Assembly (NCBI RefSeq): GCF_014305155.1
Contig: NZ_JACRUK010000001.1
Location: forward strand, 1 to 64,000
Length of the DNA: 64,000 bases
Source of the DNA: Flavobacterium muglaense
Lineage (GTDB): Bacteria; Bacteroidota; Bacteroidia; Flavobacteriales; Flavobacteriaceae
Reading direction: 5' to 3'
Part shown: piece after piece, positions 1-64,000 of the stretch
How positions within the stretch are numbered: the stretch's first letter is position 1
How the letters are laid out: each line of letters starts with the position of its first letter
Position numbers and translations under genes: made by a program
Notes under the pieces: generated by a model
Databases searched by the model: none
What the model was told of the DNA's origin: nothing
The model's input: the letters and a program-made list of their open reading frames with translations, nothing else

Positions 1-1
1 T

Positions 2-388
2 TCACCAATAACAGGTGATCATTTTCAATTAATTCTGCCACATTGTAACACTGATAATTTTCAAGTTTTTCTAAATAATTTCTCAAAAGAAAATCCCAAA
101 GAACTTAAAATAATGGTGTTGGATAATGGACGGTTTCATAAAGCTAAAAGATTAATCATTCCTGAAAACATTGTTTTAGTTTTTTTACCTCCTTATAGCC
201 CAGAACTTAATCCAGCAGAAAAAATATGGGCAAAATACAAAAGAGAATTTTCAAATAAATTTTATAATTCTTTAGAAGATGTAGAAAGTTTTATAAGTAA
301 TATCGTAAAAAACACAACTCAAAAAGAGGTCATGAGTATCTGTGGTTATAGCTATGTTTTTTTAGACAATATTTGGTCTATACAATAA
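2..388 (+). CDS. IS630-family transposase, C-terminal part (cut by window edge)
   Basis: The frame is open from the first base, so the 5' part lies outside the window and the first internal ATG at 113 is not the true start. The translation carries the second half of a DDE_3 catalytic domain. LDNGRFHKA holds the second catalytic Asp, and about 40 residues later FLPPYSPELNPAEKIW holds the catalytic Glu and is diagnostic of IS630/Tc1-like transposases. The first Asp is not visible. The reading frame is intact to its TAA. The following 100 bases hold no gene and may include the element's right end, but without the left end the terminal repeats cannot be defined. Confidence 0.85.
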   Translation, partial: SPITGDHFQLILPHCNTDNFQVFLNNFSKENPKELKIMVLDNGRFHKAKRLIIPENIVLVFLPPYSPELNPAEKIWAKYKREFSNKFYNSLEDVESFISNIVKNTTQKEVMSICGYSYVFLDNIWSIQ

Positions 389-436
389 ATGCGTTTGGTA
401 TTAGTGTAGCATGACTTTATAGCCACACATTTGCCT

Positions 437-464
437 TTGCTTAGCATAAAATTAATTATATTTG
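437..464 (+). promoter_or_regulatory. Bacteroidota-type promoter for the IYD-like nitroreductase
   Basis: TTG at 437-439, a 17-base spacer and TATATTTG at 457-464 match the Bacteroidota consensus TTG-N17-23-TAnnTTTG. Transcription would start near 471, about 15 bases before the ATG at 486. This rests on motif matching only. Confidence 0.5.
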
Positions 465-485
465 AGACTATAAAAAATAACCTTT

Positions 486-1169
486 ATGCCAGACAAAAAA
501 ATAATCGAAGAACACCCTTATATAAGGTACAGTAAACCAATACTATCCGACGAAGAAATCATCAAACGCTCTGCTTCATTTTATGAATCGATGGACGGTA
601 GACGTTCAGTTAGAGAATTTTCGGACGCCCCAGTTCCTCGTGAAGTTATTGAAAATATAATAAAAACTGCCTCAACAGCTCCTTCAGGTGCTCATAAACA
701 GCCATGGACTTTTTGTGTAATCGAAAATCCAGAAGTAAAAAAACAAATTAGAATTGCTGCCGAAGAAGAAGAACTAGAAAGTTACGAATCTCGCATGTCA
801 AGTGAATGGCTCGATGATTTAAAACCGCTAGGAACCGATTGGCAAAAGCCTTTTCTGGAAATAGCACCTTACCTCATCATTGTTTTTAGACGAATTTATG
901 AGTTTGGCCCCGAAGGAAAAAAGAAAAACAATTATTACGTTCAAGAAAGCGTAGGACTAGCTTGTGGTTTTTTATTAGCTGCTATTCACAACGCCGGTTT
1001 AGTTTCTTTAACGCATACCCCAAGTCCAATGAATTTTATCAGTAAAATTCTAAACCGCCCCGAAAACGAAAAACCATTTTTATTAATTCCTGTTGGATAT
1101 CCCGCAGCCGAATGTTGGGTTCCAGACATCAATCGAAAAGAACTAGACGAAGTAGCCATTTTCTACTAG
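486..1169 (+). CDS. nitroreductase-superfamily protein, iodotyrosine deiodinase (IYD)-like
   Basis: FMN-dependent nitroreductase fold of 227 residues. The N-terminal RRSVREFS (39-46) and STAPSGAHKQPW (63-74) are the usual FMN-phosphate segments. It matches the iodotyrosine deiodinase subgroup rather than general nitroreductases. An acidic lid EEEELESY (93-100) is followed by WQK, placing Glu96, Tyr100 and Lys121 at the same spacings (4 and 21 residues) as the Glu-Tyr-Lys triad that clamps the halotyrosine zwitterion in vertebrate IYD. A THTPSP segment (176-181) corresponds to the loop that places a Thr next to FMN N5. Such enzymes reductively dehalogenate iodo-, bromo- or chlorotyrosine. The substrate here is inferred from the family. 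It is a single gene with its own promoter and a terminator at 1196. Confidence 0.88.
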   Translation: MPDKKIIEEHPYIRYSKPILSDEEIIKRSASFYESMDGRRSVREFSDAPVPREVIENIIKTASTAPSGAHKQPWTFCVIENPEVKKQIRIAAEEEELESYESRMSSEWLDDLKPLGTDWQKPFLEIAPYLIIVFRRIYEFGPEGKKKNNYYVQESVGLACGFLLAAIHNAGLVSLTHTPSPMNFISKILNRPENEKPFLLIPVGYPAAECWVPDINRKELDEVAIFY

Positions 1170-1195
1170 ACCCCTCTTTTTATAATAAAAATAAC

Positions 1196-1215
1196 GCCAA
1201 CAGTGTTGGCTTTTT
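1196..1215 (+). terminator. Rho-independent terminator after the IYD-like gene
   Basis: GCCAAC and GTTGGC pair around a 3-base loop and are followed by TTTTT. The hairpin lies 26 bases after the stop codon. Confidence 0.6.
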
Positions 1216-1251
1216 AAAACTAAAAATTAATTATACAAAACGATAAATTTT

Positions 1252-2118
1252 ATGGCTTCAGGATTTTTTGCCCTTCTAGATGATATCGCAGCACTTATGG
1301 ATGATGTTGCAGTAATGAGTAAAGTGGCTACCAAAAAAACAGCAGGAATACTTGGTGACGACTTAGCAGTAAATGCCGAAAAAGCTTCTGGATTTGTAAG
1401 CTCCAGAGAAATCCCTGTTCTATGGGCAATTACCAAAGGTTCATTACTAAACAAACTAATCATATTGCCCTTTGCCTTTTTACTAAGCGCTTTTGCCCCA
1501 CTGGCGATCACTATTATTCTAGTATTAGGTGCATTATACCTCGCTTATGAAGGTGCCGAAAAAATATACGAATATATCGTACCACACCACCACGATGAAA
1601 ACAGTACTGAAATTGCCGAACTAACCGAAGAGGAAATTTTATTGATCGAAAAAGACAAAATTAAATCGGCCATTGTTACTGATTTTATTCTCTCTATCGA
1701 AATTGTCATTATCGCATTAGGCACCGTATTAGAAGAGACTATCGTACATCAAATAATCGTAGTGAGCTTTATAGCATTACTAGCAACGGTAGGTGTATAC
1801 GGTATTGTAGCGCTAATAGTAAGAATGGACGATCTAGGTCTTGCCTTAAAGAAAAGAAAAAACGGCTTGATGCAAACCATAGGAACTATTTTAATCCAAG
1901 CCTTGCCTTTGGTCATTAAAGCCCTGGCATTTATAGGAACAATTGCCTTATTATTAGTTGCTGGAGGGATTTTTGTTCATAAAATAGAACCTTTACATCA
2001 TGTTTTGAGTAATTTTCCTGATATCGCCAAAGAATTTATCATCGGTCTAGCAGGAGGAATTATCGCATTAGTTGTCGTTTTATTGATCAAAAAAATCATT
2101 AAAAAAATAAAGTCGTGA
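1252..2118 (+). CDS. DUF808 (YedI-like) family inner-membrane protein
   Basis: 288 residues. The N-terminal MASGFFALLDDIAALMDDVA and the KKTAGILGDDLAVNAEKASGF region that follows are signatures of the DUF808/YedI family. Several hydrophobic helices follow, at about 69-95, 139-160, 165-185, 206-236 and 258-280, with a charged His-rich loop PHHHDEN near 109-115. The family is widespread in bacteria and has no firmly established biochemical function. It is likely monocistronic. The product is a polytopic inner-membrane protein. Confidence 0.88.
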   Translation: MASGFFALLDDIAALMDDVAVMSKVATKKTAGILGDDLAVNAEKASGFVSSREIPVLWAITKGSLLNKLIILPFAFLLSAFAPLAITIILVLGALYLAYEGAEKIYEYIVPHHHDENSTEIAELTEEEILLIEKDKIKSAIVTDFILSIEIVIIALGTVLEETIVHQIIVVSFIALLATVGVYGIVALIVRMDDLGLALKKRKNGLMQTIGTILIQALPLVIKALAFIGTIALLLVAGGIFVHKIEPLHHVLSNFPDIAKEFIIGLAGGIIALVVVLLIKKIIKKIKS

Positions 2119-2133
2119 ACTAATAATTATTAA

Positions 2134-2574
2134 ATGATTGACATTCGATTAATTGATATTCAAGATTCTTTTTACCCATTTGAACAAGAATTATGAAATA
2201 AAATTTTACTGCGCCCTCTCGGAATTCCAGATCATGCTTGGGAAATGCACGATTCAGCAGCTTGGCATTTTATAGGGCTTGACAATAATATCGTCCTTGG
2301 CTGTGTGGTTTTGGTTCCTATAAATCCAGAAAAAACGGTAGCCCAGCTCATGCAAATGGCTGTCGACACCAATCAACAAGGAAAAGGCATTGGCAAACTA
2401 TTAGTAAATGCATTAATCGCTTTCGCAAAAGCAAAAGGGCTAATAGAAATCATTTGCCATGCTAGAGAAAATGCAGTCCCTTTTTATTTAGGGTTAGGAT
2501 TCGAAATATATGACGATCCTTTTATTGAAGTAGGAATGCAGCATTACCACATGAAAATTATTTTAGACCATTAA
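2134..2574 (+). pseudogene. GNAT-family N-acetyltransferase with in-frame stop
   Basis: An ATG at 2134 opens MIDIRLIDIQDSFYPFEQEL, then TGA (2194-2196) interrupts, and the same frame continues NKILLRPLGIPDHAWEMHDSAA to a normal GNAT core. That core holds the acetyl-CoA loop QQGKGIGKLLV, then HARENAVPFYLGLGFEIYDDPF and a C-terminal HYHMKI. Members of this subgroup usually have an aromatic residue between EL and NK, so TGA probably replaces TGG (Trp). A shortened product could start at the ATG at 2245, but it would lack the N-terminal strand and helix. Either a recent pseudogene or a sequencing error would explain it. Confidence 0.75.
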
Positions 2575-2583
2575 AAAAAGAAC

Positions 2584-3057
2584 GTGACTATAGACAACAC
2601 TACATACGCCGAAGCTGCAATGCTTATCAATAAACCTATTGCAACAGTATTTCAAGCTTTTATCAATCCCGAAATTACGACTAAGTTCTGGTTCACAAAA
2701 GCATCAGCCTCTTTAGAAGAAGGGAAATCTATTGACTGGAATTGGGAAATGTACGGCAACCATACCGTTACTGTAAAAGTTTTAACTATAAAAGAAAACG
2801 AATTAATCGCAATTCAATGGGGTGATAATGAGCAAAATATTGTGGAATTCGAATTTAATAATTTAGGCGAAAGCAAAACATTTGTCACCATCACCTTCAA
2901 CGGTATTCAAGGAAGAGTAGACGAACTTTGCTCTCAAATTAGAGATACAACAGAGGGTTTTACGCTAGTTCTTGCAGGTTTAAAAGCGTATTTAGAACAT
3001 AATATTCAACTTAATTTAGTAGCAGATCGATTTCCAGCTGAACTAACTGAAGCATGA
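2584..3057 (+). CDS. SRPBCC (AHSA1-like) domain protein
   Basis: 157 residues with the START-like/AHSA1 pattern. INKPIATVFQAFINPEITTKFWFTK starts the fold, WNWEMYG lies mid-strand, and a C-terminal helix RDTTEGFTLVLAGLKAYLEHN closes the cavity. Such domains bind hydrophobic ligands or act as Hsp90-cochaperone-like modules; no specific ligand can be assigned. The start is a GTG at 2584, ten bases after the preceding stop, and an ATG at 2620 is a possible alternative. The close spacing suggests co-transcription with the broken GNAT gene. Confidence 0.85.
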   Translation: MTIDNTTYAEAAMLINKPIATVFQAFINPEITTKFWFTKASASLEEGKSIDWNWEMYGNHTVTVKVLTIKENELIAIQWGDNEQNIVEFEFNNLGESKTFVTITFNGIQGRVDELCSQIRDTTEGFTLVLAGLKAYLEHNIQLNLVADRFPAELTEA

Positions 3058-3116
3058 TTTGAAGGATGATTCTATAATTAATGATCTTCTTTAGGAAAAA
3101 CAATAAATACTTTGAC

Positions 3117-4652
3117 ATGAAAAAATTAAATCACACAGTACTATTTCTTATTTTGGCTACTCAAGTCCTTAGCGCGCAATCTACGGAAAGCTTAAAAATA
3201 AGAAAGCAAACGCAGCAGAATGCAAAAGTAATTATTCGTGAATTTACCGATTTCTTAAAGATTCCAAATGTTGCAGCAAATCCTATAAGCCTGCGTGAAA
3301 ACGCTAATTTTATTATGGGAATGATGACAAACAAAGGGATTAACAACGTACAATTGCTGGAAGGAAAAACCGAAGATACCACTCCTGCTGTATATGGAGA
3401 AGTACTTGTACCCGGCGCTAAACAAACATTGATTTTCTACGCACACTATGATGGCCAACCTGTAAATCCAGCACAATGGGACAAAAAACTAACTCCTTTT
3501 ACACCCCAACTATTTACCGCAAGTCTTGACAAAAACGGTACTAGTATTCCGTTCCCACAAGACGGAAAATACAATGGAGAATGGAGAATATATGCCCGAG
3601 GAGCATCTGACGACAAGGCTGGTGTGGACGCAATTTTAAATGCATACGATGCCATTAAAAAAAGCGGACTAAAACCTACTTACAATCTTAAGTTCTTTTT
3701 TGAAGGTGAAGAGGAAGAAGGGTCTACTCATCTTGATGCTATTTTAGAAAAAAACGCTAAACTTTTAACTTCGGATTTATGGATCATCTGCGATGGCCCC
3801 GTACATCAATCAGGAAAAAAACAATTATACTTAGGCGTTAGAGGCGATACTAATCTAGACCTTACTGTATATGCTTCAAAAAGACCACTACACAGTGGAC
3901 ATTATGGAAATTGGGCACCCAATCCAGCAATGATGCTAGCCGAATTACTCGCTTCTATGAAAGAGGATGACGGCCGAGTAAGCATTAAAGGTTTTTATGA
4001 TGATGTGATTCCGCTAAGTCCATCAGAGAAAGCGGCTTTATTAGAAGTTCCATCAGTAGACGCTCAAATGAAAACTGAGCTAGGAATGGGTAATCCAGAA
4101 ATGAAAGACATATCATTAAGCGAAGCAATCAATTTACCCTCGTTAAATATCAATGGTATACAAAGTGGTAACGTAGGTAAAATGGCCTCAAATCAGATTC
4201 CAACCACAGCTACCGCAGTACTTGACCTGAGATTAGTTTTAGGAAACGACTGGAAAAGACAGCAACAAAAAGTAATTGATCATATCAAAGGACAAGGCTA
4301 TTTTGTTACCACCAATGACCCAACAGATCAAGAAAGAGCTACATATCCAAAAATCATAAAAATAATTGCTAATCCAAATGGAATAAATGCGCAACGCACT
4401 TCAATGGATCTACCAATAATTAAGAAAGTTATTGCGGCCGTAAAAGCGACAACTAACGACCAAGTAGTTTTACAACCCACGATGGGTGGTAGCTTACCTT
4501 TGTACTTGTTTGAAAAATACTTAAAAGCCAACACTATTTCAGTGCCTATTGCAAATCATGATAACAATCAACATGCTGAAAACGAAAATATCCGTCTTCA
4601 AAATTTATTTGACGGTATTGAAACTATGGGTTCCTTAATGTTACTGAAGTAA
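3117..4652 (+). CDS. secreted M20-family metallopeptidase
   Basis: 511 residues when started at ATG 3117, which gives a clean signal peptide (MKKLNHTVLFLILATQVLSA). An upstream ATG at 3081 would prepend 12 mostly polar residues. M20 hallmarks are present: YAHYDGQPV (His and Asp metal ligand and base), ARGASDDKAG (bridging Asp), EGEEEEGS (catalytic and zinc Glu pair) and a late NHDNNQHAENE His. A dimerisation lid domain lies in between. These enzymes are periplasmic or secreted di-zinc dipeptidases or carboxypeptidases. The exact substrate is unknown. Confidence 0.9.
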   Translation: MKKLNHTVLFLILATQVLSAQSTESLKIRKQTQQNAKVIIREFTDFLKIPNVAANPISLRENANFIMGMMTNKGINNVQLLEGKTEDTTPAVYGEVLVPGAKQTLIFYAHYDGQPVNPAQWDKKLTPFTPQLFTASLDKNGTSIPFPQDGKYNGEWRIYARGASDDKAGVDAILNAYDAIKKSGLKPTYNLKFFFEGEEEEGSTHLDAILEKNAKLLTSDLWIICDGPVHQSGKKQLYLGVRGDTNLDLTVYASKRPLHSGHYGNWAPNPAMMLAELLASMKEDDGRVSIKGFYDDVIPLSPSEKAALLEVPSVDAQMKTELGMGNPEMKDISLSEAINLPSLNINGIQSGNVGKMASNQIPTTATAVLDLRLVLGNDWKRQQQKVIDHIKGQGYFVTTNDPTDQERATYPKIIKIIANPNGINAQRTSMDLPIIKKVIAAVKATTNDQVVLQPTMGGSLPLYLFEKYLKANTISVPIANHDNNQHAENENIRLQNLFDGIETMGSLMLLK

Positions 4653-4707
4653 ATAATAATAAAAAACATAATTATTACATGGCTATCCATAATCTGCAAA
4701 CAGTAAG

Positions 4708-5361
4708 ATGATCTCAACAAAAACAACAAAAAATCTTCCAGACCAAAATCTACTTCAGCAAATTTGCAAAGCTATTGCTGTTTTAGACGCTATCATTTCG
4801 CCAGAATGGGAATATCGATACTACTCCTTTAACTCAAAATAGGCAAAAGGGGAACAGTTTTTCGAAATGAGAGACGGTTGCGGAGACCAGATGTTAATAT
4901 TATTTCAAGAGGACAAATCCGTTATAAATGGCTTTGCTCATGAACTTTATGATTTTGAAGTCCATTTACCTAACAAGTCACAACTAACAGTTGGCCTTCC
5001 TGAAATGTATGAGGAATTTATCTTCGGTGAACCCGTAAAAAGCATCGGAACTACTTTTTGCATTTGGCTAAACGATCAAAATAAATGGACTATCGGCGAT
5101 TTAGAAAATAATTTCAATGACGGTTCTCCAGAAATGCTAACTATTTTTGACGGAAATCCACAAACTTATATCGATTGGGCAACCGAATATTTTGAAGAAA
5201 GCTACACACAAACAGGTATCCCTTTGCAAACTGTAACTGACATTTACAATGGAAAAACACTAACAAAATCGATGGTTTTGTCCATTGTAGACCAAATCGA
5301 AGACTGGAAACAACTTGAAAAAGATCTAGTCGAAATTAACTACCCATCCCATTTCACATAA
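4708..5361 (+). pseudogene. hypothetical protein gene interrupted by an in-frame amber stop
   Basis: The ATG at 4708 begins MISTKTTKNLPDQNLLQQIC and runs to EYRYYSFNSK, where TAG occurs at 4840-4842. The same frame continues AKGEQFFEMRDGCGDQ and stays open for another 164 codons after the ATG at 4867. Both halves read as one soluble protein with motifs such as MRDGCGDQMLILF and WATEYFEESY. The sequence around the stop suggests TGG (Trp) became TAG. Family not recognised with certainty; it resembles conserved hypothetical proteins of Bacteroidota. An internal start at 4867 could still make a shortened 164-residue protein. A membrane-protein gene follows 11 bases later. Confidence 0.65.
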
Positions 5362-5372
5362 AAAAACTAAAA

Positions 5373-5906
5373 ATGGGCTTTGGGTTCAACTTATTTTTCA
5401 TTTTAATAGTAATACCACTAACAGCAATCTTACTGCTTGCTTGGGGTTTGAGCCGCAAAAAAGTTTACGGTAAAACGATAGGTATAATTTGGATCGTAAT
5501 TATCGGCATTATTTTTATTGCATCAACAACTACCGCTTTAACATCCAAAACAAAACTTAACAAAAAAGATTACTACGGGCACTATTGTATAGATCGCGAC
5601 TATTTTCCGGGTAAGCAAGCCGACTGGCAATATGAAAATTTTAGATTTGAAATTAAAGACAATGACTCCATATACTTTTATGAAACCGATAAGGAGAAAA
5701 TAATAAAAACGTATCGAGGAACCATTTCGACTACCATTCCTTATAGTTCTGCAAGACTTATTATTAACATGCAACAACCTTCAAGCCACATTACGACAAG
5801 TAACCCTACTGTTTACAGAGGGAGTTGGGACTTTATTTTAGTATTCAATTCTCCTAAATTCAATAACGTCTATTTTAAAAAAGGAGAATGGGCACCACTC
5901 GAATAA
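5373..5906 (+). CDS. hypothetical membrane protein (two N-terminal TM helices)
   Basis: 177 residues, not recognised. Residues 1-25 and 35-56 are strongly hydrophobic, forming a hairpin in the membrane. The remaining 120 residues are polar and beta-rich, with YGHYCIDRDYFPGKQADWQYENF near 68-90. The gene begins 11 bases after the interrupted upstream gene and probably shares its transcript. No enzymatic motif is visible. Confidence 0.7.
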   Translation: MGFGFNLFFILIVIPLTAILLLAWGLSRKKVYGKTIGIIWIVIIGIIFIASTTTALTSKTKLNKKDYYGHYCIDRDYFPGKQADWQYENFRFEIKDNDSIYFYETDKEKIIKTYRGTISTTIPYSSARLIINMQQPSSHITTSNPTVYRGSWDFILVFNSPKFNNVYFKKGEWAPLE

Positions 5907-5938
5907 TAACATTCCTAATTTCACATATAATCCAAAAA

Positions 5939-5968
5939 AAGCCTCAAACTAGTCTAGTTGAGGCTTTG
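5939..5968. terminator. bidirectional terminator between convergent genes
   Basis: GCCTCAAACTAG and CTAGTTGAGGC form an imperfect stem flanked by A-runs on the left and a T-rich tract on the right. It lies between two gene ends that face each other (5906 and 5973). Confidence 0.65.
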
Positions 5969-5972
5969 TATT

Positions 5973-7145
5973 TTAATATAAAATAGATGTATTATTCTTT
6001 TTAGCTTTCTTCAACCTATTTTTATAATACTTATTATAAAGAGGCTTTTCTAACATTTTGTCTACACGATATAATTGCCAACGTAGATTTTCTTGAACAG
6101 CTTCCCATTCTTTAATTTGTTGGTACGGAAATACTGCTTGTGGCTGATTAACATATGGCACTAAAAATTCAATAGCTTTCAAGATACTTCTTCCATCTTT
6201 AGATTCCTGATGAAGCAAATCAATATTTAGCGATTTTGCCATTTGCGCCATGTCTAAAAAATGAGTCAAATTAAAAGTAGAATACCCTAAAGCTGTCGTT
6301 CTTTCCAATTCTAGCGGTTGGGACCCATCAGGCTCAATTTGTGTAAACAATCTATTCTCTGCAAACTGATTGACTATTTTTTTAGCCAATTCATGGTCAC
6401 CAATAAAAAGAGCATAACGTGTTAATTGTACATCAAAAGCGGTACCATGATTGTTTTTTGCTTGTTGTTCTTCAGCTGCTACAGTAGAAGTTTGCAACCA
6501 ACTAACATACGTTTTAAACCAATCTTGTATCGCCATTTGATCTAGTGTCTCGAAAGCTTTTGACTCCTTAAGAATTTCAACTGCATCAAGCATTTCAAAA
6601 AAAGAATAAGTATCCAGAATCCCTTCTCCTCTACCCATACCATTTCTTACACCGGGAATAGTTTGTCCGTAATCCATATTCGGGTTCATTTTTGTATCAG
6701 CATTCAGGAACCAAATACGCAAATCAGCTACTGCTTTTTCAGCATATTTCTCATCAGTTGTTAGATGGTATGCCAAGGCAAGCGTCTCTACACTTCTAGC
6801 AAAATCACTTAAGGGATAACGGTCTAACTTTTCAATCTCAGGATTAGATTGACCGTCTTTTCTAATATAAGGCAAACCATCCGTTTTTGTAGGATCGGGC
6901 CACCAATAGCGACCCATACTCATATAATCGTGCTTATCTCCACTAGAAGGTGTCATTTCTTTATCAACGACCGTTACTAGAGTTTGATTCAATTTTTCAT
7001 TGGCTTCTTTTATAATAGCCCTTATTTCAATGGTATTCTTATCTTTAGCTTCATCTAAACTTTTTATATTCCAAACACGCAATTGCGCTTGCACGTTCAC
7101 AACAGCTAAAAGAGTAAATAGTGGTATCCAATTTGTTTTGATCAT
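5973..7145 (-). CDS. alginate lyase-family protein (PF05426-type)
   Basis: 390 residues with signal peptide MIKTNWIPLFTLLAVVNVQA. The alginate-lyase superfamily (alpha/alpha)-barrel pattern is clear: an early YMSMGRYWWPDPTKTDGLPY, then RNGMGRGEGILDTYSFFEML, the catalytic-site KNNHGTAFDVQ (Asn-His pair), and EPDGSQPLELERTTALGYSTFNL with the downstream Arg/Tyr. This architecture occurs in PL5- and PL38-like lyases acting on alginate or related uronates. No SusC/SusD pair or other polysaccharide-utilisation genes lie nearby, so the substrate is uncertain. It is a periplasmic protein transcribed alone. Confidence 0.85.
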   Translation of the reverse strand: MIKTNWIPLFTLLAVVNVQAQLRVWNIKSLDEAKDKNTIEIRAIIKEANEKLNQTLVTVVDKEMTPSSGDKHDYMSMGRYWWPDPTKTDGLPYIRKDGQSNPEIEKLDRYPLSDFARSVETLALAYHLTTDEKYAEKAVADLRIWFLNADTKMNPNMDYGQTIPGVRNGMGRGEGILDTYSFFEMLDAVEILKESKAFETLDQMAIQDWFKTYVSWLQTSTVAAEEQQAKNNHGTAFDVQLTRYALFIGDHELAKKIVNQFAENRLFTQIEPDGSQPLELERTTALGYSTFNLTHFLDMAQMAKSLNIDLLHQESKDGRSILKAIEFLVPYVNQPQAVFPYQQIKEWEAVQENLRWQLYRVDKMLEKPLYNKYYKNRLKKAKKNNTSILY

Positions 7146-7260
7146 CTTCTATAAATTTAAATCGAATGTAATGTAGTAAAAAAATACTTTTACACACTAT
7201 TGGTTTACCAATTTACAATAATAATGCAAATTAATCAACTTATCCAGCTGTAGCAAAAAC

Positions 7261-7290
7261 AAAAAAAGCCCCAATCAAGGGGCTTTTTTA
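7261..7290 (-). terminator. carB terminator
   Basis: AGCCCC and GGGGCT form a stem with a 6-base loop between long A- and T-runs, 15 bases beyond the carB stop on the minus strand. Confidence 0.75.
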
Positions 7291-7304
7291 TATCAAAATT
7301 GAGA

Positions 7305-10157
7305 TTATTTACTCAAATACATTTTTCTTCTGGAGTACAATTCGTAGAACTGATCGTCTTTTAAGTCATCAATAAACAAGATGCTTTCTCCTGTTGATTT
7401 CATTTCTGGTCCTAATGCTTTGTTTACATTATGGAATTTACTGAAAGAGAAAACCGGTTGCTTGATTGCAAATCCTTTTAATTGTGGGTTAAAAGTAAAG
7501 TCGGTTACTTTATTATGTCCTAACATTACTTTAGTCGCATAATTTACATAAGGTTCTCCATACGCTTTCGCAATAAACGGCACTGTACGAGACGCTCTAG
7601 GGTTTGCTTCAATGATGTAAACCGTATCGTCTTTAATAGCAAACTGAATATTGATTAAACCTACCGTTCTTAAACCTAATGCAATTTTCTTAGTATGATC
7701 TTTGATTTGTTGCATTACAAACTCCCCTAAGTTAAAAGGAGGCAAAGTAGCATTACTGTCTCCAGAGTGCACTCCGCAAGGTTCGATATGCTCCATAATT
7801 CCTATGATGTATACATTCTCTCCGTCACAAATTGCATCGGCTTCAGCCTCAATTGCTCCGTCAAGATAATGGTCTAACAGTAATTTATTCCCAGGAATGG
7901 TTTTCAATAAATTCACAACATGCTCTTCAAGCTCTTGCTTGTTGATCACAATTTTCATTCCTTGACCACCCAATACATAAGAAGGACGAATCAATAATGG
8001 AAAATCCAAAGTATCTGCTAATGCTGCGGCTTCATCTGCTGTTTCAGCAATTCCAAATTGTGGAAAAGGAATATTTAACTCCGTTAACAAATCAGAGAAA
8101 CGCCCTCTGTCTTCGGCTAAATCCAAAGCATCAAAGCTTGTTCCGATGATTTTGATTCCGTATTTAGATAATTTTTCAGCTAGTTTCAAAGCCGTTTGAC
8201 CACCTAACTGCACGATTACTCCTTCTGGTTTTTCGTGCTGAATGATATCGTAGATATGCTCCCAGAAAACAGGCTCGAAGTATAATTTATCTGCTGTATC
8301 AAAGTCAGTAGACACCGTTTCAGGATTACAGTTAATCATAATTGTTTCATATCCGCATTCTTTCGCAGCTAGCACTCCGTGTACACATGAATAATCAAAT
8401 TCAATTCCTTGACCAATTCTATTTGGGCCTGACCCAAGAACAATTATCTTCTTTTTATCTGTAACAACACTTTCGTTATCTACATAACGTGTACCGTCTG
8501 CTTTTTCTATTTCAGCTTCAAAAGTTGAGTAATAGTAAGGAGTCTTTGCCTTGAACTCAGCCGCACAAGTATCTACTAATTTAAATACACGGTTGATATT
8601 TGTATCCATACGCTTTGTATGAACCGCACTTTCTAGACATCCCATCATATGTGCAATTTGTCTATCGGCAAAACCTTTTTGTTTTGCTTCAAGCAAAAGC
8701 TCTCTTGGCAATGTCTCTACTTTATAGTTAGAAATTTCTTTCTCAAGCGTATAAAGTTCTTCATATTGTTTCAAGAACCACATATCAATTTTAGTAATTT
8801 CATGAATGCGGCTCAAAGGAATTCCCATGGCAATTGCATCATAAATTACAAAAACACGATCCCAACTTGCAAAAGTTAGTTTTTCTATAATTTGTTCGTA
8901 GTTTGTGTAGCCTTTTCCGTCAGCTCCTAAACCGTTTCTTTTTATTTCTAATGATTGCGTTGCTTTGTGAAGCGCTTCTTGAAAGGAGCGTCCAATTCCC
9001 ATTACCTCACCTACAGATTTCATTTGAAGCCCTAAAGTTCTATCCGCTCCTTCAAATTTATCAAAATTCCAACGTGGAATTTTCACAATCACATAATCCA
9101 AAGTTGGTTCGAATAAAGCCGAAGTTGATTTGGTAATTTGGTTTTGCAACTCATCAAGATTGTATCCTAAAGCTAATTTTGTTGCAATTTTCGCAATTGG
9201 ATATCCCGTTGCTTTTGATGCTAATGCTGATGAACGCGATACACGAGGGTTGATTTCAATTGCAACGATATCTTCTTTATCATCTGGCGAAACAGCAAAC
9301 TGCACGTTACAACCTCCTGCAAAGTTCCCAATACTACGCATCATTAAGATTGCATAGTCACGCATTCTTTGAAAAGTAGTGTCAGACAAAGTCATTGCTG
9401 GCGCTACAGTGATCGAATCTCCAGTATGAATTCCCATTGGATCCATATTTTCGATCGAACAAATGATTACAACGTTGTCATTTTTATCTCTTAAAAGTTC
9501 TAGTTCATACTCTTTCCAACCCATTAAAGCCTTGTCAATTAAGACTTCATGAATAGGTGATGCTTCTAGACCTCTTGTTAATAATTCATCAAAATCTTCT
9601 TTGTGATATACAATTGCAGCTCCAGTACCTCCTAGAGTAAATGAAGGACGAATTACTAAAGGAAAACCATATTCTTGCGCAATTTCTTTACCTCTAAGGT
9701 ATGAAGTACAAATTTCGGCAGGAGCAGATGGTACATTTATTTTTTTAAGTAGTTGTTTAAACTGTTCTCTATCCTCAGTAATATTAATTGCATTTACATC
9801 AACACCAATCATTCTTACCCCAAAATCTGACCAAATCCCTTTTTCATCAGCTTCTAAACACAAATTAAGTGCTGTTTGTCCTCCCATTGTAGGCAATACC
9901 GCATCAATTTGTGGGTGTGCTTTAAGGATTTCAATGATTGATTTAGTTGTTAAAGGTTTCAAATAAATATGATCGGCCATTGATGGGTCGGTCATGATCG
10001 TCGCAGGATTAGAGTTTATCAAAATAACTTCTATTCCTTCTTCACGAATGGATCGTGCAGATTGTGATCCTGCATAATCAAATTCACAAGCTTGACCAAT
10101 AACAATAGGTCCTGAACCTATTATTAAAACGGATTTAATTGATGTATCTTTTGGCAT
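7305..10157 (-). CDS. carB: carbamoyl-phosphate synthase large chain, without the C-terminal allosteric domain
   Basis: 950 residues, started at MPKDTSIKSVLIIGSGPIVI (10157). An upstream in-frame start at 10211 would add an 18-residue AT-rich leader of no known role. Two ATP-grasp halves are present: SVLIIGSGPIVIGQACEFDYAG opens the carboxyphosphate half, and KIIVLGSGPNRIGQGIEFDYSC opens the carbamoyl-phosphate half. Both carry the usual EINPR and EANPR metal-binding motifs. The enzyme makes carbamoyl phosphate for pyrimidines and arginine together with CarA, which is not in the window. Enterobacterial CarB is about 1073 residues. This one ends at YSRRKMYLSK, where the MGS-like domain that binds UMP, IMP and ornithine would begin. 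Confidence 0.95.
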   Translation of the reverse strand: MPKDTSIKSVLIIGSGPIVIGQACEFDYAGSQSARSIREEGIEVILINSNPATIMTDPSMADHIYLKPLTTKSIIEILKAHPQIDAVLPTMGGQTALNLCLEADEKGIWSDFGVRMIGVDVNAINITEDREQFKQLLKKINVPSAPAEICTSYLRGKEIAQEYGFPLVIRPSFTLGGTGAAIVYHKEDFDELLTRGLEASPIHEVLIDKALMGWKEYELELLRDKNDNVVIICSIENMDPMGIHTGDSITVAPAMTLSDTTFQRMRDYAILMMRSIGNFAGGCNVQFAVSPDDKEDIVAIEINPRVSRSSALASKATGYPIAKIATKLALGYNLDELQNQITKSTSALFEPTLDYVIVKIPRWNFDKFEGADRTLGLQMKSVGEVMGIGRSFQEALHKATQSLEIKRNGLGADGKGYTNYEQIIEKLTFASWDRVFVIYDAIAMGIPLSRIHEITKIDMWFLKQYEELYTLEKEISNYKVETLPRELLLEAKQKGFADRQIAHMMGCLESAVHTKRMDTNINRVFKLVDTCAAEFKAKTPYYYSTFEAEIEKADGTRYVDNESVVTDKKKIIVLGSGPNRIGQGIEFDYSCVHGVLAAKECGYETIMINCNPETVSTDFDTADKLYFEPVFWEHIYDIIQHEKPEGVIVQLGGQTALKLAEKLSKYGIKIIGTSFDALDLAEDRGRFSDLLTELNIPFPQFGIAETADEAAALADTLDFPLLIRPSYVLGGQGMKIVINKQELEEHVVNLLKTIPGNKLLLDHYLDGAIEAEADAICDGENVYIIGIMEHIEPCGVHSGDSNATLPPFNLGEFVMQQIKDHTKKIALGLRTVGLINIQFAIKDDTVYIIEANPRASRTVPFIAKAYGEPYVNYATKVMLGHNKVTDFTFNPQLKGFAIKQPVFSFSKFHNVNKALGPEMKSTGESILFIDDLKDDQFYELYSRRKMYLSK

Positions 10158-10300
10158 ATTATTGTAATTATATGTAGTTTGTTGTTGTAGTTCTATTTTA
10201 ATATCTAACACGAAATCAGCATAAAAGCTTTTTTAAATGTTATAAAAATCAGGATTTGCCTTTAAAAAAAATAATAATTTAACGACAAGGTATAAAAAAA

Positions 10301-10330
10301 GGCGATACTAAAAAAAGTAACGCCTTATTT
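10301..10330 (-). terminator. rpmH terminator
   Basis: GGCGATACT and AGTAACGCC form a 9-bp stem with one mismatch around an A6 loop. On the minus strand it is followed by a T-run, just beyond the rpmH stop. Confidence 0.65.
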
Positions 10331-10345
10331 ATGTTTATACAAACA

Positions 10346-10507
10346 TTATTTTTTGTGTCTTGGGTCACAAGAAACAGTCAATTTATGTCTTCCTTTAGCT
10401 CTTCTTCTAGCAAGAACTTTTCTTCCATTCGCAGAAGCCATTCTGTCCATAAATCCGTGCTTATTTCTTCTTTTTCTTTTCGATGGTTGAAACGTTCTTT
10501 TGCTCAT
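10346..10507 (-). CDS. rpmH: 50S ribosomal protein L34
   Basis: 53 residues, [20 protein letters not shown] and onward to [18 protein letters not shown], which is the classic L34 pattern (TFQPSxRKRxxxHGFxxRM). Extremely basic, as expected for an rRNA-binding protein of the large subunit. It has its own promoter and terminator. rpmH is often beside rnpA and dnaA, but here dnaA lies 28 kb away and rnpA is not seen. Confidence 0.95.
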
Positions 10508-10577
10508 TGCTTTGTATCTTTAAATCTTATTTATATGTCTTCTTATTTTCGAATAACTGTTATCCTAAAACCGAGTG

Positions 10578-10607
10578 CAAATATACAAAGACTTTTTTTT
10601 CTCACAA
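10578..10607 (-). promoter_or_regulatory. rpmH promoter, near-ideal Bacteroidota consensus
   Basis: On the minus strand TTG (10605-10607) is followed by a 19-base spacer and TATATTTG (10578-10585), matching the Bacteroidota housekeeping consensus exactly. The predicted start lies about 65 bases upstream of the rpmH ATG. Confidence 0.65.
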
Positions 10608-10670
10608 GTAGTTTTGTAAAAATATTTTCAATTCATTTTACTATATTTGCCTTCATAAAACAATCACACT

Positions 10671-11186
10671 ATGTTTCACAAGAATATTAAACTTATTATC
10701 GCCGGGCTTATTGTAATTACTGGCATCTGGCAATTTACTGAAAACAATATTGGAAACGGAATTTTCCTATTCTTATTGACTGCAATTCCTATTTTCCTTT
10801 ATTTTAAAAACGAATTCATCTTATTAGCTTTCTTAAAACTGCGCAAACAAGACTTTGAAGGTGCTACAAAATGGCTTTCGTTCATTAAAAACCCTGAAGG
10901 TGCTTTAGTACAAAAACAACAAGGATATTACAATTACCTTCACGGAATCATGCTTTCACAAACAAATATTAATCAAGCCGAGAAATATTTCAAAAAAGCA
11001 ATCGAATTAGGATTATCAATGGATATGGATCTTGCTGTAGCAAAGCTAAACCTTGCAGGTGTAGCAATGTCTCGTCGTCGTAAGCTAGAAGCTACTAATT
11101 TATTAAACGAAGCAAAACGTTTAGACAAACAAGGAATGCTAAAAGAACAAATCACAATGATGAAAGGTCAAATGAAAAAAATCTAA
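10671..11186 (+). CDS. small membrane protein with TPR-like C-terminal domain
   Basis: 171 residues. Two hydrophobic helices at about 7-23 and 29-46 are followed by an alpha-helical region with TPR-like repeats (KWLSFIKNPEGALVQKQQ, then NQAEKYFKKAIELGLSMDMD and MSRRRKLEATNLLNEAKRL). No enzyme motif is present, and a scaffolding role at the membrane is inference. Divergent from rpmH; TATATTTG at 10642-10649 is a candidate -7 element without a good -33 partner. Confidence 0.75.
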   Translation: MFHKNIKLIIAGLIVITGIWQFTENNIGNGIFLFLLTAIPIFLYFKNEFILLAFLKLRKQDFEGATKWLSFIKNPEGALVQKQQGYYNYLHGIMLSQTNINQAEKYFKKAIELGLSMDMDLAVAKLNLAGVAMSRRRKLEATNLLNEAKRLDKQGMLKEQITMMKGQMKKI

Positions 11187-11210
11187 TTTTTTTTATTCCT
11201 TACAAATAAA

Positions 11211-11240
11211 GAAGCCGTTTCTAATCCTAGAAACGGCTTC
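11211..11240. terminator. bidirectional terminator
   Basis: A perfect 12-bp stem (GAAGCCGTTTCT with its complement) and a 6-base loop, A-rich to the left and T-rich to the right. It serves the convergent ends at 11186 and 11246. Confidence 0.8.
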
Positions 11241-11245
11241 TTTAT

Positions 11246-12124
11246 TTACTCTTTTCTCAAAACGTCTTTGTAAAGTTCAATATTTGCTTTTACCTTTTCA
11301 TCTAGTTCCGGCTCTTTAATGTCCGTATGCTTTTGCATTTCTTCCCAAATAATTTTGGCCACAATGTAACGACACATATCTTTATCATCAGCAGGAACAA
11401 CATACCAAGGTGCATAATCCGTAGACGTTGCGTTTATCGCCTCCTCATAATACTTCATATAATCATCCCAACGCGCTCTTTCCTTCAAATCTCCTACAGA
11501 GAATTTCCAGTTGTGCTTTTCCTCTTCCAAGCGACGCAACAACCGTTCTCTTTGCTCCTCCTTGCTCAAATTGATAAAAAACTTCAGCACTATCGTTCCG
11601 TTTTGAGTAATGTGCTTCTCAAAATTCCTTATCTGCTCCATTCTATTCTCCCAAAACTCTGGCTTTATATCCTCCACCTGTTCAATTCCTGGGATATTTT
11701 CATTCATAATATATTCCGGATGAACACGTGTAACCAAAACATTTTCATAATGCGTACGGTTAAAAACCGCAAATTTCCCTTTTTCAGGCAGCGCAATATA
11801 ATGACGCCATAAATAATCATGCTCCAACTCCGTCGAGTTTGGCGTTTTAAAACTATGCACCACCACTCCACGAGAATTAAACTCCTTAAAAACTTCCCGA
11901 ATCAAACTGTCCTTCCCAGAGGTATCCACCCCTTGCAAACAAATCAAAACGCCATATTTATTATGAGCATACATCACATCTTGCAGCTCACTCAACTTCT
12001 CGCGCACGTTCTCTAATTTATCTTCTTTGGCATCCTCATCTGCCTTAACATGCAAGTTTGTAGCTAGTTCTGATAATTTTATCGCTTTTACAACTTTAAA
12101 ATCGTCTGGGTTTATTGATTTCAT
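11246..12124 (-). CDS. polyphosphate kinase 2 family protein
   Basis: 292 residues. The PPK2 P-loop GVDTSGKD (65-72) and the lid/Walker B region FNRTHYENVLVTRVHPE (121-137) are diagnostic, followed by FINLSKEEQRERLLRRLEE and KFSVGDLKERARWDDYM. PPK2 enzymes transfer phosphate between polyphosphate and nucleotides. The FNR rather than FDR motif resembles members that use AMP or ADP (class III-like), but the substrate range cannot be fixed from sequence. Cytosolic and transcribed alone. Confidence 0.9.
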   Translation of the reverse strand: MKSINPDDFKVVKAIKLSELATNLHVKADEDAKEDKLENVREKLSELQDVMYAHNKYGVLICLQGVDTSGKDSLIREVFKEFNSRGVVVHSFKTPNSTELEHDYLWRHYIALPEKGKFAVFNRTHYENVLVTRVHPEYIMNENIPGIEQVEDIKPEFWENRMEQIRNFEKHITQNGTIVLKFFINLSKEEQRERLLRRLEEEKHNWKFSVGDLKERARWDDYMKYYEEAINATSTDYAPWYVVPADDKDMCRYIVAKIIWEEMQKHTDIKEPELDEKVKANIELYKDVLRKE

Positions 12125-12189
12125 AGGAAATATTTTATCTTTATAAAATCAAATATAATAAATAATTAGGACTAATCCTGATGAATTTC

Positions 12190-12277
12190 AGGAGCTATTT
12201 CCGGCTATTCGTTGCAATCTTTTTAGCTGCCAAAAAAAGCAGCTAAAAAGGATTTTCACTACTATCCGGGCTAGGGC
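12190..12277 (+). repeat. dispersed intergenic hairpin repeat, copy A
   Basis: The element reads AGGAGCTATTTCCGGCT, then TTGCAATC, a 12-bp perfect stem CTTTTTAGCTGC / GCAGCTAAAAAG (12219-12230 and 12239-12250) with an A-rich loop, and the closing box GGATTTTCACTACTATCC-GGGCTAGGGC. It shares both boxes with copies at 24734-24821 and 60719-60866, while the stem sequence differs. It lies between divergent genes and ends 22 bases before the ATG at 12300. Confidence 0.8.
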
Positions 12278-12299
12278 ATCCGTTTTTACAATAACAACA

Positions 12300-13136
12300 A
12301 TGGGCAATTTTACACTCGAATTACTATTCCACATCATCGGCATCGGTTCAGCATCAGGACTTTTATACAAAGACAACAACCTACTAATCATAGGCGATAA
12401 CAGTAGCTTTTTATACGAATACCATCTAGAATCCAAAACCTTAAACCAATATCCGCTACTAGCAAATCCTGCTGTAAACATTCCTAAAAGCGAGAAACCC
12501 GACTTTGAGTCCCTCACACAATTCCAAGACACCGTTTACGTTTTAGGATCAGGATCTACACCCAAACGAAATGCCATGATCGAATTTGATACCAATCAAA
12601 AAAAGAAAATAGCCACTAACAACCTAGCCGATTTGTATGCTGTAATGCAAAGTTTTGCAAGCATAAAACCCGAAGACTTCAATCTAGAAGGCGCCGTTTA
12701 CGATGGCGAAAACTGGTATTTATTCAACCGAGGCAATGGTGCTTCAAACCAAAACACCGTTTTTACCATTCATGCCAAAAAACTGAGTGAAGAATTCAGT
12801 TTAGTGTCTAATGACTACAAACTACCCAAAATAAAAGGCATTCGATCCAGTTTCACCGATGCCGTTCTAGTCAACAACAATCTTTATTTTTTATCCACTG
12901 TCGAAGACACTCCTTCCACTTATGCCGATGGAGCAATACTTGGCAGCTTCATAGGCTGCATCAACCTTGAAACTATGAAGGTCGATTTTACTAAAAAAAT
13001 CAGCTCAACTCAAAAATTTGAAGGCATCACAGTGTACAAAAACACAACTGACAGTATTGAATTCCTTCTTTGCGAAGACAAAGATACCGAAGAACTAAAA
13101 ACAGCTATTTATAAACTAACCTTAACAAAAAAATAA
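12300..13136 (+). CDS. DUF6929-like beta-propeller protein
   Basis: 278 residues. The start MGNFTLELLFHIIGIGSASG leads into blades such as LLYKDNNLLIIGDNSSFLYEY, FESLTQFQDTVYVLGSG and FEGITVYKNTTDSIEFLLCED, a repeating strand pattern typical of DUF6929-type beta-propellers. No signal peptide is evident. Function unknown. Its stop overlaps the next start by one base (TAATG), so the two genes are translationally coupled. Dispersed repeat copy A sits in the leader. Confidence 0.78.
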   Translation: MGNFTLELLFHIIGIGSASGLLYKDNNLLIIGDNSSFLYEYHLESKTLNQYPLLANPAVNIPKSEKPDFESLTQFQDTVYVLGSGSTPKRNAMIEFDTNQKKKIATNNLADLYAVMQSFASIKPEDFNLEGAVYDGENWYLFNRGNGASNQNTVFTIHAKKLSEEFSLVSNDYKLPKIKGIRSSFTDAVLVNNNLYFLSTVEDTPSTYADGAILGSFIGCINLETMKVDFTKKISSTQKFEGITVYKNTTDSIEFLLCEDKDTEELKTAIYKLTLTKK

Positions 13137-13723
13137 TGAATGCACTATTAAACAAAAGTCTATTTCTAGTAAAAGAGCACCTTGGCATTTTTAAAGCGGC
13201 TAACAATTATGATATTTACGACCCTGCTACTAACGAACTTATTTTAAATTGTAGAGAACACAATCTGGGTTTCTTTTCTAAAATCATTCGTTTTACAAAA
13301 TACAAAAAAATGACTCCTTTTTACCTTGAAATCACAACGGTTTCGGGCGAAAAAATAGTAAGTATGAAAAGACCCACTACCTTTTTTAGATCGGATGTTG
13401 AAGTTTTTAACGAAAAAGACCAACTTATTGGCCTTTTCAAACAAAAATTCTGGTCCATGGGAGGCAAATTCGAAGTAACAGATCAAAACGGTAAACCGGT
13501 TTGTGTATTACAAGGAAAATGGACAGGTTGGGAATTCAAACTATCACAAAACAATAAAGAACTCGCTCAAGTTAGCAAGAAATGGAACGGATTAGGGAAA
13601 GAACTTTTTACCTCTGCCGATAATTATGTTTTACAAATTAACGATACCGTACCACAAGATCACAAAGACCGAAAGTTGATTCTTGCCGCTGTGCTATGCA
13701 TTGACATGGTGCTTAAAGAATAA
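13136..13723 (+). CDS. phospholipid scramblase/LURP1-related protein
   Basis: 195 residues with the twelve-stranded scramblase-like pattern: FLVKEHLGIFKAANNYDIYD, then REHNLGFFSKIIRFTKYKKMTPF, RPTTFFRSDVEVFN and QGKWTGWEFKL, ending in a hydrophobic helix LILAAVLCIDMVL. Bacterial members of this superfamily (Scramblase / LURP-one-related) have no settled function, and lipid binding is inferred. Translationally coupled to the upstream propeller gene. Confidence 0.8.
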   Translation: MNALLNKSLFLVKEHLGIFKAANNYDIYDPATNELILNCREHNLGFFSKIIRFTKYKKMTPFYLEITTVSGEKIVSMKRPTTFFRSDVEVFNEKDQLIGLFKQKFWSMGGKFEVTDQNGKPVCVLQGKWTGWEFKLSQNNKELAQVSKKWNGLGKELFTSADNYVLQINDTVPQDHKDRKLILAAVLCIDMVLKE

Positions 13724-13775
13724 TAAACAATAAGCAACAATTACGCGACAATCGCATTGAATTCTAATAACACTC

Positions 13776-14465
13776 ATGAATAATTACCCACAGTCAACCA
13801 AAAAATCAACCTTAATAAGCGGTATTGTATCCCTGCTACTGATCTTGTTTGCAGGAACTTTTCTATTACCTAAATTACAAGACATTGGTATTCCTTATGA
13901 AACAGTACTCTACATTTCTCGGTTTTTTATTTGGTTTTGCCTAGCAATCCTTTTTCTTTTCTCCTTTTATATAGAAAAACAACCTTTTTTACTCTACAAG
14001 GAGCAGGTATACCCCTTATCTTATTACTTCAAATCAGTTGTAAAAACAATGCTAATTTTAATAGCAGCGTTATTCTTCGTTTCATTACTAATAAAAGCAA
14101 TTGGGTATCCTGTTGAAAGCGAGAAAATGAATCAGATTATGAAAATATTCAAGAACAATATCCCTTTAATTGCGTTCACCTGTGTCACCGCTGGTATTAC
14201 TGAAGAACTACTGTTTAGAGGCTACCTCACGCCACGGCTAGAAATACTACTCAAAAACAAATACGGAGCAATAGTACTTTCCAGCATACTATTCGGACTC
14301 TTGCATTACAGCTACGGAACATTAATACAAATGATAGGACCATTTACCATCGGATTGGTTTTTGCTTTGCATTATAATAAATACCAAAACATTAAAATTG
14401 TAATAATTTGCCACTTCCTTTGGGATTTTATGGTGCTCCTAATTAAAAATGGGCAACTGCATTAA
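13776..14465 (+). CDS. CPBP-family intramembrane metalloprotease
   Basis: 229 residues with about six TM helices. The CPBP (Abi) motifs are complete: EELLFRG (Glu143, Glu144, Arg148), FGLLHYSYG (His177) and HFLWDF (His213, Asp217). This family of Rce1-like glutamic/metallo intramembrane proteases acts in membrane protein processing or self-immunity; the substrate is unknown. No bacteriocin gene is adjacent. Confidence 0.88.
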   Translation: MNNYPQSTKKSTLISGIVSLLLILFAGTFLLPKLQDIGIPYETVLYISRFFIWFCLAILFLFSFYIEKQPFLLYKEQVYPLSYYFKSVVKTMLILIAALFFVSLLIKAIGYPVESEKMNQIMKIFKNNIPLIAFTCVTAGITEELLFRGYLTPRLEILLKNKYGAIVLSSILFGLLHYSYGTLIQMIGPFTIGLVFALHYNKYQNIKIVIICHFLWDFMVLLIKNGQLH

Positions 14466-14515
14466 CTTTAAGGATTTTTTCACATTCCCTTTTCTTTAAA
14501 AAAATTAGAATGGGC

Positions 14516-14523
14516 TAACTTTG
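14516..14523 (+). promoter_or_regulatory. candidate -7 element of the SDR gene
   Basis: TAACTTTG matches TAnnTTTG and lies 25 bases before the ATG at 14548. No convincing TTG lies 17-23 bases upstream. Confidence 0.4.
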
Positions 14524-14547
14524 CTACTAACATATAAAATTGACACA

Positions 14548-15264
14548 ATGACGGATTTAAAAAATAAAAATGCACTAATCACCGGTGCCGGAAAAGGAAT
14601 CGGAAAAGCAATTGCTTTGGCATTAGCCAAAGAAGGCGTGAACGTAATATTGGTGGCCAGAACACAAGAAGAAATAGACAATGTAGCTGCAAAAGCTCGT
14701 TCATTAAGAGTAAAATCGCTAGCGATAACTGCTGATGTAGCCGACATTAATTCAGTAAACACAGCAGTTGAAAAAGCAATTGCCGAATTTGGCACTATCG
14801 ATATCTTGATCAATAATGCAGGTATTGCAGCTTTCGGGAAATTCTTAGAACTAGAACCTACCGCTTGGGAGCGCATCATTCAAGTGAATTTAATGGGAAC
14901 CTATTATATGACACGCGCCGTTTTACCTAATATGATCGAAAGACAAACGGGAGACATCATCAATATCTCATCGACTGCAGGATTAGCAGGAAACGCTTTA
15001 ACAAGTGCTTATAGTGCTTCAAAATTTGCTGTTTTGGGATTAACCGATTCGTTGATGCAAGAAGTTCGCAAACACAACATTCGCGTAACAGCATTAACGC
15101 CAAGTACTGTTGCTACAGACATGGCCAAAGATTTGAAACTTACTGACGGAAACCCCGACTCTGTAATGCAAGCCGAAGATATGGCCGATTTGATTATTGC
15201 ACAATTGAAACTTAATCGTCGTGTATTTATCAAAAACAGTAGCATTTGGTCTACTAACCCGTAA
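14548..15264 (+). CDS. SDR family oxidoreductase (3-ketoacyl-ACP reductase-like)
   Basis: 238 residues from [20 protein letters not shown]. An upstream TTG at 14521 would fall inside the predicted promoter, so ATG 14548 is chosen. Classical SDR features: GAGKGIG (13-19) for NAD(P) binding, NNAG (89-92), and the catalytic Ser142, Tyr155, Lys159 in SAYSASK. It resembles FabG-like reductases, but no fatty-acid synthesis genes are near, so the substrate is open. A strong terminator follows. Confidence 0.88.
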
Positions 15265-15295
15265 TCTATCTCGCGAAACTTCGCAATAAAGATAC

Positions 15296-15342
15296 AAAGG
15301 TTCACAGTGTTTAGTATTTAAACGCTGTGGACCTTTTTTTTT
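15296..15342 (+). terminator. strong terminator after the SDR gene
   Basis: A 16-bp stem with two G-U wobbles (AAGGTTCACAGTGTTT with AAACGCTGTGGACCTT), a 6-7-base loop and a T8 tract. Confidence 0.8.
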
Positions 15343-15392
15343 GTAGCAAAAGGCAAATTTAAAGGGTAATTTCAAAATAGCAAACGAAACCT

Positions 15393-15458
15393 TTTGTCTC
15401 GCTGAAAGCGTCTCAGCAAAGTTTCTCACCTGATGTGAGACGCTTTCAGCGAGACAAA
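15393..15458. repeat. 23-bp perfect inverted repeat
   Basis: TTTGTCTCGCTGAAAGCG and following bases (15393-15415) recur inverted at 15436-15458 without a mismatch, around a 20-base spacer. It lies in the 389-base gene-free stretch 15265-15653, after the SDR terminator, so it is unlikely to be that gene's terminator. Nothing else recognisable lies in this stretch apart from the promoter region of the sigma gene at its right end. Confidence 0.75.
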
Positions 15459-15653
15459 CTTTGGAGATTAGTTTTGAGGTTAAGTCAATAGTCAAACTCA
15501 AAAATCAATTTCAGGAACAAAACTTAAATGATGAATGCTTAACGCAAATCATCAATCGTTAACTGTTAATCAAAAATCATTAATTTATTTTTTTTTCACT
15601 CCCCTCCCAACCTTTTTGACTAAATTACTCTCTATACTAGTAAAGACACTATT

Positions 15654-16190
15654 GTGATAAACGAAAATCTAATATTAGCGTGTAAAAAAATGCAGCGAGA
15701 CGCCCAGCGTCAGGTGTATGAACTACTGTCACCCAAGCTATATGCAACCTGCAAACGCTATTTGAAAAAAGAAGAAGAAATCGAGGAAGCCTTGGCGGAT
15801 GCTTTTTTTATACTATTCACCAAGTTGGATCAACTGAAAGAAATTGGCGCTTTTGAAGCTTGGGCTCGCAAAATTGCTGTGAACCAATGTCTGGCCACTA
15901 TCAAAAAGAAAACCAACTTTAATATGTATTTGGACGATGTCAGCACTATTGCATTGCCGTTTACTGAGGAAGACACCCACCTTGAAGAAGAAGATTTATT
16001 GCAGTTACTCAACCAAATTCCGGACGGATGCAAAACGGTTTTCAATCTTTTTGTGATTGAAGGCTACGGACACAAGGAGATTGCCACAATGCTTCAAATT
16101 TCTGAAGGTACCTCCAAATCGCAACTGAATGCGGCCAAAACCAAGTTGAAAGAATTAGTGAACAACCTGTATTACAAAAAATCGAATTAG
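15654..16190 (+). CDS. ECF-type RNA polymerase sigma factor
   Basis: 178 residues from a GTG start; no ATG offers a full-length alternative. Region 2 is visible in RYLKKEEEIEEALADAFFILFTKLDQL and FEAWARKIAVNQCLATIKKK, and region 4 in IPDGCKTVFNLFVIEGYGHKEIATMLQISEGTSKSQLNAAKTKLK. The next gene begins two bases after the stop and encodes a single-TM protein in the position of an anti-sigma factor. Just upstream, CCAACCTTTTT and TCTATACTAG resemble, weakly, ECF-type -35 and -10 elements. Confidence 0.92.
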   Translation: MINENLILACKKMQRDAQRQVYELLSPKLYATCKRYLKKEEEIEEALADAFFILFTKLDQLKEIGAFEAWARKIAVNQCLATIKKKTNFNMYLDDVSTIALPFTEEDTHLEEEDLLQLLNQIPDGCKTVFNLFVIEGYGHKEIATMLQISEGTSKSQLNAAKTKLKELVNNLYYKKSN

Positions 16191-16192
16191 TC

Positions 16193-17116
16193 ATGGACAA
16201 TCAAGATAAATTATTTAACCAAATCAAACAAGCTGCTCACCAAGCCGAGGATCAACCCTTTGCAGGCATGGATAAGGTATGGGCACGTGTGGATGAGAAA
16301 CTAGACCAAGAAGCCTTGGTTACCAAAACTAAGGTTTGGAAAAAAGTGGCGATTGCAGCTTCGGTATTATTAGTGGTTTCATTGGGATACCAATTGACCA
16401 AAACAAACACAGCTGTTCCTGTAATTGAAAAATCGGTCGTGGTTCAAGAAGCGACAACCACCGAACCTACTGATCAAAAAATAGGGACCTCCACTTTACT
16501 CGATACTTTAAAAATTAAAAAAGCTATTGAAGAACAAACTCAAATCGCAACGGCTACAACAATCCAAAAAACAGAAGCTGTAGCTGTTCAAGAGCCAAAA
16601 CTTGAACTATCCGATAAGGCTATCGTACACGAAAAAGCGATTCTAGCCCGACAAAGTCAAGCCAAAAGCAGCAACCGTTTTAACCGAGGTACTATTTATG
16701 AAGCCAAAGAGGTAGAAAGTGCATATGAAACTCAAGTCGCACGAGCAGCGGTAGCCGAAGTTCAAAAAGCACCTGCAAACAATGCACCACTAGTAGTTAT
16801 AAATGACGCTCTAGTCTCTAGCAAAAAATACAAATCAGTGATGGACGCCAAGAATTCATTAACTGATACGTATGAAGACGAATTGGAATCACTAGTTGTG
16901 CTAGACGAACCACTCTATATTATCAATGGCGTTGAGTACAGCGAGGAATCGTTGTTTGGGCAACATCCAACGAGTCCGTATGCGCCTTTGAGTAAACAAA
17001 AAATTGAATCACTCACTGTACTACAAAATGAAAAAGCCATTGAAAAATATGGTGAAAAAGGTAAAAAAGGAGTCGTAATTATCAGTACTAAAAACGGAAA
17101 ACCACTACCGAAATAA
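16193..17116 (+). CDS. single-TM putative anti-sigma protein with a C-terminal plug-like module
   Basis: 307 residues. A polar cytosolic N-terminus with an MDKVWARVDEKLDQE helix precedes one TM helix (about 51-68). A low-complexity Ala/Thr/Glu/Lys stalk (70-230) follows, and then LYIINGVEYSEESLF (241-255) and KQKIESLTVLQNEKAIEKYG to GVVIISTK (268-300). That C-terminal stretch matches the end of a TonB-receptor plug domain, where SusC proteins have VDGVP then VIKDASATAIYG and GVIIITTK. The position directly after a sigma gene suggests an anti-sigma role, but no classical zinc anti-sigma motif is seen. Confidence 0.75.
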   Translation: MDNQDKLFNQIKQAAHQAEDQPFAGMDKVWARVDEKLDQEALVTKTKVWKKVAIAASVLLVVSLGYQLTKTNTAVPVIEKSVVVQEATTTEPTDQKIGTSTLLDTLKIKKAIEEQTQIATATTIQKTEAVAVQEPKLELSDKAIVHEKAILARQSQAKSSNRFNRGTIYEAKEVESAYETQVARAAVAEVQKAPANNAPLVVINDALVSSKKYKSVMDAKNSLTDTYEDELESLVVLDEPLYIINGVEYSEESLFGQHPTSPYAPLSKQKIESLTVLQNEKAIEKYGEKGKKGVVIISTKNGKPLPK

Positions 17117-17155
17117 TTCAGAACATACAATACTAACATTCTAAAAAACAACATT

Positions 17156-19300
17156 ATGAAAAGTCTAAAACTTCTTTCATTAGCCATTGCTATGCTTTTT
17201 TCTGTCCTAACATTTGGACAAGAAATTACGATTACAGGAACCATCACAGATGAATCACAACTGCCCTTGCCAGGCGCCAATGTGACAATTAAAAACACTA
17301 AAAAATCGACACAAGCAGATTATAACGGACACTACAGCATTACAGCCAAAAATGGTGAACTACTAGTTTTTGCTTACATAGGTTACAATTCGAAAACCAT
17401 AAAAATCACCAACCAAACAACCATTAACGTACAGCTCGAGGCGTCTGAAGCCAGATTAGAAGAAGTAGTCGTCGTGGGGTATGGTATTCAGAAAAGGAAG
17501 GCATTTACTGGATCGGTTTCACGATCTGTTCTTCAAGATTCAAAGAGTTATGCACCAAATTCGGTTCCCAATGCCTTGCAAGGGCGAGTTGCAGGAGTAC
17601 AGATTACACATGCGAATAATTCGCCATCACCTGTAATCATTAGAGGAGTAGCCTCTGTCAATGCAGCTCAGCCTTTGTATGTAGTGGATGGGGTACCGTA
17701 CACGAGCGAACCAAAATTAAATCCGCAAGACATTGCTTCGGTGGATGTTATAAAAGACGCAAGTGCAACAGCAATTTATGGCACAAGAGGTTCGAATGGC
17801 GTCATAATCATTTCGACCAAAAACCAACAATACAAAGGTCTAACTGAAAAAGAGTTGAAAAAAGAACTGGAGAAATTAAATATCAATCCAATAGCTGCAC
17901 CAACTCCCAACCAAGAAGATTATGAGAGTTTTGTTGAAAACCAATTTGAATCACCAAAAAGCGCACCGCTGTCGACCTTTTCTATTGATGTGGACAATGC
18001 CTCTTATACCAACATTCGCCGCATGATCAACAACGGCCAAGCAGTCCCTAAAGATGCCGTGCGTATTGAGGAGATGATGAACTTTTTTAAATACAACTAT
18101 CCACAGCCTACGAACGAAGACCCTTTTTCGATCAATACCGAATACAGCAACTGCCCATGGAATCCAAAACACCAACTGTTAAAAATAGGACTGCAAGGAA
18201 AAAACATTCCCACAGATGATTTACCAGCGTCCAACTTGGTTTTCTTGATTGATGTTTCGGGATCCATGAGCGATGCCAATAAATTACCCTTATTGAAACA
18301 ATCTTTTAAAATTTTGGTCAACGAATTGCGTAAAGAAGATAAAGTTGCCATTGTGGTATACGCAGGCGCTGCAGGCTTGGTCTTGCCTCCTACCCCTGGC
18401 GACCAGAAGAAAACGATCCTAAATGCTTTGGACAAATTACAATCTGGTGGTAGCACTGCTGGTGGTGCCGGAATTGAATTGGCTTACACTACCGCAGCAG
18501 AAAACTTCATCAAAGGAGGAAATAACAGAGTCATACTAGCAACCGACGGAGATTTTAACGTGGGAAGCTCTGCAAACAAAGACATGGAAACTTTGATCGA
18601 AGAAAAAAGAAAATCTGGTGTGTTTTTGACTTGTTTGGGTTACGGAATGGGGAATTACAAAGACAGTAAAATGGAAATTTTAGCCAACAAAGGCAACGGA
18701 AACTATGCGTACATCGACAACATTCAAGAAGCCAATCGTTTTTTGAGTAAGGAATTCAAAGGTTCGATGTTTGCGATAGCCAAAGATGTAAAGATCCAGA
18801 TTGAATTCAACCCAAAGCACGTGCAATCGTACCGCTTGATTGGGTACGAAAACCGAAAATTACGTCCCGAAGATTTTAAAAATGACGCCATTGACGCAGG
18901 AGAATTGGGGAGCGGACATACGGTGACAGCGCTATACGAAATCATTCCAACCGGTACTGAAAGTGATTACGTGGCGTCTGACTTGAAATACTCGGTTACA
19001 CCAACCAATACGTCTATTTTCAGCAACGAGCTGGCTACTATTAAATTTAGATACAAAAAACCAGAGGGCGAAAAAAGTATCGAAATGGTAACCACAATAG
19101 CAAACCAAGTTGCAAAAAACACGTCAGCTGATTTTAAATTTAGTAGTGCCGTGGCTTGGTTTGGATTGAAATTAAGAGATTCAAAATTGGTTTCAAACAA
19201 AAATACAGCAGCTATTGAAACTTTGGCAAATGCTGGATTATCTGATGACAAAGGTGGCTACCGCGCTGAGTTCATCCGATTAATTGAAGCGTTGCTATAG
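17156..19300 (+). CDS. secreted SusC-type plug / von Willebrand factor A (YfbK-like) fusion protein
   Basis: 714 residues. Signal peptide 1-21. CarboxypepD_reg-like domain about 24-98, ending in the EEVVVVGYGIQKRK linker (102-115) that in SusC receptors precedes the plug. TonB plug-like domain about 116-222 (ALQGRVAGVQI, PLYVVDGVPY, DVIKDASATAIYG, GVIIISTK). VWA N-terminal domain about 270-335. VWA domain about 360-540 with the MIDAS residues in DVSGSMS (366-372), a later Thr and ATDGD. A C-terminal YfbK-type (DUF3520-like) region closes the protein. The TonB beta-barrel is absent, so it cannot be a transporter. A surface or periplasmic metal-dependent binding role is inferred. Confidence 0.9.
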   Translation: MKSLKLLSLAIAMLFSVLTFGQEITITGTITDESQLPLPGANVTIKNTKKSTQADYNGHYSITAKNGELLVFAYIGYNSKTIKITNQTTINVQLEASEARLEEVVVVGYGIQKRKAFTGSVSRSVLQDSKSYAPNSVPNALQGRVAGVQITHANNSPSPVIIRGVASVNAAQPLYVVDGVPYTSEPKLNPQDIASVDVIKDASATAIYGTRGSNGVIIISTKNQQYKGLTEKELKKELEKLNINPIAAPTPNQEDYESFVENQFESPKSAPLSTFSIDVDNASYTNIRRMINNGQAVPKDAVRIEEMMNFFKYNYPQPTNEDPFSINTEYSNCPWNPKHQLLKIGLQGKNIPTDDLPASNLVFLIDVSGSMSDANKLPLLKQSFKILVNELRKEDKVAIVVYAGAAGLVLPPTPGDQKKTILNALDKLQSGGSTAGGAGIELAYTTAAENFIKGGNNRVILATDGDFNVGSSANKDMETLIEEKRKSGVFLTCLGYGMGNYKDSKMEILANKGNGNYAYIDNIQEANRFLSKEFKGSMFAIAKDVKIQIEFNPKHVQSYRLIGYENRKLRPEDFKNDAIDAGELGSGHTVTALYEIIPTGTESDYVASDLKYSVTPTNTSIFSNELATIKFRYKKPEGEKSIEMVTTIANQVAKNTSADFKFSSAVAWFGLKLRDSKLVSNKNTAAIETLANAGLSDDKGGYRAEFIRLIEALL

Positions 19301-19312
19301 AACAGTAAAAAA

Positions 19313-19375
19313 CAGTAAGGGATTAAGAAAATTAAGCGTAAAACTTAATAAACTTAATCCCTTACTGATTTTAAA
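19313..19375 (+). terminator. nested-stem terminator after the VWA gene
   Basis: A perfect 15-bp outer stem (CAGTAAGGGATTAAG at 19313-19327, complement at 19353-19367), a symmetric AAA/AAA internal loop, a 6-bp inner stem ATTAAG/CTTAAT and a short T-run. Confidence 0.6.
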
Positions 19376-19456
19376 GCTGATATCACTTCTATTTTTAAGT
19401 CATCGAAATTGAAGCTCTAAATGATTTAAAATGAATACCACTAATATATTAAAAGA

Positions 19457-20785
19457 TTAAACTTCTACCTCAATAAATTCCATACGCACACTTCCATCCT
19501 CATCAATATGAGTCAGGTTTATAGGATGCAACGTATTTACCAATTCTGGATTCCAAGGTGTTTTTACTTTCACGTAATTCTCGGTAAAACCGTGAATATA
19601 TCCTTCTTTATTTTCACTTTCAAATAAAACCGTTCTATTACTCCCTAGTTGGCTTTCATAAAAAGCACGACGTTTTTTAACCGATAATCCACGTAACATT
19701 TTACTTCGTTTTGAACGTACATTCGCAGCAACAACACCGGACATATCAGCAGCTTCTGTATTATCTCGTTCTGAATACGTGAAAACATGTAAATACGAAA
19801 TATCCATTTCATTCAAGAAATGATAGGTTTCTAAGAAATGTTCATCTGTTTCTCCTGGAAAACCAACAATCACATCCACACCAATACAGGCATGTGGCAT
19901 CACTTCACGTATTTTATTCACACGCTCCGTGTACACTTCACGTTGGTAGCGACGCTTCATTAATTTCAAGATTTCGTTACTTCCTGATTGCAACGGAATA
20001 TGAAAATGAGGCACAAAAGTTCTACTTTTCGATACAAATTCAATTGTTTCGTTTTTCAATAAATTAGGCTCGATAGACGAAATTCGCAAACGCTCAATTC
20101 CTTCCACTTTATCTAATTCTTGCACTAATTCAAGAAAAGTATGCTCGTGTTTTTTATTCCCGAATTCCCCTTTTCCGTAATCGCCAATATTCACACCGGT
20201 AAGAACAATCTCTTTGATATTTTGTTTCGAAATCTCAGAGGCATTCTTCAACACATTCTCCAATTCGTCCGATCGCGAAATTCCTCTCGCTAGCGGAATC
20301 GTACAGTAGGTACATTTATAATCGCAACCATCTTGCACTTTCAAGAAAGCACGTGTTCTATCACCAATAGAGTAACTCCCTACATAAAAATCAGCTTCGG
20401 ATATCTCGCACGAATGCACTTCGCCCATATCATTCTTGGACAAATCGTTGATATAATCAGTAATTTTAAATTTTTCTGTAGCTCCTAGTACTAAATCTAC
20501 ACCATCAACTGCAGCTAGTTCTTCGGGCTTTAATTGGGCATAACAACCTACCGCTGCCACAAAAGCTTTATTATTTAGCTTCATCGCTTTTTTAACGACT
20601 TGTTTGAATTGCTTATCGGCATTTTCCGTCACTGAACAGGTATTAATGACATACATGTCAGCCACTTCTTCAAAATCGACACGATCAAAACCTTCATCTT
20701 GAAAATTACGTGCAATTGTTGATGTTTCTGAAAAGTTCAGCTTACATCCCAGCGTGTAGAACGCTACTTTTTTTCTGTTTTCCAT
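19457..20785 (-). CDS. mtaB: tRNA t6A37 methylthiotransferase
   Basis: 442 residues from MENRKKVAFYTLGCKLNFSE. The upstream start at 20797 adds only MNLL. N-terminal MTTase domain Cys at about 14, 50 and 81 (first 4Fe-4S cluster). Radical-SAM CxxxCxxC in CDYKCTYCTIP (154-161). A C-terminal TRAM-like region NRTVLFESENKEGYIHGFTENYVKV follows. MtaB converts N6-threonylcarbamoyladenosine to its 2-methylthio derivative at tRNA position 37. LGCKLN and GVNIGDYG favour MtaB over MiaB or RimO. A -7-like CAAATTTA (plus-strand view) lies at 20832-20839. Confidence 0.92.
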   Translation of the reverse strand: MENRKKVAFYTLGCKLNFSETSTIARNFQDEGFDRVDFEEVADMYVINTCSVTENADKQFKQVVKKAMKLNNKAFVAAVGCYAQLKPEELAAVDGVDLVLGATEKFKITDYINDLSKNDMGEVHSCEISEADFYVGSYSIGDRTRAFLKVQDGCDYKCTYCTIPLARGISRSDELENVLKNASEISKQNIKEIVLTGVNIGDYGKGEFGNKKHEHTFLELVQELDKVEGIERLRISSIEPNLLKNETIEFVSKSRTFVPHFHIPLQSGSNEILKLMKRRYQREVYTERVNKIREVMPHACIGVDVIVGFPGETDEHFLETYHFLNEMDISYLHVFTYSERDNTEAADMSGVVAANVRSKRSKMLRGLSVKKRRAFYESQLGSNRTVLFESENKEGYIHGFTENYVKVKTPWNPELVNTLHPINLTHIDEDGSVRMEFIEVEV

Positions 20786-20906
20786 AAGTAAATTCAATTT
20801 AATGAAATCGTTGTCAAAAAAATTGAGTGTGCAAATTTACAAACAATATTCTGTACTTTAAAGCTGATATTTATTTATATTTATAGTACCTATAATTAAC
20901 AGTAAC

Positions 20907-21158
20907 ATGATACAATCAACTCAATTACAAATAGAAAAACTAAATTTGATTGAAAAAATAATTCATATCGAAGATGAAAATCTTATTGCATATTTGAATG
21001 CTATGTTATTAGAGAACACAAACGAATACAAACTTTCAGTAGAAGACCTTAGTACTATTGAAGAAAGCCGTTCTAAGTATTTATCAAGCGAAGACAAAGG
21101 AAAAAGTTGGGATGAAGTAAAAAGCAACTTACTTAAAAAAAGAGATGAAAGGCTATAA
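20907..21158 (+). CDS. type II antitoxin-like addiction module protein
   Basis: 83 residues. An N-terminal helical region IEKLNLIEKIIHIEDENLIAYLN is followed by a charged C-terminal tail SRSKYLSSEDKGKSWDEVKS, a pattern common to the short antitoxins of ParE/RelE-type modules in Bacteroidota. It overlaps the downstream toxin remnant by 14 bases, as intact modules do. With the toxin frameshifted, this antitoxin is apparently an orphan. Assignment rests on length, composition and context. Confidence 0.75.
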   Translation: MIQSTQLQIEKLNLIEKIIHIEDENLIAYLNAMLLENTNEYKLSVEDLSTIEESRSKYLSSEDKGKSWDEVKSNLLKKRDERL

Positions 21159-21418
21159 TTTAATCTTTTCCACAAAAGCCGAAAATCAAACCGAAGAAGT
21201 GTTTTTTCATTACAATTTAATTTCTGCCAAAATAGCCGATAATTTATTAATTCAGTTACAAGATTGTATCAATTCAATACAGAAAGACCCAAAGCTATTT
21301 CAGACAAGTAGCTATTAAAAAAACATACATTGTAGTCTATTCAATCGAAAACAAAAGCAACATTGTCATTTTATCTGTTTTTCATACCAATAGAAACCCC
21401 GATAAAAAATTCAAATAG
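21145..21418 (+). pseudogene. RelE/ParE-family toxin, frameshifted
   Basis: From ATG 21145 the frame reads MKGYNLIFSTKAENQTEEVF to KDPKLFQTSSY and stops at 21316. The second half of a RelE/ParE fold continues in another frame from 21305: QVAIKKTYIVVYSIENKSN, then IVILSVFHTNRNPDKKFK, stopping at 21416. Joined, the two pieces make a toxin of normal length (about 95 residues). A small indel near 21300-21305, where an intact homologue would have an Arg-Tyr-rich stretch, inactivates it. Confidence 0.8.
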
Positions 21419-21483
21419 AAACCTATATGTGCTATAGAAATAAAAAAAGAACGCATTAATCACAGAGTTACTGCACACAAAAA

Positions 21484-21546
21484 AACCATTAAGAAATCAA
21501 TTGCAATCAAGATCAACTCTTAACTATCCTTAATTTCTTAATGGTT
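21484..21546. terminator. inverted repeat, probable terminator of the Cof-type phosphatase gene
   Basis: AACCATTAAGAAAT (21484-21497) pairs exactly with 21533-21546, with a 35-base spacer. On the minus strand a T5 run follows. Confidence 0.5.
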
Positions 21547-21566
21547 CAATTAAACTTTAAAAGATT

Positions 21567-22370
21567 CTAAGCCAATATAAAACGTCTCACCACCTCAGCA
21601 ACGCCGTGGTTATTATTTGAAGCCACAATAACATCGGCTTTGTCTCTTAACTCAGGATCAACGTTGTCTACCCAAACTCCTAATCCGGCATATTCAATCA
21701 TTGTTAAATCGTTACCCGCGTTACCCACAGCAATAATCTCTGACTGTAGCACACCTAGTTTTTCGGCTAGGAATTTAATGCTAAAACCTTTGTCTATTCC
21801 GTTTTGGGCTACTTCTAGAAAGAAAGGTTTAGACATACAAACACTTAAATGTGGCATTGCCAATTTTAAGTCTTTCTCTACTTCCTTTAAATAAGCAGGT
21901 TCTTCTAATAAAATACATTTAATAGCTGAAGACTGCACTTCGGCTTTAAAACTAGCTACTTTATTATGTTCTAAACCAGTTATGTTTTTTTCGATATCAA
22001 TGTATTCCGAATCTGTTTCACTCACAATTTTCCCGCCTACGTAGGTAATAATATGAGTCTTGCTTGTAACGCTATAATCGTACAACTCATGAATTTGTTG
22101 CTGACTAAGTGTTTGTTCGAATATGATTTTATCTTCTTTTAAATCTGAAATTACAGCTCCATTATACGAAATCATATAAGAATCATGCAAGTTCAACTCT
22201 TTGGCGTAAGTAATCATTGCAGGAGTTGGCCTTCCTGAAGCCAAAACTACATGAACACCCAATTCCTGAGCTTTAGCAAGCATTTCCTTATTCTCAACTG
22301 ACACTTCGTGGTTGTCATTCAACAAGGTATCATCCATGTCTAAGACTAGCATTTTGTATTTCATGTCCAT
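21567..22370 (-). CDS. Cof-type HAD-IIB family phosphatase
   Basis: 267 residues (a start two codons later, at MKYKMLVLD, is equally possible). HAD motif I is DMDDTLLND and motif II is ASGRP. A C2 cap occupies the middle, and motif IV is VGNAGNDLTMIEYAGLGV. In motif IV the first acidic residue of the usual GDxxND is Asn, so metal binding may rest on the second Asp. Cof-type enzymes hydrolyse sugar phosphates or flavin and other phosphometabolites; the substrate cannot be given. Confidence 0.88.
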   Translation of the reverse strand: MDMKYKMLVLDMDDTLLNDNHEVSVENKEMLAKAQELGVHVVLASGRPTPAMITYAKELNLHDSYMISYNGAVISDLKEDKIIFEQTLSQQQIHELYDYSVTSKTHIITYVGGKIVSETDSEYIDIEKNITGLEHNKVASFKAEVQSSAIKCILLEEPAYLKEVEKDLKLAMPHLSVCMSKPFFLEVAQNGIDKGFSIKFLAEKLGVLQSEIIAVGNAGNDLTMIEYAGLGVWVDNVDPELRDKADVIVASNNNHGVAEVVRRFILA

Positions 22371-22455
22371 TTTTTATCTATCATTCATCTCGACTTGACA
22401 ACTCGTATGGCACTAAAACCTCCGAGTGAGCGCAGTCAATAACAATTTAATCCGT

Positions 22456-22674
22456 TTATAAATTCATTTTAAAATCCTCAATGATCTTATGAATTTTCCC
22501 AAATTCAGTTTCTTGAACAAACAATTCAACTGCTTGACCATAACTACCAAAACCTGCCAATCTAGCCGATTGAATGTTGTCTTTCTGTACAACATCTACT
22601 CCAATTTCTTCGATTTTTTCTTTCAAAGCAATCGCTAAAATTTCACTTCCCGAAAACACTTTCATTAATCCCAT
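22456..22674 (-). CDS. DUF2007 family small protein
   Basis: 72 residues, MGLMKVFSGSEILAIALKEK and onward, with the short ferredoxin-like alpha/beta pattern of DUF2007 ('putative signal transducing protein'): VFSGSEILAIALKEKIEE, then VELFVQETEFGKIHKIIEDF. Often found near regulatory genes; no catalytic motif. It lies 76 bases after the DEAD-box gene on the same strand and may share its transcript. Confidence 0.8.
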   Translation of the reverse strand: MGLMKVFSGSEILAIALKEKIEEIGVDVVQKDNIQSARLAGFGSYGQAVELFVQETEFGKIHKIIEDFKMNL

Positions 22675-22750
22675 AATAATTTTATTTTTTTGTTTAATGT
22701 TTAAAAGTTTTCATCGCATGTACGTTGAAAATTTTACACAGCATTATTTT

Positions 22751-23416
22751 TTAATTATTTTCGCTTTCGTCCTCATCTTCTTCCTCCTCGTCTTCATCTC
22801 CGTAATCTTCAAAATCGAATTCATACGGTTCAACTAACATTTTATCTGCTAATGATTCGATACGTTCTGTTATTTCGGTAGCAAAAATAATACGTTGTGT
22901 TTTAGCGATACTACTTGAAATACGCATAATCTTAGTTTCATGACGCAAGCGCAACATTGGGTCGGCATCGTCAATGATGAACATTTTTAAACGGTTTACA
23001 TTGTATCCTGCTGTAGACAACATATTGCTTAATTTATTAGGAGTTCCTATCAATACATCGCAACCACCTGAAATATAGTTTTTGTCATAATCCATGTCGC
23101 CCTTATCATGCACCCCAAAAACAGTCAAATCGGTATGTTTACCGTACTTCTCAAACATACTTAACAGTTCTAATACTTTGTCTTTATCGGCAACAACTAT
23201 CAAAGCTCGTGGAGATTGCTCTCCTTCCTTCACTAATTGCTGAATCACATTGATCACAATTGTTGTTGTTTTTCCGCTTCCTGCTGGTGCAATTATCAAA
23301 CAATCGGCACCACTTTTTAAAGTTGAAAAAGTCTCTTGTTGCATGGCGTTTGCTTCTGTTAAGCCATTCTCAATCAAAGATTCTTTTAAACCTTCGTTAA
23401 TTTTTTTTAATTTCAT
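22751..23416 (-). CDS. single-domain DEAD-box ATPase-like protein
   Basis: 221 residues, only about half a helicase. A Q-motif-like region ANAMQQETF (23-30), Walker A APAGSGKTT (43-51), GTPNKL (124-129), DDAD (149-152) in place of DEAD, and FAT (178-180) in place of SAT make up RecA domain 1. RecA domain 2, with motifs IV-VI and its arginine finger, is absent. An acidic tail of mostly Asp and Glu (201-219) ends the protein. The clean stop and tail argue for a shortened family rather than a broken gene. Probably RNA-binding or regulatory; unwinding activity is unlikely alone. Confidence 0.85.
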   Translation of the reverse strand: MKLKKINEGLKESLIENGLTEANAMQQETFSTLKSGADCLIIAPAGSGKTTTIVINVIQQLVKEGEQSPRALIVVADKDKVLELLSMFEKYGKHTDLTVFGVHDKGDMDYDKNYISGGCDVLIGTPNKLSNMLSTAGYNVNRLKMFIIDDADPMLRLRHETKIMRISSSIAKTQRIIFATEITERIESLADKMLVEPYEFDFEDYGDEDEEEEDEDESENN

Positions 23417-23497
23417 TTCTATTGTATTGAAAGATTAAAAAATTGAAAAATTGAAATCAAGTACCAATCTTTGCCCTTTTAAATCGTTAAATTTATT

Positions 23498-24661
23498 TTA
23501 TTTTGACGCGAACAATTTCACATCATTTTCGGAAATCTCGCTTCCACCAAGGATTATTAAACGCTCCACTACATTTCGTAATTCGCGAATATTTCCCGTC
23601 CAATCATATTCTTGCAATAACTTCACGGCATCTTTAGAAAACTTTTTGACCGCTGTTCCTTGCTCTGTTGCTATTTTATTGGCAAAATGAGCAATCAACA
23701 TTGGGATATCATCGCGTCTATCATTTAATGAAGGTACTTTGATCAAAATCACTGCTAATCTATGGTACAAATCCTCGCGGAAACGCCCTTCGGCAATTTC
23801 TACTTTTAAATCTTTATTGGTTGCTGCTACTACTCGTACATCTACCTTTATATCCTTATCGGCACCTACTCTAGTGATCATGCTCTCTTGCAAAGCGCGC
23901 AACACTTTGGCTTGAGCCGAAAGACTCATATCTCCAATTTCATCCAAGAAAATAGTTCCTTTATCTGCAGCTTCAAATTTACCTGCGCGGTCTTTCACTG
24001 CCGAGGTAAATGCTCCTTTTACGTGACCAAAAAGTTCGCTTTCGATCAATTCACTTGGGATTGCAGCACAGTTTACCTCGATTAAAGGGAAATCGGCTCT
24101 ATCGCTTTTTTCATGTAATTGATGCGCTACTAATTCTTTTCCGGTTCCGTTAGGTCCTGTGATTAAAACTCTCGCTTCGGTTGGGGCTACTTTATCAATC
24201 ATCACTTTGATGTGATCAATTGCTTCGCTTTCGCCAATCATTTCGTAGTTCTTACTGACTTTTTTCTTTAAAATCTTGTTTTCAACTACGAGTTGTTTTT
24301 TGTCTAAGGCGTTTCGTACTGTGTTTAATAAACGGTTTAAATCTGGTGGTTTTGAAATATAATCAAAAGCGCCCAAACGCATTGTATTGATAGCTGTTTC
24401 CATATCACCGTGACCAGAGATCATGACCATTGGAATTTCGGGCTTTATTTTCTTTACTGCTTCTAGCAACTCTACACCATCCATCTTTGGCATTTTGATG
24501 TCGCATAAAACCAGATCGTAATCATTGTTTTTTATTTTTTCAAAACCTATGACACCATCCTCGGCATCTTCTACTTCATAGGTTTCACTTTCTTCTGATA
24601 GTATTTTTGTAAGTACTCTTCGAATTGCTGCTTCGTCTTCTATAATTAGTATTTTAGGCAT
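23498..24661 (-). CDS. NtrC-like response regulator (REC-AAA+) lacking an HTH domain
   Basis: 387 residues from MPKILIIEDEAAIRR; an upstream start at 24706 would add an unrelated Lys/Thr-rich leader. Receiver domain 1-120 has Asp54 as phosphoacceptor in LCDIKMP and Lys104. The AAA+ domain about 140-375 has Walker A GPNGTGKE (169-176), Walker B FLDEIGD (238-244), a sensor R and WTGNIRELRNV. The sigma-54-contacting GAFTGA loop reads GAFTSA (216-221). It stops at KLFASK, where a Fis-type HTH would normally begin. Sigma-54 activation without direct DNA binding is inferred. No sensor kinase is adjacent. Confidence 0.9.
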   Translation of the reverse strand: MPKILIIEDEAAIRRVLTKILSEESETYEVEDAEDGVIGFEKIKNNDYDLVLCDIKMPKMDGVELLEAVKKIKPEIPMVMISGHGDMETAINTMRLGAFDYISKPPDLNRLLNTVRNALDKKQLVVENKILKKKVSKNYEMIGESEAIDHIKVMIDKVAPTEARVLITGPNGTGKELVAHQLHEKSDRADFPLIEVNCAAIPSELIESELFGHVKGAFTSAVKDRAGKFEAADKGTIFLDEIGDMSLSAQAKVLRALQESMITRVGADKDIKVDVRVVAATNKDLKVEIAEGRFREDLYHRLAVILIKVPSLNDRRDDIPMLIAHFANKIATEQGTAVKKFSKDAVKLLQEYDWTGNIRELRNVVERLIILGGSEISENDVKLFASK

Positions 24662-24733
24662 ATTCTTTGTTTTTTTGTGGGTATTTGTAGGTTTTAATTT
24701 GTACAAATCGCCCTATTATTGCTACTCTATTTT

Positions 24734-24821
24734 TAACCCTGATTGCAGTGGAAATCCTTTTTTAAGACGCTTTTTTTTTGCGACTTAAAAAAGATTGTAG
24801 CGGAAAGCAGGAAATAGTTCC
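24734..24821 (-). repeat. dispersed intergenic hairpin repeat, copy B
   Basis: Read on the minus strand: GGAACTATTTCCTGCT, then CTACAATC, a 14-bp stem with one mismatch (plus-strand 24757-24770 and 24780-24793) and the closing box GGATTTCCACTGCAATCAGGG. It shares both boxes with copy A at 12190-12277, but the stem sequence differs while pairing is kept. It sits between two minus-strand genes. Confidence 0.8.
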
Positions 24822-24829
24822 AAATTATT

Positions 24830-26146
24830 TTAATACTTAAGCCATTTGTACAACTCTCTCCATGTTGGTTTTTTGCCGTACATTAATATTCCGACTCTAT
24901 AAATCTTAGCCGCAAACCAAACTACTGCAAAGAATGTGGCGAATAATAGTGTGACTGATATTGCGATTTGCCACAAAGGTACGCCAAACGGAATGCGCAT
25001 TAACATGACGATGGGCGATGTGAGCGGAATCATGGAGAAAACGACTGCGATTGTGCCATGTGGATCATTCATTACGCTAAAGAAACCCACGTAAACACTT
25101 AGCATTAATGGCATGATGATAGGTAGTAAAAATTGCTGTGAGTCGGTTTGATTGTCTACTGCTGCACCAATTGCTGCATAAAATGAACTGTATAGAAAAT
25201 ACCCTCCAATGAAATAAACGATAAAACCAAGGAGAATATTAGCAATGGGTAAATTCCATAATTCCTTGATATACGTTTGGGCTGTACTAGCAAATTCTTG
25301 CTGTGCTTGATGCATTAATTCGGGTGGCAATTTGGCAGTTGGTCCTACATTGACACCAAAAAATAGTGAAGCGGCAAACATTAACGAAAGTCCAATTACG
25401 GCCCAAATTACAAACTGTAAAATTCCCGCCAAGGAAGTTCCGATGATTTTACCAATCATTAACTGGAATGGTTTGACCGATGAAATGATGATTTCTATGA
25501 TGCGATTTGTTTTTTCTTCGATTACAGAACGCATGACCATATTGCCATAAATGATAATGAACATCATGATTAGGTACCCAAATCCACCACCAATAGCGAT
25601 TTTAATTTCGTTGAGTCCTTTCACGCTTTGCTCTCCTGAGGCTTTGGCCAATTTAATATTAACTACAGATTGTGCTTTTTTAATAGCCAAAGTATCCAGT
25701 TGCGCTTGTACTAGATTGATATTGGTGATTTTATTGCCTATGACATTTTGCACTTTTTCTATAAAAGAAATACTAGGACTGCTGTTTGATATAAATTGAA
25801 TATTGCTTTCAAAATCAGCACGATTGGTTGTTTTTGGAATAAGTAAAAGCCCTTCGTAGCCTTCGGATGTGATGCTGTCTTTTAATACTTGTGTATTGAC
25901 CAAAGTCAAATCGAGGTATTTATATTCGCCTTTTTTATTGTTTTCGGCAATGAAATCTTTGACAAACAAACCGGACTCGTCATGAATTGCGATTTGTTTT
26001 GTCTCTGCTTTCATCGAACTTAAATAACCTACAAATGCGGCGATCCCAACAAATAATAGCGGACTTAAAAAAGTCATTACAATAAAAGACTTATTGCGGA
26101 CTTTAGCAATAAACTCTCTTTTTATGATTAATGAAATGATGCTCAT
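24830..26146 (-). CDS. ABC-2 type transporter permease (NatB-like)
   Basis: 438 residues. One N-terminal TM (about 23-43) is followed by a large extracytoplasmic domain (50-185), then about five TM helices from 185 on. The region VMRSVIEEKTNRIIEIIISSVKPFQLMIGKIIG is the ABC-2 membrane-coupling signature. It follows its ATPase gene by 31 bases on the same strand. By analogy with NatAB it is an exporter of ions or small hydrophobic compounds; the substrate is unknown. Confidence 0.88.
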   Translation of the reverse strand: MSIISLIIKREFIAKVRNKSFIVMTFLSPLLFVGIAAFVGYLSSMKAETKQIAIHDESGLFVKDFIAENNKKGEYKYLDLTLVNTQVLKDSITSEGYEGLLLIPKTTNRADFESNIQFISNSSPSISFIEKVQNVIGNKITNINLVQAQLDTLAIKKAQSVVNIKLAKASGEQSVKGLNEIKIAIGGGFGYLIMMFIIIYGNMVMRSVIEEKTNRIIEIIISSVKPFQLMIGKIIGTSLAGILQFVIWAVIGLSLMFAASLFFGVNVGPTAKLPPELMHQAQQEFASTAQTYIKELWNLPIANILLGFIVYFIGGYFLYSSFYAAIGAAVDNQTDSQQFLLPIIMPLMLSVYVGFFSVMNDPHGTIAVVFSMIPLTSPIVMLMRIPFGVPLWQIAISVTLLFATFFAVVWFAAKIYRVGILMYGKKPTWRELYKWLKY

Positions 26147-26177
26147 TTTTAATTTAGAATTTAGGATTTAGCAAAAA

Positions 26178-27101
26178 TTATTTTCCGCTTACAGATTGAA
26201 TAAAAATATCATTTACTGTTGGTATTTTTTCGACAAAATGAGTGACTTGCCCGCGTTGTGTTAATACGTGCAATAATTCATTTGGTAAAGCGGTACCTAA
26301 TTGTATTTCTAGTTTCAACTCCTTGTTTAAGGATTTAAAATTTGCAGGTCCTACAGTGAATTTTTGTGTAATGTCATACATCAAGCCTTCTACGTTATCG
26401 GATAAAATTCCAACCTCGTAACTATTGGTTTTAAACTGCCTTTTTACATCGACAAGCTTCCCCTCTAATAACTTATTTGATTTGTGTATTAACGCAATGT
26501 CATCACATAATTCCTCGACGCTTTCCATACGGTGTGTCGAAAAAATAATAGTAGCTCCTTGTTCTTTCAAAGCCAGAATTTCCTCTTTGATCACATTAGC
26601 ATTAACGGGGTCAAAACCAGAGAAAGGCTCATCAAAAATCAACAATTTGGGTTTATGCAAAACACAAACGACAAACTGAATTTTTTGGGCCATTCCTTTA
26701 GAAAGTTCTTGAATTTTCTTGTTCCACCAACCTTGAATTCCTAATCTATCAAACCAATAATCCAATTGTTTTTTGGCCTCAGCTTTGGACAAACCTTTCA
26801 TTTGTGCCAGATACAAACATTGCTCCCCTACTTTCATACTAGTATACAAGCCTCTTTCTTCTGGAAGGTAGCCTATATATTGCACGTGTTTGGGTTGGAG
26901 TTTTTCGCCATCAAGAATAATCTCGCCGCGATCTGGAAATGTAATTTGATTTATAATTCGGATTAATGATGTTTTCCCGGCCCCATTAGGACCTAATAGT
27001 CCATAAATACTGCCTTTAGGAACCGATAATGAAACTTCGTTAAGCGCTACATAATCACCGTATTGCTTCACTACTTTATTAACTTCAAGTAAAATACTCA
27101 T
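26178..27101 (-). CDS. ABC transporter ATP-binding protein (NatA-like)
   Basis: 307 residues. Walker A GPNGAGKT (37-44), signature LSKGMAQKIQ, Walker B LLIFDEPFSGFDP, and H-loop STHRM. A C-terminal DUF4162-like extension (about 220-300) is typical of NatA-type ATPases partnered with ABC-2 permeases. It is the first gene of the pair with the permease downstream. Confidence 0.92.
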   Translation of the reverse strand: MSILLEVNKVVKQYGDYVALNEVSLSVPKGSIYGLLGPNGAGKTSLIRIINQITFPDRGEIILDGEKLQPKHVQYIGYLPEERGLYTSMKVGEQCLYLAQMKGLSKAEAKKQLDYWFDRLGIQGWWNKKIQELSKGMAQKIQFVVCVLHKPKLLIFDEPFSGFDPVNANVIKEEILALKEQGATIIFSTHRMESVEELCDDIALIHKSNKLLEGKLVDVKRQFKTNSYEVGILSDNVEGLMYDITQKFTVGPANFKSLNKELKLEIQLGTALPNELLHVLTQRGQVTHFVEKIPTVNDIFIQSVSGK

Positions 27102-27196
27102 GCTGGTTTTTGAATTTATTTCATCGGCTGGACTCGATATTGTCTAGCGCATGTAAAAGTAAATAATTAGAAGTGAAATAGTCTAAAATGTTCCAT

Positions 27197-27232
27197 AAAA
27201 AAACCCACCCTTGATTTCATACAAGGATGGGG
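27197..27232 (-). terminator. dnaJ terminator
   Basis: CCCACCCTTG and CAAGGATGGG form a 10-bp stem with one mismatch. On the minus strand T7 follows, 31 bases beyond the dnaJ stop. Confidence 0.75.
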
Positions 27233-27262
27233 GATCTATTTAATTTTTAACCTTTTAAAAAT

Positions 27263-28390
27263 TTAAGAAAACATATCTTTTACTTTCTCAAAAAACGATT
27301 TATCTGATTTTTCAGGATTTGGAACAAAGTTCTCATCTTCCATATTTTTTTCAAAAAACTGCTTTTGTTCTTTGTTTAAGGTTTTTGGAGTCCAAACATT
27401 TACATGAACCAGTAAATCACCGCTTCCGTAACCGTTGATACTTGGAATTCCTTTTCCTTTTAATCTTAAAATTTTTCCAGATTGAATTCCTTCTTCTAGT
27501 TTGATACGTACTTTACCATTGATGGCTTCAATATCTTTAGAGATTCCAAGAACCGCTTCGGCAAAGCTTATATACAAATCATAGTGTAAATTTTCTCCTT
27601 CACGTTTCAACAAATCGTGCTCTAACTCTTCGATAGCAACAATTAAATCACCTGGAACACTGTTCCCTGGTGCATCATTTCCTTTATTAGAAACTTTTAA
27701 TTGCATGCCATCAACTACTCCGGCAGGGATTTTTATCGAAACTGTTTCATCCTCAAGAATCATTCCTTGTGCATCAGCTTCAGCAGGTTTTTTGTCTAAA
27801 ATTTGACCAGAACCACCACAAGTAGGACAAGTAGACGCCGATTGCATTCTACCCAAAATTGTATTAGTCACACGCATTACCTGCCCTTGACCGTTACAAG
27901 TAGAACACGTTCTATACGATACGCCAGGCGCTTGTACTTTACGTTTTACTTTTACTTTTTTCTCTACACCATTAGCTACTTCTTCCAAAGTTAATTTTAC
28001 TTTGATTCGAAGGTTGCTTCCTTTGGTTCTACGTTGACCTCCGCCACCGCCACCAAATCCGCCACCACCACCAAAGGCGCTACCGAAAATGTCACCAAAT
28101 TGACTAAAGATGTCATCCATATTCATCCCACCATGATGACCACCGCCACCACCAAAACCGCCTGATCCATCAAAAGCTTGATGACCGTATTGATCGTACT
28201 TGGCTTTTTTACCAGCGTCACTTAAAACTTCGTAAGCTTCTGCAGCTTCTTTAAATTTCTCTTCTGCCGATTTGTCTCCAGGATTTTTGTCAGGATGAAA
28301 TTCTAAGGCTTTTTTTCTGTAGGCTTTCTTAATAGCAGCAGCATCTGCTCCCTTTGAAATACCTAATATCTCGTAAAAATCTTTTTTCAT
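27263..28390 (-). CDS. dnaJ: chaperone DnaJ with a single zinc centre
   Basis: 375 residues. J domain 1-70 with HPD (32-34), Gly/Phe-rich linker 75-120, and the C-terminal peptide-binding domains. The zinc domain has only two CxxCxGxG motifs, CSTCNGQG (162-169) and CPTCGGSG (188-195). Standard DnaJ has four. By position these correspond to motifs 2 and 3 (zinc centre II); motifs 1 and 4 (centre I) are replaced by cysteine-free sequence. It stimulates DnaK ATPase and hands over substrates. Downstream of grpE in the same operon. Confidence 0.93.
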
Positions 28391-28436
28391 TTTATTTTTT
28401 TTGAATGCTATAGAAGTGAAAAATTATTTTTTTCAA

Positions 28437-29015
28437 TTATTGTCCAATTACAACTTTTGGAAAACGAATAATTTTATCTCCCAATTTATATCCTTTTTCA
28501 AGAACATCAACAATTTTACCTTTCATACTATCCGAAGGTGCTGGAATTTGTGTAATTGCCTCTGCAAAGTCAGCATCAAATGCGTCACCTGCTTTTACAT
28601 CAACTACTTCTAATCCTTTACCTACTAGAGTACTTTTTAGTTTTTCATGAATAAGCTCAACCCCTTTCATTAGTACCTCATCCTCAGATTTAGCTATTTC
28701 AATAACCGCTCTGTCAAAATCATCCAAAACAGGAAGCATCACTAACAAAACTTCTTGATTTGCTGTTTTAAACAACTCAATGCGCTCTTTAGTCGTTCTG
28801 CGTTTGTAATTTTCAAACTCAGCAAATAAACGTAAATATTTGTCTTTTTCTTTTGCTAAATCTTGCGCTAATTGCTCTTCAACACTTAATTCTTCAGCAA
28901 CAACTTGCTCATCATTAGTTGTATTATCCACATTTACATCCTCAATTTTTGGATCCATTTCTGTATTTTCAGTAGCCATATTGCCTGTGTTTTTAAAAAT
29001 ATTCTTAAACTTCAT
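28437..29015 (-). CDS. grpE: nucleotide exchange factor GrpE
   Basis: 192 residues from MKFKNIFKNTGNM (29015); a start three codons earlier is also possible. A long N-terminal coiled coil (about 40-85) contains the conserved LRLFAEFENYKRRTTKER. The C-terminal beta domain reads GDAFDADFAEAITQIPAPSDSMKGKIVDVLEKGYKLGDKIIRFPKVVIG, the GrpE signature (GY.L...R...V.V). It exchanges ADP on DnaK. A promoter lies just upstream and dnaJ follows 46 bases after the stop. Confidence 0.94.
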   Translation of the reverse strand: MKFKNIFKNTGNMATENTEMDPKIEDVNVDNTTNDEQVVAEELSVEEQLAQDLAKEKDKYLRLFAEFENYKRRTTKERIELFKTANQEVLLVMLPVLDDFDRAVIEIAKSEDEVLMKGVELIHEKLKSTLVGKGLEVVDVKAGDAFDADFAEAITQIPAPSDSMKGKIVDVLEKGYKLGDKIIRFPKVVIGQ

Positions 29016-29038
29016 TTTTTTCACTTTTCTTTGGATTG

Positions 29039-29070
29039 CAAAAGTACTGCCAAATCTTATAAAATGTCAA
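29039..29070 (-). promoter_or_regulatory. grpE-dnaJ promoter
   Basis: On the minus strand TTG (29068-29070), a 21-base spacer and TACTTTTG (29039-29046) match the Bacteroidota consensus. The predicted start near 29032 leaves a leader of about 16 bases before ATG 29015. No CIRCE-type inverted repeat was seen. Confidence 0.55.
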
Positions 29071-29183
29071 ATTGTCATTGTTTAATTTGAAGCTATTTTT
29101 TTAATGGTCTATTTTGTTGTATTTACTCTTTGTGAAAACTAAATTTTAATATAATTTTAAGAGTATATATGATTTCATTTATT

Positions 29184-29298
29184 TAAGTTTGTTACCGGTT
29201 CAAATTTAAAAATATTTGAGATTTGCAACTGTACAATTATTAATTCGTGATTACCTCATATCAGAAAAAGCTTTGTTTACTAAAACAAAGCTTTTTTT
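29184..29298 (+). ncRNA. possible small RNA ending at an orphan terminator hairpin
   Basis: The gap 29025-29469 contains no gene. A hairpin at 29265-29297 (AAAAAGCTTTG with CAAAGCTTTTT, followed by more T) looks like a terminator, but no plus-strand gene ends before it. TAAGTTTG at 29184-29191 fits the -7 consensus, without a good -33. Together they could delimit a transcript of about 100 bases. The evidence is weak. Confidence 0.2.
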
Positions 29299-29469
29299 AT
29301 GCCTATTTTGTAAAAAATAGATATCCATACTTACACTCATTTTTTGAACTTTCGAACTATTTTAATCGAAAAAGAAAGATAATTAGCCGCTACTAAGCAA
29401 TTATCGGAATTCTTTTTATAATCTTGTTTATGATTGTAGCACTACTCAAACTTCTAAACAATAACCACA

Positions 29470-30015
29470 ATGAATAAAGACGCTAAAACATTATTAAATT
29501 CAGAGACAGCACAGCTTGCTAAGCTTCAAAAAATTGTACAACAAACAATTGACGACGAAAAATTAATCATCAATAATCTACTTAATCCTCCAGAGGATGT
29601 ACTTACAAGAGGGCAAAAAATATCCGATAAAGTAGCTCGTTTTGGCGGAAGCTGGGCTTTTATCATTTCGTTTTTTATTATTTTATTTGTGTGGATTTTG
29701 ATCAACACAATTACTCCTGTCAAAGACAATTTCGACCCCTATCCCTTTATTCTAATGAATCTAATCCTGTCTTGTATTGCCGCCCTGCAAGCGCCCGTTA
29801 TCATGATGAGTCAAAATAGAGTCGAAGAAAAAGACCGAGTTCGCAGCGAAAACGATTATTTAATCAATTTAAAAGCCGAGTTAGCGATTAGAGCCCTACA
29901 TGAAAAAATGGACTTATTATTGGAGGAACAAATCAAAGTATTATTTGATAGTCAAGCCAAACAACTGGACATCTTAAAATCGATCGAAAAGAAACTTAAC
30001 ACAAAACAAGCTTAG
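29470..30015 (+). CDS. DUF1003 family membrane protein
   Basis: 181 residues. DUF1003 signature: LTRGQKISDKVARFGGSWAFIISF, then WILINTI, and FDPYPFILMNLILSCIAALQAPVIMMSQNR. Two TM helices (about 58-78 and 88-111) are flanked by charged helices, with a C-terminal coiled coil (about 125-178). Function is not established. Single gene with a terminator downstream. Confidence 0.87.
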   Translation: MNKDAKTLLNSETAQLAKLQKIVQQTIDDEKLIINNLLNPPEDVLTRGQKISDKVARFGGSWAFIISFFIILFVWILINTITPVKDNFDPYPFILMNLILSCIAALQAPVIMMSQNRVEEKDRVRSENDYLINLKAELAIRALHEKMDLLLEEQIKVLFDSQAKQLDILKSIEKKLNTKQA

Positions 30016-30035
30016 TATTTCAAAACAATACGCAC

Positions 30036-30080
30036 AAAAAAAACAGTAGTAAAACTAAGTTCACTACTGTTTTTTTTTAT
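30036..30080. terminator. bidirectional terminator between DUF1003 gene and hisS
   Basis: AAACAGTAGT and ACTACTGTTT pair, flanked by long A- and T-runs, between convergent gene ends. Confidence 0.7.
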
Positions 30081-30104
30081 ATATATTTACAACGATCGCA
30101 ATTA

Positions 30105-31475
30105 TTACAATAATCGTTGCTTTAACCCTTCAAGATCGAGAGAAACTTGCTCTCCTGTAACTAAGTTTTTAAGCGAATACAAATTAGCTTCCATTTCATT
30201 TTCTGCTGCAATTACCGCATACGGAATGGCGCGTTTATCTGCGTGCTGAAACTGTTTTGCCATTTTTACAGCATCAGGATAGAGCTCTACTTTTATACCT
30301 GAAGCTCGTAGTTCTTTTATGGCTTTCATGGCGTAAAAAGAGGTTGCATCATTGTAATTAAGAAACAACGCTTTTGTAGAGGCAGTAACCGTTTCTGGAA
30401 ATAAGTTAAGCTCTTCAACTACCAAATAAATTCGATCTAAACCAAAAGAAATCCCTACACCACTCATGTTTTTCAATCCAAAGATTCCCGTCAAATCGTC
30501 ATAACGACCACCGCCACCTATAGAACCCATGGCAACCGTTTTTGGCGGAGCAACTTCAAAAATAGCTCCTGTATAATAATTAAGTCCGCGTGCCAGTGTT
30601 ACATCTAAGTCTAGAATTGCTGATGACAAACCAAGCGCCATAACCTTCTCACAAATAAATCGCAACTCCTCTACTCCTTTCATCCCTTCGGCAGAAACTG
30701 CCAAAAGTTGTGATAATTTTTCTATTTTTTCTGAAATCGTTCCTGTAAAATTGAACAAAGGTTGCACTTTTGCAATAGCCGCCTCATCAATTCCTTTTTC
30801 GATCATTTCCTTTTTTACTCCGTCCTCCCCTATTTTATCAAGTTTATCCAAAGCTACCGTAAAATCGATCAATTTATCGGATGCTCCAATTACCTCAGCA
30901 ATTCCAGATAAAATTTTACGATTATTAATTTTTACGATTACTCCCTCTAAACCTAAAGCAGTAAAAACAGTGTCATATAGTTGCACTAGTTCAACCTCTT
31001 GCCATAACGATTTTGAACCTACGACATCGGCATCACATTGAAAAAACTCTCTAAAACGTCCTTTTTGAGGGCGATCGGCACGCCATACAGGCTGGATTTG
31101 GTATCGTTTAAAAGGAAACTCGATATCATTTTGGTGCTGCACCACATATCTTGCAAACGGTACTGTCAAATCATAACGCAACGCTTTCTCTGATATGCTA
31201 GACGTCAACTTCGTACTGTCTTTGCTTTCTAAGTGAGTAACATTGGCTTTCGCCAAATAGTCGCCAGAGTTTAATATCTTGAAAATCAAACGATCTCCCT
31301 CTTCTCCATATTTCCCCATCAATGTATCCGAGTTTTCAAAAGAAGGGGTTTCGATCGGTTGAAAACCAAATTTCTCAAAATTGCTTTTGATAATCTGCAT
31401 GATATATTGACGTTTTGCCACCTCAGTAGGTGAAAAATCTCTTGTTCCTTTAGGTATACTTGGTTTTGATGCCAT
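30105..31475 (-). CDS. hisS: histidine--tRNA ligase
   Basis: 456 residues. Class II synthetase core: [10 protein letters not shown] at the N-terminus (binding site for the histidyl group), motif 2 region [29 protein letters not shown], histidine signature [14 protein letters not shown], and motif 3 in GIGFGLDR-like [15 protein letters not shown]. The C-terminal anticodon-binding domain starts about 365. Charges tRNA-His in the cytosol. Confidence 0.95.
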
Positions 31476-31603
31476 TACAATAAGTTATGAATTTTAAATG
31501 ATAGATTATGAATTTTAAACTAAACTGGATTTTTAAGGTCGCTGTTTTTTATTTTAACTTCATAAATAGGATTGCAAATATCTTATTTTTTAAATAAAAA
31601 ATT

Positions 31604-32773
31604 TTAGAAATTCCCTATTATCTCAAATTCCTTCTTTTTATCTTTATTTTGAGATACTTTTTTCAAAAAAACTTTTAATTCTGTTGTAAGTGGTAGTTGA
31701 TTTTGATTGTTCCAAAACTCGGCCGAATAAGGAAACTTGGCTTTAAATATATCTTTATCAACAGCAAAATTTGATTCAACCTTATCATAACTAATTGCGT
31801 TGGTTATAAAATAGTCCATAGTAAAATCAATATAAACTGCTTTTTTATCTTCTTTATTTCTCAAAACTTCTAACTGAGTGTTAAGCTTTGAACTTTTTAA
31901 ATAATATTTATTTAAAACTTCGTTTTTACCGTAACTAACAAATCTTTCGTATTTAGTATTTCTATAGCGCGTACTCGATAAGGTAAATTTTACATAAGGT
32001 ATTTGATCCGGATCGTCATACAATGATATATAATGCTCCACGATCGTATAATCATTTTTATTGATGATAAAATAACCTTTTAATATTTGCCCCCAACTAT
32101 TTTTTTCTTTTGCTTCAAACAGTATTTTTCGAAAATCAACATCGTTATAAACTACCTCCGTAAAATTTGTGTTCTCTCGTATTGGTAGTGGCGGACTAAA
32201 AAACTGATTGAAGTCCGGCAATGTAAAATCAATAGCATTCTTTTTTTCGAACAAACTAGTCTTTCTCATGTTTACAACTTCGATATCATAAGGCTTCTTT
32301 GAGTTGTCATACTTCCCTCTTTTTCCCTGAATATCTTGTAAAATAATAATACTATCCTCTTTTTTAAGTACACTTCTTAAAAAGAAATTAACTGTATACT
32401 CCTTGATGAAATTATCATTCATTTTATCATATACTTTTTTCATAAAAGGCTCAACATTCGAAACAAGTACTTCATCTAATACAAAAGCTTTGGATTCCAT
32501 AAAAATAGTGTCCTTTTTTGCAATACTATCGAAAGTAGTTTTAATGGAATTATAACCCAACAAATTAAAATTAATTTCATTTTTGCTCGAATTAAAAACA
32601 AAAAAACCTTCTTGATTAGTTGATGAGTTATCAATATCATTAGAAACACTAACATTTTCTAAAGGAGATTTTGTCTCTTTATCAACAATCAATCTATTAA
32701 TTTTAAAAACCTGCGCACGTCCAATATTGCTAATAAAAACAATCAAACAAAGTGTAAAAAAGATATTTTTCAT
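31604..32773 (-). CDS. secreted CarboxypepD_reg-like domain protein
   Basis: 389 residues. Signal peptide MKNIFFTLCLIVFISNIGRA. A CarboxypepD_reg-like domain (about 25-95: NRLIVDKETKSPLENVSVSN, then SSTNQEGFFVFNSS and NLLGYNSI) is followed by a 290-residue beta-rich region without the TonB plug or barrel. This architecture is common in Flavobacteriaceae, probably periplasmic or outer-membrane associated, with unknown function. Monocistronic. Confidence 0.8.
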   Translation of the reverse strand: MKNIFFTLCLIVFISNIGRAQVFKINRLIVDKETKSPLENVSVSNDIDNSSTNQEGFFVFNSSKNEINFNLLGYNSIKTTFDSIAKKDTIFMESKAFVLDEVLVSNVEPFMKKVYDKMNDNFIKEYTVNFFLRSVLKKEDSIIILQDIQGKRGKYDNSKKPYDIEVVNMRKTSLFEKKNAIDFTLPDFNQFFSPPLPIRENTNFTEVVYNDVDFRKILFEAKEKNSWGQILKGYFIINKNDYTIVEHYISLYDDPDQIPYVKFTLSSTRYRNTKYERFVSYGKNEVLNKYYLKSSKLNTQLEVLRNKEDKKAVYIDFTMDYFITNAISYDKVESNFAVDKDIFKAKFPYSAEFWNNQNQLPLTTELKVFLKKVSQNKDKKKEFEIIGNF

Positions 32774-32916
32774 TTTTTTTAAAATATGTGAATTTCAAGA
32801 AGTGCAAACTCCTTAAAAGTATGATTTTCCTACAACAAATATCAACTTTTTTAAATAAAAAATACTTCTTCTAAAACAAACTTGTAACAAAAATTGTATT
32901 TTCGTGTCAAACTTGT

Positions 32917-34158
32917 ATGATGCTAAATTTATTCAAAGAAAATGTTCGAATTGCAGTTGGTTCTATTAGAACGCAATTATTGCGTACAATACTCACCGTT
33001 TTAATCATTGCAATAGGAATTACAGCCCTAGTAGGGATACTAACAGTAGTATCCGCTTTAGAAAATACAATCTCCTCTGATTTTGCATCAATGGGAGCCA
33101 ATACTTTTAATATCAATCAATACGAAAACACAACCCGTAGACGTGGTGAAGATCGAGAGATTATCAATCCTATAATCTCCTATCCTGAAGCCGTAGCTTT
33201 TAAAAATAAATACAAATACCCTTTTACAGAAACCTCGCTATCCTTCACAGCAACATCTAAAGCCGAAGTAAAATTTGAAGCAACAAAAACTGACCCTGAA
33301 ATTTCAGTAGTGGGCGTTGACGAACATTTTATTACCAATTCTGGTTTAGAAACAAGCTTAGGACGAAATTTTAATGGTTTTGATATTTCAAACAACACCT
33401 ATACTTGTATCGTAGGATCTGATTTTCAAAAAGGACTTTTAAAAGACATCAATCCAATAGATAAAATTATTTCTATCCGTGGTGCCCGTTTTAAAGTTAT
33501 TGGAGTACTAAAAGAAAAAGGCTCCACTTTTGGCAACAGCCAAGATTTACGAGTTTTAATTCCTATTCAAGTGGCGCGCTCTTTATTTACTGCGCCCAAT
33601 ATCAATTACACCATGAGCGTCATGGTGTCTAAAAAAGAATTACTGGACCAAGCCATCGACAACGCAAACAGCACCATGCGTAGAGTGCGAAAACTGAGTC
33701 CGTTAAAGGACAATAATTTTGGCGTTGTTCGATCTGATGATTTGATTAATCGAATTCTAGGGATTACTAAATATCTAGGATTGGCCTCATGGTTAATTGG
33801 TATCATCACCATCCTTGGTTCGTCGATCGCATTGATGAATATTATGATCGTTTCAGTAACAGAACGCACAAGAGAAATTGGTGTTCGAAAAGCGTTGGGT
33901 GCCAAAAAAAGCACCGTTGCTATTCAATTTTTTATAGAAACCTTACTAATAGGGCAACTGGGTGGATTAATGGGGATTATTTTTGGAATCCTAATTGGAT
34001 ATGGAATCGCAACGGCTATGGATTTTGCTTTTGTAATTCCTTGGGTTGCCATTTTCGCAGCCTTTTTAACTAGTTTTATTGTAGCAATTATCTCTGGGTT
34101 ATATCCTGCAATAAAAGCATCAACACTAGACCCAATCGAGGCATTGCGATACGAATAA
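32917..34158 (+). CDS. MacB/FtsX-like ABC transporter permease
   Basis: 413 residues. N-terminal TM (about 25-48) followed by a MacB_PCD periplasmic domain (50-270). Three C-terminal TM helices of the FtsX fold (about 285-310, 340-365, 370-395) carry the coupling signature MIVSVTERTREIGVRKALGAKKSTVAIQF, ending KASTLDPIEALRYE. Such permeases work in mechanotransmission or lipoprotein/antibiotic export with a separate ATPase, which is not adjacent. Its 3' end is 12 bases from the convergent prmC. Confidence 0.9.
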   Translation: MMLNLFKENVRIAVGSIRTQLLRTILTVLIIAIGITALVGILTVVSALENTISSDFASMGANTFNINQYENTTRRRGEDREIINPIISYPEAVAFKNKYKYPFTETSLSFTATSKAEVKFEATKTDPEISVVGVDEHFITNSGLETSLGRNFNGFDISNNTYTCIVGSDFQKGLLKDINPIDKIISIRGARFKVIGVLKEKGSTFGNSQDLRVLIPIQVARSLFTAPNINYTMSVMVSKKELLDQAIDNANSTMRRVRKLSPLKDNNFGVVRSDDLINRILGITKYLGLASWLIGIITILGSSIALMNIMIVSVTERTREIGVRKALGAKKSTVAIQFFIETLLIGQLGGLMGIIFGILIGYGIATAMDFAFVIPWVAIFAAFLTSFIVAIISGLYPAIKASTLDPIEALRYE

Positions 34159-34170
34159 AATATTTTTCAA

Positions 34171-35022
34171 TTAGATATTACTTTTTGTCATTCGATCGTT
34201 TCCGTAAATATCTTTACGCAGTTCAATGTTTTTAAAATTCAAGTTTTGCAATAACCCAATCATTTCTTTTCCTAGGTATTGATTGATTTCAAAAAACAAT
34301 AAGCCGTTTGGAGCTAAATTTTTCAAACCCAATTCGGCTATTTTTTTATAAAAAATCAAAGCATCTGTATCTTCGACAAACAACGCCAAGTGCGGCTCGT
34401 TGTCTAAAACATTCTTTTTAATCTCTACCTTTTCTAAATTCCGAACATACGGAGGATTCGAAACAATCACATCAAACTCTTGCAATAAATCATCTGTTTC
34501 AAGAATATTTTGATGGATAAAAGTAACATCCACTGTATTTAATGCTGCATTTTTTTTGGCTGTAGCCAAAGCTTTTTCGGACACATCAACTGCATAAACC
34601 TGAGCGTTTGGAATATTCTTAGCCAATGAAATAGCGATGCAACCGCTTCCCGTACCAATATCTAAAATTCGCAACGGCGAATTGTTGTTCAACTTTTGTA
34701 CTTCAATAATCCATTCGACTAATTCTTCGGTTTCTGATCTCGGAATCAATACATTTTCATTCACTTCAAAATCCAAACCATAAAAACTAGTTTTGCCTAA
34801 TAAATACTGAACCGGAATTTCCAGTTTCAACTGATCCAAAAGCGCATTCCAAATCACAATTTCATCTTGAGACAAAACCAAATCAGGCTGTAAGGCTAAA
34901 TCAATTCTTTTTAATTGCTGCTTCTGTTCGAGAATGAGATAGAAAAAACTTTCCGCCTCATCCTCTCCATGAATTGGCGACAAGCTAGTTATGAATTGTG
35001 TTCTGTATTCTTTAATTTTCAT
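34171..35022 (-). CDS. prmC: release factor glutamine methyltransferase
   Basis: 283 residues. Rossmann SAM-binding DIGTGSGCIA (121-130), the catalytic NPPY (189-192) and an N-terminal helical domain (1-75) for release-factor recognition, with LIPRSETEELVEW upstream of the SAM fold. PrmC methylates the GGQ glutamine of RF1 and RF2. The convergent FtsX-like gene ends 12 bases away and no hairpin separates them. Confidence 0.93.
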   Translation of the reverse strand: MKIKEYRTQFITSLSPIHGEDEAESFFYLILEQKQQLKRIDLALQPDLVLSQDEIVIWNALLDQLKLEIPVQYLLGKTSFYGLDFEVNENVLIPRSETEELVEWIIEVQKLNNNSPLRILDIGTGSGCIAISLAKNIPNAQVYAVDVSEKALATAKKNAALNTVDVTFIHQNILETDDLLQEFDVIVSNPPYVRNLEKVEIKKNVLDNEPHLALFVEDTDALIFYKKIAELGLKNLAPNGLLFFEINQYLGKEMIGLLQNLNFKNIELRKDIYGNDRMTKSNI

Positions 35023-35070
35023 TGCTTTGTTTATTGCTTTTGTAAAGGCATAAAATTATTTCTTGCTGTC

Positions 35071-35556
35071 TTATAGTTTTTTCAACATCCAAACCGGACA
35101 AGAAGTATGTCCCGTAGCTCCCATAGGACCATCAATGTATTCGAAACCTACTTTTTTATATAATTTTTGAGCATCTAGCATATAAGGCATTGTTTCTAGA
35201 TAACAGTTTTCAAAGCCCAACTCTTTGGCCGTTTGCAAACAAATAGTCATCATTTGACTACCAATACCTAAACCACGAGTTTCGGGAGCAAAATACATTT
35301 TTTGCAGCTCACAAATAGACGCTGCTTCGTTTTCTAGTGGTGCTACGCCCGCTACTCCTACTACGCGACCTTGACTTTCAACTACAAAATAAGCCGATTT
35401 TGGTTTGCTATATTCCTCATACATCAGGTCTAAATAGGGATCCGCATAAGCGGTTCCTACTTTTGGGATATTCAATTCATCAAAAACAGAGCGAATTAAT
35501 TGTGCAACTCCTTGATTGTCCTTTTTTTCTATTTTTCTAATGACCCAGTTTTCCAT
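35071..35556 (-). CDS. GNAT-family N-acetyltransferase
   Basis: 161 residues. The GNAT core reads VVGVAGVAPLENEAASICELQKMYFAPETRGLGIGSQMM, with the acetyl-CoA pyrophosphate loop RGLGIG, then ELGFENCYLETMPYMLDAQKLYKKVGFEYI. Substrate unknown. It follows prmC on the same strand only in map order: prmC lies downstream by 48 bases and may be co-transcribed with it. Confidence 0.88.
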   Translation of the reverse strand: MENWVIRKIEKKDNQGVAQLIRSVFDELNIPKVGTAYADPYLDLMYEEYSKPKSAYFVVESQGRVVGVAGVAPLENEAASICELQKMYFAPETRGLGIGSQMMTICLQTAKELGFENCYLETMPYMLDAQKLYKKVGFEYIDGPMGATGHTSCPVWMLKKL

Positions 35557-35661
35557 TATTGATAAACGCTATAATTATTAAAACACAAAAATAGAAATAC
35601 TTTATTGTTATTTAGACCTATTTTTAAACTAAATCATAAACTCAAAAATAACTACTTTTGT

Positions 35662-36708
35662 ATGGTGAAGAAAAATGAAACATACATCAAGCGTTGCATC
35701 GAATTAGCAAAAAACGGATTGGGAACTACGTATCCAAACCCGTTAGTAGGAAGCGTTATAGTCTATAACGACACCATTATTGGCGAAGGCTGGCATAAAA
35801 AAGCCGGACAACCACATGCCGAAGTAAATGCTGTCAATTCCGTTAAAGACAAATCGCTATTGCAAAAGGCTACTATATATGTAAGCCTAGAACCTTGCAG
35901 TCATTTTGGAAAAACACCACCTTGTTGCGATTTGATTATCCAAAATAAAATTCCAAATGTGGTAATAGGAACTGTTGATCCCAACGAAAAAGTGGCGGGT
36001 AACGGAATTAAAAAATTAATTGCCGCTGGAATCAACGTTACTGTAGGCGTTCTAGAAGCCGAGTGCAATGAGTTGAACAAGCGTTTTTTTACTTTTCATC
36101 AAAAGAAGAGGCCTTACATCATTTTAAAATGGGCCGAAACCCAAGACGGCTTCATAGCACCTACAACCAAATTAGAAAACAAACCCGTTTGGATTACCAA
36201 TACCTATTCACGTCAACTGGTGCATAAATGGAGAACTGAGGAGCAAGCTATTTTAGTAGGCACCCAAACTGCTATTGACGACAACCCAAAATTAGACGCT
36301 AGAGACTGGAGCGGACATAATCCGGTACGCATTATTATAGACCAAAACAGTCGCATACCACACAGCAATCATGTATTTGACAATCAAACAAAAACAATCA
36401 TTTTAACTAAAACTACAACCGCTATTTCTACAGAAAACTGTATCTTTGAATGTATTGATTTTAAGCAAAATATAGCTTTACAGGTAGTAAATGTGCTTTA
36501 TAAACACCAAATACAGTCGGTTATAATTGAAGGAGGCCGACAAACTTTACAGACTTTTATAGCCGAAGACCTATGGGACGAAGCAAGAGTTTTTAAGGGT
36601 GCTCCTTTTTTTCTATCAGGAACAAAAGCACCTCTATTAGAAAAAAAACAATTCGAAAAACACTCGATTGGCACCGATGAATTACTAATTTACAGCAACC
36701 ATGATTGA
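35662..36708 (+). CDS. ribD: bifunctional riboflavin deaminase/reductase
   Basis: 348 residues from MVKKNETYIKRCIELAKNGL; an in-frame start at 35605 would add 19 unlike residues. The cytidine-deaminase-like zinc site is HAEVNAV (52-58) with LEPCSHFGKTPPCCD (Cys79, Cys88). The reductase domain starts about 145 and has KWAETQDGF and VIIEGGRQTLQTF. It converts 2,5-diamino-6-ribosylaminopyrimidinone 5'-phosphate to the ribityl-aminouracil. TACTTTTG (35653-35660) directly before the ATG fits a -7 element, which would leave almost no leader. The next gene overlaps by 8 bases. Confidence 0.93.
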   Translation: MVKKNETYIKRCIELAKNGLGTTYPNPLVGSVIVYNDTIIGEGWHKKAGQPHAEVNAVNSVKDKSLLQKATIYVSLEPCSHFGKTPPCCDLIIQNKIPNVVIGTVDPNEKVAGNGIKKLIAAGINVTVGVLEAECNELNKRFFTFHQKKRPYIILKWAETQDGFIAPTTKLENKPVWITNTYSRQLVHKWRTEEQAILVGTQTAIDDNPKLDARDWSGHNPVRIIIDQNSRIPHSNHVFDNQTKTIILTKTTTAISTENCIFECIDFKQNIALQVVNVLYKHQIQSVIIEGGRQTLQTFIAEDLWDEARVFKGAPFFLSGTKAPLLEKKQFEKHSIGTDELLIYSNHD

Positions 36709-37303
36709 TACTATCATTTTTGATTTTGGCGATATTTTCATCAATCTCGACAAACAAGCTACAGTTGACGGCCTTAAAAATTTAGGGTTACAAGAATGGA
36801 ATAAAGAACTCCAGCAGCTGAACTTTTCATTTGAAAAAGGTGAAATATCCGAAGAGCAATTCCTAAACGGTATTCAAAAACAGATTCCCACTGCCAGTAT
36901 AAAAGAAATAAAAAAAGCTTGGAATGCAGTATTACTAGACTTCCCTCTCTATCGATTGGAATTTCTGCAATTGCTATCCAAAAAATACCGCTTATTTTTA
37001 TTGAGCAATACAGATGCCATACACATCAGCCGATTTGAACACAAAAGCGGGATTTCATTTTACAGTGATTTTTACCAATGTTTCGAAAAAGTGTACTTTT
37101 CATTTGAAATGGGTATGAGAAAACCAGATACCGCAATTTACCAGCAGCTTTTAAACAATCATGAATTGCAAGCCAAAACCACTTTGTTTGTAGATGATAA
37201 AAAAGAAAATACCGATGCCGCACTTTCCATCGGACTACAGGTTTGGAATCTGCAAGTAGGCCAAGAAGACGTCATTGATTTATTTACAAAAAACATCCTT
37301 TAA
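36701..37303 (+). CDS. HAD-IA family hydrolase (YihX-like)
   Basis: 200 residues. Motif I FDFGDIFIN has Asp8 as nucleophile but Gly at the usual second-Asp position, as in YihX-type proteins. Motif II is LLSNTDAIH. Motif III and IV are KPDTAIY and FVDDKKENTDAA. Probably a small-molecule phosphatase, substrate unknown; a role in dephosphorylating the RibD product is possible from the overlap with ribD but is inference. Confidence 0.87.
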   Translation: MIDTIIFDFGDIFINLDKQATVDGLKNLGLQEWNKELQQLNFSFEKGEISEEQFLNGIQKQIPTASIKEIKKAWNAVLLDFPLYRLEFLQLLSKKYRLFLLSNTDAIHISRFEHKSGISFYSDFYQCFEKVYFSFEMGMRKPDTAIYQQLLNNHELQAKTTLFVDDKKENTDAALSIGLQVWNLQVGQEDVIDLFTKNIL

Positions 37304-37312
37304 TTATCCCTT

Positions 37313-37945
37313 TTGGAAGAAAAAGACACCTATAATACTATTGAAACCGAACCTGATGAAATTTTATTCAAAGAGAAAAACAGTAAATTTTACGGTTATG
37401 CTTTTCCAATTGAATCAGAAGAAGAGGTAAAACCAATCATTGATGTACTTAGAAAAAAACATCCCAACGCAGGGCACTTCTGTTATGCCTATCAAATAGG
37501 TACTGATACACTAGCTTACAGAGCCAATGATGATGGCGAACCTAGCAACTCCGCAGGAATGCCTATTTATGGACAATTGCAATCCTTTGACGTTACAAAT
37601 ACATTGATTGTTGTGGTTCGATTATTTGGCGGGACTAAATTAGGTGTTGGTGGATTAATTTCGGCCTATAAAACTGTCGCACAGCTCACGCTTGCAAATT
37701 GTACAATTGTAGAAAAAACGATTAACATTCATTATGTCATTTCATTTGATTATCAAAACATGAATAAAGTGATGCGAGTGATTAAAGAAAAAAAACTCGG
37801 CATCGTTTTACAAGAAATGGAAATCAAAAAAGAAACAGGATTACCAATTGGTAAAATCGAAATAAAAACACGTAAAAAAAATGCCGAAACGATTTTCGAC
37901 ATTTTTAATTCTATTTATGAAATTGAGATTAAAATTAAAGAATAA
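37313..37945 (+). CDS. YigZ/IMPACT family protein
   Basis: 210 residues from a TTG start; no ATG gives the complete domain. IMPACT-family signature: NSKFYGYAFPI, then HPNAGHFCYAYQIG, RANDDGEPSNSAGMPI and LVVVRLFGGTKLGVGGL-like VVVRLFGGTKLGVGGLISAYK. The C-terminal domain is ferredoxin/EF-G-like. Its function is unknown; the eukaryotic homologue regulates translation. Ten bases after the HAD gene, so part of the ribD transcript. Confidence 0.88.
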   Translation: MEEKDTYNTIETEPDEILFKEKNSKFYGYAFPIESEEEVKPIIDVLRKKHPNAGHFCYAYQIGTDTLAYRANDDGEPSNSAGMPIYGQLQSFDVTNTLIVVVRLFGGTKLGVGGLISAYKTVAQLTLANCTIVEKTINIHYVISFDYQNMNKVMRVIKEKKLGIVLQEMEIKKETGLPIGKIEIKTRKKNAETIFDIFNSIYEIEIKIKE

Positions 37946-37967
37946 TTACTTTATTCCAGACTAAATC

Positions 37968-38369
37968 CTAAATACTCAAAAGTTTCTCTTTTACATAGTC
38001 AGGTGGTACCACAGGACGACTTGTTTTCATGTCTACAAAAACCAAAACTGAGTTGCCAATTGTTAATAACTCCGATTTTTCATTATAAATTTTGTAGTCA
38101 AATTCTATCTTAACACTAGTCTGACTTTTAAAAATAGTTTTAACTCTTAAAAGATCATCATATCTCGCCGGTTTTTTGTAATTTATGTTCAATGAAACCA
38201 CTGGAAGCATCACACCATTCTCTTCCATCCATTTGTAAGAAACCCCAAGGTTTCTAAGCCATTCCACCCGACCCATCTCAAAATACTGTGCATAATTACC
38301 GTGGTAAACCACACCCATTTGATCCGTTTCGGCGTATCTAACTCTTACTGAATATTCATGTTCTTTCAT
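37968..38369 (-). CDS. acyl-CoA thioesterase (YbgC/FadM-like hot-dog fold)
   Basis: 133 residues from MKEHEYSVRVRYAETDQMGV; an upstream in-frame start at 38408 adds 13 basic residues. The 4HBT signature YAETDQMGVVYHGNYAQYFE contains the catalytic Asp, followed by the hot-dog helix FEMGRVEWLRNLG. It hydrolyses acyl-CoA thioesters; chain-length preference is not visible. Convergent with the YigZ gene. Confidence 0.88.
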   Translation of the reverse strand: MKEHEYSVRVRYAETDQMGVVYHGNYAQYFEMGRVEWLRNLGVSYKWMEENGVMLPVVSLNINYKKPARYDDLLRVKTIFKSQTSVKIEFDYKIYNEKSELLTIGNSVLVFVDMKTSRPVVPPDYVKEKLLSI

Positions 38370-38564
38370 TATAAAATCTATTTTTTTTATTAATTTTTTA
38401 TGTCTCAATATCTACTTACAACAATATTTGTTTAAAATCAACCTCTAATTATTTTTTTTTACAGAAATTTGTTCACATATTTGTTACCCCGAAAAAAACC
38501 AAATATTATTTGATTTTATTCAACAAAATATCGATTACTAAATAAAATAATTTACACAGAATTT

Positions 38565-39992
38565 ATGAACAAGACTGCTCAATCAGTATGGGAAAACTGC
38601 TTGTCTTTTATCAAAGACAACATTCAAGACCAAGCATTCAAAACTTGGTTTGAACCGATCAAATCAGTTGAGCTTACCGATAATGCGTTATATATTCAAG
38701 TTCCTAGTAAATTTTTCTACGAATGGCTTGAAGAACACTATGTCAAATTATTAAAAGTGGCATTAACTAAAGAACTTGGTAAAAACGCAAAGTTACTTTA
38801 TAAAATCAAGATGGAAAACACTTATGGTAATAAACAACCGTTTACGGAACAATTACCTAGTGCTAATAGAGCACCAATGAAACCACAAAATGTGGACGCT
38901 CCTTTTAAAAACATCGATCCTGAATTAAAAAATCCATTTGTAATTCCGGGAATTAGAAATTTAAAAATCGAATCACAACTTAACGCTAATTATAGTTTTG
39001 ATAATTTCCTTGAAGGGGATTCAAATAGATTAGCGCGTTCTGCAGGTATGGCTGTTGCCAATAAACCTGGAGGAACATCTTTCAACCCCTTATTGATTTT
39101 TGGAGGTGTAGGACTAGGTAAAACACACTTAGCGCATGCCATAGGAGTTGAGATCAAAGACAAATATCCTGAAAAAACGGTTTTATATATTTCTGCCGAG
39201 ATTTTCACACAACAATACATTGACTCCGTAAAGAAAAACAATAGAAATGATTTCATTCACTTCTATCAATTAATTGATGTTTTAATTATTGACGACGTAC
39301 AATTCCTTTCGGGTAAATCAGGTACGCAAGATGTGTTTTTCCACATTTTTAACTATTTACACCAAAACGGAAAACAAGTAATCCTTACTTCGGATAAAGC
39401 GCCTGTTGATATGCAAGATATTGAGCAACGCTTATTATCTCGTTTTAAATGGGGATTATCTGCTGAGTTGCATCAACCAGACTACGAAACAAGAATTTCA
39501 ATCTTGAAAAACATCTTGTATCGTGATGGAGTTGATATGCCAGATGAAATCATTGAATATGTAGCACGCAACATTAAATCAAATGTTCGTGAACTTGAAG
39601 GAGCAATAATTTCCTTAATAGCACAATCTTCTTTCAATAAAAAAGAAGTGACTATTGACCTTGCTAAAAGTGTAGTGGAGAAATTTGTAAAGAACGTGAA
39701 ACGTGAAATTTCTATTGATTACATTCAAAAAATTGTTTCTGATTATTTCCAATTGGATTTAGAAACATTGCAATCAAAAACTAGAAAAAGACACGTAGTA
39801 CAAGCAAGACAATTAGCCATGTTTTTTGCGAAGAAATTCACAAAAGCTTCTTTGGCCAACATTGGCTCACAAATTGGAGATCGTGATCACGCTACCGTAT
39901 TACACGCTTGTAAAACCGTTGACAACTTAGTTGCTACTGACAAACAGTTCAAGAAATTTGTTGACGATATTCACAAAAAACTAACGTTATAA
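38565..39992 (+). CDS. dnaA: chromosomal replication initiator DnaA
   Basis: 475 residues. Domain I 1-85 (VWENCLSFIKDNIQDQAFKTWF), a short linker 86-135, AAA+ domain III with Walker A GGVGLGKTH (180-188) and Walker B IIDDVQF (241-247). Domain IV HTH ends with the DnaA-box-recognition signature IGDRDHATVLHACKTV. It binds DnaA boxes and opens the origin. The 195 bases upstream are AT-rich, with only one near-match box, TTGTTCACA (38469-38477). The phosphatase gene follows after 7 bases. Confidence 0.96.
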   Translation: MNKTAQSVWENCLSFIKDNIQDQAFKTWFEPIKSVELTDNALYIQVPSKFFYEWLEEHYVKLLKVALTKELGKNAKLLYKIKMENTYGNKQPFTEQLPSANRAPMKPQNVDAPFKNIDPELKNPFVIPGIRNLKIESQLNANYSFDNFLEGDSNRLARSAGMAVANKPGGTSFNPLLIFGGVGLGKTHLAHAIGVEIKDKYPEKTVLYISAEIFTQQYIDSVKKNNRNDFIHFYQLIDVLIIDDVQFLSGKSGTQDVFFHIFNYLHQNGKQVILTSDKAPVDMQDIEQRLLSRFKWGLSAELHQPDYETRISILKNILYRDGVDMPDEIIEYVARNIKSNVRELEGAIISLIAQSSFNKKEVTIDLAKSVVEKFVKNVKREISIDYIQKIVSDYFQLDLETLQSKTRKRHVVQARQLAMFFAKKFTKASLANIGSQIGDRDHATVLHACKTVDNLVATDKQFKKFVDDIHKKLTL

Positions 39993-39999
39993 AAATACC

Positions 40000-40467
40000 A
40001 TGCCCGTAAAAATTTTAATGGTATGTTTAGGCAACATTTGCCGTTCACCATTGGCAGAAGGCATTTTAGCTTCTAAACTTCCAAAACAAAAATTTACAGT
40101 AGATTCAGCAGGAACTGGTTCTTGGCACATAGGCCATGCACCAGATCCACGCTCTATCAAGACGGCCAAAAAAAACAAAATAGATATTTCAAAACAAAAA
40201 GGACGACAATTTAGCCCTGATGATTTTGAAAATTTCGATTATATCTATGCTATGGACAAGTCCAACTATGACGATCTAATTGACTTAGCTCCTACCCAAG
40301 AAGAAAAAAACAAAGTACAAATCATATTGAACGAATTGTACCCCAACGAAAATGTTGATGTTCCGGATCCTTATTATGGAATGCCAAACGGATTTGATAT
40401 GGTTTATAACATGCTAAATGAAGCATGTGATACGATTGCTAAAAAACTAAAAGAGAAACACTTGTAA
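40000..40467 (+). CDS. low molecular weight protein-tyrosine phosphatase
   Basis: 155 residues. The P-loop CLGNICR (Cys9 to Arg15) followed by SPLAEG, and the general-acid Asp in VPDPYYG. These cytosolic enzymes dephosphorylate tyrosine residues, often in exopolysaccharide regulation, though no BY-kinase is nearby. The start lies 7 bases after dnaA, so probably co-transcribed. Confidence 0.92.
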   Translation: MPVKILMVCLGNICRSPLAEGILASKLPKQKFTVDSAGTGSWHIGHAPDPRSIKTAKKNKIDISKQKGRQFSPDDFENFDYIYAMDKSNYDDLIDLAPTQEEKNKVQIILNELYPNENVDVPDPYYGMPNGFDMVYNMLNEACDTIAKKLKEKHL

Positions 40468-40562
40468 CGTTCGATTGTTTTTTCGATCCAAAACAAATTT
40501 CTTTATTTTTTAATGCTGTTCTTTGTGTTTTTATATTCGAATTAAACTTAAAAATACACACA

Positions 40563-41285
40563 ATGAAACCAAACGCTTTATTAGGAAAACTCTATTTAAT
40601 CCCAACTACAATGGGAGAATGTGACCCAATGGATGTTTTACCTCAAACCGTAAAAAGGACCATTGACTTTATAGATCATTACATTGTAGAAAACGACAAA
40701 ACGGCCCGAAAATCAATCAAAGAAGTTAATCCAGAGAAAAAACAATCTGAATTAGTTTTATATACATTGAACAAACGCACCGAGGTTAAAGAACACCTTG
40801 ATTTCATTAAACCATTACTAGAAGGCAAAAACATGGGATTAATGAGCGAAGCAGGCTGTCCTGGCGTTGCTGATCCTGGTGCTGTAATTGTAAAACTAGC
40901 GCACGAAAAAGGAATTCAAGTTATTCCTCTTGTAGGACCTTCTTCTATTTTACTAGCAATGATGGCCTCTGGAATGAATGGCCAAAGCTTTACTTTTCAT
41001 GGGTACCTCCCTATTGAAAAAGACGAAAAGAAAGCCAGTTTTAAAAGCCTGGAACGCATTTCATTTGAGAAAAATCAATCTCAAATTTTCATAGAAACAC
41101 CCTATCGCAACAATAAACTATTAGAAGATTTAATACAGACTCTAAATCCGGAAACGCATTTATGTATTGCCACTGATATTACATTGCCAACAGAATACAT
41201 TAAAACAAAGAAAATTGCAGCTTGGAAAAAAGAGACAATCGACTTGCATAAGCGCCCGACTATATTTATTATTCATAAAATGTAA
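40563..41285 (+). CDS. RsmI-like SAM-dependent methyltransferase (tetrapyrrole methylase fold)
   Basis: 240 residues. Tetrapyrrole-methylase fold: LYLIPTTMGECDPMDVLPQT at the start, then GLMSEAGCPGVADPGAVIV (the SDAGTPGISDPG motif of RsmI, with Glu and Cys changes), IQVIPLVGPSSILLAMMASG and FHGYLP. RsmI 2'-O-methylates C1402 of 16S rRNA. This form is more divergent than canonical RsmI, and Bacteroidota often encode both, so the target is uncertain. Confidence 0.85.
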   Translation: MKPNALLGKLYLIPTTMGECDPMDVLPQTVKRTIDFIDHYIVENDKTARKSIKEVNPEKKQSELVLYTLNKRTEVKEHLDFIKPLLEGKNMGLMSEAGCPGVADPGAVIVKLAHEKGIQVIPLVGPSSILLAMMASGMNGQSFTFHGYLPIEKDEKKASFKSLERISFEKNQSQIFIETPYRNNKLLEDLIQTLNPETHLCIATDITLPTEYIKTKKIAAWKKETIDLHKRPTIFIIHKM

Positions 41286-41350
41286 TTTTAAAACTACATT
41301 TAGAATATTTTATTATCTTTACTATATTAACTAAACTAAAACCTAGCAAG

Positions 41351-41494
41351 ATGAAAATAAACAACAGGGATCTTAAAATATTTGTATTAGGAATGGTTGC
41401 ATTGTTCGCTATTCAAACAGTTTACGACTGGAAACAAGTTAAAAAGGATATTACAACAGGGTTTCATGATGGATATAATTCGGGCAGTAAATAA
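41351..41494 (+). CDS. small membrane protein, 47 residues
   Basis: MKINNRDLKIFVLGMVALFA, then IQTVYDWKQVKKDITTGFHD and GYNSGSK. One TM helix (about 10-24) with a charged C-terminal tail. The ATG is preceded by AGCAAG, and the codon use matches the neighbours. Unrecognised, though short single-TM proteins of this shape are frequent in Flavobacteriaceae. A strong hairpin follows 32 bases after the stop. Confidence 0.55.
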   Translation: MKINNRDLKIFVLGMVALFAIQTVYDWKQVKKDITTGFHDGYNSGSK

Positions 41495-41526
41495 TTATAA
41501 AATAATTTCGAATTAGTTCGCACGCT

Positions 41527-41584
41527 AAATCTTTAAATCTAATTATAAAAGGCTATTTTTATAATTAGATTTAAAGATTTTTTT
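41527..41584 (+). terminator. 24-bp perfect hairpin abutting the aminotransferase start
   Basis: AAATCTTTAAATCTAATTAT and the next bases (41527-41550) pair perfectly with 41557-41580 around GGCTAT, followed by TTTT and then ATG at 41585. It fits an intrinsic terminator for the small gene upstream. Because it fills the leader of the next gene, it may also act on that gene's expression. Confidence 0.65.
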
Positions 41585-42712
41585 ATGAGTAAACTACCCA
41601 ACATAACAACAAGCATATTTACGGTGATGTCAAAAATGGCAGCCGAATATAATGCTATTAACCTTTCACAGGGTTTTCCTAATTTCCCGGTAGACCAAAA
41701 ACTGACGACTATTGTAGGGCAACTAGCTACGCAAAATAGTCATCAATACTTGCCAATGGCTGGTTATCCTCCTTTATTGAACAAGATTAGTTTATTAATT
41801 CAAAAATCGTACGGCCGGACTCCTTTGCCAGAAAACGAAATACTAGTAACTGCAGGTGCTACGCAAGGGATTTTTACGGCAATTCAAGCGCTAGTAGAAT
41901 CAAAAGATGAAGTAATTATCTTAGACCCTAGTTATGATTGTTACGAAGCTCCTGTTTTATTATGCAATGCTATTCCAGTGCGTGTTTCCCTCAACGATGA
42001 TTACACTCCAAACTGGAAAAAAATTGAACAAGCTTGTACTGCACAAACAAAAATGATCATCATCAACAACCCACATAATCCTACAGGAAAAACCTGGGAG
42101 TTATCGGATTTTGATGCACTTGAAAATATATTAGTTCAATTCCCAAACATTCTTGTGTTATCAGATGAAGTTTACGAATTCATCACATTCGAAAAAAAGC
42201 ATATATCTGCACACAGTAGAACAGCAATTCTAAACCGATGTATCATGGTATCTTCATTTGGCAAATCGTTCCATGTAACGGGTTGGAAAATTGGCTACCT
42301 CATTGCGCCAGAACATTTGATGATCGAAATTAAAAAAGTACATCAATTTCTAGTATTTAGTGTCAATAGCATTTGTCAAATTGCGATTAGTGAGTACTTA
42401 GACCTCGTATCAGTCGAAGAAATAAGTCAAATGTATATCGAAAAACGCAACTACTTTCGAAACTTATTAAAAGGGAGTCGGTTTGAACTCTTACCTTGCG
42501 AAGGAACCTATTTTCAAGTAGCTTCTTACGCTAGTATTTCAAATGAAAACGATGTAGATTTTTGCAAAAAATTAATTACAGACTACGGCGTTGCCGCCAT
42601 TCCCATCTCTACATTTTATGAAAACAAAAAAGACCATCAGCTCATACGCTTTTGCTTTGCAAAAGACGACATTACCTTAGCTGAAGCTGCAAAAAGATTG
42701 AGCAAGATCTAA
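41585..42712 (+). CDS. methionine aminotransferase-like PLP enzyme
   Basis: 375 residues, class I/II aminotransferase. NLSQGFPNFPVDQKL near the start is typical of YbdL / kynurenine-oxoglutarate-type enzymes. NPHNPTGK (162-169), SDEVYEFI (193-200) and the PLP lysine Lys227 in SSFGKSFHVTGWKIG are present. YbdL-type enzymes prefer methionine, histidine and aromatic amino acids. The ATG is five bases after a 24-bp hairpin, so no ribosome-binding site is visible in the usual place. Confidence 0.9.
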   Translation: MSKLPNITTSIFTVMSKMAAEYNAINLSQGFPNFPVDQKLTTIVGQLATQNSHQYLPMAGYPPLLNKISLLIQKSYGRTPLPENEILVTAGATQGIFTAIQALVESKDEVIILDPSYDCYEAPVLLCNAIPVRVSLNDDYTPNWKKIEQACTAQTKMIIINNPHNPTGKTWELSDFDALENILVQFPNILVLSDEVYEFITFEKKHISAHSRTAILNRCIMVSSFGKSFHVTGWKIGYLIAPEHLMIEIKKVHQFLVFSVNSICQIAISEYLDLVSVEEISQMYIEKRNYFRNLLKGSRFELLPCEGTYFQVASYASISNENDVDFCKKLITDYGVAAIPISTFYENKKDHQLIRFCFAKDDITLAEAAKRLSKI

Positions 42713-42718
42713 ATTATT

Positions 42719-42750
42719 TTTAATTTAGTATGCATGCATACTAAATTAAA
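42719..42750. promoter_or_regulatory. 32-bp perfect palindrome, possible operator
   Basis: TTTAATTTAGTATGCA is immediately followed by its exact complement with no spacer. The core is AGTATGCATGCATACT. TATATTTA, a near -7 element, lies at 42757-42764, which puts a -33 region inside the palindrome. It begins 7 bases after the aminotransferase stop and ends 29 bases before the next ATG. The absence of a loop is more typical of an operator than of a terminator. Confidence 0.55.
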
Positions 42751-42779
42751 TTTGTTATATTTACAATAAAAAACACATT

Positions 42780-43661
42780 ATGAGTTATACAGACAAGATG
42801 TTACGCGATGACGCACTAGTAGGCAAAGTAATAGTTGTAACCGGTGGAGGAAGCGGATTAGGAAAAGCGATGACTAAATATTTCTTAGAATTGGGAGCTA
42901 AAGTTGCCATTACCTCGAGAGATTTAGACAAACTAAAAAATACCGCATCAGAACTAGAAACAGAAACGGGAGGAACATGCTTGCCTTTGCAATGTGATGT
43001 ACGTCATTACGAGGAAGTAGAGAATATGTTGCAAGAAGTATTAAAAGCTTTTGGCAAAGTTGATGTACTGCTAAATAATGCTGCAGGAAACTTCATTTCT
43101 CCTACCGAAAGATTATCTGCAAATGCGTTTGACACTGTGATTGATATTGTTTTAAAAGGAACCAAAAACTGTACACTTGCTTTTGGGAAACATTGGATTG
43201 ATACTAAACAAACCACGTCGTCAATCTTAAACATTGTAACTACCTATGCTTGGACAGGATCGGCTTATGTTGTTCCAAGCGCAACTGCCAAAGCTGGAGT
43301 TCTTGCAATGACACGTAGTCTTGCTGTAGAATGGGCAAAATATGGCATTCGAACCAATGCAATAGCACCCGGACCATTCCCTACAAAGGGCGCTTGGGAT
43401 AGACTACTACCAGGAGATCTAGCCGAAAAGTTTGACATGGCCAAGAAAGTGCCTTTACAACGTGTGGGGGATCACCAAGAATTAGCCAATTTAGCTGCGT
43501 ATTTAGTCTCTGACTTTTCGGCTTATGTAAATGGCGAAGTGATTGTGATTGATGGAGGCGAATGGCTCAAAGGAGCTGGACAATTTAATTTACTAGAAGC
43601 CATTCCAGAAGAACTTTGGGACCAACTAGAAATGATGATAAAAGCAAAAAAGAAGAAATAA
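42780..43661 (+). CDS. 2,4-dienoyl-CoA reductase-like SDR oxidoreductase
   Basis: 293 residues. Rossmann TGGGSGLGKA, and NNAAGNF as in DECR-type enzymes. The usual active-site Tyr-x3-Lys is SATAKAG, so the Tyr is missing as in dienoyl-CoA reductases. LAPGPF-like AIAPGPFPTKGAW follows. DECRs reduce 2,4-dienoyl-CoA during oxidation of unsaturated fatty acids. An alternative is a peroxisomal-type trans-enoyl reductase-like SDR. Preceded by a 32-bp palindrome. Confidence 0.87.
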   Translation: MSYTDKMLRDDALVGKVIVVTGGGSGLGKAMTKYFLELGAKVAITSRDLDKLKNTASELETETGGTCLPLQCDVRHYEEVENMLQEVLKAFGKVDVLLNNAAGNFISPTERLSANAFDTVIDIVLKGTKNCTLAFGKHWIDTKQTTSSILNIVTTYAWTGSAYVVPSATAKAGVLAMTRSLAVEWAKYGIRTNAIAPGPFPTKGAWDRLLPGDLAEKFDMAKKVPLQRVGDHQELANLAAYLVSDFSAYVNGEVIVIDGGEWLKGAGQFNLLEAIPEELWDQLEMMIKAKKKK

Positions 43662-43684
43662 CAAATCACTAATTTGAAAAACTG

Positions 43685-43714
43685 GAGCGCTAATTGGTTA
43701 GCGCTCTCTTTTTT
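43685..43714 (+). terminator. terminator after the SDR gene
   Basis: GAGCGCTAA and TTAGCGCTC form a 9-bp stem with a TTGG loop, then TCTTTTTTTT. Confidence 0.85.
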
Positions 43715-43854
43715 TTGACGCTTATTCAAATTAGATCTAAAAAAAAAAGAAAAGAATAAGTGAGGTAAATTACAAATCCAAAAAACACCAAAAATAAGTA
43801 TATCAAATTAACAAGATTTCCAGCAAAAACAAAAACCGCTCGCAATTAAATTGC

Positions 43855-43862
43855 TATTTTTG
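43855..43862 (+). promoter_or_regulatory. candidate -7 element of the udk operon
   Basis: TATTTTTG matches TAnnTTTG and lies 28 bases before the udk ATG; no clear -33. Confidence 0.35.
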
Positions 43863-43890
43863 TTCCATAAATATATAACTCAACTATTTT

Positions 43891-44499
43891 ATGCTTATTA
43901 TCGGTATTGCAGGAGGAACAGGAAGTGGAAAAACAACAGTAGTTCATCAAATCATGAATGAATTACCAGAAGCAGAAGTAGGTATTATTTCTCAAGATTC
44001 ATATTATAAAGAAAACAACAATTTAAGTTTTGCCGAACGTGCATTAATTAATTTTGACCATCCCAGAGCTATTGATTTCGAATTATTAGTAGCCCATTTA
44101 AAAGAATTAAAAGCCGAAAAAACAATTCACCAACCCGTTTATTCTTTTGTAACACACAACAGAACAGAAGACACAATAACAACGCACCCAAGAAAAGTGA
44201 TGATTGTTGAAGGAATTTTAATTTTGGCAAATCCAGAACTTAGAGATTTATTTGATGTAAAAATTTATGTTCATGCCGACTCAGACGAAAGACTAATTCG
44301 TCGTTTAAAAAGAGACATTGCAGAACGTGGTCGCGATATGGATGAAGTTTTAAATCGTTACCAAAATACGCTAAAACCAATGCACCAACAATTTATTGAG
44401 CCTACTAAGGCTTTTGCAGATATCATTATTCCAAACGATAAATACAACACTGTTGCTATTGATGTGGTTAGAGCAGTGATTAACCAAAGAATTCTATAA
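43891..44499 (+). CDS. udk: uridine kinase
   Basis: 202 residues. P-loop GGTGSGKTT near the N-terminus, SQDSYYKENNNLSFAERALINFDHP (the uridine kinase nucleoside-binding signature), EGILILANPELRDL, and RRLKRDIAERGRDMDEVLNRY. Phosphorylates uridine and cytidine in pyrimidine salvage. First gene of a run of four on this strand (udk, divIC-like, mutA, mutB). Confidence 0.94.
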   Translation: MLIIGIAGGTGSGKTTVVHQIMNELPEAEVGIISQDSYYKENNNLSFAERALINFDHPRAIDFELLVAHLKELKAEKTIHQPVYSFVTHNRTEDTITTHPRKVMIVEGILILANPELRDLFDVKIYVHADSDERLIRRLKRDIAERGRDMDEVLNRYQNTLKPMHQQFIEPTKAFADIIIPNDKYNTVAIDVVRAVINQRIL

Positions 44500-44555
44500 T
44501 TTTATTGTATTTTTATAGCAATTCGAAAAACAAATAAGGGCTTAACAAAAAATAA

Positions 44556-44888
44556 ATGACAAATCCATACAAAGACAAAGCTTGGTTTAAATTCTTAAGT
44601 AATAAATACGTCTGGGTTTTACTTTTTTTTGGCACCTGGATGATTTTTTTAGACAACTATTCTTATTTTGATCATCGCTTTTTAAACGATCAAATTGAAG
44701 AATTAGAAGATAATAAAGAGTACTACAAACAGGAATTAAAAAAAGATGAAGGGCAAATCAAGCAACTCAAAAATCCTGAACAAATAGAAAAATATGCACG
44801 CGAGAATTACTACATGAAAAAAGACAGTGAGGACATTTACCTCATCGAGTTTGAAGGTGATACGCTAGACGACAGCAATAAAAATTAA
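44556..44888 (+). CDS. septum formation initiator (FtsB/DivIC-like)
   Basis: 110 residues. Short basic N-terminus, one TM helix (about 18-36), then a coiled coil (about 45-85) rich in Glu and Lys, with NPEQIEKYARENYYMKKDSED, the DivIC/FtsB signature. Acts in the divisome with FtsL and FtsQ. Lies 56 bases after udk and 18 before mutA. Confidence 0.87.
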   Translation: MTNPYKDKAWFKFLSNKYVWVLLFFGTWMIFLDNYSYFDHRFLNDQIEELEDNKEYYKQELKKDEGQIKQLKNPEQIEKYARENYYMKKDSEDIYLIEFEGDTLDDSNKN

Positions 44889-44906
44889 ATTATAAACACT
44901 ATTTCA

Positions 44907-46271
44907 ATGGCTACTAATTTATTTGAAGATTTCGACCCTGTTTCTTCCAAACAATGGAAACAAAAAATCCAGTTTGAACTAAAAGGAGCCGATTATAACA
45001 ATACCTTAATTTGGAATTCCCCCGAAGATATAAAGGTAAAGCCTTTTTATCATAAAGATGAGTTTACTAAAGCGTATGCGATCACAACCAAGGCGTCTGA
45101 ATTTAAAATATGTCAAAACATATTTGTTTTTGATATTGAAAAATCCATCGAAAGAGCTGTAGATTCTTTAAATAGAGGTGCGGAAAGCCTTCGTTTTACG
45201 ATAGAAAACGACACTGTAGACATTAGTAAACTGCTAGAAAACTTACCTTTAGAAAATGTTTCTGTTTACTTTAATTTGAATTTTATTTCAATCGATTTCG
45301 TAGCTAAAATAAATCAAATTGGTTCGCAAAAAAAAGCAAACATCTTTATCAACTTAGACCCAATAGGTCAATTAGCCAAAGACGGTAATTGGTTTTCAAC
45401 CCATGAAAAAACCAACTTTGATACGCTCAATTTAATTGCTACTGCAACGCCTAACCATTCGATTCTAAGTATTGATGCTAGTTTGTATCAAAATGCAGGA
45501 GCCAATATGGTACAGCAAATCGCGTACAGTTTAGCGCATGCCAATGAATATTTTAATAGAATCCCAATAATCAATAATCCTATTGTTTTTCAAGTAGCAG
45601 TAGGAACTAACTACTTTTTTGAAATTGCAAAACTAAGAGCCATCCGACTTTTATACCAACTTATTGCAAAAGAATACAACCACAATTTAGACTGTCATCT
45701 ATTTGTAACCCCTACAAAACGCAACAAAACATTGTATGATTATAATGTAAATATGCTACGTACGACAACTGAATGCATGTCGGCAGTTCTAGGTGGTGCT
45801 GATGCCATTGCTAATTTGCCTTATGATGCGTTGTACCATAAAGACAACGAATTTGGAGATCGTATTGCTCGCAATCAATTGCTGGTTCTTAAAAACGAAA
45901 GCTATTTTGACAAGGTAAACAATCCCGCTGATGGTAGTTACTATATTGAGACACTAACCAATCAATTAGCCGAAAAAGCGTTGGTCTTGTTCAAAGACAT
46001 CGAAGCCAATGGCGGATTTTTGAAACAACTGAATGAAGGAATCATCAAAAGAAAAATTCAAGAAAGCGCAGACAAGGAACAGGCTTTATTTGATTCGGGT
46101 AAAGAAATCCTATTAGGAACTAATAAATACCCGAACAAAGAAGACCACATGAAGCAGGATTTAGAACTTTTTCCTTTTGTAAAGATCAATCCAAGAAAAA
46201 CATTGATTACTCCAATAATTGAAAAACGTCTGGCCGAAAAAATCGAGCAAGAACGACTAGATTTAGAATAA
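44907..46271 (+). CDS. mutA: methylmalonyl-CoA mutase small subunit
   Basis: 454 residues. MutA TIM-barrel features: WKQKIQFELKGADYNNTLIW at the N-terminus, then AVGTNYFFEIAKLRAIRLLY, LRTTTECMSAVLGGADAIANLPYD and NPADGSYYIETLTNQLAEKA. The usual small subunit is over 600 residues with a degenerate cobalamin-like C-terminal domain. This one ends after the barrel, a form common in Flavobacteriaceae. It pairs with the large subunit encoded 48 bases downstream. Confidence 0.92.
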   Translation: MATNLFEDFDPVSSKQWKQKIQFELKGADYNNTLIWNSPEDIKVKPFYHKDEFTKAYAITTKASEFKICQNIFVFDIEKSIERAVDSLNRGAESLRFTIENDTVDISKLLENLPLENVSVYFNLNFISIDFVAKINQIGSQKKANIFINLDPIGQLAKDGNWFSTHEKTNFDTLNLIATATPNHSILSIDASLYQNAGANMVQQIAYSLAHANEYFNRIPIINNPIVFQVAVGTNYFFEIAKLRAIRLLYQLIAKEYNHNLDCHLFVTPTKRNKTLYDYNVNMLRTTTECMSAVLGGADAIANLPYDALYHKDNEFGDRIARNQLLVLKNESYFDKVNNPADGSYYIETLTNQLAEKALVLFKDIEANGGFLKQLNEGIIKRKIQESADKEQALFDSGKEILLGTNKYPNKEDHMKQDLELFPFVKINPRKTLITPIIEKRLAEKIEQERLDLE

Positions 46272-46319
46272 AATCGATTCCGGAAATCAATTACAAACCG
46301 TCAAAAAATTAGTGTCAAG

Positions 46320-48449
46320 ATGATAAGAAATGACCTTAGCCATATTAAACTAGAAAATAACGAACCAGCTGCTAGTAGCCCATCGACTGCAACAAAACAT
46401 TTTGCCACAGCCGAAGGTATCAATTTAAAACCTACCTATTCACCAACTGATATTGAAGACTTGACGCACCTTGATTTTGGTGCTGGCTTTGCGCCAAATT
46501 TACGCGGACCATACACCACAATGTATGTGCGTAGGCCATGGACAGTACGTCAATATGCCGGTTTTTCGACTGCAGAAGAAAGCAATGCTTTTTATCGAAG
46601 AAATCTTGCTGCCGGTCAAAAAGGGCTATCCATTGCGTTTGACCTTCCTACACACCGTGGATACGACTCTGATCACGAACGTGTTGTTGGAGACGTAGGG
46701 AAAGCGGGTGTTGCCATAGATTCAGTCGAAGACATGAAAGTGTTGTTTGACCAGATTCCGCTGGCTGAAATGTCCGTTTCTATGACAATGAACGGTGCCG
46801 TTTTGCCTATTATGGCTTTTTACATTGTAGCCGCAGAGGAACAAGGAGTGGCACCCGAATTCTTATCTGGAACCATACAAAATGACATTTTAAAAGAGTT
46901 CATGGTACGAAATACGTACATCTACCCTCCTACTCCCTCAATGAAAATCATAGCTGATATATTTGAATATACCAGTAAAAAAATGCCCAAATTTAATTCG
47001 ATATCAATATCAGGCTACCATATGCAAGAAGCGGGAGCAACTGCTGATATTGAATTGGCATACACCCTAGCAGATGGGCTAGAATACATTCGAACAGGAC
47101 TAGCAACTGGAATGAAAATTGATGAATTTGCACCTCGCTTGTCTTTTTTCTGGGCCATTGGGATGAACCATTTCATGGAAATTGCCAAGATGCGTGCAGG
47201 AAGAATGATATGGGCCAAACTGGTCAAACAATTTGAACCAAAAGACGACAAATCACTCGCTTTACGAACACACTGTCAAACTAGCGGTTGGAGTTTAACA
47301 GAGCAAGATCCTTTTAACAATGTTGCGCGTACTTGTATTGAAGCAGCGGCAGCGGCATTTGGAGGAACTCAATCTTTGCACACAAACGCCTTAGATGAGG
47401 CAATTGCATTACCTACTGATTTTTCGGCTAGAATTGCTCGTAACACACAAATATACCTTCAAGAAGAGACAAAAATAACAAAAACCGTAGATCCTTGGGC
47501 TGGAAGTTACTATGTAGAAAGTCTGACAGATGAAATTGTACAAAACGCTTGGAAACTCATAGAAGAGGTCGAAGAACTGGGCGGAATGACAAAAGCAATC
47601 GAAGCTGGAATCCCGAAACTACGTATCGAAGAAGCTGCAGCTCGCAAACAAGCTCGCATAGACAGTGGTCAAGATATCATTGTGGGGGTAAACAAATACC
47701 GCCTAGAAAAGGAAGATCCTTTGCAAATTCTAGATGTTGATAACCAAATGGTGCGCAAGCAACAACTGGAACAACTCGATCATATCAAAGCAACTAGAGA
47801 CAGTAAAAAAGTGCAAGATTCTTTAGATAAATTAATACTTTGTGCGAAAACAGGAGATGGTAATCTATTAGAAATTGCAGTTGAAGCGGCGAGAAACCGA
47901 ACGACACTTGGAGAGATCAGTGATGCCCTAGAAACCGTTTTCGGAAGATACAAAGCACAAATTAAATCTTTTAGCGGCGTGTACAGTAAAGAAATAAAAG
48001 ACGACAAAAGCTTTGAACAAGCCAAAAAACTAGCCGACGATTTTGCCAAACTAGAAGGCCGCCGTCCTAGAATTATGATTGCCAAAATGGGGCAAGACGG
48101 ACATGATCGCGGTGCCAAAGTAGTCGCTACTGGTTATGCCGATGTAGGTTTTGATGTGGATATAGGTCCGCTTTTTCAAACGCCTGCCGAAGCAGCAAAG
48201 CAAGCTATTGAGAATGACGTTCATATTTTGGGCGTTTCATCATTAGCAGCTGGTCATAAAACACTAGTCCCACAAGTAATTGAAGAACTTAAAAAATACA
48301 ACAGAGAAGATATAATGGTGGTTGTAGGCGGAGTTATTCCGGCGCAAGATTACCAATATTTATTTGATGCTGGCGCTGTTGCTGTTTTTGGGCCTGGAAC
48401 AAAAATTAGCGAAGCAGCAATAAAAATACTTGAAATTCTAATGGATTAA
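46320..48449 (+). CDS. scpA: methylmalonyl-CoA mutase large subunit
   Basis: 709 residues. Barrel domain with [29 protein letters not shown] and [11 protein letters not shown], then a C-terminal cobalamin-binding domain with [14 protein letters not shown] (the B12 lower-ligand His in DxHxxG), followed by [20 protein letters not shown] and [14 protein letters not shown]. Interconverts (R)-methylmalonyl-CoA and succinyl-CoA with adenosylcobalamin. No B12 riboswitch or meaB-like gene is seen next to it. Confidence 0.95.
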
Positions 48450-48472
48450 TTTCAACGTTAAGAACAATAAAA

Positions 48473-48507
48473 AAAGGCAGTCCAATTATTTCGAACTGCC
48501 TTTCTTA
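48473..48507. terminator. bidirectional terminator after mutB
   Basis: GGCAGT and ACTGCC with a 13-base loop, flanked by A6 on the left and TTTCTT on the right, between convergent gene ends. Confidence 0.65.
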
Positions 48508-48525
48508 TTATATCACTTTTTAAGC

Positions 48526-49167
48526 TTAATTTATACTTGCTACTGCATTTACATTAGCAACTATAAACGAGGTATCATAACCTCCAAATGCCTTCATATA
48601 ACTTCTAATTGAAGTACCATAAGCATCTTTTATAAACTTCTTCCCATTATTCTTAAAATATCTTTTCACAGATCCAGCTCCACCTAAGTGCGCTGCAGCA
48701 AGAATACCAGATTCAGTTACCAATATACCATTCACTTCTGTACCTTCATATTTGTTAATTACGTCCTGTAATATCCATTTATTTTTTGACAAAAGGGCGA
48801 TAAAGGCTCTTTCTTGCAATTTTGGGCTTTTAAGGAACTTTTCTCTGTCCTTAATACCAACTGATCTTAGGGTTTCAATACCAAATTGGTATTTTCCTAA
48901 ATAGCCAAGGGAATTAATTTTTTTATACTTCCCTTCTGATTCTTTAAAGCCAAGAGCTTCCTTAAAACCAATAAATAAATTCCCAGTAAACGGGAAATTT
49001 AAATTGACATAATCATCTTCTTCTATAGATGGATATAAGTATCTTTTTCCATCCGTGTTTTTTATTAGAAACCAATCATTTTTCTCTACTTTAAGCGGTT
49101 TAAAACCTGCACTTAAAAAGGCTATTATAATCGCCAAACTTGTATAAAAATACCACTTCTTTACCAT
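48526..49167 (-). CDS. lysozyme/transglycosylase-like membrane-anchored protein
   Basis: 213 residues. N-terminal signal or anchor helix (6-22). The rest resembles a lysozyme-like muramidase fold: GFKESEGKYKKINSLGYLGKYQFG has a possible catalytic Glu, and SGILAAAHLGGAGSVKRYF carries the GG-rich helix of SLT-like folds. Similar proteins are often called 'peptidoglycan-binding LysM', but no LysM repeat is seen. It lies in a cell-wall cluster (mltG, DUF2279, dapF). Glycan cleavage is inferred. Confidence 0.72.
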   Translation of the reverse strand: MVKKWYFYTSLAIIIAFLSAGFKPLKVEKNDWFLIKNTDGKRYLYPSIEEDDYVNLNFPFTGNLFIGFKEALGFKESEGKYKKINSLGYLGKYQFGIETLRSVGIKDREKFLKSPKLQERAFIALLSKNKWILQDVINKYEGTEVNGILVTESGILAAAHLGGAGSVKRYFKNNGKKFIKDAYGTSIRSYMKAFGGYDTSFIVANVNAVASIN

Positions 49168-49263
49168 AAATTGTTTTTCTTCAAAACGCTGTCCCGTTAA
49201 GAAATTTCTGCGTGCAAAGATACAATAAATTTCATAAAGCTGAAAATCAAGTTGTTAAAGTTT

Positions 49264-50184
49264 TCAAAAATAGAAAATTCGACCTCTAAATCCCTCGTTA
49301 ACTGAGTATTCAATCGTTGGCGCTGGGATTTTCAATGTATTAAAAACAGAAAAAACAGTCTTTAAAAAATGTGATTTTGTCTCTATTTTCGTCAGGTCTA
49401 CGTCAAAACTCAAATAAAACTGTCTGACTCTTTTTGTTTGCGGAAGCAGTGAAACATCAGAATTTTCTTTATTGCCAGTCAACATTCCATCTGCGCCATA
49501 TCCAATAGCAAGGTTAATCCATTTGGGTATTTTTGATGCTTTCGCAAAAGAATATAAATTAACCGAAAGCCAATACGTTTGTCCATTATAATCTTTTAGT
49601 ATTTGCTCGGTCAAATTACTACCCAAAACAGCAGGTCTAGAAGCTGCCAAATGCGAACTATGAAAAGAAAATTTAGGAATAATTCGTTGTTCGTTCCACA
49701 ACAATTCCTGAGAGACATATAGAGCAGTCCCTGAAGCATTTGCAATTATATCTCCTGATGAAGCACCCCATTGAGAAGAATAGCCATCTAGAACCTCCAC
49801 AGCGGTTAAAAATGCAAAACCTAAACCTGCACCATAACACAGTTGCTTCTTTTTACTAGCTCCGCTCCATGCCAACAACTCAGAGCCAAACCTCCCCATT
49901 TGATAAGAAGAATAAAAATGACCCACTTTATCCATCTGAAGCCATTCGGAATTATCATTGATAAAATGGAAATTTGATCTGGGATAATCAGCGTACCAAA
50001 GCTGATTTAACCCCATCAATGCACCCGAAGCCAAGGTGACCTCGGAGACAATAACGGTAGTTTGACGTTTATTATTTAAAGAATCTGATGGACTTAAGAA
50101 GCTTTCCAGTTTATTTTGCGCTTGCAAACAATAGCAGCCAGTATATAAAAAAAGAAAGGCAATACAATAGAATTTATAAGTCAA
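49264..50184 (-). CDS. DUF2279 (YfiM-like) membrane protein
   Basis: 306 residues. Signal/anchor at 1-22, then the DUF2279 signature NSEWLQMDKVGHFYSSYQMGRFG, ELLAWSGASKKKQLCYGAGLGFAFLTAVEVLDGYSSQWGASSGDIIANASG and a beta-rich C-terminus. Members are putative periplasmic or outer-membrane proteins without known function. It starts two bases before the end of mltG's coding region, so is tightly linked to it. Confidence 0.85.
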   Translation of the reverse strand: MTYKFYCIAFLFLYTGCYCLQAQNKLESFLSPSDSLNNKRQTTVIVSEVTLASGALMGLNQLWYADYPRSNFHFINDNSEWLQMDKVGHFYSSYQMGRFGSELLAWSGASKKKQLCYGAGLGFAFLTAVEVLDGYSSQWGASSGDIIANASGTALYVSQELLWNEQRIIPKFSFHSSHLAASRPAVLGSNLTEQILKDYNGQTYWLSVNLYSFAKASKIPKWINLAIGYGADGMLTGNKENSDVSLLPQTKRVRQFYLSFDVDLTKIETKSHFLKTVFSVFNTLKIPAPTIEYSVNEGFRGRIFYF

Positions 50185-50186
50185 AA

Positions 50187-51227
50187 CTATCTTTTTACTC
50201 CCTGACTATTAATCCAATCTGAATATTTCTTAGCATTTTGATTATGCTCTGGCAACGTAGCCGCAAATTCGTGGTACCCAAAACGCTCCACACTCGCACA
50301 AAAATAAATAAAATCATTTTGCTCTGGGGCTAATACTGCTTCCAGCGCAGTAATATCAGGCATAGCGATAGGTCCTGGAGGAAGCCCAATGTTTACATAA
50401 GTATTGTATGGTGATGACATAGTCAAGTCTTTAAAAAACACTCTTTTAATTACTTGATTGAAATCATTGTCTTTTTTCTTGATCGCAAAAATCACAGTCG
50501 GATCAGCTTGTAACGGCATTCCCAAACGCAAACGGTTCAAGTAAACCCCCGCAATTCTTGGTCTTTCGTCTTTTTTAACAGACTCTTTATGTACAATAGA
50601 AGCTAAAATCGTAGCTTGAATAGGGTCTAAGCCTTGTTTTTTGGCATTGGCAACTCTTTCTTTATTCCAAAAATTACGATACTCCTTGATCATTTTATCC
50701 CGAAACTTCTCTGCCGATGTGTTCCAATACGTTTCATACGTATTAGGAATAAACATAGCCATTACATTATCTTCGTTAAAACCATTTTCTTTCAAGAAAA
50801 TAGAATCTTTGAATGAGTTTAATAAAGACAAACTATCCGCTTCAATTTGTGATCCTACTCTTCCTGCAAGATTTTCAATTCTTTCTTGATTATTGAATGC
50901 TAATTTTACTGGCACATTGCTTCTCAATGATTTTACCAATTCATAACTATTCATCCCTTTTGTCAATAAAAAACGACCTGACTTTACATTTTCAGGATAG
51001 CTCATCTTTCCAGCTACCATCTCAAAACGATCCATATCAATCACATAATCGGACACCATTTTCTGAACATCTGCATATGTAGCATTTGTTGGAACGTGGA
51101 CAAAAACTTCTTTGTCTGAAAACTTAGTATTATCAGCAAAAATTTGACTCATTAAAACAAATCCGTAAATAATTAATCCTGCTACCAAAACAATTGCTGC
51201 TATTGAAATCGATTTTTTTAAATTCAA
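50187..51227 (-). CDS. mltG: endolytic transglycosylase MltG
   Basis: 346 residues. One N-terminal TM helix (7-28), a LysM-like subdomain, then the YceG core: MAMFIPNTYETYWNTSAEKF, LASIVHKESVKKDERPRIAGVYLNRLRLGMPLQADPTVIFA (catalytic Glu in HKES) and SSPYNTYVNIGLPPGPIAMP. It cuts nascent glycan strands at the membrane and sets their length. Downstream of dapF and the GNAT gene. Confidence 0.94.
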   Translation of the reverse strand: MNLKKSISIAAIVLVAGLIIYGFVLMSQIFADNTKFSDKEVFVHVPTNATYADVQKMVSDYVIDMDRFEMVAGKMSYPENVKSGRFLLTKGMNSYELVKSLRSNVPVKLAFNNQERIENLAGRVGSQIEADSLSLLNSFKDSIFLKENGFNEDNVMAMFIPNTYETYWNTSAEKFRDKMIKEYRNFWNKERVANAKKQGLDPIQATILASIVHKESVKKDERPRIAGVYLNRLRLGMPLQADPTVIFAIKKKDNDFNQVIKRVFFKDLTMSSPYNTYVNIGLPPGPIAMPDITALEAVLAPEQNDFIYFCASVERFGYHEFAATLPEHNQNAKKYSDWINSQGVKR

Positions 51228-51237
51228 AACTTAAATA

Positions 51238-51771
51238 TTAAAGTTGATTATTGATTAATTGAAAAACGGCTTCGTCCTTGTAAATGCCATTGACCAGATT
51301 CCAATCTTTTTTTGTACCTATATTTTTGAAGCCAAATTTAGTAAAAAGAGCGATACTAGATTTGTTTTCACTGCCAATATTTGCATATAATTGATGCAAA
51401 TTTAAATGATAAAAAGAATAATGAATTAACAGCTCTAAAGCTTCTGATCCAATATTTTGATTCCGGTTCCCTTGTTCTTGAATTACAATACCTACTCCTG
51501 CCCTGTTATTCTTTGGATCAAAATCAAACAAATCGATTAATCCAAGAGCTGGATAATCTTGATCTTGACAAATTGCTAATCGCAATTGCTTTGCTTCATA
51601 GATGTCTTGATGTGCATTTTCTAAGTATTGCTTCACCAAAAATCGACTATAAGGCGTTTGTGTATTGCTTACTTCCCAAATACTTTGGTCGTTCTCTATG
51701 GCATAAATAAACTCCAAATCATTGGTTTCAAGTGCTCGAATGTATATGTTTTCTCCTTTTAGAGTGATCAT
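51238..51771 (-). CDS. GNAT acetyltransferase (RimJ/RimL-like)
   Basis: 177 residues. GNAT core: IYIRALETNDLEFIYAIEND, then RLAICQDQDYPALGLIDLFDFDPKNNRAGVGIVI, EQGNRNQNIGSEALELL (acetyl-CoA loop), and LHQLYANIGSENKSSIALFTKFGFKNIG. RimJ/RimL-like acetyltransferases act on protein N-termini or small amines; the target is unknown. Between dapF and mltG. Confidence 0.88.
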   Translation of the reverse strand: MITLKGENIYIRALETNDLEFIYAIENDQSIWEVSNTQTPYSRFLVKQYLENAHQDIYEAKQLRLAICQDQDYPALGLIDLFDFDPKNNRAGVGIVIQEQGNRNQNIGSEALELLIHYSFYHLNLHQLYANIGSENKSSIALFTKFGFKNIGTKKDWNLVNGIYKDEAVFQLINNQL

Positions 51772-51795
51772 TATCTAGTATTGAATAATTTTTAG

Positions 51796-52584
51796 CTAGT
51801 TTGAAACAGTAATCGAACCTTTGAATACAAAAGTAGCGGGGCCTTTTAGAAAAACATTTGTATACCCCCCCTTCACTTTGTCAAAAGTTACTGTTAGTTT
51901 CCCTCCTTCAACATTCAAATTGATGGCAGTTGCAGCCGTAACAGCTGTTGCATGCATCGCTATCGCCACTGCTGTTGCACCGGTTCCGCAGGCTAGGGTT
52001 TCATCTTCTACACCGCGCTCGTATGTACGTAGTGAAAAAGTAGTGTCGTCAATTTTACTAACAAAATTGATATTACTTCCTGCTTTTCCATACAATTCAC
52101 CATAGCGTATGGCTGCTCCGTTTTCTTTTACATTGTAATGGGCTAAATCTTCTACAATTTCAACATGATGAGGCGATCCTGTATTCAAAAATGAATAATC
52201 AGGCGTTTGTTTTATATCAACAACATCAATCATCTGCAAAGAAACAAGCCCATCTTCCCCTACAGTAGCATGATGCAATCCATCAATAGCATTAAAAGTC
52301 GCTTCGTTTTCGATAACATGAAGCTGTTTGGCGAAAGCCACTAAACAACGTCCCCCGTTCCCACACATGGTGCTTTGATTTCCATCTGAGTTGTAATACA
52401 CCATTTTAAAATGTGCTTCAGGGTCTTCTTCTAATAAAATAAGGCCATCACCACCAATCCCAAAACGCCTGTCGCACAACTGAGCGATCAATTCAATATC
52501 TTCTTTTGGAAAAGTATCTGAACGATTATCAATCATTACAAAATCATTTCCTGTTCCTTGGTATTTATAAAACTCTATTTGCAT
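51796..52584 (-). CDS. dapF: diaminopimelate epimerase
   Basis: 262 residues. The two catalytic Cys are in MCGNGGRC (Cys74) and LACGTGATA (Cys199); YQGTGNDFVMIDNR and GSPHHVEIVED complete the fold. It converts LL-DAP to meso-DAP for lysine and peptidoglycan, consistent with the downstream cell-wall genes. It heads a five-gene minus-strand run. Confidence 0.95.
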   Translation of the reverse strand: MQIEFYKYQGTGNDFVMIDNRSDTFPKEDIELIAQLCDRRFGIGGDGLILLEEDPEAHFKMVYYNSDGNQSTMCGNGGRCLVAFAKQLHVIENEATFNAIDGLHHATVGEDGLVSLQMIDVVDIKQTPDYSFLNTGSPHHVEIVEDLAHYNVKENGAAIRYGELYGKAGSNINFVSKIDDTTFSLRTYERGVEDETLACGTGATAVAIAMHATAVTAATAINLNVEGGKLTVTFDKVKGGYTNVFLKGPATFVFKGSITVSN

Positions 52585-52721
52585 TATTTATCTAATTGTA
52601 TTTTACAAAAGTACAAACTATTAATGAAATGTTAATCATTGTTAAAGAGCGTTAAACTGTTTTTTAGCAATCCTTTTTAGCTTTAATTTTACTTTAAGAA
52701 TAATAAAAAACACAATCGAAC

Positions 52722-54122
52722 ATGAAAAAATATTCACACTTACTGATCGTATCTCTGCTCAGCGGAGTGATCACCTTAGGGGCCTATAAACTACTATTTG
52801 ACGCTGATGGGTATTTCTCTAATGCTAAACACGGAATAACAACTAGCGCAACTAATTCACCCACCAAAAACGTAGGACTATCAGCCGAAGTTCTTGACTT
52901 CACAGATGCAGCCGAAAAAACCATTCACTCTGTTGTCCATGTGAAAAATGTTTCTTACAAAACGGTGAGTAATCCAATGTTAGAATATTTCTATGGGTAT
53001 AAAGGAGGCCAAACACAAGAACAAGTAGGTACAGGTTCTGGAGTGATTATCTCGGCCGATGGTTATATTGTAACGAACAACCACGTTGTAAAAGACGCTT
53101 CGGAAATCGAAATAACGTTAAACAATAAAAAAACATACAAAGCAAAACTGATAGGAACCGACTCTAAAATGGATATTGCTTTGCTTAAAATTGATGCTGA
53201 TGAACCACTTCCGTACACTGCTTTTGGAAATTCTGATTCGGTTAAAATTGGAGAATGGGTACTTGCTGTAGGAAATCCGTACAATTTAACTTCGACAGTA
53301 ACAGCAGGAATTGTTTCGGCCAAAGCCAGAGATATTGGCAGCAGCGGGATACAGTCATTTATTCAAACAGATGCAGCGGTCAATCCAGGAAATAGTGGAG
53401 GCGCACTTGTAAATACTCGCGGAGACTTGATTGGAATTAACACTATGATTTCATCAATGACAGGATCGTATGTGGGGTATTCATTTGCAGTTCCTTCGAA
53501 TATTGCTCGAAAAATCATCGAAGACATCATGGAATATGGAAATGTACAACGCGGAATTCTAGGAGTTGAAGGAGGAGAGCTAAACGGTCCCGTTTCAAAA
53601 GAATTGGGTATCAACCAAACAGAAGGTTTTTATATTAAAAATGTAACCAAAAAATCTGGAGCCGAAAAAGCTGGCCTTACTAAAGGAGATATTATTGTAA
53701 AACTAGACGGTCAAAACATAGCTACTTATGCTGATTTATCAGGCTACATCAACACTAAAAGACCCAATGATTCGGTTGAAGTAACGATCATGAGAAACGG
53801 AACTAAGAAAACAATTCTGGTAACCCTAAGTAAAAATGAATTTTTTAGTACTGAATTCAAAGGAATAGAACTCGAAAATATTGACGCAACCGATAAAAAG
53901 AAATTTAGACTCGACTATGGTGTCAAAATCAAATCCATTACAAATGATAATCTTGCCCAATATGCCGATGAATTAAAAGGAAATATCATTCTAAGTATTG
54001 ACAACGTAAAAGCCAAAGACATTGAACAAGTGGCTAAACTTTTAAACAGTAAAGACGAGAATCAAAGCATGCGTTTGGAAATGATTAATAAAAACGGAGA
54101 AGTACTTCGAATTATCATCTAA
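52722..54122 (+). CDS. HtrA/DegP-type periplasmic serine protease
   Basis: 466 residues. Membrane-anchoring signal (about 5-25). Trypsin-like domain with His121 (NNHVV), Asp151 (KMDIALLK) and Ser225 (NPGNSGGAL). PDZ1 about 275-370 (ERGILGVEGGELN, then KSGAEKAGLTKGDIIVKLDG) and a second PDZ-like region about 375-466. Do-family proteases degrade misfolded envelope proteins. Single gene with a terminator. Confidence 0.93.
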   Translation: MKKYSHLLIVSLLSGVITLGAYKLLFDADGYFSNAKHGITTSATNSPTKNVGLSAEVLDFTDAAEKTIHSVVHVKNVSYKTVSNPMLEYFYGYKGGQTQEQVGTGSGVIISADGYIVTNNHVVKDASEIEITLNNKKTYKAKLIGTDSKMDIALLKIDADEPLPYTAFGNSDSVKIGEWVLAVGNPYNLTSTVTAGIVSAKARDIGSSGIQSFIQTDAAVNPGNSGGALVNTRGDLIGINTMISSMTGSYVGYSFAVPSNIARKIIEDIMEYGNVQRGILGVEGGELNGPVSKELGINQTEGFYIKNVTKKSGAEKAGLTKGDIIVKLDGQNIATYADLSGYINTKRPNDSVEVTIMRNGTKKTILVTLSKNEFFSTEFKGIELENIDATDKKKFRLDYGVKIKSITNDNLAQYADELKGNIILSIDNVKAKDIEQVAKLLNSKDENQSMRLEMINKNGEVLRIII

Positions 54123-54145
54123 TACAAACCGAAGAAAACCTAGCA

Positions 54146-54180
54146 AAGCCAGCTCATTTAATTGAGTTGGCTTTTTTTAT
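54146..54180 (+). terminator. htrA terminator
   Basis: AAGCCAGCTCA pairs with TGAGTTGGCTT (one G-U), loop of 6, then T7. Confidence 0.8.
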
Positions 54181-54279
54181 TTAAAAAAAATTAAAAAATA
54201 GTCTACGAAATCGATTGAAATGGGTATTTTTGCACCAAATTTAAAAAAATAACTACTCAATTTTTACAAATTTTCAAGT

Positions 54280-55728
54280 ATGAAAAACACAGCTTTGTAC
54301 CAAAAAGAAGTCTCATCTCAAGTAGAAAGACGACGTGCGGGAGTCAAATTAATTAAAATCGTTAGTGATCTATGGTATGACAAATCCATCGAAATGGTTT
54401 TATTTAAAAATCAATTATTAGACAAAAATGTAAGTGACATTATCAACTTACATCAATATGCAGCTGAATTTGTAGGGAAGCCTATTAGTATTTTTGCTTC
54501 GGTAGAAATTGCCAAAGTAGTTTTGTCATTAGACTTACCACCGTCAAAATTAGACATTGGTAAATTGACTTTCGAATATTTATCGGAAGAAGACAAACAC
54601 GAAGACGCAAGACATTTTGTACTTGATCGCTTGAAGCATGCTAAAAGTTCAGAAGAGATTCAACCAAAAGATGTTGTTTTATATGGTTTTGGAAGAATTG
54701 GTCGTTTATTAGCGCGAGAACTAATGTCTAAAACAGGAAAAGGAAACCAATTGCGGTTGAGAGCTATTGTAACTAGAGACAAAAATGACGCATCAAGCCT
54801 TGAAAAAAGAGCTTCGTTATTACGTTATGACTCAATTCATGGTGATTTTCAAGGATCAGTTACTGCTGATGTAGAGAATAATGCCTTAATTATCAATGGA
54901 ACTACCGTACATATTATTACAGCGAACACTCCTGAAGAAATTGATTATACTGCTTACGACATTGACAATGCTTTAATCATAGACAATACTGGTGCTTTTA
55001 CAACTGAAGAAGCACTAAGCAGGCATTTAGTTTCTAAAGGTGCTCATAAAGTACTATTGACAGCTCCTGGAAAAGGAGTACCTAATATTGTACATGGTGT
55101 GAACCAAAACGAGTACAATCCAGACGAAATCAATATTTTCTCGGCAGCTTCTTGTACTACTAATGCAATTACACCAATCCTAAAAGCGGTTGAAGACACT
55201 TTGGGCGTTGTAAAAGGACATTTAGAAACGATTCATTCGTACACAAACGACCAAAACCTGGTTGATAATATGCACAAAAAATACCGTCGTGGTAGAGCAG
55301 CGGCTTTAAACATGGTAATTACTGAAACTGGCGCAGGAACGGCAGTTGCCAAAGCATTACCATCTCTTGCTGGAAAATTAACTTCAAATGCAATACGTGT
55401 ACCTGTCCCTAACGGCTCATTGGTAGTATTAAACCTTGAAGTTGAAAAAGAAACTTCAATACAAGAAATCAATTCAATTATGAAAAGATACGCTCTTGAA
55501 GGAGAACTAGTCGAACAAATCAAATATTCTGTAAACAACGAGTTGGTTTCTTCGGATATAGTAGGTACATCAGCGCCTTCGATCTATGACAGTAATGCCA
55601 CTATTGTGTCAAACGACGGAAAAAACATCGTATTATACATTTGGTACGACAATGAATATGGTTACAGCCACCAAGTAATACGCTTGGCCAAATATATTGC
55701 TAAAGTAAGACGTTTTACGTACTACTAG
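54280..55728 (+). CDS. glyceraldehyde-3-phosphate dehydrogenase with N-terminal extension
   Basis: 482 residues. Standard GAPDH starts at about residue 131 with VVLYGFGRIGRLLAREL (136-142 is GFGRIGR), then SAASCTTNAITP with catalytic Cys292, and HSYTNDQNLVDNMHKKYRRGRAAALNM. Residues 1-130 are an alpha-helical extension not found in classical GAPDH; it occurs in some Bacteroidota and proteobacteria. A GapA- or Gap2-type direction of reaction cannot be told from sequence. TATTTTTG at 54225-54232 is a possible -7 element. Confidence 0.93.
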   Translation: MKNTALYQKEVSSQVERRRAGVKLIKIVSDLWYDKSIEMVLFKNQLLDKNVSDIINLHQYAAEFVGKPISIFASVEIAKVVLSLDLPPSKLDIGKLTFEYLSEEDKHEDARHFVLDRLKHAKSSEEIQPKDVVLYGFGRIGRLLARELMSKTGKGNQLRLRAIVTRDKNDASSLEKRASLLRYDSIHGDFQGSVTADVENNALIINGTTVHIITANTPEEIDYTAYDIDNALIIDNTGAFTTEEALSRHLVSKGAHKVLLTAPGKGVPNIVHGVNQNEYNPDEINIFSAASCTTNAITPILKAVEDTLGVVKGHLETIHSYTNDQNLVDNMHKKYRRGRAAALNMVITETGAGTAVAKALPSLAGKLTSNAIRVPVPNGSLVVLNLEVEKETSIQEINSIMKRYALEGELVEQIKYSVNNELVSSDIVGTSAPSIYDSNATIVSNDGKNIVLYIWYDNEYGYSHQVIRLAKYIAKVRRFTYY

Positions 55729-55831
55729 TAGACCACTTACAGGTTGGACATTGTAATTACAGATTTTTAGTTTTTAGTTTTTAGTTCAAGTTTTAGATTT
55801 AAAATGTATTCCAAACCAACCTGTATCTCAT

Positions 55832-55873
55832 AAAAAATCCGTTTCGATTAAGTTCGAAACGGATTTTTTTTAT
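55832..55873. terminator. bidirectional terminator after GAPDH
   Basis: AAATCCGTTTCGA and TTCGAAACGGATTT with a short loop, flanked by A- and T-runs, before the convergent permease gene. The preceding tandem TTTTTAG repeats (about 55763-55785) are low-complexity sequence. Confidence 0.8.
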
Positions 55874-55935
55874 ATCTAATAAAAAGAGAATAGAAAAAAG
55901 ACGATTCTATTATCTATCCTCTTTATTCTCAAAAA

Positions 55936-57342
55936 CTATTCTTTAGCTTTTGTCAAATAATACACCGGAACACCAATTAACATAATTAGAACTCCCCACC
56001 CACAAGTACTTGTTTTTGTATACAGCAACGCAACGCAAATAGCCGAAGCTATTACAATATATAAAGCAGGTAAAAATGGATATGCAAAAGCTTTATAAGT
56101 ACGCTCTGCATCCGGCATTTTTTTACGCAGAATAAAAATTCCTAGAATTGTCAAAATGTAAAAAATCAATACAATAATCACGACAAAGTCTAACAAATCA
56201 CCATACTTCCCTGTTAAACACAAAGCCGAAGCCCAAACGCATTGTGCCCAAATAGACCAAGCTGGCACTTTTGCTTCATTCAACTCTGCTGCTTTTTTAA
56301 AGAAAACACCATCTTTTGCCATTGTATAATACACCCTCGCACCAGCCATAATCAAGCCATTATTACAAGCAAAAGTCGAAATCATAATCATCACAGCGAT
56401 AATCAAGGTACCAATAGGTCCAAAAATATACTGAGAAGCTACAACTGCTACCCTATCAGACTCGGCTGTTGCAATTTCTTGCAAAGGAACCACTGCCAGA
56501 TACATTACGTTAGCCAAAATATAAATAGAACTAACGATCATCGTTCCTAGAAACAAACTCAACCCTACATTGCGTTTTGGATTTTTAATCTCGGCGGCAA
56601 TAAAAGTAACACCTTCCCAAGCAACACTCGAAAACATAGAACCCACTAAGGCAGCAGATATCCCAGAAATCAAAGCTGTTCCACTAATAGGTAACCAAGA
56701 ACCAGATGCTACATCAAGCGATTGTGAAGTCCAAGCATTAGCCCAGTTTGCATCCCAAACTTCAGATTTAGCAGCAAAAAATCCAAAGACAATTAAGCCT
56801 GCCAAAGATAAAATCTTGATTACTGTCAACACTGTTTGTAAAATCTTAGAGTTTTTCACCCCGCGACTGTTAATATAACTCAACAAAATAATGGTGAAAA
56901 TAGAAACAAGTTGTGCTGCATTTAGCTTAAAATCACCTATTTCATAAAGGATGTTTTTATCACTAAAAGAAGGAAATAAATAAGCAGCAAACTTAGAAAA
57001 AGCAACACCTACTGCAGCAATTGTACCTGTTTGAATCACCGCAAAAAAGCTCCAACCGTATAAAAACCCGATTAGTTTTCCATACGCTTCCTTAATATAG
57101 ACATACTGACCACCTGCTTTTGGAAATAAAGCACTTAACTCGCCATAACTCACAGCAGCAATCACTGTAATCACACCCGTAAGCACCCACATGGCTATTA
57201 ACCACCCAGCCGATCCCAACTGGCGTACCATATCTGAACTTACTATAAATATCCCTGAACCTATCATAGAACCTACCACCAGCATGGTGCCGTCCAGGAG
57301 GCCGAGCTCTCTCTTAAAATCGTCTTGATTATCGTCTTGCAT
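55936..57342 (-). CDS. APC-family amino acid permease
   Basis: 468 residues, about 12 TM helices. LGLLDGTMLVVGSMIGSGIFIV is the APC TM1 unwound segment. FPKAGGQYVYIKEAYG is the next conserved stretch, and ISSVAWEGVTFIAAEIKNPKRN-like SSVAWEGVTFIAAEIKNPKRN is the loop between TM6 and TM7. It resembles LAT/SteT-type amino acid antiporters. Substrate unknown; transcribed alone. Confidence 0.9.
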   Translation of the reverse strand: MQDDNQDDFKRELGLLDGTMLVVGSMIGSGIFIVSSDMVRQLGSAGWLIAMWVLTGVITVIAAVSYGELSALFPKAGGQYVYIKEAYGKLIGFLYGWSFFAVIQTGTIAAVGVAFSKFAAYLFPSFSDKNILYEIGDFKLNAAQLVSIFTIILLSYINSRGVKNSKILQTVLTVIKILSLAGLIVFGFFAAKSEVWDANWANAWTSQSLDVASGSWLPISGTALISGISAALVGSMFSSVAWEGVTFIAAEIKNPKRNVGLSLFLGTMIVSSIYILANVMYLAVVPLQEIATAESDRVAVVASQYIFGPIGTLIIAVMIMISTFACNNGLIMAGARVYYTMAKDGVFFKKAAELNEAKVPAWSIWAQCVWASALCLTGKYGDLLDFVVIIVLIFYILTILGIFILRKKMPDAERTYKAFAYPFLPALYIVIASAICVALLYTKTSTCGWGVLIMLIGVPVYYLTKAKE

Positions 57343-57749
57343 TTTTTGTTTTTTGGTTTAATTAGTTGGCTAAAGATATACTTTTTTTCGAAATCGATAG
57401 AAAACCGCAAAAAAATTAAGTTAAATTCTTCCAGACGCCCGTTCTACTCAAAAAAAACATTTAAAATCAGCACTAATAGTATTGCAAAAAAAATCTAATA
57501 TCTGCCCTAAAGGAAGTAATATTCACAAAAAAAAGAATGTTTTGCACTATTATAATTACCAAAAATGAGAAGCGTAGCATTAACTTATTTTCATTAAACC
57601 ATTACCTAAAAGAACTACAATAACAAGAAAAAACGGACTGATAGTTCCTGTTTAAAATAAGATTTTATTTATATTTGACGTAGCAGAAGAATGAGTAATC
57701 CTATTTCTACACTAAAAACTAAAAAAAAGGCCGTAAACACAACCCATCC
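57343..57749. other. 407-base gene-free stretch
   Basis: AT-rich. No ORF of note and no clear hairpin. TATATTTG at 57670-57677 could be a -7 element for the TPR gene at 57750, with no good -33 (a TTT 16 bases upstream). Confidence 0.5.
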
Positions 57750-58724
57750 ATGAAAAAACTAATCCTTATACTAGTTGCCCTTGCATTATACTCAAACGAA
57801 AGTGCAGCGCAGAAAAATAAAAAAACCGAAACTGATACACTACTAAAAGAACTTGCTGATAACAGCTGTAAATGCATTGACTCCATCAGTGCGTATGACA
57901 AAACCAACGATGCTGTTGCCCTTGAAATTAGCGAATGTATCAACAAAAATACGGAAGCCTTACATATAGGAAAACAACTCATGAACACTGCAACCTTAAA
58001 GCAAACCAACAATGAAAAAAACAATAAAACAAAGGTAGACATCACAATTAATCTCGATAAAGAATCAACTAGCTACAAAGAATCGTATTATGAACTGGAA
58101 CGCTATCTAATGAGTAATTGTAGTGAAATGAAAGTAAAAGCAGCTTCATCAGAAAAACAAAATGAAAACTCTGTTTCTAACAATAAAAAAGCACGTGAAT
58201 TTTATTCTATAGGGCAAAAGGAAAGCACGAAAGGAAATTATGAAAAGGCTGCCGAAAATTTTGAAAAAGCTGTAAAAGAAGATCCTAAATTTGCATTTGC
58301 TTGGGATAACTTAGGCATCAGTTATAGACAACTTAATCAAATCGACAAAGCCATTGAGGCCTATCGCAAATCCATTGCACTTGATCCTACTGGAACGATG
58401 CCGTTACAAAACATTGCCGTTGCTTATATCTATAAAAAGGAATACCACAAAGCAATTGAAGCTTACGAAAAACTTGCCACGGTAGAAAAAAACAATCCTG
58501 AAGTGCAATATGGAATTGGAAACATATATACTAATTATCTCAAAGAGTACGAAAAAGGACTTGATAGTATGTGTAAAGCGTACAATTTATATGTTGATCA
58601 AAAATCACCTTATAGAACAGATGCCGAAACAATAATTAGTATGATCTATGCCGAAATGAAAAAGCAAGGCAAGGAAGAACAATTCAATACCATTTTAAAA
58701 AACAATCATATTACTCAAAACTAA
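57750..58724 (+). CDS. secreted TPR protein
   Basis: 324 residues. Signal peptide MKKLILILVALALYSNESAA. A Lys/Asn-rich N-terminal domain with DNSCKCIDSI follows (21-140). Four TPR-like repeats occupy about 145-300 (REFYSIGQKESTKGNYEKAAENFEKAVKED, then AWDNLGISYRQLNQIDKAIEAYRKSIALDP). A periplasmic protein-protein interaction role is inferred. Followed by a strong terminator. Confidence 0.85.
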   Translation: MKKLILILVALALYSNESAAQKNKKTETDTLLKELADNSCKCIDSISAYDKTNDAVALEISECINKNTEALHIGKQLMNTATLKQTNNEKNNKTKVDITINLDKESTSYKESYYELERYLMSNCSEMKVKAASSEKQNENSVSNNKKAREFYSIGQKESTKGNYEKAAENFEKAVKEDPKFAFAWDNLGISYRQLNQIDKAIEAYRKSIALDPTGTMPLQNIAVAYIYKKEYHKAIEAYEKLATVEKNNPEVQYGIGNIYTNYLKEYEKGLDSMCKAYNLYVDQKSPYRTDAETIISMIYAEMKKQGKEEQFNTILKNNHITQN

Positions 58725-58730
58725 GAAGAC

Positions 58731-58770
58731 AAAAAAAGCTGCATTTTATAAATAAATGCAGCTTTTTTTT
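58731..58770 (+). terminator. terminator after the TPR gene
   Basis: AAAGCTGCATTT and AAATGCAGCTTT with a short loop, flanked by A7 and T8 runs. Confidence 0.85.
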
Positions 58771-58789
58771 ATGAATTATAAACCGAAAG

Positions 58790-59017
58790 TTATTTTATTT
58801 TCACTGGTGGCAAATCAAATGCCGCTGGTTCATGCTCAAAACCATTACGGTGTGATCCATCACAAAAAGGCTTATTTGCAGATAGTCCGCAACGACATAA
58901 ACCTAAAGCGGTTCTTCCTTCTAAACCGTATACTTTACCTTCACTGTCCATGATTTCAAAATCACCTTCGATCTTGATTGAACCATTCTTATTGATTGTT
59001 AATTTTGTCTTGCTCAT
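58790..59017 (-). CDS. CDGSH iron-sulfur domain protein
   Basis: 75 residues from MSKTKLTINKNGSIKIEGDF; a longer in-frame start at 59083 adds 22 unrelated residues. The 2Fe-2S motif CRCGLSANKPFCDGSH matches C-x-C-x2-(S/T)-x3-P-x-C-D-G-(S/A)-H, the mitoNEET/CISD signature with three Cys and one His. The biological role in bacteria is not established; redox or cluster transfer is inferred. Confidence 0.92.
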   Translation of the reverse strand: MSKTKLTINKNGSIKIEGDFEIMDSEGKVYGLEGRTALGLCRCGLSANKPFCDGSHRNGFEHEPAAFDLPPVKIK

Positions 59018-59155
59018 AATGCTATTTATTTTATCGACGCCAAAGATTGTAAAATATTTTTTAGCTCCCTGAATTGCCAACACTTTTTTATGCTCTTACC
59101 CTCTATTTACATTAATTCTATTTTACAAAAAAAGACCACTGCTACTTTATCAAAT

Positions 59156-59578
59156 CTATATATGAAATCGTTTATCAAAATGCAATTTCAAAAACGAGAC
59201 CTGCACCAATACTAAAACCGACAAACAAGACACTGCATAAAGAACAATTTTTGAAACAGAAAAACCAAAAGCAGTGCTGGAAATCTTATCCATCACCACG
59301 CTATTAACATTCGTCATTTCCATCCAACTTGAAGTTTCTTGCTGTGGACCATACAGAACATAAGCGATGATCAATGCAAACAAAGCAGCAATCAAAGACC
59401 ATCCTTTTCTTGATATCAATGGCTTATAAATGGTCGCTTTTGACTGACTCATAGCACTAACTTGCATCATCAACTGCGCAGTAAAATCAATAGTAGGCGA
59501 TTGCAAAGAGCTACTTTTCATCGCTTTATTTACTATGCTTTCTAGTTTTTTATCTTCGCTCGCGTTCATATTGCTCAA
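59156..59578 (-). CDS. two-TM protein, probable anti-sigma partner
   Basis: 140 residues. A cytosolic N-terminus (1-55, NASEDKKLESIVNKAMKSSS) is followed by TM helices at about 60-78 and 112-133 with a short loop. It overlaps the 3' end of the sigma gene by 29 bases, so translation is coupled. The position and membrane location suggest an anti-sigma factor, but no zinc motif is present. Confidence 0.7.
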   Translation of the reverse strand: MSNMNASEDKKLESIVNKAMKSSSLQSPTIDFTAQLMMQVSAMSQSKATIYKPLISRKGWSLIAALFALIIAYVLYGPQQETSSWMEMTNVNSVVMDKISSTAFGFSVSKIVLYAVSCLSVLVLVQVSFLKLHFDKRFHI

Positions 59579-60140
59579 TTATTTCTGGTTCTAATTTTTC
59601 TTTTAACAATGCAGCTAGTTTTTTCCGACTTCTAAATAGTTTTACTTTGACGTTAGCCTCAGATATAGCCACGATTTTTGCAATTTCGGCTATTGACTGT
59701 TCATCAAAATAATAAAGTGTCAGTAAAAAACTTTCTTCTTCGGGTAATTTTTGCAAACAGGCTTCTATTATTTGGCTCTGTTCCTTGTCTGCCAAAATTT
59801 CAAAGGCATTATCTAATGTTGCCAACTGCCTTTCCGTGAATTCGTCAATTGTATCTTTTTGATATTCTTGTTTGTACTTCTTTAATGCATCAAGACAACT
59901 ATTATATGTAATTCTGTAAATCCAAGTCGAAAACTTTGCCTCTCCTTTGAACTTCGATAAAGACTTAAACACTTTTATAAAAGTATCTTGAGCAACCTCC
60001 TCTGCTTCTTCCCTGTTTTTTAGCATGCGCAACGCTAAGGTAAACACCAAATCCCGATACCGATCTACTAATACAGCAAAAGACTTTGTATCTCCAGCTA
60101 GCACTTTCTTAATGTAGTATGTATCTTCAATTTGAATCAT
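59550..60140 (-). CDS. ECF-type RNA polymerase sigma factor
   Basis: 196 residues from MIQIEDTYYIKKVLAGDTKS. An in-frame start at 60227 would add 29 hydrophobic/aromatic residues and would lie upstream of the promoter below. Region 2: FAVLVDRYRDLVFTLALRMLKNREEAEEVAQDTFIKVFKSLSKFKGEAKFSTWIYRITYNSCLDALKK. Region 4: LPEEESFLLTLYYFDEQSIAEIAKIVAISEANVKVKLFRSRKKL. A matching promoter on this strand suggests it activates its own gene. Confidence 0.93.
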   Translation of the reverse strand: MIQIEDTYYIKKVLAGDTKSFAVLVDRYRDLVFTLALRMLKNREEAEEVAQDTFIKVFKSLSKFKGEAKFSTWIYRITYNSCLDALKKYKQEYQKDTIDEFTERQLATLDNAFEILADKEQSQIIEACLQKLPEEESFLLTLYYFDEQSIAEIAKIVAISEANVKVKLFRSRKKLAALLKEKLEPEIIEQYERERR

Positions 60141-60147
60141 ATAATGG

Positions 60148-60177
60148 TAAGACTGTGATCCAGCTGTTTTGGTTACA
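60148..60177 (-). promoter_or_regulatory. ECF-type promoter of the sigma gene (leftward)
   Basis: On the minus strand TGTAAC (60172-60177), exactly 18 bases, then GTCTTA (60148-60153). TGTAAC and a GTC-containing -10 resemble ECF sigma promoters in Bacteroidota. The -10 ends 7 bases before the ATG at 60140, so the transcript may be nearly leaderless. Confidence 0.55.
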
Positions 60178-60210
60178 GTTAAATTAAAAAAAGTTTTTTT
60201 TGATAAAAAG

Positions 60211-60240
60211 TGTAACCAAAGTATCATTACTACCGTCCTA
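60211..60240 (+). promoter_or_regulatory. ECF-type promoter of the DUF6249 gene (rightward)
   Basis: TGTAAC (60211-60216), exactly 18 bases, then GTCCTA (60235-60240). The same -35, spacer length and -10 pattern as on the opposite strand. With the -35 neighbourhood TTTGGTTACA / TGTAACCAAA, the two sites form a 10-bp inverted repeat. Predicted start near 60247, 38 bases before the ATG at 60285. Confidence 0.55.
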
Positions 60241-60284
60241 AGCTAGGAACACATTAAAAGTAATCAATTAAAAAACAAACTATC

Positions 60285-60635
60285 ATGGGACCAGAAGTAT
60301 TTATCATTTTCATCATTTTCGGAGCTATCTTCGGAGTATTCTATTTATTTTTTTCGACTCGTAACAGAGAGCGCTTAGCGTTAATTGAAAAAGGAGTTGA
60401 CGCCAGTGTTTTTATGTCTAAGAGACCCAAACACACCTCTTCGTTATGGAAAGCTTTTCTATTGAATCTAGCCGTTGTTTTAATGGGAGTAGGTGCAGGG
60501 ATATTAATCGCATTAATGATACAGAACATTTTTGGGATTACAGACAACGCCTTATTCCCTGGAATAATCTTTTTAACAGCTGGTACAGGCTTACTAGTTG
60601 GATTTAAAATAACCAAAGATTTAGATGATAAATAA
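60285..60635 (+). CDS. DUF6249-like membrane protein
   Basis: 116 residues. Three hydrophobic helices (about 5-22, 55-78, 85-107). The motif FFSTRNRERLALIEKGVDASVF after the first helix is typical of DUF6249. Divergent from the ECF sigma gene with a matching promoter, suggesting common control. Function unknown; an envelope-stress role is inference from context. Confidence 0.82.
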   Translation: MGPEVFIIFIIFGAIFGVFYLFFSTRNRERLALIEKGVDASVFMSKRPKHTSSLWKAFLLNLAVVLMGVGAGILIALMIQNIFGITDNALFPGIIFLTAGTGLLVGFKITKDLDDK

Positions 60636-60658
60636 GGTTTCAAACATCAATCCATTAC

Positions 60659-60690
60659 AACCGCTACTTCATCAATAGCGGTTTTTTTGT
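60659..60690 (+). terminator. terminator after the DUF6249 gene
   Basis: AACCGCTA and TAGCGGTT with a 9-base loop, then T5. Confidence 0.75.
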
Positions 60691-60718
60691 ACTCGAAAAA
60701 GTCATAGAGCACAATAAA

Positions 60719-60866
60719 GCCCTAGCCCTGATGGTAGTGAAATACTTATGAAATTAATTTTTACTTTTTCTTGACCTAAAAGAGCGACTAAAAGAAGCTC
60801 CTTTTGGGGCATTAGAAAAATAAAATTAATGAAATAAGGATGCAACGACAGCAGGAAATAGCTCCT
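60719..60866 (-). repeat. dispersed intergenic hairpin repeat, copy C (enlarged)
   Basis: On the minus strand AGGAGCTATTTCCTGCT, then GTTGCATCC, a long imperfect stem (plus-strand 60745-60770 with 60815-60838), a 44-base internal region with its own small hairpin (about 60778-60805), and the closing box TATTTCACTACCATCAGGGC, TAGGGC. Both boxes match copies A and B; the insert between them is about 60 bases longer. It lies between convergent genes. Confidence 0.72.
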
Positions 60867-60868
60867 AA

Positions 60869-60904
60869 AAAAAAACTCCCAAGCATATAGTTGGGAGTTT
60901 ATTA
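60869..60904 (-). terminator. terminator of the LysM-NlpC gene
   Basis: AAACTCCCAA and TTGGGAGTTT with an 8-base loop; a run of T follows on the minus strand. It directly abuts repeat copy C. Confidence 0.75.
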
Positions 60905-60929
60905 TCGTTTAAAAATCGCCTCTTTTTTT

Positions 60930-62321
60930 TTACAACACGCGGTTGATTTGAGTAACTCTTTTAGTATAATATTTTTCTTTGAGTGATGAAATAATAACCC
61001 CAGTTGACGAAGCATGAATGAATTTTATATCGCCATCATTTACTTCTACCACCATACCTACGTGGTTTATTTGTCGTCTCCCATTGGTTTTAAAGAAAAT
61101 CAAATCTCCTTTTTGAGCATCTTCATTATTGATTTTTGTACCATAATGAGATTGCTCTATTGAAGTACGAGGCAGGTCGATATCAAAAGCTCCAAATGTA
61201 GTGCACATCAAGCCCGAACAGTCAAAACCATCTTTAGTAGTACCACCTGAACGGTATCGTGTCCCTATGTTTTCTGACGCTGTAGACACTAGTTGATCTA
61301 GAAAATCAGTACCATGAAATCCTTTTACATTGTAATTTGATGTATTAGTATCTATAGCTACTGCTTCTGGCACAATAACAGGCTCAACAATTTTAATATT
61401 ACTGATAGATAATTTAAAGCCTATTGGCAAATTATTTACGATACTTGGATTTTGTCTTTCCAGCTCTTTAACTGATATTCCGTACTCTCTTGCGATTCCG
61501 TATTTAGTTTCTTTTGGCAACACTTCGCGCGTTACTGTGGTAGTCTCGGCAAGTTTTTCATCTGGAACTACTGGCTTCAAAGTTTCTAAAACTACAGGTT
61601 TTACACTAGTAGCTTCAACTACCGCTACAGTGCCTTTATTTTCTTCTGCTTTTACTGGAATCAATATTTTTTGTCCAATTTTTAATCCTTCGGTTTCTAA
61701 AATTGGATTTGCTTTATCTAAATCTGCAACTGTAATACCATATTCTTTTGCAATTGCATACTTGGTCTCTGTGGCTTGTATTTCACGAACAACCATATCC
61801 GAAGCAGCAACAGGAGTATCATCCGCTGCCACAGTCGACTTTTTATCAATAGTTTTCGAGGTCTCTTTTTCCGTTTTCTTTTCTGCGACTTGCGCTGTAC
61901 CTGCATTAAATTCGTTACCTGGAATAGTTATTTTTTGACCTTTTCTTAAACCTGATTTTTCTAGTGTAGGATTACTTTGGTACAATTCTTTTACCGTCAG
62001 ACCATATTGTTTTGCAATACCGTAAATGGTTTCTTTGGGAAGAACAGCATGTGTTTTTTCGGGAAAGTTGGTTGGTTTTTCTGTTGATGTAATTTTAGTT
62101 TTTTCGCTTGTTGACGGAATCAATAAAACAGATTTAAATTTAATTCCCTTCTTAGCATCTGGGTTTAGTGCGTAAATAGCTGATGATTTCACCTTGTATT
62201 GTTCTGCAATTTTAGTAATTGTTTCTCCCTTACCAACAGTATGCTTTGTATAGTTTTCTTGTGAAAAAGAACTGAAACCTGCCAACATTACCATTCCTAA
62301 AATCAAACTACTAAACTTCAT
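60930..62321 (-). CDS. LysM-domain NlpC/P60 endopeptidase
   Basis: 463 residues. Signal peptide about 1-20. Four LysM repeats follow (about 24-70, 92-136, 180-225 and 265-310), with the pattern KETIYGIAKQYGLTVKELYQSNP. A low-complexity Thr/Glu/Val linker and then the C40 (NlpC/P60) domain occupy about 335-463, with catalytic Cys in DGFDCSGLM, His in NHVGMV and the polar HASS. It cleaves peptide stems in peptidoglycan. Secreted or periplasmic. Transcribed alone. Confidence 0.93.
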   Translation of the reverse strand: MKFSSLILGMVMLAGFSSFSQENYTKHTVGKGETITKIAEQYKVKSSAIYALNPDAKKGIKFKSVLLIPSTSEKTKITSTEKPTNFPEKTHAVLPKETIYGIAKQYGLTVKELYQSNPTLEKSGLRKGQKITIPGNEFNAGTAQVAEKKTEKETSKTIDKKSTVAADDTPVAASDMVVREIQATETKYAIAKEYGITVADLDKANPILETEGLKIGQKILIPVKAEENKGTVAVVEATSVKPVVLETLKPVVPDEKLAETTTVTREVLPKETKYGIAREYGISVKELERQNPSIVNNLPIGFKLSISNIKIVEPVIVPEAVAIDTNTSNYNVKGFHGTDFLDQLVSTASENIGTRYRSGGTTKDGFDCSGLMCTTFGAFDIDLPRTSIEQSHYGTKINNEDAQKGDLIFFKTNGRRQINHVGMVVEVNDGDIKFIHASSTGVIISSLKEKYYTKRVTQINRVL

Positions 62322-62540
62322 ACCACTATTTTAAATTCAATAAAAACTAACTATAATCAACTGATTTTCAATACTAAATAATGCAATTATTAAAAACCAG
62401 TACATTTAACTTATTCTAAATCAACAATATTAAAATACAAAAATGTACTAAATGCGAATTTAGCCAATTATTACAAATATCGTTTTTTTTTAACAACTCT
62501 TTATATAGAATTTAACAAAAACTTAAAAAAAAAAACAAAA

Positions 62541-62562
62541 ACGCTCTGTTTTCACAGAGCGT
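62541..62562 (-). terminator. aconitase gene terminator
   Basis: ACGCTCTGT and ACAGAGCGT with a 4-base loop, followed by a T-run on the minus strand, 25 bases beyond the aconitase stop. Confidence 0.8.
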
Positions 62563-62586
62563 CTTTAATATATACTAAACTTAAAA

Positions 62587-64000
62587 TTAAGCTTCAGCAG
62601 CAATTAAATTTAATGCAGAACCTGCAACATACCAACCAATTTGACCTGCATTGTAAGTATGATTAGCCAAAACCAAATCCTTACTTCCATCAATATGGAC
62701 AAATTCAATTGTTAATGGTTTTCCTGGAGCAAAATCTACTAAATCAATAAAGTTGATCGTGTCATCCTCTTGAATTTTATCATAATCCGCTTCATTTGCA
62801 AAAGTCAAACCTAGCAAACCTTGTTTTTTAAGATTTGTTTCATGAATACGAGCAAAAGATTTTACTAAAACCGCTTTTACACCTAAGAAACGAGGCTCCA
62901 TTGCAGCGTGTTCACGAGAAGAACCTTCTCCGTAATTATGATCTCCAACAACAACAGAAGGAACTCCAGCTGCTTTGTAAGCACGAGCGACAGTAGGAAC
63001 AGCATCATACCCTCCTGTTAACTGGTTCTTAACTGAATTTGTTTTTTTAGTATATGCATTTACAGCACCAATCAACATATTATTTGAAATATTATCTAAA
63101 TGTCCGCGGAAACGCAACCATGGTCCAGCCATAGAAATATGATCGGTTGTGCATTTTCCAAAGGCTTTGATAAGCAATTTAGCTCCTGTTATATTTTTAC
63201 CGTCCCAAGCATCAAATGGCGCTAATAATTGCAAACGATCTGAGGATTCATCAACAACAATTTTCACTCCAGATCCATCAGAAGCAGGCTCTTGAAAACC
63301 ATTATCATCAACATCAAAACCTTTTTTAGGCAACTCATCACCAAAAGGAGCTTTCAGCATCACTTCTTCTCCTTTATCATTCAATAAAGCATCTGTCAAG
63401 GGATTAAAGTCCAAACGTCCTGAAATTGCAAGTGCAGCTACCATTTCTGGAGACGTTACAAAGGCGTGGGTATTTGGGTTTCCGTCCGCTCTTTTGGAAA
63501 AATTACGGTTAAATGAATGTACAATGGTGTTTTCCTCTTGCTTATCTGCTCCTGCTCTATCCCACTGACCGATACAGGGTCCGCAGGCATTGGTAAAGAC
63601 TTTGGTTCCCATTTTTTCAAAAGTCGCAATCATACCGTCTCTCTCGATCGTGTATCTTATTTGCTCTGAACCTGGGTTAATTCCAAATTCAGCTTTAGGA
63701 GTAATTCCGTGTTCCACAGCTTGATTTACGATGGATGCAGCGCGAGCCATATCCTCGTAAGAAGAGTTGGTACAAGAACCGATTAAACCCCATTCTACTT
63801 TTATTGGCCATCCGTTTGCAGCAGCTTCCTCTTTCATTTTAGAAACTGGTGTACCTCTATCTGGCGTAAAAGGACCATTGATATAAGGTTCCAACTCTGA
63901 AAGATTAATTTCGATTACTTGATCAAAATACTGCTCAGGATTAGCGTATACTTCAGGATCCCCTGTTAAGTGATCAGCCACTTTATCCGCAGCGTCAACT
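62587..64000 (-). CDS. acn: aconitate hydratase, C-terminal part (cut by window edge)
   Basis: About 471 residues are visible and the frame remains open to the edge, so the start lies beyond position 64000. [11 protein letters not shown] and [15 protein letters not shown] hold the three Cys ligands of the 4Fe-4S cluster (one in GSCTN, two in CGPC). [13 protein letters not shown] and the swivel domain with [22 protein letters not shown] follow. Mitochondrial-type (AcnA/ACO2-like) length is likely. It interconverts citrate and isocitrate in the TCA cycle. Confidence 0.93.

Follow-up and report, generated by a model that had tools for sequence, protein, structure and literature searches.

Three intergenic elements in the window, the 64,000-nucleotide stretch of Flavobacterium muglaense DNA analysed here (contig NZ_JACRUK010000001.1, positions 1 to 64,000), were traced with cmscan to the Rfam family RF01705 (Flavo-1). 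Copies A and B belong to this family and copy C is a near-member below the threshold. Flavo-1 sites are inherited between species, and the base changes found at one of them show that the lower stem of the element is selected for its fold. Tentatively, and with slightly less than even confidence, we favour the reading that Flavo-1 is an old interspersed element which acts as a folded single strand and does so more likely as DNA than as a dedicated RNA gene. A shape that is under selection yet unlike an ordinary RNA gene would change how the function of Flavo-1 should be sought.

Flavo-1 copies in the window

The gathering score of RF01705, 42 bits, was used as the cut-off for membership. The parts of the three copies and their neighbours (assigned by Pfam) are as follows.

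12191-12278, - strand: copy A, whole element, Flavo-1 class I (cmscan 81.3 bits to RF01705 at 12194-12276, - strand; model R1 88.8 bits)
12250-12273, - strand: copy A, 5' arm of the lower stem, TAGCCCGGATAGTAGTGAAAATCC on the - strand
12220-12249, - strand: copy A, upper stem and loop
12201-12219, - strand: copy A, 3' arm of the lower stem
12191-12200, - strand: copy A, conserved tail, AAATAGCTCC on the - strand
11246-12124, - strand: PPK2 gene, neighbour of copy A
12300-13136, + strand: DUF6929 gene, neighbour of copy A
24729-24821, + strand: copy B, Flavo-1 class I (cmscan 78.6 bits to RF01705 at 24731-24818, + strand; R1 77.9 bits)
24734-24757, + strand: copy B, 5' arm of the lower stem
24758-24792, + strand: copy B, upper stem and loop
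24793-24811, + strand: copy B, 3' arm of the lower stem
24812-24821, + strand: copy B, conserved tail
23498-24706 and 24830-26146, both - strand: sigma-54 type response regulator and ABC-2 permease, the tandem genes between which copy B lies antisense
60718-60865, + strand: copy C, long form, class III (cmscan 36.3 bits, E 0.00049, at 60720-60862, + strand, under the gathering score of 42; R1 47.3 bits)
60778-60805, + strand: copy C, apical module AAAAGAGCGACTAAAAGAAGCTCCTTTT, common to other long forms
60285-60635, + strand, and 60930-62321, - strand: DUF6249 and LysM/NlpC genes, the convergent neighbours of copy C

The initial annotation had placed three copies at these positions, and all of them were found there. 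The conserved boxes it described correspond to the lower stem's two arms, those of copy A having been read opposite to the strand of the Rfam model. The list of open reading frames also bears out its divergent, tandem and convergent settings for copies A, B and C, respectively. Elsewhere in the window a long near-perfect inverted repeat occupies an intergenic gap at 15380-15465; in Rfam it matches nothing but a human-type microRNA model, below the threshold and surely spuriously.

The Flavo-1 family itself is already catalogued. It was tabulated for the Bacteroidetes in 2010 as 'y n n' (PMC2864571), a table entry which we read as likely RNA and not gene control, and the type given to it in Rfam is sRNA gene. 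The passage on Flavo-1 in the F. psychrophilum transcriptome study of 2021 reports that several 5' transcribed regions overlap Flavo-1 matches, that the matches are sense or antisense indistinctly with no sense bias, that many lie outside any transcribed region, and that the comparison with transcripts yielded no real clue on function (PMC9723704). Our literature search on Flavo-1 and RF01705 found no function assignment. The element had initially been described as a flavobacterial intergenic repeat without assigned function, which agrees with these entries.

Copies A and B have the same fold and the same conserved letters as the Rfam family. What is new here is how the sites behave and that extended architectures exist. 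The Rfam model is one hairpin of 76 positions, whereas two further forms were observed in this analysis, one probably with a three-way junction and one that is longer and bears an apical module. The fixed sites, the random orientation and the scarcity of G-U pairs likewise go beyond the Rfam description.

Anatomy and extended forms

On the Flavo-1 strand 30 copies follow the outline TAGCCCxGATy-GnA-Gq-GnA-AATC-C-(upper stem)-GATT-GnA-q'C-GnA-y'AGCx'GG-AAATAGCTCC, with type swaps at the pairs x-x' and y-y' and in the Gq helix. The lower stem is interrupted by one A-G mismatch, one bulged C and two 3x3 internal loops GNA/GNA, which could hold sheared G-A pairs. A shorter variant carries GGCATCC and GATATAG. 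TTCTTTA is the most frequent upper loop (52 of 145 copies), and among 31 tetraloops there was no GNRA and no UNCG. In REPs a GTAG-type tag stands beside the hairpin; many Flavo-1 copies have GTAG or GCAG within the 5' arm, placed in the lower stem and its loop and not at an end.

Other ends, GCGTGAG-GGATy...y'AGCC-CGACC-hairpin-CACGCCCAA, were seen in 12 of the 50 matches in 455 kb of the own genome. Of 38 pattern matches to this form, 22 contain the reverse complement of the outer five bases with CC directly after it; the 38 include chance matches, at least one of them among the 22. When the outer 5-mers were dealt among the copies 300 times, the mean was 3.4 and the maximum 8. This complementarity points to a three-way junction of the outer helix, the Flavo-1 hairpin and a third hairpin in the other-ended form.

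The long form of about 150 nt accounts for 4 of the 50 matches, copy C among them, and has a conserved apical module close to AGAGCGACCnAAGGAAGCTCCT which is present also in six orthologues at site A, the site of copy A. Short and long forms substitute for each other between species at site A and are therefore versions of one thing.

Most of 144 copies from the own genome and relatives have an A-rich stretch after the GCTCC tail. An extra hairpin ending TCAGTGAACTTCGTT was noticed at the same Flavo-1 internal loop in L083:1164, at site A of G029, at site B of G007 and near 55503 in stretch B of G135; two G135 copies carry GCGAACTGACGAAGTAAA also within the 3' tail. The recurrence of the TCAGTGAACTTCGTT hairpin at loci and in species that are unrelated would be explained by targeted insertion or by copying from one paralogue to another.

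Copy number and range

The own genome (4.15 Mb, 117 contigs) holds at least 117 Flavo-1 matches at E <= 0.001 and at least 109 over the cut-off. These are lower bounds, since 150 of 1096 candidates were scored; copy C is absent from that list. The possibility that the genome has no further copies, considered in the initial annotation, is thus set aside by numbers far beyond chance.

With 65 candidates scored per genome, a match was found in 35 of 37 Flavobacterium genomes (the own genome included) and in 5 of 23 genomes from other families of the order. The genus members G018 and G020 had no match among their 65 candidates. Copy number varies widely among species. A pattern scan of named genomes gave, among the matches listed (80 of at least 119), Flavobacterium including F. 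psychrophilum, Chryseobacterium, Halpernia and Epilithonimonas, and also a number of metagenome bins, including one that bears the label Sphingobacterium.

Viral contigs gave 0 matches to an exact Flavo-1 pattern that recovers only part of the known copies (19 of 30, 11 of 50, 7 of 25 and 49 of 99 rows of four overlapping copy alignments). A blastn search of plasmids and phages with one typed Flavo-1 consensus also returned 0 matches, the flavobacterial share of these collections being uncontrolled. Where Flavo-1 is absent or near-absent, no replacement repeat was detected in G018 and G020 (100 kb each), G033 (60 kb) or G024 (58.5 kb); this test is weak because the word method missed all five real Flavo-1 copies in the G004 control.

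Inheritance at fixed sites

The neighbourhood of site A was located by one or both flanks (67-77% identity) in 24 of the 25 relatives sought. Flavo-1 is present in 22 of these 24 species, always in one orientation, and two of the 22 copies are partial or rebuilt: G125 retains 57 nt, and in G029 the 5' arm is replaced. The site is empty of Flavo-1 in the other two located species, G139 and G076. Site B carries Flavo-1 in 11 of 25 relatives, a weak 18.8-bit match on the opposite strand in G029 being left out, and a third site on own contig C26 carries it in 11 of 20 species, one copy being partial. Gain and loss at site B require 7 changes on a one-gene tree and are not clearly clustered (70 of 500 shuffles were as low).

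Two species that are about 91% identical were compared over four collinear stretches. Leaving out one 19-bit match, 13 of the 14 copies of the first species and 13 of the 16 copies of the second are common to both. Opposite the single unshared copy of the first lies a rebuilt form that the model no longer detects, and at each of the three unshared copies of the second at least one flank is unalignable. Ten of the top 15 copies of one species have their partner within the top 15 of the other. Further orthologue pairs predicted from synteny were confirmed in ten of ten cases, two of them at sites A and B. These results show that Flavo-1 sites are inherited.

Selection on the folded lower stem

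In the 30 copies from the own genome 93.7% of the cells are paired, and two-sided changes occur in 15 of 22 pairs. The copies contain 99 two-sided cells compared with 27.6 ± 3.8 after shuffling, a value of 99 being reached in 0 of 500 shuffles, and changes on one side only were found in 9 cells. The pair swap reported initially, CCGG with CCGG in copy A and CCTG with CAGG in copies B and C, was read correctly; in the 30 copies this pair is U-A 13 times, C-G 9 times, A-U 7 times and G-C once. A failure of the central stems to pair had been considered as well, and the stems of most copies do pair.

The covariation set for site A comprised 21 of 23 copies (own included), the two rebuilt copies being left out. 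Among these orthologues 96.8% of the lower-stem cells are paired and 46 are two-sided, compared with 13.0 ± 3.7 in shuffled sets (0 of 500), and x-x' alone takes all four Watson-Crick types at this site. The number of pairs with a two-sided change (7; 54 of 500 shuffles) and the number of further pair types (14; 188 of 500) are not above the shuffles. Judged from these base changes, the fold of the lower stem is evidently under selection at this one locus.

Identity between orthologues at four sites, determined with 15 of 23, 8 of 12, 10 of 12 and 4 of 4 copies, amounts to 0.80-0.94 for lower stems, 0.44-0.66 for upper stems and 0.61-0.70 for flanks; random AT-rich 60-mers give 0.61. The simple register of the upper stem is misaligned in some copies, and its identities were used while its pairing counts were set aside. 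Thus, orthologues retain the lower stem, whereas their upper stem is exchanged. In 32 orthologue pairs of the two close species the elements are 0.917 and the flanks 0.888 identical; paired positions underwent 66 one-sided changes (42 broken) and 14 two-sided changes (10 still pairing). The constraint over this short span is modest.

Strand, orientation and promoter motifs

The upper stems of 134 parsed copies out of 167 contain G-T or T-G 19 times and A-C or C-A twice. In the lower-stem columns, one misaligned column left out, the corresponding numbers are 33 and 14. Since decay of a duplex would give equal numbers of both mismatches, it is the named strand that folds, in single-stranded form. 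Among the standard pairs of the upper stems 19 of 1412 (1.3%) are G-U, compared with 32 of 323 (9.9%) in 15 tRNAs of the same genomes; at one lower-stem position G-U accounts for 16 of 162 (10%).

Orientation to genes is random. For the 46 of 50 copies that were placed, those between tandem genes are 13 sense and 15 antisense, and the density per kb of gap is 0.81 for tandem, 0.64 for divergent and 0.69 for convergent genes. An earlier gene set distributed 40 copies as 10, 14, 8 and 8 over the orientation classes. Along the chromosomes of the one-contig genomes G036 (81 copies) and G010 (59 copies) no strand pattern was found (p 0.21 and 0.55), and the spacing was close to random without significant clustering. 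A replication-strand or spacing rule was rejected for these two genomes.

The flavobacterial promoter motif is TAnnTTTG. Motifs leading into the element are not clearly enriched, neither in 42 own copies (7 compared with 5.2 on the 5' side, 6 with 4.5 on the 3' side) nor in 30 copies of 29 other species (2 with 4.0 and 7 with 3.7, respectively). Counting orthologues more than once gave 26 inward-reading motifs on the 3' side, compared with 15.7 ± 3.8 in shuffled sequences. Reading away on the 3' side, the motif accompanies 11 of the 42 own copies (3.7 shuffled) and 9 of the 30 copies from the 29 other species (2.4 shuffled), and outward-reading motifs are about twice as common on the 3' as on the 5' side. 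This enrichment is suggestive only. At site A the stretch separating the element from the PPK2 gene contains a TAnnTTTG-type motif.

These data bear on the possibility that Flavo-1 works as RNA, either as a small RNA or as a processing or protein-binding hairpin in transcripts crossing the gap, a reading which the Rfam type implies and which we consider somewhat unlikely. The strong covariation speaks for it, G-U is tolerated above A-C, and the possible sheared G-A loops, the three-way junction and the apical module are as in structured RNAs; moreover, the F. psychrophilum study mentions some 5' transcribed regions that overlap matches (PMC9723704). It is opposed by the random orientation to genes, the lack of a clear promoter motif leading in, the scarcity of G-U in upper stems and the absence of thermostable tetraloops, and the same passage describes many matches as untranscribed and finds no sense bias (PMC9723704). 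Taken together, the orientation, promoter and G-U results speak against a dedicated RNA gene; RNA from read-through remains compatible with them. If Flavo-1 is RNA, the fixed sites, site A above all, indicate which copies to test.

Replacement of the upper stem

The upper stem is exchanged wholesale between orthologues. Such swaps may partly stem from hairpin-templated mutation, and the case for selection is therefore made mainly on the lower stem. Selection on folding, as proposed in the initial annotation, thus holds for the lower stem, where the site-A orthologues bear it out, and is more weakly supported for the upper stem, which is swapped as a whole.

Templated mutation might even account for the pairing altogether: Flavo-1 would have no function, and template switching would copy arm onto arm and mimic compensation. 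Several observations agree with this, namely the replacement of whole stems between orthologues, two-sided transversions in L117/L126, where the flanks are 98% identical, a loop inverted between the orthologues L122 and L116, the near absence of G-U intermediates in upper stems and the modest constraint between close species. However, arm copying would erase purine mismatches, and the G-A loops and the A-G mismatch persist beside swapping pairs. It also leaves unexplained that the lower stem is kept where the flanks are at or near random. We regard a purely mutational origin of the pairing as improbable.

Mobility

The initial annotation had proposed a search for an associated transposase or RAYT gene, and no link of Flavo-1 to REP-type (Y1) transposases was found at the loci examined. 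The own genome has four Y1 transposase matches, all set among unrelated hairpins. Of the 63 Y1 loci listed for 40 genomes 32 were examined, and the only trace of Flavo-1 at them is a single match of 16.9 bits. In addition, five genomes that carry copies (G004, G011, G012, G016 and G037) are without a Y1 match. Mobilisation by Y1/RAYT is not supported by these two results, which cover the Y1 family among the transposases. A literature search on RAYT in Flavobacterium gave nothing relevant among the matches listed. Some paralogues, for example L001 and L003, are nearly identical and have unrelated flanks; dispersal has therefore happened. No clean empty site, as needed for recognizing a target duplication, was present in the collinear stretches of the two close species.

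A miniature transposon (MITE or REP) that is still spread by a transposase, its fixed sites being merely old insertions, would account for the dispersed, intergenic and randomly oriented copies, for paralogues such as L001 and L003 and for the widely different copy numbers, but it is improbable in view of the unassociated Y1 genes at the loci examined, the Y1-free genomes with copies and the missing empty site, and drift of old insertions would not hold the lower stem at 0.80-0.94 identity.

Proposed mode of action

In the preferred reading, a folded single strand more likely to be DNA than a dedicated RNA gene, Flavo-1 would be an old intergenic interspersed family passed on vertically at fixed sites. 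Its lower stem is selected for folding in single-stranded form, always on the same strand of the element, and the upper stem forms a cap whose pairing is kept and whose sequence and length are free. We infer that the element may be a docking site at which a putative host factor reads the folded lower stem. It would act mainly at the DNA level, as a hairpin in transiently single-stranded or supercoiled DNA. Dispersal would be mostly old, and copies would now be kept, lost or refurbished in place. As regards DNA as the working form, the tolerance of G-T agrees equally with RNA and with single-stranded DNA. Besides the RNA-like loops, junction and apical module and the lower-stem position with 10% G-U, the modest constraint over the short span, the two genomes of the genus without a match and the promoter motifs reading in from the 3' side (26 compared with 15.7) count against the preferred reading.

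The most specific version of this reading takes Flavo-1 as structured DNA, that is, as chromosome-wide recognition sites in folded single strands which are selected at fixed positions, with a basal stem read by a factor and an interchangeable cap. We consider this version rather unlikely. If it were correct, covariation would have led to Flavo-1 being filed as RNA, and a chromosomal process of the Bacteroidota, be it repair, recombination, packaging or self-recognition, would use dozens to more than 100 sites per genome. Should Flavo-1 act as DNA in any form, covariation alone could mislabel structured DNA as RNA, and an unknown chromosomal process in a major phylum would be indicated.

Comparison with other repeat systems

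In the attC sites of integrons a conserved basal part is recognized in folded, single-stranded form; these sites also have one base left unpaired and a terminal structure that is free to vary. Flavo-1 might work like attC, a resemblance in mode of action only. Unlike attC, Flavo-1 is not significantly clustered in the two genomes and shows no excess of insertions beside its copies: synteny breakpoints or large indels were found in 11 of 29 gaps with a copy compared with 50 of 158 gaps without one. These gaps give no support to integron-like insertion beside Flavo-1. The ERIC or IRU elements of enterobacteria are about 100 nt long, intergenic, palindromic and present in many copies, with no settled function. 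They appear to resemble Flavo-1 in habit only; they belong to another phylum and presumably differ in sequence.

In the REP/RAYT system, as outlined in PMC3733652, the REPs of 20-40 bp share with Flavo-1 that they are dispersed intergenic hairpins, strand-specific and with mismatches. Flavo-1 differs from REPs as characterized there in being two to four times longer, in having no RAYT at its side at the loci examined and in occurring in genomes without a Y1 match. The RAYTs of the own genome carry hairpins other than Flavo-1.

The Y1 (RAYT-like) genes at C25:44717-45061 (L031) and C53:28077-28421 (L032) are flanked by many copies of the palindrome TATAAATATGTAGCTCCTACGGAGCT, which seems to be a REP family belonging to these genes and to have no relation to Flavo-1. 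At C43:1344-3770 (L033, L034) a further Y1 gene is present as two near-copies that look interrupted, amid GGGAGACTTCGCACAGC hairpin repeats. On own contig C26 (L064, 14338-15050) a tandem repeat of about 134 bp, made of TTGTCAGTTCGAGCGGAGTCGAGA-type palindromes, adjoins a Flavo-1 copy.
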